A stretch of DNA of 32,172 bases. Origin: Puniceicoccaceae bacterium. Its GTDB lineage: Bacteria; Verrucomicrobiota; Verrucomicrobiia; Opitutales; Coraliomargaritaceae. Under the pieces are notes generated by a model. It had not been told where the DNA came from, did no database searches, and was given only the letters and a program-made list of their open reading frames with translations. Made by a program: the position numbers and the translations under genes. The stretch lies in NCBI GenBank assembly GCA_007692545.1, contig REBV01000263.1, positions 1-32,172 of the forward strand, given 5' to 3'. Of the stretch, positions 1 to 32,172 are shown one piece after another (position 1 is the stretch's first letter; the number at the start of each line of letters is the position of its first letter).

Positions 1-67
1 CTAATCCTACTCCTAATCCTACTCCTAATCCTACTCCTAATCCTACTCCTAATCTTCCCATTCCCAA
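1..67. repeat. 12-bp tandem repeat forming the left inverted flank of the IVP-like gene
   Basis: Positions 1-48 are four exact copies of CTAATCCTACTC, and a fifth diverged copy begins at 49. Positions 49-67 (CTAATCTTCCCATTCCCAA) are a near-perfect inverted copy of positions 478-498 on the other side of the four-helix-bundle gene; they differ by a 2-nt indel and one base. The array may extend beyond the window edge. Confidence 0.9.
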
Positions 68-69
68 CC

Positions 70-477
70 CTAATCGCCTAAAACCCCATCTCCATATCCA
101 GCCTGCTCCTCATAAACCCGCTCAGTATCTTGACTACGAATCAACCCGACCAATAGGGAAACAACTTCCACCAATATAACTTTACCCTCGTCAGTGAGTT
201 TTTGATCCACCTTTTTTCGCCGAACAAGCACATCAAGAACGGCGGCACACTCCAAAGCTGAACCCCTTGAAATATCGAAAAAACGACAGCGATCCCTGGA
301 CGAAAACTTCCCGTTGCCTTCAGCGATATTCAGAGGAATCGAAGTTGAGGCACGATCCAGTTGCGCATAAGCAGCCAACCCTTTGGGCAAGGTTTCCAGT
401 AATACTCCGGCGAAATCAACAAAATCCAGTGCGCGTTGATACGTTCTCAGCTTTTCATGGTCAAAGGGAATAGTCAT
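70..477 (-). CDS. Four-helix-bundle protein of the 23S rRNA intervening-sequence (IVP/S23) family
   Basis: The 135-residue product has the family's usual size and its opening pattern (FDHEKLRTYQRALDFV, residues 5-20). The core LDRASTSIPLNIAEGNGK (about residues 41-58) is the most recognisable family signature. Members form four-helix bundles; some are encoded inside 23S rRNA intervening sequences and others stand alone, and their biochemical role is not settled. Here the gene stands alone, downstream of coaB on the same strand. Its ATG lies one base from the inverted flank at 478-498, and I see no Shine-Dalgarno sequence there, so translation may depend on coupling or on a non-SD mechanism. 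The whole gene is enclosed by inverted tandem repeats, which suggests a mobile cassette. The family call is firm; the function is unknown. Confidence 0.85.
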   Translation of the reverse strand: MTIPFDHEKLRTYQRALDFVDFAGVLLETLPKGLAAYAQLDRASTSIPLNIAEGNGKFSSRDRCRFFDISRGSALECAAVLDVLVRRKKVDQKLTDEGKVILVEVVSLLVGLIRSQDTERVYEEQAGYGDGVLGD

Positions 478-516
478 TTGGGAATGGAGTAAGATTAGGA
501 TTACGATTAGGATTAA
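478..516. repeat. Right inverted flank of the IVP-like gene with two 12-bp units
   Basis: Positions 478-498 are the inverted counterpart of positions 49-67. Positions 493-504 (GATTAGGATTAC) and 505-516 (GATTAGGATTAA) are two 12-bp units related in inverse orientation to the left array. The coaB stop codon (complement of 513-515) lies inside the second unit, so the repeat supplies the end of coaB. Confidence 0.85.
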
Positions 517-1172
517 GAGTGAGAAAGAGAGAGGGGCGTCACCAGCGCGATCAATTCCGCGGCGATGGATGCCTTGGTGCCCGGGCCGAGCTTGACGGAA
601 CTGCCGTCGGCCGCAATCAGGGTGACCTCATTGGTATCGGCGGCGAAGCCGACCCCGGCCTGTCCGACCTCGTTGGCCACAATAAAATCGAGTTGCTTGG
701 ATGCCAGTTTTTCGCGCGCGTAGCGCAGCACATCGTGGGTCTCCGCCGCGAAGCCGACCACCGTTTGCTGCACCTTGCGCTCACTCATTGTTTTCAAAAT
801 ATCGGTCGTGCGCTCAAACTCGATCGTCATCGAGGCCGTCCCTTTCTTTTCTTTCTTCGCGTGCTGTTGCACCGGGCGGAAGTCACTCACCGCAGCGGTC
901 ATGATCAAAATATCACAGGCATCGAAGAGCGCATCCACCTGGTGGAACATTTCTTCCGCCGTGGTGACTGGGTAAAGAATCGCCCCATCCGGCTCCTCCA
1001 TGGCAACAGGACCCGCCACCAAATCGACATTCCAGCCCGCTTGCAGCGCGGCTTCCGCCAGAGCAAAGCCCATCTTCCCGGTAGATGGGTTACTGATAAA
1101 ACGAACCGGATCGATAAATTCACGGGTCGGCCCGGCAGTAATCAGACAACGAATAGAGCTTGCATTCGACAT
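513..1172 (-). CDS. coaB: Phosphopantothenate--cysteine ligase, stand-alone CoaB
   Basis: CoaB joins cysteine to 4'-phosphopantothenate using a nucleotide triphosphate, the second of five steps from pantothenate to coenzyme A. The start at 1172 is chosen because [19 protein letters not shown] begins the conserved domain and the sequence TTGAGGCTT lies directly before it; a longer frame back to 1316 would add 48 unconserved residues overlapping the divergent gene. The family motif [15 protein letters not shown] is at residues 13-27, and AAVSDF and a lysine cluster KKEKKG follow. At 219 residues it is only the synthetase half: most bacteria fuse it to the decarboxylase CoaC (about 400 residues in total), and no CoaC is encoded nearby. 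panC, from the same pathway, is at about 24 kb. The last codons run into the repeat flank of the IVP-like gene. Confidence 0.9.
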
Positions 1173-1197
1173 AAGCCTCAAAACCCTAGACCAACTC

Positions 1198-1980
1198 ATG
1201 CCAGATCCGCAACACAGCAACACGCCCATTTCAAAAAATCCTCCAGCAGCTGGAAAGCCCCCGGTTAAACGGGAGAACCTGTTTCTCAACCTGGGCTTCA
1301 ACATACTGGTGCCCATTCTCCTGCTGAATAAGGGTGAAAAGTGGCTCGGCTCCTTCCTTGCACCCCACTTCGAGAACGTCGCTGTGGGCGTGCTCCTGAT
1401 CGCTATCGCCTTCCCGGTCGTCTATTTCATTTACGACTACTTCAAGCGCGCGAAGTATAATATCTTCTCCATCCTGGGCCTCATCAGCGTATTGTTGACC
1501 GGCGGCATCGGGATTCTGGAAATCCCGACTGCCTGGTTTGCCATCAAGGAAGCGGGCATCCCACTCTTATTGGGGGTGGCCGTGTTGGTTTCGCTCAAGA
1601 CGCCCTACCCGCTCATCCGCACCCTCCTCTACAACCCCGAAATCATGGATGTCGATAAGGTGCACACCAAGCTACAGGAAAACCAGTCCGAAGCCGCTTT
1701 TGAGAAGCTGCTGGAACGCTGCACCTGGCTGCTGGCCGCCTCCTTCCTGCTCAGTAGCATACTCAACTATTTCCTCGCCCGCTGGATTGTCGTCAGCCCC
1801 AGCGGCACTGAAGCCTTCAACTCGGAAGTCAGCAAAATGATGGTCTGGAGCTGGCCCGTGATCGTCGTGCCCAGCATGGCCATTATGATCGTCGCCCTAA
1901 TGCAACTGCTCAAAGGCATCAAGGCCATGACCGGTCTGGAGCTCGAAGATGTCCTGAATGGCGCGCCCGCTAAAGAGTGA
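1198..1980 (+). CDS. Polytopic membrane protein, VC0807-like family
   Basis: The 260-residue protein starts with a short hydrophilic leader rich in Pro, Asn and Lys. About six hydrophobic segments follow, for example [20 protein letters not shown], a Gly/Leu-rich segment, [20 protein letters not shown] and a final [17 protein letters not shown] stretch. A charged loop around residues 145-175 ([15 protein letters not shown]) separates two groups of three helices. The arrangement resembles VC0807-type proteins of unknown function, sometimes labelled as MFS-like. The ATG at 1198 lies only 25 bp from the divergent coaB start, so the two promoters must overlap the opposing genes; no clear SD is seen. 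A role in transport is possible but not shown. Confidence 0.65.
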
Positions 1981-2242
1981 CGCTCCTTTCCAGGATAGCA
2001 CAGATCGTTTTTGTTTTATGGGAACCAAGCAGCTCACATAGATTGTAAAAAAGGCAAAAACTAACCGCTATCCATAAAGACCCCTTCGACCGCATATTGT
2101 CGCCCATGCTCCGATAAAAGGCTGCTATTTAAACAGCCAAGGCGGCATCGAAGTTAGTGCGGGCACAATCTTTGCGCCCGAGGTTGTTATACTCAGTAGC
2201 ACGCATCGGCACAAACAGCAGAAGTCCCCATAAGAGATACGC
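1981..2242. other. Non-coding stretch before the lexA promoter
   Basis: No convincing ORF, RNA gene or terminator was found in this 262-bp gap between the membrane protein stop and the lexA -35 box. It is AT-richer than its neighbours. Confidence 0.5.
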
Positions 2243-2271
2243 TTGACAATGGACGCTTGTTCACGTAAACA
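2243..2271 (+). promoter_or_regulatory. lexA promoter
   Basis: TTGACA (2243-2248) is a perfect -35 hexamer. A 17-bp spacer leads to TAAACA (2266-2271), a 4-of-6 match to the -10 consensus. The -10 lies inside the LexA-type palindrome, so repressor binding would block polymerase. The start codon at 2282 would leave a very short leader. Confidence 0.7.
2258..2271. promoter_or_regulatory. Predicted LexA operator in front of lexA
   Basis: TGTTC-ACGT-AAACA matches the 14-bp operator reported for Verrucomicrobia LexA (TGTTC-N4-GAACA) at 9 of 10 fixed positions. It overlaps the promoter spacer and -10, as expected for autorepression. It differs at one base of 14 from the site next to the integron integrase start at 30926-30939. 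Confidence 0.8.
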
Positions 2272-2281
2272 GTTGGACACC

Positions 2282-2923
2282 ATGAAAGACCTCACAACAC
2301 GCCAGCAGGAAATCCTCACCTTTATCGAACACTACGAGTGGAGAAACGGCTACTGGCCAAGCATCCGCGAAATACAGGAGAAGTTCAACTTCAAGAGCAC
2401 AAATGCGGTGATGGGACACCTGCGCGCCCTCGAAAGGAAGGAAGCGATTGAGCGCATTCCAGGCCAGGCTCGTACCTTTCGCATCCACCGGCCCGATGCG
2501 CCGGAGCGCAATGAGATTCCCGACAATGCCACTGAAGTCGTGGATATACCGGTCATGGGTGATATTGCCGCTGGCTACCCCGACCGGGTCGAGCCTGCCG
2601 GAGAGATCGGTCGCCTCCAGGTCGACATTGCCAGTGCGGGTTACTCCAACCGCCGGCGCAGCTTCGCCCTGCAAGTTCGCGGCGAAAGTATGGTCGATGC
2701 CGAGATTTATGAGGGTGACATGGTCATTGTCGAGCCGCGCGAACCCCGCGATGGCGACATCGTAGCCGCTCTGATCGATGGTGAGACCACCCTCAAGCGC
2801 TATATTAAAAAAAGCAATGAGCCCCCCTACCTGAAGGCGGAAAACAAGTTCTATCCGGAGCTTTACCCGATCAATGAATTGACAGTTCAAGGCGTGGCTA
2901 AAGCAGTCGTGCGCAGTTTGTGA
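2282..2923 (+). CDS. lexA: LexA repressor, SOS regulator and self-cleaving protease
   Basis: LexA represses DNA-damage genes until RecA filaments trigger its self-cleavage. The 213-residue product has the N-terminal winged HTH (residues 1-68; recognition helix near STNAVMGHLRALERK, 39-53), the Ala-Gly cleavage bond in MGDIAAGYP (A97-G98), the catalytic serine in RGESM (S136) and the catalytic lysine in TTLKRY (K172). The start at 2282 (MKDLTTRQQEIL) aligns with the normal LexA N terminus; an upstream in-frame TTG at 2243 is the -35 box and is rejected. A promoter and a LexA operator lie directly upstream. Its stop codon is the first of three repeated TGAGC units. Confidence 0.97.
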   Translation: MKDLTTRQQEILTFIEHYEWRNGYWPSIREIQEKFNFKSTNAVMGHLRALERKEAIERIPGQARTFRIHRPDAPERNEIPDNATEVVDIPVMGDIAAGYPDRVEPAGEIGRLQVDIASAGYSNRRRSFALQVRGESMVDAEIYEGDMVIVEPREPRDGDIVAALIDGETTLKRYIKKSNEPPYLKAENKFYPELYPINELTVQGVAKAVVRSL

Positions 2924-2960
2924 GCTTGTGAGCACTTGGGCGTTTGAGCACTTGGGCATA
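2921..2960. repeat. Short tandem repeat beginning at the lexA stop codon
   Basis: TGAGCACTTGGGC occurs at 2929 and 2945 in two 16-bp units, preceded at 2921 by a shortened unit TGAGCTTG whose first three bases are the lexA stop codon. No hairpin or T-tract is evident. Confidence 0.8.
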
Positions 2961-3019
2961 ATATACTACAGGATGCAGTTGACTTGGTCGATAAACCAGC
3001 GACCGTGCAGACTTAGACT

Positions 3020-3406
3020 ATGCCTGTAACATTTGATCACACTCGTATTCGCGTTTCCAACCTGGAGCAATCTATCGACTGGTATTGCCGTACCTGCGGC
3101 TTTGAACTGCTCCGGCGCACCGATAAGTCCCCCAGCGGCAATCAACTGGCCCACTTGCAAATTCCCGGCAGCGCCCACAAGCTGGAGCTGACCTATTCGG
3201 ACGACTATGCTGTCAAGGTGCCGGAGGATTTGGCCCACACTTGCATCCGGGTCGACGACATCGTGGCCTATTGCGAAATGTTGGAAGGTCTGGGCCTAAA
3301 GCTGGATCTCTGGCCGGAAAACTGGCGGGAAAAATTTGAAGCCGGTAAAAAGATGGCATTCATCACAGATCCTGATGGCTATGAAGTTGAGATCCTGGAG
3401 CATTAA
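3020..3406 (+). CDS. VOC-family protein resembling glyoxalase I
   Basis: The 128-residue protein has two beta-alpha-beta-beta-beta modules (about 1-60 and 70-128). All four metal-ligand positions of E. coli GloA appear to be kept: H7, E56 (KLELTYS), H73 (AHTCIRV) and E124 (DPDGYEVEIL). Glyoxalase I isomerises the hemithioacetal of methylglyoxal and glutathione to lactoylglutathione. Ligand conservation and length support a metal-dependent lactoylglutathione lyase, but VOC enzymes change substrate easily and the thiol used by this organism is unknown. A desaturase gene follows after 31 bp on the same strand, so the two may be cotranscribed. Confidence 0.8.
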   Translation: MPVTFDHTRIRVSNLEQSIDWYCRTCGFELLRRTDKSPSGNQLAHLQIPGSAHKLELTYSDDYAVKVPEDLAHTCIRVDDIVAYCEMLEGLGLKLDLWPENWREKFEAGKKMAFITDPDGYEVEILEH

Positions 3407-3437
3407 CGCTCAATTTAAATAATTCAAGGGTCCCCCC

Positions 3438-4418
3438 ATGCGAACTGGCAAAGAACTCATTTTAGCAACGCGGGAATTCGCCCAAGACAGCACCGCACGC
3501 AGTTGGTCGGCTATCGTCTCGACCTTCAGCCTGCTGCTCCTGTTTGCGGTGGCTACTGCCTACCTCCCCTATTGGTTTCTTCAAGTGCCCGCCTCGGTCT
3601 TGCTCGGCCTGCTGATGATCCGGATGTTTGTCATCTACCACGACCACCAGCACAACGCCATCTTGCCACACTCGAAACTTGCCAAACATCTGATGCGGCT
3701 CTGGGGCATATTTGCTATGACGCCGACTTGTATCTGGCAGCACTCCCACAACCATCACCACAACCATAATTCCAAGCTGCGGAGCTCACACATTGGCTCC
3801 TATCCGGTCATGACGACCGAGCGCTACAAGAATGCGTCCAAACAAGAGCGGGCCAAGTATCTGCTGATGCGGCACCCGGCTACGATTTTGATGGGGTACT
3901 TCACCGTATTTATCACTGGCATGTGCATCGTGCCCATGCTGGAGGATTTCAAGGATAACCGCGACTCGTTTTACGCCTTGGTCGCACACCTCATTCTCTA
4001 TGCCGTCGTCATACTCACGCTCGGCTGGGGTGTCGCGTTCTTTCTGCTCTTCCTCCCCTTCTTTATCGCGAGTGCCCTGGGCGCCTATTTATTTTATGCC
4101 CAGCATAATTTTCCCAAAGTTATTTTTAAAGACAAAGAGGGCTGGTCCTACGAGGGCGCAGCGCTCGATTCATCCAGTTTCTGTCAAATGGGCCCGTTCA
4201 TGAACTACATGACTGGCAACATAGGCTACCACCACATCCACCATTTGAATGCGAAGATTCCCTTCTATCGCTTGCCCGAGGCCTATGCGAAGCTACCTGA
4301 GCTGCAGACGCCCAGGACGACGAACCTGCAAGCAAAAGAGATCCGGCGCTGCCTCAGTTTAAAGGTATGGGATGTCGAACAACAGCGCCTTCTATCACTC
4401 AAAGAAGCCTTCGGCTAA
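3438..4418 (+). CDS. Membrane fatty acid desaturase
   Basis: The 326-residue protein shows the three histidine clusters that bind the di-iron centre of membrane desaturases: HDHQH near residue 68, HSHNHHHNHN near residue 102, and HHIHH near residue 264. Hydrophobic hairpins lie between them (about 27-65, 150-170, 180-222). These enzymes insert a double bond into acyl chains using O2 and an electron donor. An AAGGG sequence seven bases before the ATG is a plausible ribosome site. The gene converges on the DUF2071 gene with a single base between the two stop codons, so no separate terminator fits there. The acyl substrate and regioselectivity cannot be read from the sequence. Confidence 0.88.
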   Translation: MRTGKELILATREFAQDSTARSWSAIVSTFSLLLLFAVATAYLPYWFLQVPASVLLGLLMIRMFVIYHDHQHNAILPHSKLAKHLMRLWGIFAMTPTCIWQHSHNHHHNHNSKLRSSHIGSYPVMTTERYKNASKQERAKYLLMRHPATILMGYFTVFITGMCIVPMLEDFKDNRDSFYALVAHLILYAVVILTLGWGVAFFLLFLPFFIASALGAYLFYAQHNFPKVIFKDKEGWSYEGAALDSSSFCQMGPFMNYMTGNIGYHHIHHLNAKIPFYRLPEAYAKLPELQTPRTTNLQAKEIRRCLSLKVWDVEQQRLLSLKEAFG

Positions 4419-4419
4419 G

Positions 4420-5187
4420 CTAAGCAACTTTTTCCATCGGGAATATCTCCACGGCTACCCCGGACGAGGCCAAGACAGATTCCGGAGCGCCCTCGGGTTC
4501 ACTCAAGCCACTCAGCGAAAAGAGCCGTTTGGAGCAAGTCTCCAGCCGCACCTGCTGCAAAGGATAAGGCCTGTGATGCACCCGACCCGTCAGAAGCGCT
4601 TTCTGCTGTGGATCATAGGCAAAGAGTCGATAGCGTTCGACCAGGAAAAAGTCCAGACTTCCCGCTTCCGCCTCAAATGGGACCCCTTCACGGCACCAGA
4701 CGAAATCCTGCGGACTATCCCACCCCGCGCCCCTCCGAAGCTCGGAACGATAGCGAATACCCTCCGGTTCAAGCGTTACCTGCATTCGAGCCAAGCGATA
4801 GTTCAGGTGAAAAAACGTCCGTGCGATCCAGTTTGGTAAACGCTTGGGCGTATCCAACGAATAAAACCAAACGCCCGGACGCCCCTGCGCATCGCGGACG
4901 TAGGTGCGCAGATTCAGCTCGGGAAAACTGGACAATCCCTTGACCGCAGGCAAAAAGCGCGGACGCACCCCACGCATGGAAAAAGGGACCACACCGACCC
5001 ATGCCCGCCCCGCAAAGGTATCAACTTGCAGGCCCGGCGGTAAATCCCCGGCAATGCGTTCCGGCGACATGGACCAGTGCAAGAAAAGCAACTCCTCCCA
5101 GCGCTGATACATAACCGGCGAAGCCACCGGGCGGACCTGCTCCGCAATGCGGGCCTCCAAGCTAAGCGTCTGAGGTATCTCTAACAT
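4420..5187 (-). CDS. DUF2071 (YqjF-like) protein
   Basis: The 255-residue protein has the family's opening pattern, a WEELLFLHWSM stretch near residue 30 followed by LPPGLQVDTFAGRAWVGVVPF. The midpart FPELNLRTYVRDAQGRPGVWFYSLD (about residues 86-111) and a late HHRPYPLQQV stretch also fit. No signal peptide or membrane helix is seen, so it is probably cytoplasmic. The family has an acetoacetate-decarboxylase-like fold, but its function is not established. It is transcribed toward the desaturase. Confidence 0.8.
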   Translation of the reverse strand: MLEIPQTLSLEARIAEQVRPVASPVMYQRWEELLFLHWSMSPERIAGDLPPGLQVDTFAGRAWVGVVPFSMRGVRPRFLPAVKGLSSFPELNLRTYVRDAQGRPGVWFYSLDTPKRLPNWIARTFFHLNYRLARMQVTLEPEGIRYRSELRRGAGWDSPQDFVWCREGVPFEAEAGSLDFFLVERYRLFAYDPQQKALLTGRVHHRPYPLQQVRLETCSKRLFSLSGLSEPEGAPESVLASSGVAVEIFPMEKVA

Positions 5188-5223
5188 CTAAACAAATCGG
5201 CAGAACCGCCTGTTCATAACAGA

Positions 5224-5439
5224 TTATTCCAAGCCAATCAACAATTCGGCTTCACCGAACTTACCAAAGATAACAGCAGCACTTTGAGATTTCTGACTAT
5301 CGACAAAGTATATTTTCCATTTATTCGCCGCTTTCTCTGCGCGATCAAACTCCCATAGTGTTCGAGTTTTGTCCATGGGGTCGGGGTATTTCTGTAGCAT
5401 TAATTCTTTTGCAGATCGTATTGCTTCTTCCTTTGGCAA
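5224..5439 (-). CDS. Small hypothetical protein, possibly a truncated remnant
   Basis: This 71-residue frame (TTG start; KEEAIRSAKELMLQKYPDPMDK, then WKIYFVD near residue 42) has a balanced amphipathic composition that looks like real coding sequence. There is no good start: the frame runs only seven codons upstream of the TTG before a stop. The more C-terminal ATG (at residue 14) would remove the first helix. Loss of an N-terminal signal region by frameshift is a reasonable alternative. It lies just downstream of cimA and the double-hairpin repeat on the same strand. I do not recognise the family. Confidence 0.4.
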   Translation of the reverse strand: MPKEEAIRSAKELMLQKYPDPMDKTRTLWEFDRAEKAANKWKIYFVDSQKSQSAAVIFGKFGEAELLIGLE

Positions 5440-5512
5440 TGGCGGCGATCCAGATAGGAATTAGAGGAAACGCCGCAACACGCTGGAAGCGTGGACTACT
5501 TTTTGTTTTGAG

Positions 5513-5577
5513 CAGCGGGTGGGGACACCCGCACTCCGAATTTAATCCTACGGAGGGTGCGTGTCCTCACGCACCAC
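5513..5577. repeat. Double-hairpin dispersed repeat (single inverted copy)
   Basis: Hairpin B, GCGGGTG-GGGA-CACCCGC, is at 5515-5532. Hairpin A, GGTGCGTG-TCCT-CACGCACC, is at 5556-5575. Between them CTCCG (5534-5538) and CGGAG (5551-5555) can also pair. The same two hairpins recur in tandem at 26118-26470 in the opposite orientation. This copy begins 12 bp beyond the cimA stop and could act as its 3' structure, although no T-tract follows. Confidence 0.85.
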
Positions 5578-5589
5578 CTCGCCATGCAA

Positions 5590-7185
<1,596 letters not shown>

Positions 7186-7239
7186 AAGGCTGTTGTAGGA
7201 AAAGCGGAAAAAAGAATCTTTCCGGGCAGAAGGGGCAAA

Positions 7240-8049
7240 CTAAAAAGGCAGCTCCGCCAGAAACGAATCCGTCCCGACCACGTAGGGCAAATACCCGGAC
7301 TGCGAGTGGAACCGCTTGAGCGGAAAGGGAGTCGTCTCTATAAATTGCCAGCGTAAGCCCACCGCCGCGCACAGGGCGTAGGCCGCAGCGATGTCCCAAA
7401 CCTTTACCTTGTAGTCCACCACCCCGGACAAATACCCGGTCGCCGTATAGGTCGCCATCAGGGCCGCGCTCCCCAGGCAGCGCACCCGATATTTGCCAAC
7501 CAGCTCCAGCAGCGGCATCATCTGCGCTTCGGTCATGGGGAAATGCAGGCCAATCATCGTTTGTGCGTCGGCTACTTTGGCATCACGATTCACCTTTTTA
7601 CCGTTTCTCATAAGCCCACAGCCGGGACCTCCTTCATAAAGTGCCCCGGTGCTGTGATCGTAGATGAATCCATAGATGGGCCACCCATCACACAGCAGAG
7701 CCAGCGAGATCGCGCAAAATGAGCAGCCCAGAGCATAGTTGTTCGTCCCATCGATCGGGTCCACCACCCAGGCAAAGCGGGCCTCCAGCAATAACACTTC
7801 ATCCTGTGGATTGGACTCCTCGCTACAATAATCATCTTCCCGGAAGTCACGCCGCAGCTCGGCAAAGATTTTTTCAGAGATGGCAAAATCGGCAAAGGTC
7901 ACCCGAGTATCATCTGCCTTCCACTCACTGGAAACTTCACCAAACTGCCGCCCGAAGAAAGCAATTTGTTCCCGCACAGCGACACGCCCGGCATTGATAC
8001 GGTGCCGGATCTGGTGATCGAGTTGCGCTTTGGCTTGGCGATTGGCCAT
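7240..8049 (-). CDS. Inositol-monophosphatase-family phosphatase
   Basis: The 269-residue protein carries the Mg-dependent phosphatase motifs: acidic DDYCSEES near residue 75, WVVDPIDGTNNYA near residue 93, and WDIAAAYAL near residue 217. The family includes inositol-1-phosphatase, histidinol phosphatase (HisN) and 3'-phosphoadenosine phosphatase; the sequence does not decide between them. The start at 8049 (MANRQAK) is preferred because it lies two bases after the upstream TPR gene's stop, which suggests translational coupling. A longer frame to 8070 would overlap that gene. Its position before cimA hints at an amino acid biosynthesis role but does not prove it. Confidence 0.8.
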   Translation of the reverse strand: MANRQAKAQLDHQIRHRINAGRVAVREQIAFFGRQFGEVSSEWKADDTRVTFADFAISEKIFAELRRDFREDDYCSEESNPQDEVLLLEARFAWVVDPIDGTNNYALGCSFCAISLALLCDGWPIYGFIYDHSTGALYEGGPGCGLMRNGKKVNRDAKVADAQTMIGLHFPMTEAQMMPLLELVGKYRVRCLGSAALMATYTATGYLSGVVDYKVKVWDIAAAYALCAAVGLRWQFIETTPFPLKRFHSQSGYLPYVVGTDSFLAELPF

Positions 8050-8051
8050 GC

Positions 8052-8846
8052 TCAACGGTAGCGCTCCCAAACTGGTATTTCCAGAGTCTTTTCGAGCTCT
8101 CTGATCCGCTCCAAGATGACATCTTTTTGAGCAAAGGGTGTGTCCGGCAGTTCGCGGTGCAACTGCTTGAGAAATTCGTAAGCCTCGGCATCCTGCCCCT
8201 CACGGCGCAGGAGCTCGGCATAGATTCGCGCAGCAAAGAACGGGGCGTCTTTTTGCTCAGATGCCAGCAGAAACCACTTGGCCGCGTTGATATTATCTTT
8301 CAGGCGGTTGAGGTAAATCTGGCCTTTTTCCAAATACAGCTTGGCATTTTCAGGGTGAAACGCCAGGGCCTCGTCGATCAATTCGAAGGCCCGCTCAGCC
8401 TGCTCCAGGTCGATTACCCGCTGGCGCGCCTCCGGCACCGCATCATAACCACCCTCTTCGCGGATCCGCCAGTTCGGCACATCGTAGGCAATCATCCGAC
8501 TACCATTGATCCAGAAGAAATCGGGCCTCGGATCAAGCGTGGTAACGAGCCGAACCATCGCATCGAGTTGGGGTCGATCACGGCGCTCCCAGATGGTGTT
8601 GGTCCGTATCCAGAGGAAGTCGGCCAGGATCGCGCGAAAGCCACCTAGAACACCGATGACGAGGCCTTGCCCGAGGGCACCTTCGATTGCCTCCAAGTTC
8701 ATCTCCGGCTGCCCCGCCTTAACCGCTTGCCAGGCAGGAGCTTCTACTGGACGCGTCAACAATCCAAGCAGAGCCAGCAGGAGCACAATAGTCAGGCCAC
8801 GCAGGAACCGTTGAAATATAGGCTGCTGAAGCATGTGTGATAACAT
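8052..8846 (-). CDS. TPR-like protein with N-terminal membrane anchor
   Basis: The 264-residue protein has one N-terminal hydrophobic segment (about residues 16-31, LTIVLLLALLGLL), then a helical region with tetratricopeptide-like repeats from about residue 140 (ERAFELIDEALAFHPENAKLYLEKG, then AKWFLLASEQKDAPFFAARIYAELL). A WIRTNTIWERRD stretch near residue 79 is distinctive. It begins two bases after the ABC permease stop and is followed immediately by the phosphatase, so it belongs to the same transcript and may assist the transporter. No enzymatic motif is seen. Confidence 0.65.
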   Translation of the reverse strand: MLSHMLQQPIFQRFLRGLTIVLLLALLGLLTRPVEAPAWQAVKAGQPEMNLEAIEGALGQGLVIGVLGGFRAILADFLWIRTNTIWERRDRPQLDAMVRLVTTLDPRPDFFWINGSRMIAYDVPNWRIREEGGYDAVPEARQRVIDLEQAERAFELIDEALAFHPENAKLYLEKGQIYLNRLKDNINAAKWFLLASEQKDAPFFAARIYAELLRREGQDAEAYEFLKQLHRELPDTPFAQKDVILERIRELEKTLEIPVWERYR

Positions 8847-8848
8847 CT

Positions 8849-9691
8849 TTAAATCTCCCGACTGCGGAAGTTCAATTGGGCGAGCAGAACAAAGGCTACG
8901 GTGTAGATCAGGCCATAGGCCGTCATTTGCAGAATCACACTGGCAGGCAGGGCTGCCTCCACATCAAACACCAACTGATCCCCCACGTTGAAGAGTTGAA
9001 AGTTGGGGAAAATCAGCCCCAGTCCGAAGACCAGCAACCGCTCCCAGCCAGCCTCCATGCCGCTGTAGGCATCGCGGGCGATGTATTGCAGTTGGCAGAT
9101 AATGAGAATGAAGAACGAAACAACGATCGTATAGATATTGGTGTTGGAAAAGCTGGCCACAAACAGAGTAATGGCCGCAAGGATACCGAACTTCATCCAC
9201 TGCAAAAATCCAAATATAAAGACATCAACATAGCGGACTAGTGGCCCAGCCTCAGCCGCCTCGGGCCCTAGACGCTGAAGAATCTCCGCTTCCCGCCAAT
9301 AGAGGATACCGGACAACACCAGCGTGATGACCAGGGTAAAGCAAAGCATCAATAAATGGGCACCCAAAAACTTCCCGGCCAGAAACTCCAGCTTGTAGAC
9401 CGGTTTGGCCAGCATGGTCAACGCGGTGCGGTTTTCCATTTCATTGAAAAAGAGCTGGGCCGTAACTGTGATCGAGAGAATCGAACCAAAAAAGAACAGC
9501 GTGCCAAAGCCGAAGTCGGTAATGAACTTGAGCTCCCCGGCACCGAAATCGAATTGCTGAAAAAAGGTCGAACTGCCCACCAGTGCGACTGCGATCAGCA
9601 GCAGCGAGCTGAAAAACTTCTGCCGCACCGCCTCCAAAAAGGTCGTGCCGGCAATCAAGCGGATACGGGTAAAGGAATCCACAGCGCTCAT
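8849..9691 (-). CDS. ABC-2-type transporter permease
   Basis: The 280-residue protein has about six membrane segments, beginning near residue 27 (FSSLLLIAVALVGSSTFF), with a cytoplasmic loop FNEMENRTALTMLAKPVYKLEFLAGKFLG around residues 82-110 typical of ABC-2 permeases. Its first four bases overlap the end of the ATPase gene (ATGA arrangement), which is strong evidence for a cotranslated pair. The substrate is unknown; related pairs export drugs, lipids or polymers, or act in gliding and secretion systems. Confidence 0.85.
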   Translation of the reverse strand: MSAVDSFTRIRLIAGTTFLEAVRQKFFSSLLLIAVALVGSSTFFQQFDFGAGELKFITDFGFGTLFFFGSILSITVTAQLFFNEMENRTALTMLAKPVYKLEFLAGKFLGAHLLMLCFTLVITLVLSGILYWREAEILQRLGPEAAEAGPLVRYVDVFIFGFLQWMKFGILAAITLFVASFSNTNIYTIVVSFFILIICQLQYIARDAYSGMEAGWERLLVFGLGLIFPNFQLFNVGDQLVFDVEAALPASVILQMTAYGLIYTVAFVLLAQLNFRSREI

Positions 9692-10599
9692 ACCGCGTCC
9701 TCCTTCTGATCGGCCGATGCCGGCTGCTTGGTGTGACCTAAGACGTGCTCGCTTTCCCGCTGATGCACCTCTTTCAGGAAATAGACATCCAGGCTGAGTC
9801 GCGGTTTCTCTACCCGCGCGAGCTGCCCACCCTGTGCCCGGATGGTGGCTTCCACCGCCGCGCGCCCCTCGGCGGACAGGCCCTGCACGACCAACGACTC
9901 GGCATCCTTCTCTTCCACCAAATCATCGACCCGCCCTTCTTTCACCAATTGGCCGCGGTGTAAAATGGCCACGCGATCACAGAGCCCTTCAATTTGCGCC
10001 AGCAGATGGGAGGACAAAAGGACCGTCTTCCCCCGCCGCTTCAATTCGCGGATAATATCGGCAATGGCCGCCGAGCCCAGCGGATCCACCCCTGCCGTTG
10101 GCTCGTCCAGAATGACCAGTTGCGGATCGTGCACCAATGCCTGAGCCAGGCCGATCCGCTGGAGCATACCTTTCGAGTAGGTCCCCACCCGTCGATTCGC
10201 TGCTTCAGTCATGCCCACCAATTCGATCACGGAGTCGACGGCATCATCGATCTTGGCACGCGGCACCGCGCACATGCGCGCATAGTAGCGAACCAGCTCA
10301 CGCCCGCTCAAATAGCGGTAGAAATACGGCGCTTCCGGCAAAAAACCGACGCTGCGGCGCGAGCTCACACGCTGGCTCGGCTGCCCATAGATCTCGCAGG
10401 AACCCGCCGAGGCACCCAGCAGGCCCAAAATGATCTTAATGGTTGTGCTTTTGCCACAACCATTCGGCCCAAGCAGTCCGAAGATCTCATTATCGCCAAC
10501 TTCCAGGCAGAGATCATCCACGGCACGAAGCTTCATACCGCGTATACCGACGGAGAAGTCTTTGGTTAAATGATTGATGCGTATTGCGGGGGTATTCAT
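9688..10599 (-). CDS. ABC transporter ATP-binding protein
   Basis: The 303-residue protein has Walker A GPNGCGKST (about residues 44-52), the signature YSKGMLQR (variant of LSGGQ) and Walker B LVILDEPTAGVD, followed by the switch histidine in LLSSHLL. The last 80 residues form a C-terminal extension found in many ABC-2 exporters (CcmA/NatA-like class). It powers the permease encoded by the overlapping next gene. It begins nine bases after the acylphosphatase stop. Confidence 0.9.
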   Translation of the reverse strand: MNTPAIRINHLTKDFSVGIRGMKLRAVDDLCLEVGDNEIFGLLGPNGCGKSTTIKIILGLLGASAGSCEIYGQPSQRVSSRRSVGFLPEAPYFYRYLSGRELVRYYARMCAVPRAKIDDAVDSVIELVGMTEAANRRVGTYSKGMLQRIGLAQALVHDPQLVILDEPTAGVDPLGSAAIADIIRELKRRGKTVLLSSHLLAQIEGLCDRVAILHRGQLVKEGRVDDLVEEKDAESLVVQGLSAEGRAAVEATIRAQGGQLARVEKPRLSLDVYFLKEVHQRESEHVLGHTKQPASADQKEDAV

Positions 10600-10608
10600 G
10601 AAATGTAT

Positions 10609-10890
10609 CTATCGTTGGATTAGAAAATTTTGGCAAGACCTGGTTCCGTAATTGGTCTTGATTTCCGAGGCTCGGATGTAGGCTTTGAGCTCCGACTCGA
10701 CCTCTGCCTGGAAGGCCAGCACTTCCGCCTCATCACCCTCAGCATAGAGCTGCACCCGACCGTCCACCAGGTTGCGAACATAGCCCGTCACCTCAAAGCC
10801 CTTGGCCACACAAACCGTCTGATAGCGAAAACCGACACCTTGCACGTGCCCCTCAAACCAGCAGTTTAATTGAAAAACAGATTCTTCCAT
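10609..10890 (-). CDS. acyP: Acylphosphatase
   Basis: Acylphosphatase hydrolyses carboxyl-phosphate anhydrides such as acetyl phosphate or carbamoyl phosphate. With the start at 10890 the protein is 93 residues, the family norm. The loop GHVQGVGFR ends in the phosphate-binding arginine R22, and the catalytic asparagine is N40 in GYVRNL. The longer frame to 10974 would add 28 residues not found in the family. It is the first gene of the minus-strand run and is divergent from ilvB across about 195 bp. Confidence 0.9.
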   Translation of the reverse strand: MEESVFQLNCWFEGHVQGVGFRYQTVCVAKGFEVTGYVRNLVDGRVQLYAEGDEAEVLAFQAEVESELKAYIRASEIKTNYGTRSCQNFLIQR

Positions 10891-11085
10891 CACTTCAAAA
10901 ATCACAAAAAGCTGGAACGAAGCAAGTATCGACTGATGCATCGGCCCCGAGCGGTTCGGATACGATAGAAACATTCTTTGCGCATCTGTGCTTGATTCGA
11001 TGTCATTTTACTGTCTTCTTCTTTGCCCTTTCGCCGATGCACAACGTATTGGCACTCTCAGCAACACACCAACACCACACATCAA

Positions 11086-12870
11086 ATGAAAACCGATAAA
11101 GCAATCGACTTCCCTAATCAGGATGAAATTGGGCCCGAAATGAAGGGTGCCGACGCCCTGGTCGCCTCTCTTGAGCGCGAGGGTGTGGATGTGGTGTATG
11201 CCTACCCCGGCGGTGCCTCGATGGAACTCCACCAGGCCCTGACCAAGAGTCAAAAGATCCGCACCATTCTGCCCCGCTTCGAGCAGGGCGGCGGTTTCAT
11301 GGCCCACGGCCACGCCCGCGCCACCGGTAAGGCCAGCGTCTGCATGGCCACCTCCGGGCCCGGTGCCACCAATCTGGTGACTTGCATTGCCGATGCCTTT
11401 ATGGACAGCATTCCGCTGATCGCCATAACCGGGCAAGTCTATCAACAATTCATCGGTAAGACCGCATTCCAGGAGACTGATTTCTTCGGCATGACGCTCC
11501 CCATCGTGAAGCACAGTTTCCTCGTGCTTGACAAAGAGGACCTGCCGCGGGTGGTCAAAGAGGCCTTCCATATTGCACAAACAGGCCGCCCCGGCCCGGT
11601 CGTGATCGATATCCCGAAAGACGTGCAACAAGCGATTTTCAAGCCTACCTTTCCGGCAGAGATTGATCTGCCCGGCTACCAGATCGATTCGACCAAGCCC
11701 GAAGCGACCGACGAGTCGCTGCTCAAAGTGCTCGATTTGATCAGCACGGCCAAGCGTCCGGTTTTGTACATCGGCGGCGGCATCATCTCGGCCGAAGCGC
11801 ACTTGGAAATGCGCGAATTTGCCGAGATCACCGGCCTGCCCGTGGCTTCCACCCTCATGGGCCTGGGCGCTTTCGACGCCGAGCACCCGCAGTCACTCTA
11901 CTGGTTCGGTATGCATGGCACAGTCGCGGGTAATTGGGCCGTCTGTGATAGCGATGTATTGATTTGTGCGGGCGCCCGCTTCGATGACCGCATCACCGGG
12001 GTCGTCTCCAAGTTTGCGCCGGATGCCGAGATCGTTCATATCGATATCGACGCTTCCGAGCACAACAAAAACAAGCGAGTTCACCACCCGATCCACTCGG
12101 ATGTGAAGTACGCACTCCAGCGTCTGAATGAGCTCGCGAAGTCGCACAAATTCAAAAAGCCCGACATCTCTGCCTGGAACAAGACCATCGAAGGCTGGAA
12201 GGAGCAGTATCCATTCTCCTACGACAAGACCGGCCACATCACACAGCAGGAGGCCATCGAGACACTTTATGAAGTGACCCAAGGAGACGCCATCATCACC
12301 ACCGGCGTGGGGCAGCACCAGATGTGGGCTGCACAGTTTTTCAAGTTCCGCCAGCCACGCACCTATATCAGCTCGCTCGGGCTCGGTACTATGGGCTTCG
12401 GCTTGCCTGCCGCAATCGGTGCGAAAGTCGCCTTCCCCGACAAACTGGTGGTCAACATCGATGGCGACGGTTGTTTCCTCATGAACGTGCAGGAGCTGGC
12501 CACAGCGAAGATTGAGAAAATCAATGCCAAGACCATTATCCTGAACAACCAGCACCTCGGTATGGTGGTACAGTGGGAAGACCTGCTCTATGAAAGTGTG
12601 CGCGGTCAAACCGTTCTCTGCGACAAGGATAATATCGGAGGCCCCGACAATGTGGAGGCGCTCTACCCCGACTTCGTCAAGATCGCCGAAGGCTTCGGTG
12701 TTGCCGGTCAGCGGGTGATCAAGCGCGAAGATCTGCGGGCGGCCATCGAAGCCATGATCGCCCACGACGGCCCCTATGTACTGGAAGTCGTTGTTCCTTA
12801 CACGGAGCACGTGCTACCGATGATCAAACAAGGCCTCTCCGCCAAAGAAATCCTAATTAAATCAGAATAA
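11086..12870 (+). CDS. ilvB: Acetolactate synthase, large catalytic subunit
   Basis: The enzyme uses thiamine diphosphate and FAD to make acetolactate (valine, leucine) or aceto-hydroxybutyrate (isoleucine). The 594-residue protein has the N-terminal TPP-binding half with [15 protein letters not shown] and the catalytic-glutamate region [14 protein letters not shown], the middle FAD domain, and a C-terminal half with the DGDGCFLMN...ILNN TPP motif (about residues 462-490). The start at 11086 is the ATG before MKTDKAIDF; it leaves about 20 residues before the conserved domain. The regulatory subunit gene ilvN normally follows directly, but here the next gene encodes a DUF481 protein, so ilvN must be elsewhere or absent. 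Confidence 0.95.
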
Positions 12871-12931
12871 CTCAATCATTTGCATTTGACGGCAGATTCC
12901 CTTTTTTGACTGGAATCCGCATTTTTTTGTT

Positions 12932-13960
12932 ATGAAACAGACCGTAAGCCTACTACTCGCTGCCTTATTCATCCAATCGATCGCACTGGCTGATCGAGTT
13001 CGCACGATCGACGGTGCGGAGCTAACCGGGACGATCACTTTGATCGATAAGGGCGTCATTCATTTGAAGACCAGTTATGCCGGGACGCTGAAGATCCAGC
13101 AGGACCAGGTGGCCAGCTTCGAGTCGGATGAGCCCCGCGTGGTGCGCTTGGCCAGTGGCACGGTCATGGCGGGCCCGATTTCAAGTGATGCCCAGGGGAA
13201 GCTGCGCATCCAGTCCGAAGACGGCGTGCTCGAAACCGAGACAGCCAAGGTCACCACAGCCTGGTCGCCCGGCAGCGAAGACCCAGAGGTCGTGCGCAAC
13301 CGCCGTGAATGGCGCTATCAAGCCAGCCTGGACCTGACCGGACGCTCCGGTAACACCGACCGCTTCGCTCTGGGCACAAGCCTACGGGCAGAGCTTAAGG
13401 GCCCCAACGATGCGCTGGCGTTTTTCTTCGACTACGAGCAGGCCGAAGAGAACAACAACAAGACCGAGGACCGTATTGCTGGCGGTGGTTCCTATGAATC
13501 TTTCTTCAGTAAGATTCTTGGTTGGTATGTTCGCACCGAACTCGAAACCGACCGAATTGACAACGTCAAGCTGCGCTCCACCAATGCAGGCGGTCTATCC
13601 TATCGCCTGATCAACGAAGATCATCAGTCGCTCGTGTTTCGCTCTGGTTTGGGTTATCGTTTTACCTCCTTCACGAGTGACAGAGACGATGAATCAGATG
13701 CCACGCTCGACTTCGGCCTGGCCCACAGCTACCGCTACAACCAGATGTTCAGGATGAAAAACGACCTGACCTTCGTACCCGCCATTGAAGACTTTAGTAA
13801 TTACCGCGTGGTTCACGACTCTGGCATCGAGCTGCCCGTCGGCAGTGGCGACAACTGGAAACTGCGTTTCGGTGTCCGTAACGAATATCTTAGCAAACCC
13901 GCAGCCGATAAGAAACTGGATACCAGCTACTACACGCGGATGATTTACAGCTGGGACTGA
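12932..13960 (+). CDS. DUF481 outer-membrane-type protein
   Basis: The 342-residue product has a signal peptide (MKQTVSLLLAALFIQSIALA, cleavage near residue 20). Residues about 25-115 form a small beta-rich region with three related strand pairs. From residue 120 comes the DUF481 region, which starts with WRYQASLDLTGRSGNTDRFALG and continues as alternating polar/aromatic beta strands ending in TRMIYSWD with a C-terminal aromatic. This resembles the YdiY/DUF481 family of outer-membrane barrels of unknown function. The N-terminal region recalls LSm-like or DUF-type modules common in Planctomycetes and Verrucomicrobia. It converges on the small secreted protein gene, 10 bp away. Confidence 0.8.
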   Translation: MKQTVSLLLAALFIQSIALADRVRTIDGAELTGTITLIDKGVIHLKTSYAGTLKIQQDQVASFESDEPRVVRLASGTVMAGPISSDAQGKLRIQSEDGVLETETAKVTTAWSPGSEDPEVVRNRREWRYQASLDLTGRSGNTDRFALGTSLRAELKGPNDALAFFFDYEQAEENNNKTEDRIAGGGSYESFFSKILGWYVRTELETDRIDNVKLRSTNAGGLSYRLINEDHQSLVFRSGLGYRFTSFTSDRDDESDATLDFGLAHSYRYNQMFRMKNDLTFVPAIEDFSNYRVVHDSGIELPVGSGDNWKLRFGVRNEYLSKPAADKKLDTSYYTRMIYSWD

Positions 13961-13970
13961 TCCGTCGGTC

Positions 13971-14498
13971 TCAGAAGCCGAAGACCCGTTTGACCCGGCT
14001 CCAAAAACTCGGCTTAGGCTCGGGTTGAGGCGGCAGCGAACTCGGTCTGGATACTTCATCCGCAGGTGGCTCGCTTTGTGTTGAGCCTGCGCTACTGGGG
14101 GTGCTCGGCTCAAAACTCAGTTCCAGGCGATAGTCTTGAATGGACGGTCGTCGGCTGACCGCAGCCTCGACTGTTTCCCTCAGTTGCGCCAGATAGTCCT
14201 GCCCGATCGACTCCAGTAAGATCGGCCCAAAGTAGTAATTGAGCGACTCGTGCTGGTAGATAACATACCAGCCTGTATTCAAATCCGCCGGATCGTCGAT
14301 CAGCTCGCCGGGAAAGCGTTGGTCAAAATCAGCCTTGGTCAGGAAGTGGGTCAAAGGGATGGCCGCTTCCTCAATCACCCGTATCGGCGTGGCCTGCAAG
14401 ACTGCCGAAAATCCCAGGCTCAAGCAAAGGACAGCACCCAGCGCAGGTCGCCGCCCTCGGTGGGCCATTGGCTCAATCTGTCTCGTTCTCGATTTCAT
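13971..14498 (-). CDS. Small secreted protein of unknown function
   Basis: The 175-residue protein has a basic leader and hydrophobic segment (ALGAVLCLSLGFSAVLQA) that looks like a signal peptide. A compact domain (about residues 40-115, with GWYVIYQHESLNYYFGPILLES) follows, then a Pro/Ser-rich linker and a basic tail ending WSRVKRVFGF. The ATG at 14498 overlaps the stop of the preceding Gly/Ser-rich gene (ATGA), so the two are probably translated together; an internal ATG at 14468 would give a more standard signal peptide. I do not recognise the family. Confidence 0.65.
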   Translation of the reverse strand: MKSRTRQIEPMAHRGRRPALGAVLCLSLGFSAVLQATPIRVIEEAAIPLTHFLTKADFDQRFPGELIDDPADLNTGWYVIYQHESLNYYFGPILLESIGQDYLAQLRETVEAAVSRRPSIQDYRLELSFEPSTPSSAGSTQSEPPADEVSRPSSLPPQPEPKPSFWSRVKRVFGF

Positions 14499-15139
14499 AG
14501 GCCACTGGGTAGATCCGTCCCCAATTCACCGCTCCCGCTGCCGCGGATGGTCTGCGAGCCGCCACTGCCCTGCCCCGAACCCACCGTGCTGCGGTCTGCA
14601 TTCGGGCCACTGATTGAAGGTCCAGCAGGCGCACTGCTTTCCTTGGATCGGTTGACTTCGACTCGCTCCTGACTGCCACTACCCCCGAAACCAAAATCCT
14701 CAAAACTACGCTCACTCTGGCTGGTCTGGCCGCCCCCAGCGGAGCCACCACCCGCTTCGACCGTTTCTCCACCATCACTGCCACCACTACCGGAGCCTCC
14801 GCCGGATTGTGCTGTCTCAGGATCTCCTGCCCTTGTCGAGCCCGCCCCATCGCCACTTTTTGAGCGATTGCTATCGACTGTTTCGCCCCCGCCGCTACCA
14901 CCGACTCCACCCGGATCCCGTGAGGCGGCGGTTTCACTGCCACCACCGCCGGACGAGTCGGACTCAGCGCCGCTTTCTCCCGCCGAACCACCGCCGGACG
15001 ACGGACTACCCGCCGCTGAAGACGAGGCACTCGGCGACGTCACCCGTCCGTCAAAAAGATCCGGGTCCGGACCCCGGCTTTGCCCATGAGCCGGCAAAGC
15101 GAAGACCAGGGAAAGAAATATCAGGCCGAATGCTCTCAA
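14495..15139 (-). CDS. Gly/Ser-rich secreted low-complexity protein
   Basis: Residues 1-19 (MRAFGLIFLSLVFALPAHG) form a clear signal peptide. Nearly all of the remaining 195 residues are Gly, Ser, Ala, Glu and Asp in runs such as SGGGGSETAAS and SGSGGSDGGETVEAGGG, with scattered short charged blocks (SFEDFGFGGSGSQERVEVNRS near residue 143). It is probably an unfolded cell-surface or periplasmic linker-type protein. The alternative frame over the same DNA lacks a signal peptide and is Arg/Val-biased, so it is rejected. The gene overlaps the next by 4 bp and follows a 91-bp hairpin element. Confidence 0.65.
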   Translation of the reverse strand: MRAFGLIFLSLVFALPAHGQSRGPDPDLFDGRVTSPSASSSAAGSPSSGGGSAGESGAESDSSGGGGSETAASRDPGGVGGSGGGETVDSNRSKSGDGAGSTRAGDPETAQSGGGSGSGGSDGGETVEAGGGSAGGGQTSQSERSFEDFGFGGSGSQERVEVNRSKESSAPAGPSISGPNADRSTVGSGQGSGGSQTIRGSGSGELGTDLPSGL

Positions 15140-15149
15140 TTGACGCCTG

Positions 15150-15240
15150 ATCGTAGCAGGGTTGGCTCTGCCGCCCTGTGTGTAAAAGCTTGACCAACAA
15201 CTTCGTTAGCTTAGGGCGGCAGAGCCAACCCGACAACGAT
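15150..15240. repeat. 91-bp palindromic element with 19-bp perfect arms
   Basis: GGGTTGGCTCTGCCGCCCT (15159-15177) and AGGGCGGCAGAGCCAACCC (15213-15231) are perfect complements. Outside them ATCGT (15150-15154) pairs with ACGAT (15236-15240), and inside AAGCT (15186-15190) pairs with AGCTT (15208-15212). It lies in the gap between the TPR/PEGA gene and the Gly/Ser-rich gene. No T-tract follows, so it is more like a miniature palindromic element than a simple terminator. Confidence 0.85.
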
Positions 15241-15279
15241 AGAATAAGAAGAATTTTAAGTTCCGGGCTACTAAAATGT

Positions 15280-16872
15280 TTAGGTGCATTCGACGGTTAT
15301 TCGGGCGTTGGGCTGGGTGGCGTCCACTTTGAACTCGATTTCAACAGGCTGGTAGCCGGATCGCGTGCCTCGCAGCTTATAGACATCCGGAAACAATTTA
15401 AGTTCTTTTTGTGCAAAACGGTCCGGCGGGAAGACGCCGATCATGCTGACAAAGGTGCGTCGATCCGAGACCACCCGGACCGAAACCTCGACTGACTGCT
15501 GCTCCAGGATTTGACGAATACGGGCCTCTTCCGCAGCTTGACTGGAGGCCACGTTGCCGGGTCGGCTGGCCATGGCTTCGTTAAAGAGATTCGCCGCCAG
15601 TGGGAAACGGCCCTCTTCGATGTATCTGGAGGCCGCCTCCAAATTCCGGATGTAGCGTATGTTGGCCAAATAAAGGCTGGAGGACCTTTCCAGACCAGTC
15701 CGGGCCTCTTTAGAATCGGGGTCGAGTGCCACCGCCTCCCGGTAGAAATTGCGCGCCGACTCGTAGCGTCCCGCCGTGAGCGCATCATAGCCGTCGGCCA
15801 GCAGTAGTTCCAAGCGCATGGCTTTGGTGCGCTCTTTCAAATCCGCCAGGCGAGCTGCCTGCTCAGCCGAGTCCTTGATCTTAAGGGCAGTCTCCAGTGT
15901 CTGGATCGCCTGCACATAGTCATCAGCCGCCTCCTCTTTTTTGGATTGTGCCACCAGGGCCTTGAAGTCGCGGTCGGCGATACGGGCTTGTAATGAGCTA
16001 CGCTGTTTCCGAATAAACGGGTTTTCCGGATCGGCCTTGGCCAGTAGCTCCAATTCAGCCAAAGCGGCCTCCAATTGGCCCGCCGCTTCCAAGGCCCGAA
16101 TCGTTTTGACCGCCTCACTGATCCCATCCAGTGCGACCACCATGGCCAGACCATCGGCAGCTGCCTTATTTTCCCTATCCAGCGCGAGAGCCGACTCAAA
16201 AGCACGGCTGGCACGTTCCAGCTCATAGGTCTCCAAGGCCTGATTCCCGGCTTCCAGCATATTCGCAATTTGTTGAATCGCCCGCGCTTCCAAATCGCCC
16301 AGAATGGCCAGGCTCATCTCAAAATCGTCAACGGCTGCCTGATAATTGGCAGCGTTGAGCGATTTGAGGCCGCTGTTATAATTCGCCACTGCTTCATTAT
16401 AGGTATGCTCGAAATTAGCCTTCAAATACTCCATTTTTTGGAGTTCCGCATAGGTCGAGCCACTCATCTCGCGGGCCTGATCCGCCAGAGCGATGGCCGA
16501 AAGCCGCGCTTCGGTGGCTTCGATCACCCGCTCATAGGATGCTCTGGCCTGGTCGAGCCGACCACGCGCCATCGACTCTGCCGCCCGATCAGCGTCGCGC
16601 TTGAGGCCCGACATGAAGGCCAGCGTCACATCGTTCTTACGCAAGGCCTCGGCCATATCCTGCTCGATCAACTGATTGGCCCGATCGGCCAGTTGGCGAA
16701 GATCAAAATCGGCCACCTCGGCCGGGGCACTCCCACGATTCCCATTCGAGTCGTTAAGTCCACCCCCACCCGAGCCCCCCATGCGCGATACCAGCAGCAA
16801 GATCAATGGGATAATAATCAGCGCTGCCAAAACGACAGCAACAATCAGAACAGGCTTTTTGTTACGAGACAT
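15280..16872 (-). CDS. Membrane-anchored TPR protein with C-terminal PEGA-like domain
   Basis: The 530-residue protein has a short basic N terminus, one membrane helix (about residues 8-29, VLIVAVVLAALIIIPLILLLV), a Gly/Ser/Asn linker, and a long helical region with several TPR-like units (for example LEAGNQALETYELERASRAFESALALD near residue 210 and LLLADGYDALTAGRYESARNFYREAVALDPDS near residue 360). The last 70 residues form a beta domain (VYKLRGTRSGYQPVEIEFKVD) like PEGA domains. This topology suggests a periplasmic scaffold. It is upstream of the two secreted proteins on the same strand, separated from them by the palindromic element. Confidence 0.75.
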   Translation of the reverse strand: MSRNKKPVLIVAVVLAALIIIPLILLLVSRMGGSGGGGLNDSNGNRGSAPAEVADFDLRQLADRANQLIEQDMAEALRKNDVTLAFMSGLKRDADRAAESMARGRLDQARASYERVIEATEARLSAIALADQAREMSGSTYAELQKMEYLKANFEHTYNEAVANYNSGLKSLNAANYQAAVDDFEMSLAILGDLEARAIQQIANMLEAGNQALETYELERASRAFESALALDRENKAAADGLAMVVALDGISEAVKTIRALEAAGQLEAALAELELLAKADPENPFIRKQRSSLQARIADRDFKALVAQSKKEEAADDYVQAIQTLETALKIKDSAEQAARLADLKERTKAMRLELLLADGYDALTAGRYESARNFYREAVALDPDSKEARTGLERSSSLYLANIRYIRNLEAASRYIEEGRFPLAANLFNEAMASRPGNVASSQAAEEARIRQILEQQSVEVSVRVVSDRRTFVSMIGVFPPDRFAQKELKLFPDVYKLRGTRSGYQPVEIEFKVDATQPNARITVECT

Positions 16873-17037
16873 AGATGATTTACACCTTATGATGATGGGG
16901 CGCTTCCAACACTTTGCAACCCAGCTTTAATTAGAGTTGTAGAAACGGGGTGTGATTTCAATTGCCTTGATACGAGAGAAAGATTGACCACCCTGCTGTG
17001 CCTCTGTGATCTGCCAATATTTGACCTCTATTCGACC

Positions 17038-19917
17038 ATGACCTCCGCTGAAATCCGCCAGTCCTTTCTCGACTTCTTTGCTGCCAAAAAGCACAGCATT
17101 GTGCCCTCGGCTTCGCTCATGCCGCAGTCACCCGGTTTGCTGTTTACCAACGCGGGGATGAACCAGTTTGTGCCCTACTTCCTCGGCACCGAGAAAGCAC
17201 CCTACACACCCGCGCGCGCCGCTGACACCCAGAAATGCATCCGCGCGGGCGGCAAGCACAACGATCTCGAAGATGTCGGCTACGACACCTACCACCACAC
17301 CTTTTTCGAGATGCTGGGGAATTGGTCCTTTGGCGACTACTTTAAGCGCGAAGCGATCGAATGGAGCTGGGAGCTGATCGTCGAACAATGGGGCGTGCCA
17401 GCCGAGCGACTCTACGCCACGGTCTACGCACCCGCCGAGGGGGACCCTTCCGAATTCGACCAGGAAGCCTACGATTACTGGGCTGCGCTGTTTGAAAAGC
17501 AGGGCCTCGACCCCAAAGTGCACATCATCAACGGCAACGTGAAGGACAACTTCTGGATGATGGGCGAGACCGGGCCCTGTGGTCCCTGCTCAGAGCTGCA
17601 TGTCGACCTCACCCCCAAGGGCGACAGCCAGGGCAAACTGGTCAACCAGGACTCCGACCTTTGCATCGAGATTTGGAACCTCGTCTTTATTCAATACAAT
17701 GCGGAGGCCGATGGCAGCTTCCGCGACCTGCCGGCCAAACACGTCGACACCGGCATGGGCTTCGAGCGGGCCTGCTCACTCATCCAAAATACCAAAGGCT
17801 TCACCGACTTCTCGCAAAAGCCCACCAACTACGCCACCGACGTCTTTCAACCCATCTTCCGCACGCTGGAGCAACTCAGCGGCAAGACCTACCACGACAT
17901 CTACCCCAACTCCGAAGCCGCACCCGACCCGGATCCCGCATCCGTCTCCGCTCTTCGAGCTACGCCGGACTCTGTCCCGCATCCCGAATCCGTCTCCGCT
18001 CTTCGAGCTACGCCGGACTCTGTCCCGCATCCCGCATCCCGTACCCCGGATCCCGCATCCCGTACCCCGGATCCCGAATCCCGCCTCCAGGAAGCCATCG
18101 CCTTCCGCGTCATCGCCGACCATATACGAACCCTCGCCTTCTCGATTGCCGACGGCATTCTGCCCGGCAACACCGGCCGCAATTATGTGCTGCGCCGCAT
18201 CCTCCGCCGCGCGGTCAAATACGGGCGCACCCTCGGTTTCGACGGCAGCGCGCCCTTCCTACCCAAGCTGGTCGATACACTCGTCGCCGAATTCGGTGCT
18301 GTCTTTCCTGAAATGAAAACCCGGGCCGAGGCGGTCAAAGAGGTTCTGGCGACGGAGGAGGAGAGCTTCAACCGCACCCTGGACCGGGGCATTCAACTCT
18401 TTGAGACTGTGGCATCTGAAGCTCAGAATTTCCCGCCCGAAGAAGCCTTTAAACTTTACGACACCTTCGGCTTCCCGATCGATTTAACGGCACTCCTCTG
18501 CCGCGAACGCGGTATCACCCTCGACGAAGCCGCAGTCGAGCAGCACATGGAGGCTCAGCGCGAGCGGGCACGGGCAGCCCAGAAAAGCACCGTCGTGCGG
18601 GCCCTCGACATCAGCAGCGAAGCGGTCACCGAGTTTCTCGGCTTTGAGCAGGATAGTTGCGAGGCCACCATCCTGGAAGTGCACGAACAGGGCGACCAAG
18701 TGCTCGTGATCACGGACAAAACTGTCCTCTACACCGAAATGGGCGGCCAGGAAGGCGACATCGGCACCGCCGAAATCGACGGCCAAACTTTTGAGATCAC
18801 CGGGGTGCAAAAGATCGGCCATGCCACAGCTCATAGCTTCGCCCGGGCAGACTCCCCACTCCCCACTCCCCACTCCCCACTTTTCCTCTCACTCGCAGGC
18901 GAACGCCGCCGGGCGATCGAGGCCCACCACACCGCCACGCACCTGCTCCACTGGGCGCTCCACGAGGTCGTTTCGCCCGATGCCACCCAGCAGGGATCCA
19001 GCGTCTCACCTGAGCGCCTGCGTTTCGACTTCAACGCCAAGGCCCTCACCCCCGCTCAAATTGCCGAAATGGAAGACAAAGTGAACGCCTGTATCCAGAA
19101 TTCGGATGCAGTCTCCTGGCGGGAAGTGCCCTACACTGAAGTCAAGGGCCGGTCGGATATCATGCAGTTCTTCGGCGACAAATACGGTGACCAGGTCCGC
19201 GTCGTGCAGATCGGTGGCGAGCCCGGTGCGCTAAACGGCTACTCAATGGAGCTCTGCGGGGGCACTCACGTGCGCAACACCTCGCAGATCGGTCTATTCA
19301 AAATCAAGTCCGAAGGGGCCATAGCTGCCGGAGTGCGCCGGATTGAGGCGCTTTGCGGTGCTGCCGCCGAAGCCTACCTGGAGGAAGTGCAGGCTCAACA
19401 AGCCGAAGCCAAGGCCACTGCGCTGGAAAAACTGACAGCCGTCAACCAGTCGTTGCAAGCACTCGACGCGGAGACCTTCACCGTCGATAGCGGGGCCTCG
19501 GCGGATGCGCTCAAGGCTCTCGCCATCGAAGCGGATAAAGCACTCAAAAAAGCACAGTCTGCCGGTGCCGCCAAGCTGGCCCAAGCCCAGATCGCAGAGC
19601 TCGACCTATCGGTCAATTTGGTCATCGCAACTGAGGGCGCCGCCGCGCTGCTGCAGGAACTGATGAATGCGCTCAAGGAACGGCAATTCACCCAGGCCGC
19701 ATTTTGTATTGTCGACGACGGCGAGAAGCTACACCTCGGTGCCCTGGTCGGAGCGGACTCCAGCCAGAACGCAGGCAAGCTCATCCAAAGCCTCGCTCCC
19801 ATCGCCGGAGGCAAAGGCGGCGGCAAGCCGGACATGGCCCGCGGCGCAGCTCCGCAACGCGAGCACTTGCTCCAGCTGAAAACTTCCGCCATAGACTTGC
19901 TCAACAAGACTCCCTAG
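17038..19917 (+). CDS. alaS: Alanyl-tRNA synthetase with two in-frame repeat insertions
   Basis: AlaRS charges tRNA-Ala. The start at 17038 (MTSAEIRQSFLDFFAAKKH) matches the family; the longer frame from 16984 is not conserved. The aminoacylation domain (1-290) contains GNWSFGDYFKREAI, and the editing domain has EAHHTATHLLHW (near residue 628) and CGGTH (near residue 741). A C-terminal coiled coil and oligomerisation domain ends with GGKGGGKPDMARG. At 959 residues it is about 80 longer than usual. The excess is explained by low-complexity tracts at residues 302-347 and about 604-615, each made of nucleotide tandem repeats. All core motifs are intact and the frame is open, so the protein is presumably functional. 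Confidence 0.95.
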   Translation: MTSAEIRQSFLDFFAAKKHSIVPSASLMPQSPGLLFTNAGMNQFVPYFLGTEKAPYTPARAADTQKCIRAGGKHNDLEDVGYDTYHHTFFEMLGNWSFGDYFKREAIEWSWELIVEQWGVPAERLYATVYAPAEGDPSEFDQEAYDYWAALFEKQGLDPKVHIINGNVKDNFWMMGETGPCGPCSELHVDLTPKGDSQGKLVNQDSDLCIEIWNLVFIQYNAEADGSFRDLPAKHVDTGMGFERACSLIQNTKGFTDFSQKPTNYATDVFQPIFRTLEQLSGKTYHDIYPNSEAAPDPDPASVSALRATPDSVPHPESVSALRATPDSVPHPASRTPDPASRTPDPESRLQEAIAFRVIADHIRTLAFSIADGILPGNTGRNYVLRRILRRAVKYGRTLGFDGSAPFLPKLVDTLVAEFGAVFPEMKTRAEAVKEVLATEEESFNRTLDRGIQLFETVASEAQNFPPEEAFKLYDTFGFPIDLTALLCRERGITLDEAAVEQHMEAQRERARAAQKSTVVRALDISSEAVTEFLGFEQDSCEATILEVHEQGDQVLVITDKTVLYTEMGGQEGDIGTAEIDGQTFEITGVQKIGHATAHSFARADSPLPTPHSPLFLSLAGERRRAIEAHHTATHLLHWALHEVVSPDATQQGSSVSPERLRFDFNAKALTPAQIAEMEDKVNACIQNSDAVSWREVPYTEVKGRSDIMQFFGDKYGDQVRVVQIGGEPGALNGYSMELCGGTHVRNTSQIGLFKIKSEGAIAAGVRRIEALCGAAAEAYLEEVQAQQAEAKATALEKLTAVNQSLQALDAETFTVDSGASADALKALAIEADKALKKAQSAGAAKLAQAQIAELDLSVNLVIATEGAAALLQELMNALKERQFTQAAFCIVDDGEKLHLGALVGADSSQNAGKLIQSLAPIAGGKGGGKPDMARGAAPQREHLLQLKTSAIDLLNKTP
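17941..18078. repeat. In-frame tandem repeats inside alaS (2 x 48 bp, 2 x 21 bp)
   Basis: A 48-bp unit occurs at 17941-17988 and 17989-18036 and encodes SVSALRATPDSVPHP plus Glu or Ala. It is followed directly by a 21-bp unit at 18037-18057 and 18058-18078 encoding SRTPDPA and SRTPDPE. Both unit lengths are multiples of three. They lie between the aminoacylation core and the tRNA-recognition segment that begins with IAFRVIADHIRT. Confidence 0.95.
18852..18879. repeat. Heptanucleotide tandem repeat inside alaS
   Basis: CTCCCCA is repeated four times and encodes SPLPTPHSP within the protein, just before the editing-domain stretch LAGERRRAIEAHHTATH. The repeat resembles intergenic heptamer repeats known from other bacteria (short tandemly repeated repetitive sequences described in cyanobacteria), but here it lies inside an essential gene. 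Confidence 0.9.
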
Positions 19918-19962
19918 TTATCAGTACGTAAACCAGAGCTGCCCCATAGCACACCCCGCATC

Positions 19963-21498
19963 ATGATCCAGCGCATAGCCCGAAACCCCCTACTCTGTTT
20001 CGCCTGGCTGGGTGTCGTGGTCTTCGCCGTCTTTCTACGTTTCAACGATCTATCCGAGCGCCCGGTGCATGCCGACGAAGCCACCGGTGCGCGCATTCTT
20101 TCCCAGCAGCTTGAGGGGCACGGTTACAGTTACAATCCGCGGCACTTCCATGGTCCACTGCTGGCCCAAATGGCCTACCCGTTCGCGCGCTTACGCGGAG
20201 AAAACGATTGGCAGGCCCTGAACATGCTGACCCTGCGCAGCAGCACGGCCATAGCCGGCGTCCTACTCGTTTTGACACCGCTCTTGTGGTGGCGCACCCT
20301 CGGCCACGGGAGCGCGCTGGCCGCCGCTGCTTTTCTGGCGACCTCACCGCTGCTGGTCTTTTACAGCCGGGTCTACATCCACGAAACCTGGCTGGCCCTT
20401 TTCGGCATGCTGGCCGCTGCCGGCGTTTACTCTCTGGTGGAGAAACCCAGCACCCGAACAGCCCTGGCTACCGGAGTCGCCATCGGCTTGATGTTTGCGA
20501 CCAAGATAACCGTGGCCATCTCCATACTCAGCTGGGCCCTCGCGGCGGCGGCTTGCCTTCTCCTGGCCTCCCCGCAAAAAGGAATCGAGTCGATTCGCCG
20601 CCTACTCACCACGTACTGGCGCACAGTCCTCTACCTGGTAATCGGTGCACTCGGCAGTGCCGCTATTTTATACTCCAACTCTTTGCAAAACCCCACCGGG
20701 ATTCTGGCAGCTCTGGGCAGCTTTTTCGTTTACGAGCCGACCAGTGGGCACGAGAAACCGTTTTACGATTACTTCGTGCAGCTCGTCTGGCCCAAAGCGT
20801 CCGCCGGTCACTGGTGGACCGAGGGCTTCGTTTTGATTGCCGCCCTGGTAGCCGCCTGGTCGCTCTACAGGAAAGATGCACGCTACCGCACTGCCATCTG
20901 TTTCCTGGGCCTTTCCACCGCTCTGCACTTTCTCATTTACAGCGCGATTGCCTATAAAACACTCTGGCTGATGCTGCTGCCCTGGGCCCATCTTTGCCTG
21001 CTGGCAGGCTGCCTCGTCGCCAGCGCCCAATTAAACAAGCCACTCGTGCGCTACGCACTCCTCATCCTGCTGCTCTTCGGCTTGGCCTATCAGACCAAGC
21101 AAAGCCTGGCCGTCACTGGTGCCCGACTGGAAAATTCGAGCCACCACCCCTATAGCTACGTGCCGACCAGTCAGGATGCTAAAGCGATCGGCAAATGGCT
21201 GGAGGCCTTGCACGCCCAGCAAGCCTTCGAGAGCCTCGCCGTGGTGGGACGGGAGTATTGGCCCCTCCCCTGGTATTTGAAGCATTTGCCTCTCGAAATT
21301 GCCTACTGGCCCGATGCGACGACCGACTTGAGCGCCTACCGGGCCCTCCTCGTCATGCCGGCTCAACTCAGCCAAGTGCGCGAGCAACTCCAGGCCAGTC
21401 ATGTCGAACTTCCACGAAGCTTGCGCGCCAACGTGCCCGTCTTCATCTTCCTGCACAACGAACGCTGGGATCTCTGGCTACAATCCGATGACGAATAA
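19963..21498 (+). CDS. GT-C-type multipass membrane protein, TIGR03663-like
   Basis: The 511-residue protein has a short N-terminal helix, then the extracytoplasmic loop RPVHADEATGARILSQQLEG, whose acidic pair is typical of GT-C glycosyltransferases. About ten further hydrophobic helices follow, and a soluble C-terminal part begins after residue 390. The loop GHGYSYNPRHFHGPLLAQMAYPF and later VYIHETWLALFGM are characteristic of the TIGR03663 family, often annotated as flippase-associated or glycosyltransferase 39-like. It probably transfers sugar from a lipid carrier, but donor and acceptor are unknown. The next gene overlaps its end by 11 bp, so they are likely cotranslated. Confidence 0.75.
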   Translation: MIQRIARNPLLCFAWLGVVVFAVFLRFNDLSERPVHADEATGARILSQQLEGHGYSYNPRHFHGPLLAQMAYPFARLRGENDWQALNMLTLRSSTAIAGVLLVLTPLLWWRTLGHGSALAAAAFLATSPLLVFYSRVYIHETWLALFGMLAAAGVYSLVEKPSTRTALATGVAIGLMFATKITVAISILSWALAAAACLLLASPQKGIESIRRLLTTYWRTVLYLVIGALGSAAILYSNSLQNPTGILAALGSFFVYEPTSGHEKPFYDYFVQLVWPKASAGHWWTEGFVLIAALVAAWSLYRKDARYRTAICFLGLSTALHFLIYSAIAYKTLWLMLLPWAHLCLLAGCLVASAQLNKPLVRYALLILLLFGLAYQTKQSLAVTGARLENSSHHPYSYVPTSQDAKAIGKWLEALHAQQAFESLAVVGREYWPLPWYLKHLPLEIAYWPDATTDLSAYRALLVMPAQLSQVREQLQASHVELPRSLRANVPVFIFLHNERWDLWLQSDDE

Positions 21499-22309
21499 GC
21501 GCTACCATAGCCAGACGCATGAGGCCATGAAGACGGTTTTTCAGGTCCGGCTGTTGGCGGACGATGCCAAACTGGCCGAACAAACCGCACGGGCTTGCGT
21601 GGAGCGTATCGATGCGATCGAAGCCTCACTGAGTCGTTACATTCCGGGCAGTGATGTCTGGCAGATCAACCACATGGAGGCGGGGCAGTCTCTCTTTATC
21701 CGCGAAGACTGCGAGGAGTGCTTGCGCCTTGCAATGCTCGCCGCTGGAGCGACCTCGGGGCTCTTTGATGTCACTCTGGGCCGCTTAATCGAGCATCAGA
21801 AATCAGCCCCCGCAGGTGACCGCCCCGAGCTGGTGGGCCAGCTCATGCTCGACCCGGAGCGCCCCATGGTCCACTGCAACGAGGCTGGCCGTGAAATCGA
21901 TCTGGGCGGTATCGGTAAGGGCTTCGCTCTCGATATGCTGGCCTCACTTTGTCAGGAATGGGGCATTCGCGGCGGTCTCCTCAGTGCCGGGGCCAGCACC
22001 CAACTCGCCTTCGGTGAGGCAAAGTGGGACATCACTCTGAAGGGGGACCGGCACACAACTGTCGTGAGCCTCAAGGATGCGGCATTGAGTGCATCCGGCA
22101 CCTCCATTCAGGGTAGCCACATCGTCTCTCCTCAGGATGGAGGCATCGATTACGTGCACAAGCGGGCTTGGGTCAGGACAACATCCGCAGCCATGGCCGA
22201 CGCCTTCTCGACAGCAGCCCTGCTGGCGACAGATCTCAGTCAGATACAGTGCAGCAGTCTCCCGGTCGAATGCTTCGTCGAGAGCGAGACGGGCATCCAC
22301 CCAATTTAA
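21488..22309 (+). CDS. ApbE-family FAD:protein FMN transferase-like protein
   Basis: The 273-residue product has the ApbE-type sequence HEAMKTVFQVRLLA near the start, SRYIPGSDVWQIN, FDVTLG, and the nucleotide-binding GREIDLGGIGKGFALDMLA (about residues 137-155). A late TTSAAMADAFSTAALL carries the Mg-binding acidic/serine cluster. ApbE attaches FMN to threonines of target proteins such as RnfG and NqrC. This copy lacks the usual lipoprotein signal and is shorter than typical exported ApbE (about 330 residues), so it may act in the cytoplasm or be a divergent paralogue. The start at 21488 overlaps the upstream stop; the longer frame to 21401 would overlap that gene much further. Confidence 0.8.
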   Translation: MTNKRYHSQTHEAMKTVFQVRLLADDAKLAEQTARACVERIDAIEASLSRYIPGSDVWQINHMEAGQSLFIREDCEECLRLAMLAAGATSGLFDVTLGRLIEHQKSAPAGDRPELVGQLMLDPERPMVHCNEAGREIDLGGIGKGFALDMLASLCQEWGIRGGLLSAGASTQLAFGEAKWDITLKGDRHTTVVSLKDAALSASGTSIQGSHIVSPQDGGIDYVHKRAWVRTTSAAMADAFSTAALLATDLSQIQCSSLPVECFVESETGIHPI

Positions 22310-22313
22310 ATTC

Positions 22314-23912
22314 CTAAAGTGCCGCCGTGCTGTTGCGCAACTGGTCCGACTTATTCGGATAATCCAGATTGTAATGCAGACCCCGGCTTTCCTCACGCTG
22401 CAAAGCACAGTCAATGACCAGCGCGGCCACGAGAATCATGTTGCGCAGCTCCAGTAAGCTTTCTTCGACTTTGAAGTTCCAGTAATACTCGTTGATCTCG
22501 CGGTCCAGCGTTTTAATCCGGGTACGGGCCCGCTCCAGACGTTTCTTCGTGCGCACGATACCGACGTAGTCCCACATCGTGCGTTTGACCTCGTCCCAAT
22601 TATGCAGCAGCACCACACGCTCATCTGAATCCCGAAAGTCTCCGTCTTTCCAGTCCGGCAGCTCCGCCTCCATCACATCGACCGACTCAAGATAGCCGAG
22701 CACCGCCCGGGCCCCCCGGTTGGCCATCACTACCGCCTCCAGCAGTGAGTTACTGGCCAGGCGGTTGGCTCCGTGCAATCCCGTGCAGGCGACCTCACCA
22801 CAGGCGTAGAGCCCGGACAGTGAAGTCTCACTGTTCAAATTCGTTTTCACCCCACCGCACAGGTAGTGCGCCGCCGGCACCACCGGAATCATGTCCTTCT
22901 CGGTGGAAATCCCCCGCTCCCGGCAGTAAGCATAAATATTGGGGAAGCGTGCCTTCATTTCCTCCAGAGCAATTCCACGGGTGTCCAGCCACACATGCCG
23001 CGCCCCGGACATTTTCATTTCTGCATCGATCGCGCGGGCCACAATATCGCGCGGGGCCAAGTCCTTGCGTGCATCGTATCGACTCATAAAGGCCTCGCCC
23101 TCCATGTTGCGCAGGATGGCACCCTCCCCACGGACGGCTTCACTGATCAGGAAGCGATCCGAGTCTTTCGTATAGAAAGCCGTCGGGTGGAACTGGATAA
23201 ATTCCATATTCTGCACCTCCACCCCGGCCCGATAGGCCATGGCAATCCCATCGCCCGTGGCAATGTAGGGGTTGGTGGTGTATTGGTAGATCTGCCCGAT
23301 CCCACCCGTGGCCAGTAGAACCGCTCCCGCCCGGAAGGTCTCAACCGTGCCCTGATGTGTATTCAAGGCATAGAGTCCGAGCACCCGATGGGGCCCCGCA
23401 GCCGACAGTCCGCGCCGGCGCACTTTCGGCGGAGTGATCAGGTCCATCGCAAAGAAGTGCTCCAGGGTCTCGATATTGGGCGAGCATTCAATGGCGTGCA
23501 GCAGCGCTTGCTCGATCGCCTTGCCGGTGACATCCCGCACATGCAGAATACGGCGCTTGGAGTGCCCACCTTCCTTACCCAGCGAGACCCGACCATCGCC
23601 CAACTGGGAAAAATCCACCCCGCGCTGAATCAATTCTTCGATGCTGGCCGGGCCGTCTTTTAAAATCTCACGCACCGCCGGTTCGTCGCAAAGCCCATCG
23701 CCGGCGTCCAGGGTGTCCGCCACGTGCATCTCCACATCATCGGTTTGCGAAGTCACCGCCGCGATCCCACCCTGCGCATAGTTGGTATTCGACTCAGCCG
23801 AATTCTTTTTGGTGATGATAGCGACCTTCCGCCCGGCCTCGGCCACTTTCAAGGCGAAGCTCAGCCCGGCGATACCGCTCCCCACCACGATGACGTCGAA
23901 GTATTTAGACAT
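22314..23912 (-). CDS. nadB: L-aspartate oxidase
   Basis: NadB oxidises aspartate to iminoaspartate with FAD, the first step of de novo NAD synthesis. The 532-residue protein begins MSKYFDVIVVGSGIAGLSFA (dinucleotide-binding fold, residues 6-20), has the FIQFHPTAFY substrate region and the late FAD motif GEVACTGLHGANRLASNSLLE, and ends in a helical domain. The start at 23912 is five bases after the panC stop, which supports one transcript. It lies tail-to-tail with the ApbE-like gene, 4 bp apart. nadA and nadC are not in the window. Confidence 0.95.
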   Translation of the reverse strand: MSKYFDVIVVGSGIAGLSFALKVAEAGRKVAIITKKNSAESNTNYAQGGIAAVTSQTDDVEMHVADTLDAGDGLCDEPAVREILKDGPASIEELIQRGVDFSQLGDGRVSLGKEGGHSKRRILHVRDVTGKAIEQALLHAIECSPNIETLEHFFAMDLITPPKVRRRGLSAAGPHRVLGLYALNTHQGTVETFRAGAVLLATGGIGQIYQYTTNPYIATGDGIAMAYRAGVEVQNMEFIQFHPTAFYTKDSDRFLISEAVRGEGAILRNMEGEAFMSRYDARKDLAPRDIVARAIDAEMKMSGARHVWLDTRGIALEEMKARFPNIYAYCRERGISTEKDMIPVVPAAHYLCGGVKTNLNSETSLSGLYACGEVACTGLHGANRLASNSLLEAVVMANRGARAVLGYLESVDVMEAELPDWKDGDFRDSDERVVLLHNWDEVKRTMWDYVGIVRTKKRLERARTRIKTLDREINEYYWNFKVEESLLELRNMILVAALVIDCALQREESRGLHYNLDYPNKSDQLRNSTAAL

Positions 23913-23917
23913 GGTTA

Positions 23918-24760
23918 CTACAACTCTATATTGTCGATCAGCCGCGTTTGATCCGCCCAAGCCGCCACACAGAGTAGCTGCTTGCCTGGTTCGATGGTGC
24001 GGGCGAGCTCCATCCGCTCGCGGTCGACCACATTCACATAAATCACCCGGATGCGGCGGGAGTGGGCCAAGTGATGCGTCACTTCCGCCACCACGCGATC
24101 CACACTGCGTGTACCGGAGTCGACCATGTCTTTTGCGATCTTCAGCGACTTGGAGATATTCAGGGCTTCTTCACGCTGGACCGGGCTCAGATACACATTG
24201 CGCGAGCTGGTGGCCAGACCGTCCGCATCACGCAGGGTCGGCCCAATCACGATCTCGGTCGGCAAGTGGAGGTCGCGGACCATTTTTTTCACCACCGCGC
24301 ATTGCTGCGCGTCTTTTCGCCCGAAAACAGCGATGTCCGGCCGTGTCAGATTAAATAATTTAAGACAGACCGTAGTCACCCCCTGGAAGTGCTGCGGGCG
24401 GGAAATCCCGCACAAACCAGCGCTGATATGCTCTTCTTTGACGTACGTCGAATAGTCCTGCGGAAACATTTCAGCCACACTCGGCGTGAAAGCGATGTCC
24501 ACCCCGCGATCCCGGCATTTCTCCAGGTCCTGCTCCAATTCGCGCGGATATTTATCGTAATCTTCACTCGGACCGAACTGGGTGGGGTTGACAAAAATCG
24601 AAACAATGACTTTGTCGGTCTTTTCCTTGGCAATATCAATCAGCGAGAGATGCCCCTCGTGCAGGCAACCCATCGTGGGCACCAAGCCGATCAATCGACC
24701 GCTTGAGCGCAGGCCGATGGCGTGAGATTGCATTTCGTTAACTGATTGGATAATTTGCAT
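23918..24760 (-). CDS. panC: Pantothenate synthetase (pantoate--beta-alanine ligase)
   Basis: PanC joins pantoate and beta-alanine through a pantoyl-adenylate. The 280-residue protein has the HIGH-type segment VPTMGCLHEGHLSLI (residues 27-41), IFVNPTQFGPSEDYDKYPR, GRKDAQQC and the KMSKS-like region LATSSRNVYLS. It is followed by nadB after 5 bp. Both pathways draw on aspartate (beta-alanine arises from aspartate), which may explain the pairing. It is divergent from dapL across 90 bp. Confidence 0.95.
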   Translation of the reverse strand: MQIIQSVNEMQSHAIGLRSSGRLIGLVPTMGCLHEGHLSLIDIAKEKTDKVIVSIFVNPTQFGPSEDYDKYPRELEQDLEKCRDRGVDIAFTPSVAEMFPQDYSTYVKEEHISAGLCGISRPQHFQGVTTVCLKLFNLTRPDIAVFGRKDAQQCAVVKKMVRDLHLPTEIVIGPTLRDADGLATSSRNVYLSPVQREEALNISKSLKIAKDMVDSGTRSVDRVVAEVTHHLAHSRRIRVIYVNVVDRERMELARTIEPGKQLLCVAAWADQTRLIDNIEL

Positions 24761-24850
24761 AAGCTTTCACCTCCCAACTAATTCTGTTTTCACAGTTTTC
24801 ACAACTACAAACAAATCGCAAGTAACCCGAAACAACGATTCAGCTATCAC

Positions 24851-26095
<1,245 letters not shown>

Positions 26096-26481
26096 TTAGT
26101 CAGCCGAACTGCCAAGACGGAGTGCGGGTGCTCTTCCCCAGCGTAGCCCTGCTGGGCAGAGCAGGGTCCCCACCCGCTTGTTCCAGTCTTGATGTGGCCT
26201 CTCCGCTCGAACTCCGAAAAGGTGCGTGAGGACACGCACCCTTCATTACGGAGTGCGGGTGTCCCCACCCGCTTGTTCCAGTCTTGATGTGCCTCTCCGC
26301 TCGAACTCTGAAAAGGTGTGTGAGGACACGCACCCTTCATTACGGAGTGCGGGTGTTCCCACCCGCTTGTTCCAGTCTTGATGTGCTTCTCCGCTCGAAC
26401 TCCGAAAAGGTGCGTGAGGATCCGGCTTCATCCCGCAAGCGGAACTACGCCGGGACTTCGCACGCACCCTCCTGAGACGGA
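26096..26481. other. Convergent intergenic region filled with double-hairpin repeats
   Basis: The 386 bp between the dapL and ptsI stop codons hold no credible gene. Nearly all of the region is the 94-bp repeat described at 26118-26470. Minus-strand frames here simply translate the repeat and have no start signals. Confidence 0.85.
26118..26470. repeat. Three tandem copies of a 94-bp double-hairpin repeat, two carrying loop insertions
   Basis: Each unit starts with CGGAGTGCGGGTG at 26118, 26249 and 26343. It has a GCGGGTG/CACCCGC hairpin, a constant stretch TTGTTCCAGTCTTGATGTG, then GGTGCGTG-AGGA-CACGCACC. The middle-to-third spacing is exactly 94 bp. Copy 1 is lengthened by 36 bp (26131-26166) inside the first hairpin. 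Copy 3 is lengthened by 40 bp (26421-26460) inside the second hairpin. A single inverted relative lies at 5513-5577. Confidence 0.93.
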
Positions 26482-28242
26482 CTAAGCCAGCTTCCCCAGC
26501 GCCTTTTGGCGGAAGGCTTCCAGTCTTTGCACGATCTCGGCGGATTCGCCGAGTTGCATCACATCGTGCACCAGTGCCTCGGCATCGGACTTATTAATGT
26601 GGCGAATGAAATACTTCACCTCGGGCAAGAGACTGGAGGTCAAACTCAGCGAATGCGCCCCCATGCCCAACAGTAAGCCCGCGTAAATCGGATCGCCGGC
26701 GATTTCTCCGCAGATACTGACAGGTGTGATAGCCGCATTACCTCCATCAATGATCGCTTTCAAAGTGCGCAAAACTGCCGGATGCGCCGGATCGTAGAGA
26801 TGGGCGACTTCATCATTCAAGCGGTCGACTGCGATCAAATACTGAATCAGATCATTGCTACCGATACTCAAAAAGTCCGTTTCCGCCGCCAGCAGGTCGA
26901 TAATCATCGCAGCACTCGGGACCTCCACCATGGCACCGACTTCGATCGAGGCATCAAAAGCCTGCCCCTTTTCTGTCAGCTCCTCTTTCACCTCGGCCAA
27001 GACAGCGTTGGCCGCCCTGAGCTCAGTCAAACCACTGATCATGGGATACATGATTTTGACATTCCCGTGGGCACTCGCCCGCAGGATGGCTCGCAACTGT
27101 GTCTTGAAAATCTCAATATTTCCCAGGCAAAAACGGATCGCCCGAAAGCCCATGAAGGAGTTGTCTTCCTTCACACTCTCATCGCCGATCAATTTATCAC
27201 CGCCCACATCGAGCGTCCGGACAATAACCGGCTTCTTACCGGCAGCTTTGACCACGGCTTTATATTCGTCATACTGCACCGACTCCGGCGGATAGCCATG
27301 ATGCCGCAGAAAGATGCCTTCTGTGCGGAAAAGACCCACCCCCTCGGCGTGCATGGCCTGGACCTGATCCATCTCTTGGAACCCCTCAATATTGGCCATC
27401 AGACCAATCGAGGCACCGTCCAGCGTGCGGGCCGGTTCGGCAATAAAGCTATTAAACGTAGCATCCCGTTTCTTCCGCTCCGAGGCCAGTTTGCCGTATT
27501 TAAACAGGCGACTCTCGGTCGGGTTAATGACAATGATCCCTTCATAGCCATCGACCAAAATATGGTCGCCACTGGTGATCCGCCTGGTCGCATCGTGCGT
27601 GCCGACCACTGCCGGTATCCGCAGCGAGCGGGCCATGATGACGGAGTGACTCGTCTTGCCACCGCCGTCGGTGACAAAACCCAGCAACTTATTGCGATCC
27701 AAATCCGCCGCATCCGATGGCGAAATATCCTCCGAAATAATGATACTCTCTGCCGCCAATTGGCCCAGATTGACCTTCTGCATACCAATTAGGTTGTGCA
27801 ACAGCCGACGAGAGACGTCGCTGATATCAGAGACACGCTCACGCAAATACTCGTCTTCCATCGACCGGAAAAACGCGATGTAGCGATTCGCCACCTTGTT
27901 GTAGCAAAACTCAATGTTCTTTTTTGAGCTGCGCAGCTCAGCCGTCACTTCATCCAGCAGGGCATTGTCCTCCAAAACCAGCAGGTGCGCATCAAAAATC
28001 CGCGCCTCGCCCTCCCCCAGGGTCTTGGCGATTTGATCGCGTATCTGCGTGATTTCTGCCCGGGTCTCCAGAATCGCCTGCTCAAAACGCTCCAGCTCCA
28101 CCTCGACCCGAGACTCACTAATAGCATAACAGGGCACATCCAGTTGCTTCTGTAAATGGACGACAGCGCGGCCGTGGGCGACGCCGGGTGATGCAGCGAT
28201 GCCCTCTAAAATGATTTCTTTTTTGTTCCGATCTTCAGACAA
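26482..28242 (-). CDS. ptsI: PEP-protein phosphotransferase (PTS enzyme I)
   Basis: Enzyme I takes phosphate from phosphoenolpyruvate and passes it to HPr. The 586-residue protein has the N-terminal IASPGVAHGRAVV start, the HPr-binding helical domain, the phosphorylated histidine H199 in GGKTSHSVIMARS, and the C-terminal PEP barrel with GVGLFRTEGIFL, IGSNDLIQYLIAVDR and ICGEIAGDP. No ptsH (HPr) or EII gene is adjacent, so the system may be regulatory or have its partners elsewhere. It lies 65 bp downstream of ispE on the same strand. The stop is 11 bp from the repeat array. Confidence 0.95.
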   Translation of the reverse strand: MSEDRNKKEIILEGIAASPGVAHGRAVVHLQKQLDVPCYAISESRVEVELERFEQAILETRAEITQIRDQIAKTLGEGEARIFDAHLLVLEDNALLDEVTAELRSSKKNIEFCYNKVANRYIAFFRSMEDEYLRERVSDISDVSRRLLHNLIGMQKVNLGQLAAESIIISEDISPSDAADLDRNKLLGFVTDGGGKTSHSVIMARSLRIPAVVGTHDATRRITSGDHILVDGYEGIIVINPTESRLFKYGKLASERKKRDATFNSFIAEPARTLDGASIGLMANIEGFQEMDQVQAMHAEGVGLFRTEGIFLRHHGYPPESVQYDEYKAVVKAAGKKPVIVRTLDVGGDKLIGDESVKEDNSFMGFRAIRFCLGNIEIFKTQLRAILRASAHGNVKIMYPMISGLTELRAANAVLAEVKEELTEKGQAFDASIEVGAMVEVPSAAMIIDLLAAETDFLSIGSNDLIQYLIAVDRLNDEVAHLYDPAHPAVLRTLKAIIDGGNAAITPVSICGEIAGDPIYAGLLLGMGAHSLSLTSSLLPEVKYFIRHINKSDAEALVHDVMQLGESAEIVQRLEAFRQKALGKLA

Positions 28243-28307
28243 AATGCGTTAATTAAAAGGTAAATAATGGATTAAAAGAGACAGCACCAGAATATACGAG
28301 AATTGAT

Positions 28308-29186
28308 TTAGAGCACCGATGTTTCAATAAAAAACGATCCTTCACCCAAGGCACCCTGACAGATAGCCCGTATTTCAGCTAGCTCCGTGCCATTTCCGGG
28401 CAGTGCAAAACAACAACTCCCACTCCCGCTCATCAGGCAAACATGGCCCGCCGCCCTTAGTTGCTCCAGCAGACAGGCGATCGCCAGGTACTTCTGCCCC
28501 ACACAAGCCTCAAAACTGTTGCCCAACAGCTCACTCAGCGCACCCCCTTTCAAAAAAGACTCGATCCGCCCCTGTGCCAATGCCGGCTGCTCATAAAACT
28601 CAGGCGCACGGGATCGCATCCGGCCATAGGCCCATGCCGTCGGCACCCCGAAATCCGGCCGAAAAAGGACGATGGGGCGACCACGCAAACGCTTCCGCGC
28701 ACCCTCCGGCAGCACCTCGATCACCTCACCCCGCCCCGACATTTGCGCACTCACCGCATCGATAAAAAAAGGACAATCCGAGCCCAGCTCAGCCGCCATC
28801 TGCAAGAGGCCCTCACGCCGAAAAGGCTCACCCGCCAGGGCATTCATGGCCCGCAGTGCCACCGCCGCATTACCACTGCCCCCACCCAACCCGGCTCCCA
28901 TCGGGATCCGCTTCTTTAGTTCAAAAGTAAAATGAAGTGCCTCCCCGAGTCGGCAGCGGAAGATCCCGGCCGCACGCAGGATAAGATTCGAGTCCCCCGT
29001 CGGCACCGCCGGGTCGTCACACAACAGCCGATCCTCCCCAGCCTCGCTCAAAGTCACCTGCAAGCGGTCCCCAAACTTCAACGGCACCACAATCGAGCTC
29101 AGCGCATGGAAGCCATCCGGCCTGGGCCCATGCACAGAGAGCAGTAAGTTAACCTTGGCCGGTGAATCAAATGTTAAGGAATGCAT
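28308..29186 (-). CDS. ispE: 4-diphosphocytidyl-2-C-methyl-D-erythritol kinase
   Basis: IspE phosphorylates CDP-methylerythritol in the MEP isoprenoid pathway. The 292-residue GHMP kinase has the N-terminal SPAKVNLLLSV (residues 8-18), RPDGFHALSS, the ATP loop PMGAGLGGGSGNAA (95-108), and SDCPFF around residue 136. A C-terminal glycine motif MSGSGSCCFAL completes the fold. The cysteine pair in that last motif is slightly unusual, but the spacing is normal. Confidence 0.95.
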   Translation of the reverse strand: MHSLTFDSPAKVNLLLSVHGPRPDGFHALSSIVVPLKFGDRLQVTLSEAGEDRLLCDDPAVPTGDSNLILRAAGIFRCRLGEALHFTFELKKRIPMGAGLGGGSGNAAVALRAMNALAGEPFRREGLLQMAAELGSDCPFFIDAVSAQMSGRGEVIEVLPEGARKRLRGRPIVLFRPDFGVPTAWAYGRMRSRAPEFYEQPALAQGRIESFLKGGALSELLGNSFEACVGQKYLAIACLLEQLRAAGHVCLMSGSGSCCFALPGNGTELAEIRAICQGALGEGSFFIETSVL

Positions 29187-29585
29187 GTTTATACTTGGAT
29201 CCGCTGCCCAGACTCATCCCAATCAGCATGCGCTGCAATACCCATCATCACGATTTGAGCTTTTTGCGGACAAGTGATTGCAGCCATGCAATCGCTACTA
29301 TCGTAAAATGACCAGAATGGTGCCAACTTAAGGCGGTTTAAGGTCTAATTATTGGGACCGGCTGCTTTAGCTGCCGATTAAAAAAAGTATCTGATATTCA
29401 GTTATTAAGAAACTCAAAGGGTAGCTAAAACCCCCGCCCTCATCCCACTCAAGTCTCAGGTCTCAGCTTTCATCCCACTCAAGTTGTTCCGGTTCGCTTC
29501 GCGCCCGGCTTGCCACGGCGCAGCCACGCGAAGACGGGTCTTGTCGTCGCTTCGCTCCTCGGAACAGGTCTCAGCTTTCATCCCT
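29187..29585. other. Intergenic region between ispE and intI
   Basis: No gene was seen in these 399 bp. A short hairpin (GATTGCA 29276-29282 with TGCAATC 29287-29293) lies on the ispE side without a T-tract. From 29441 to 29584 the region is repetitive, as described separately. The ispE promoter is presumably in the first 250 bp, but no convincing -35/-10 pair was picked out. Confidence 0.5.
29441..29584. repeat. 30-bp repeats interrupted by an 82-bp inverted-end element, at the intI 3' end
   Basis: CATCCCACTCAAGT occurs at 29441 and 29471, a 30-bp period. GGTCTCAGCTTTCATCCC occurs at 29459-29476 and again at 29567-29584. Between the copies lies an 82-bp block (29485-29566) that opens with TGTTCCG and closes with CGGAACA, suggesting insertion into the repeat. 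The repeat ends one base before the intI stop codon. Confidence 0.85.
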
Positions 29586-30923
<1,338 letters not shown>

Positions 30924-30925
30924 GT

Positions 30926-30939
30926 TGTTTATGTGAACA
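30926..30939. promoter_or_regulatory. Predicted LexA operator at the intI start
   Basis: On the minus strand the site reads TGTTC-ACAT-AAACA, a 9-of-10 match to TGTTC-N4-GAACA and 13 of 14 identical to the operator before lexA. It ends 2 bp upstream of the intI ATG. An AT-rich GTGATAATATG on the minus strand just upstream is a possible -10 region. SOS control of intI through LexA is established for class 1 and Vibrio integrons. Confidence 0.8.
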
Positions 30940-31266
30940 TATTATCACATTAATCGCAAGCATAAAATTTGAATTTCGCTTTTTCCGGCAAGAAAAACAC
31001 ACAATTAGCGGCCTAAGCAGCTCTCAACAATCTAATTCACAAAACTTTATGAAATTCTAAGCATAGCTACCCCAAAAGAGCAAATGCGTCACTCGTCGTA
31101 AAAACAGGCCGTGAGTTTCGCTTTTTCCGGATATTCGCCTTGCCAGTTGAAGCAGAATCAGGGATTAACAACTCAAGTAAATCGACCCCAAACCCGCTTC
31201 CCAGCAAAGTACAGCCGAATCAACCGTTTGAAACCTCGCAATGCAAAAGCAAACTCCCGTCCCAAG
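30940..31266. other. attI-side leader between intI and the cassette region
   Basis: There is no credible gene in these 327 AT-rich bases. TTTCGCTTTTTCCGG occurs as a direct repeat at 30974-30988 and 31116-31130. TGCGTCACTC (31085-31094) is the exact inverted complement of GAGTGACGCA (31280-31289), and AGTTTCGCTT (31114-31123) is inverted at 31270-31279. Direct and inverted repeats next to the core are expected of attI, where integrase binds accessory sites, but these particular roles are inference. Confidence 0.55.
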
Positions 31267-31273
31267 GTTAAGC
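31267..31273 (+). other. Candidate attI core site
   Basis: GTTAAGC fits the GTTRRRY recombination core exactly and is the only such match I found on the plus strand between this point and the window end. It lies 344 bp upstream of the intI start, on the side where attI belongs, and 49 bp before the first small ORF. A 7-base motif can occur by chance. Confidence 0.5.
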
Positions 31274-31321
31274 GAAACTGAGTGACGCACTTAATACTGA
31301 TATGAAGGAATGAAAAATTGA

Positions 31322-31570
31322 ATGGACCCATACATTTTAACAGCGTTGCTTCTTGTGGTCCCCGGGATGGTGCTGTTGCTTATCGCCCTTTTCGGAGAGA
31401 ATTTCTACCAACGAAAGGAATGGAAAGACTGGCATTCCGAGGCCGGAATTATCGGTCTGGCGGTTTCAGGACTCGATGCGAAATTTGGAAAAAAAGGAGT
31501 TCAGATCTTCATGGTAATTTTGTCTTTTTTGATAGCATCTCTTGGGCTATGGATACTTTCGCTGCGATGA
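31322..31570 (+). CDS. Cassette-borne small membrane protein 1
   Basis: The 82-residue protein has two predicted membrane helices: residues about 4-24 (YILTALLLVVPGMVLLLIALF) and 62-80 (IFMVILSFLIASLGLWIL). A charged loop (ENFYQRKEWKDWHSEAG) lies between them. AAGGAA about ten bases upstream of the ATG is a reasonable ribosome site. It is the first ORF after the candidate attI and is followed by an attC-like element. An overlapping 114-residue frame starting at 31318 runs through that element, lacks membrane character and is rejected. The family is unknown. Confidence 0.65.
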   Translation: MDPYILTALLLVVPGMVLLLIALFGENFYQRKEWKDWHSEAGIIGLAVSGLDAKFGKKGVQIFMVILSFLIASLGLWILSLR

Positions 31571-31580
31571 AGAAGGAAGT

Positions 31581-31647
31581 CATATCCAGGCGGTGGTATC
31601 AACTCCGAGTCGCTGCGCTCCTCTCCGTGATACACCTTACCGATCTA
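31581..31647 (+). other. attC-like folded element 1
   Basis: Outer box CATATC (31581-31586) against GATCTA (31642-31647) pairs at 4 of 6. Unpaired spacers CAGGC (31587-31591) and TTACC (31637-31641) are each 5 nt. Inner arms GGTGGTATCA (31592-31601) and TGATACACC (31628-31636) pair fully with a single bulged G in the left arm. The layout copies attC sites (R box, spacer, L box with extrahelical base, variable loop), but the core is GATCTA, not GTTRRRY. Confidence 0.6.
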
Positions 31648-31654
31648 GAAGAGA

Positions 31655-31840
31655 ATGAGTAAATTGATATCAACACTCCCATGGGTCGGCTTGGGTCTTA
31701 TCGTAGCAAGCCTTGAAGATTATCTAGCTCTCCATCACTGGATTCTTGTTTCAGCTGGCCTTGCCCTAATTGTCTTCGGTTGTATGAAAAGTGAAAAAGA
31801 GAAAGAATTGGATGCTAAGGTCAAAGGCTCAAAGCCATGA
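31655..31840 (+). CDS. Cassette-borne small membrane protein 2
   Basis: The 61-residue protein has two short hydrophobic stretches, residues about 5-20 (ISTLPWVGLGLIVASL) and 29-43 (WILVSAGLALIVFGC), and a highly charged C-terminal tail (KSEKEKELDAKVKGSKP). The ATG follows GAAGAGA directly. It starts eight bases after attC-like element 1, and element 2 follows it after 41 bp, as expected for a promoterless gene cassette. It is probably an inner-membrane microprotein; function unknown. Confidence 0.6.
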   Translation: MSKLISTLPWVGLGLIVASLEDYLALHHWILVSAGLALIVFGCMKSEKEKELDAKVKGSKP

Positions 31841-31881
31841 GTATGCCTGACTTAGATTTCAAACCCATACAGCCTACCGGC

Positions 31882-31938
31882 TAGATCCAGGCGGCGTAGT
31901 CAACGCGAGTGCCTCGCGCGACTAGCCTTGACGATCTA
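31882..31938 (+). other. attC-like folded element 2
   Basis: Outer boxes TAGATC (31882-31887) and GATCTA (31933-31938) pair perfectly. Five-nt spacers are CAGGC (31888-31892) and TTGAC (31928-31932). Inner arms GGCGTAGTC (31893-31901) and GACTAGCC (31920-31927) pair with one bulged G. A terminal stem CGCGAG-TGC-CTCGCG (31904-31918) closes the structure. It shares ATCCAGGCGG and CGATCTA with element 1 in the same positions, and its bulged G lies in the same arm. Confidence 0.65.
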
Positions 31939-31945
31939 CAAAATA

Positions 31946-32172
31946 ATGAATGAACAAAATTTACCAGTTTGGATTTTAGCTGGCGGAGGTATTATCCTAG
32001 CAGCGCTTGGGGTGATTTTTGGCACATACCGGGAGTTCAAATCGAAAAAAACGAAAGCCGCCAAGAAACGCTATTGCTTTTTAGTTTTGGCCTACGCTCT
32101 TACGCTGGGCAGCTACCTTTGGCTCTCTTTTAAGGGCAGTATTGAAGTTAGCATCCTTAGTAGTCTCGCTTT
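31946..32172 (+). CDS. Cassette-borne small membrane protein 3 (runs off the window end)
   Basis: An open frame from ATG at 31946 (MNEQNLPVWILAGGGIILAA) continues to the window end without a stop, at least 75 codons. It has a first membrane helix (about residues 8-24), a strongly basic loop (EFKSKKTKAAKKR) and a second helix (FLVLAYALTLGSYLWLSF). It starts eight bases after attC-like element 2. The two-helix, basic-loop design repeats that of the two preceding cassette proteins, although the sequences are unrelated. Confidence 0.6.
   Translation, partial: MNEQNLPVWILAGGGIILAALGVIFGTYREFKSKKTKAAKKRYCFLVLAYALTLGSYLWLSFKGSIEVSILSSLA

Follow-up and report, generated by a model that had tools for sequence, protein, structure and literature searches.

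The window analysed here, a stretch of 32,172 nt from a Puniceicoccaceae bacterium (contig REBV01000263.1), holds two convergent open reading frames (24851-26095 on the plus strand and 26482-28242 on the minus strand), and between them lies an array of short hairpins, two of which contain an extra block of DNA in the loop. The question that this locus raises is whether these blocks were gained by insertion into pre-existing hairpins or are what is left of an originally longer repeat and, if they were inserted, what kind of element they might be and which enzyme might have carried them in.

An array of REP-like hairpins with empty and filled loops

The original prediction described three tandem units of 94 bp, each combining two hairpins, and the sequence confirms this: the three units start 94-95 nt apart and are 94-100% identical. 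The first hairpin of each unit, H1, is on the plus strand and reads GGAG-T-GCGGGTG-TCCC-CACCCGC (also given as GGAGTGCGGGTG-TCCC-CACCCGC), and the second, H2, is on the minus strand and reads GGGTGCGTG-TCCT-CACGCACC. With stems of 7-8 bp and loops of 4 nt, both have the properties of short, GC-rich, dispersed intergenic stem-loops. We term them REP-like because their head is GGAG and not the GT(A/G)G of published REPs (PMC2817692). H1 on the plus strand and H2 on the minus strand follow one another three times at 94 nt, which is the alternating orientation and regular spacing of a BIME or REP doublet; the head-to-head H1/H2 pair at 5515-5575 also fits this description. The 94-bp unit is thus probably a REP-like hairpin pair in inverted orientation, tandemly repeated as a BIME-like array, a reading that we hold jointly with that of the blocks as insertions, given below. 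Folded as single-stranded DNA, the empty hairpins score far better than shuffled sequences and the filled hairpins also score better than theirs (Table 1).

As had been claimed, the gains of 36 bp and 40 bp are in different hairpins, one in an H1 loop and the other in an H2 loop. The filled hairpins occupy the two ends of the row of six, an arrangement with a chance of 1 in 15 under random insertion; it remains a puzzle, and we count it against our best explanation. When orthologous empty sites were sought in congeners, the ptsI-adjacent intergenic region proved unalignable (the best relatives have 87% protein identity), and the array was absent from those examined. An inverted single copy of the unit had additionally been reported at 5513. 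Both H1 and H2 are indeed present there, but they do not make up an inverted whole 94-bp unit; their heads face each other across 17 nt, and the pair corresponds to the junction of neighbouring array units.

Table 1. Hairpins and blocks in the window, in order of position
Feature	Position	Strand	Remarks
R2 REP, GTAG head, GTAGTCCACGCTTCCAGCGTGT	5478..5499	-	adjoins single H1
Single H1, empty	5515..5537	-	
Single H2, empty	5555..5575	+	head to head with H1 at 5515
R4 REP, GTAG head, GTAGCAGGGTTGGCTCTGCCGCC, empty	15154..15175	+	
Block copy, in frame in alaS	17941..17974	-	
Second block copy, identical, in frame in alaS	17989..18022	-	
Six REP-like hairpins (H1-H2, three times)	26117..26475		between two convergent ORFs
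H1 copy 1, head GGAG, filled loop	26119..26177	+	fold z -2.6
36-bp block inside H1 copy 1 loop	26131..26166	+	sits between GTG and TCCC
H2 copy 1, empty (4-nt loop)	26221..26241	-	fold z -6.0
H1 copy 2, empty (4-nt loop)	26250..26272	+	fold z -3.8
H2 copy 2, empty	26315..26335	-	
H1 copy 3, empty	26344..26366	+	
H2 copy 3, filled loop	26409..26469	-	fold z -2.1
40-bp block inside H2 copy 3 loop, CGAAGTCCCGGCGTAG...GAAGCCGGA	26421..26460	-	

H1 and H2 are dispersed through the genome (a 0.70-Mb genome sample contains some 15 of each, counting both empty and filled copies), alongside the further hairpin families R2 (GTAGCTCACGCTTCCAGCGTGT), R3 (GTGGCGTGYYCGCTTGCGRRCGCC) and R4 (GTAGCAGGGTTGGCTCTGCCGCCCTG), which k-mer counting revealed. 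The heads of these families, GTAG in R2 and R4 and GTGG in R3, have the published form, and those of H1 and H2 lie outside it. The R4 REP of the window is held within a repeat of about 150 nt (15123-15274) that is common to loci L221 and L222 at 77-87% identity. The assembly comprises 321 contigs with an estimated contamination of 6.6%, and many blocks are found at contig ends.

The blocks belong to one palindromic family

The 36-bp and 40-bp blocks had been taken for two different gains. This was not borne out, since an alignment of block copies puts both in one family: the 40-bp block, which on the H2 head strand reads CGAAGTCCCGGCGTAGTTCCGCTTGCGGGATGAAGCCGGA, aligns with the 36-bp block and with the other copies, and among the members of this GCGTAG-hairpin-CGAAG family the 36-bp copy has diverged furthest. 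The block consensus, C-N(2-4)-TCCGGCGTAG-(3-6 bp hairpin)-CGAAGACGGA, is an imperfect palindrome of 33-40 nt with a covarying stem. All aligned copies share an unchanged GTAG, which stands before the hairpin of 3-6 bp and itself lies within the longer imperfect stem. In the covariation alignment, which is small and made of related sequences, 91% of cells pair and there are 13 double changes, more than in any of the 500 shuffles or in any slid version.

The genome-wide count of the loose pattern GCGTAG-N-CGAAG was not above that of its reversed control; only palindromic members of the block family are therefore meaningful, and blocks were called by palindromic or exact-context criteria in place of the loose pattern. 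The composite pattern GTG..GCGTAG..CCNCAC, counted in six relatives, was at or below its reversed control, with few real cases. Integron attC sites and CRISPRs were considered and set aside; neither RYYYAAC/GTTRRRY boxes nor a spacer array was noticed. We also considered the block as a CGTC REP, with a CGTC head, an AT-starting stem and a CCA-like tail, and rejected this on head and stem: the reverse complement of the block starts TCCGTCTTCG, and its pairing departs from the published AT-starting CGTC stem (PMC3733652).

A covarying stem, in an array that lies between convergent gene ends, would also suit long hairpins kept by selection for RNA termination or mRNA stabilisation, the block being a functional RNA module. 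We consider this very improbable, as a search of the window against Rfam gave no match, blocks are present within the alaS coding sequence and in tandem microsatellites, and empty and filled forms occupy the same kind of place.

Empty and filled loops coexist, and blocks nest in blocks

Loops were counted in the 0.70-Mb genome sample, which was taken as stretches partly picked around block matches, so that the filled fractions are overestimated. Loop lengths were bimodal, and empty and filled hairpins coexist: 10 H1 loops were empty and 5 filled (34-43 nt), 11 H2 loops were empty and 4 filled (44-45 nt), and 37 R3 loops were empty and 5 filled (35, 35, 68, 68 and 104 nt), while all 22 R2 loops were empty. 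The empty and filled classes are real despite the sampling around block matches. The junction is constant in H1 and H2, GTG^block^TCCY, and the orientation of the block relative to the REP head is identical in 13 of 13 clear filled H1, H2 and R3 hairpins; the one filled R4 hairpin in the sample has the block in the opposite orientation. No target duplication is detectable beside the blocks, and the target bases differ between hairpin families. The original prediction had named two contrary outcomes, blocks found nowhere else or blocks found in every copy. Neither was seen: empty forms stand beside filled ones, and further H1, H2 and R3 hairpins carry blocks at this position of the loop, as do places outside H1 and H2 carry blocks of their own.

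In several R3 loops a second block lies within the first at GCGT^AG, leaving two left parts and two right parts, and at several loci such nested copies, (CTTGTCCGGCGT)2...(AGCTCGNAGAGCGAAGACGGA)2, are balanced. A variant block, CCTGTCCGCCGAAGCC...GGAGG, occupies the small loop of other R3 hairpins. Some nested arrays are unbalanced (5 left and 3 right parts; 4 and 2), and tandem slippage therefore also acts. In a related species (the genome of L315), three H2 copies are filled, each of them with an H1 21 nt away, and they share flanking DNA; thus filled forms also multiply by copying.

Processes of this kind might be sufficient in themselves: template switching in replication, slippage and short-homology recombination between palindromes could have produced the filled hairpins with no dedicated enzyme. 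Slippage is seen in the unbalanced nested arrays and in tandem 12-mers and 21-mers, and filled hairpins have spread within larger copies. However, exact junctions, a single orientation, a covarying block that crosses phyla and outer hairpins that are unrelated to one another would be unexpected from slippage alone, and we regard this explanation as possible though doubtful.

One R3 hairpin, downstream of a RAYT-like gene (L115, position 3406), carries in its loop an insert, TTGTTTTGATCTTGAGCTAGCCGAAAG, from outside the block family.

Block copies in alaS and in other bacteria

Both block copies in alaS (Table 1) lie within a (GCGGGATAC)n-like tandem repeat. The segment that contains them is about 70 residues long here, compared with about 16 in AlaRS homologues of known structure. 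Between window positions 17941 and 18080, the two blocks and the repeat add roughly 54 in-frame residues to the alaS product.

Among the matches listed, the block core was found in Bradyrhizobium, Kiritimatiellae, Verrucomicrobia, Bacteroidetes/Ignavibacteria, Desulfobacterales, Sedimentisphaerales and CPR records. With the block's own ends trimmed, a strong flanking inverted repeat surrounds the block at 20 of 103 sites among the matches listed, against 5.6% of permuted flanks (binomial p 1e-6, a value that ignores the relatedness of sites). Two Bradyrhizobium REPs with a GGTGGGCA/TGCCCAC stem have the block as their loop, one with an intact GTAG head (GTAGGGTGGGCA...TGCCCAC) and the other with GCAG. 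A block-filled REP locus of Bradyrhizobium also carries a REP with a different loop. A plasmid collection searched with the filled Bradyrhizobium REP gave no match.

These distributions bear on whether the block was gained or lost. Had it been original to H1 and H2 and then deleted from most copies, its constant position in both hairpins would follow directly, and a filled form can be old, as the shared flanks in the related species indicate. Yet R3, R4, the Bradyrhizobium GTAG REP, copies of the block itself and, in frame, alaS also contain it; there are more empty forms than filled; and for the array as many as four precise losses would be required, each restoring a 4-nt loop, as against two gains. 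Because outer hairpins that are unrelated to one another share the block, because two identical copies stand in frame in alaS where AlaRS homologues are shorter, and because two gains suffice for the array, sequence comparison supports gain of the block by insertion, and an ancestral long form appears unlikely.

Candidate enzymes

In line with the original prediction, about 25 Y1_Tnp (IS200-like/RAYT-like) genes are present in the genome, many of them over the cut-off of the Pfam Y1_Tnp model. Many of the proteins are ~340 aa long with an HFH motif and an AYIDLNPVRA segment. When two of them were compared with the NCBIfam model for REP-associated transposases (NF047646), the match was partial (E 4e-18) and its 65.7 bits were below the cut-off of 80. 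By strict match, 3 of 13 RAYT-like genes have a REP within 200 nt, and by eye so do L101 and L108; the figure for a random point is 4.4%.

Five RAYT-like genes (L100 2402-3424, L101, L114, L115 and L116) are, together with ~95 nt upstream, 85-90% identical at different places, which is unusual for genes that are normally single-copy. The RAYT-like genes of L115 and L109 contain in-frame GATGCGGGA repeats. L100 (1970-3523) and L101 (1653-3196) carry the same gene-plus-RAYT locus at 88% identity with different adjacent hairpins, and perhaps represent two strains or species in one assembly.

A Y1 match is absent from 6 of the 29 other block-bearing genomes. GIY-YIG genes are present in all 29, often with at least ten in CPR genomes of ~1 Mb, and are widespread anyway (12 of 14 control genomes). 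Of 39 small GIY-YIG loci, 9 have the block within 400 nt, as does 1 of 30 loci with a Y1 gene (Fisher p 0.035), weak statistics from genomes chosen for having the block and with the relatedness of sites ignored. A tRNA or tmRNA gene is found in 19 of the 39 small GIY-YIG loci and in none of the 30 Y1 loci, and 20 of 111 scanned blocks are close upstream of a small GIY-YIG gene, nearly all in Bradyrhizobium. Small standalone GIY-YIG genes stand just after tRNA/tmRNA genes at L354, L355, L362, L368, L374, L375, L265 and L275, with GTAG..CGAAG palindromes between the tRNA/tmRNA and GIY-YIG genes, an arrangement that Bradyrhizobium shares with relatives of the window's genome.

On this evidence, including the same palindromes between tRNA ends and GIY-YIG genes in congeners, small standalone GIY-YIG nucleases rather than Y1 enzymes might move the block, which would then be a non-autonomous form of a tRNA-end-targeting GIY-YIG element. 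We consider this doubtful: the only GIY-YIG matches in the window's genome are UvrC and one truncated small protein, most block copies are away from any GIY-YIG gene, and the arrangement could be hitch-hiking. Equally tentative is the broader proposal of an undescribed cross-phylum mobile palindrome that prefers folded loops, including its own, and is moved by tRNA/tmRNA-end GIY-YIG nucleases. A literature search for GIY-YIG proteins linked to REPs or bacterial palindromes returned nothing relevant, and the literature searched describes no GIY-YIG-driven mobility of REP-like repeats.

Y1 enzymes fit as mobilisers, since they work on hairpins in single-stranded DNA, with GTAG as a guide (PMC8266576), and the genome is full of Y1 genes. 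Since its GIY-YIG matches are limited to those named above, we keep Y1 first for the window's genome, a ranking over GIY-YIG that we make without confidence. According to Di Nocera et al., one of the two REP superfamilies is without a dedicated transposase (PMC3733652).

A miniature palindrome that may insert into folded loops

The reading that we favour, with a probability of roughly two in three, is that the blocks constitute a separate miniature palindromic element of 33-40 nt that has inserted into the loops of pre-existing REP hairpins, into itself and into one gene. What the sequences themselves demonstrate is a block family with a covarying stem, empty and filled forms with one junction, and outer hairpins unrelated to each other, as well as in-frame insertion in alaS and a wide taxonomic spread; such nested palindromes point to a mobile mini-element with a preference for folded DNA. 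The block would insert at the 5′ edge of existing REP hairpin loops, apparently without target duplication and, in H1, H2 and R3, always turned the same way with respect to the REP head; it would also enter copies of itself and alaS. Insertion may take place into hairpins that have folded in single-stranded DNA, such as the lagging-strand template, and would be carried out by a trans-acting enzyme. For this role the IS200-like Y1/RAYT-like transposases that the window's genome encodes would be the most economical candidate, with small GIY-YIG nucleases as the main alternative. The originally proposed mechanism, targeting extruded hairpins or single-stranded loops, agrees with the recurrence of blocks in the same loop position and with the presence of Y1 genes; a REP-associated transposase as the inserter is unsupported. 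The opposite orientation in R4, the unbalanced nests and the 6 of 29 genomes without Y1 count against our explanation.

Several published systems share features with this one. Like GTAG REPs and BIMEs, the hairpins described here are short and headed, dispersed and intergenic, occur in inverted pairs and tandem clusters, and reside in a genome rich in Y1/RAYT-like genes; R2 and R4 (GTAG) and R3 (GTGG) carry the published head, but the head of H1 and H2 is GGAG and the loops hold a second palindrome (PMC3733652, PMC2817692). REPs within palindromes are known from three species, as GTAG-23 in T. roseum, GTAG-15 in A. variabilis and CGTC-1 in H. neapolitanus (PMC3733652). There, too, a small palindrome lies inside another, in T. 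roseum with empty targets as well; in the present case, however, the palindrome that is entered is itself a REP, several unrelated REP families serve as targets, the block nests in itself and many phyla are involved. The GTAG-14 REPs of Bradyrhizobium have loops of complementary residues of up to 27 nt (PMC3733652), and the two hairpins with the block as loop may be of this kind; the paper treats those loops as loop variants and not as a common inserted element (PMC3733652). REP palindromes also serve as insertion targets for IS1397 and ISPpu9 (PMC1525189, PMC8450116), but each of these is a complete insertion sequence that encodes its own transposase, whereas the block is 33-40 nt long and non-coding. 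The two alaS copies recall the Rickettsia palindromic elements (RPE), which are in-frame palindromes in genes (PMC3733652); the block is of a different sequence family and lacks the AT-starting stems of RPE-4 and RPE-6, which are CGTC-tagged REPs. Single-strand insertion of the IS200/IS605 type duplicates no target and is strand-specific, 3′ of a short target; here no duplication was detected and 13 of 13 H1, H2 and R3 cases share one orientation, but the target bases vary by family. Palindromes within palindromes and the targeting of REPs by insertion sequences are therefore already published; the new part is a block that crosses phyla and nests in itself. No description of one palindromic block that crosses phyla and invades its own loops and those of several REP families was found in the literature searched.

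By what means REPs and comparable mini-palindromes move is for the most part an open question. Pairs of empty and filled hairpins within one genome provide countable insertion sites and testable targets for enzymes that act on single-stranded DNA, and the GIY-YIG genes at tRNA ends are a lead that can be checked in culturable Bradyrhizobium.
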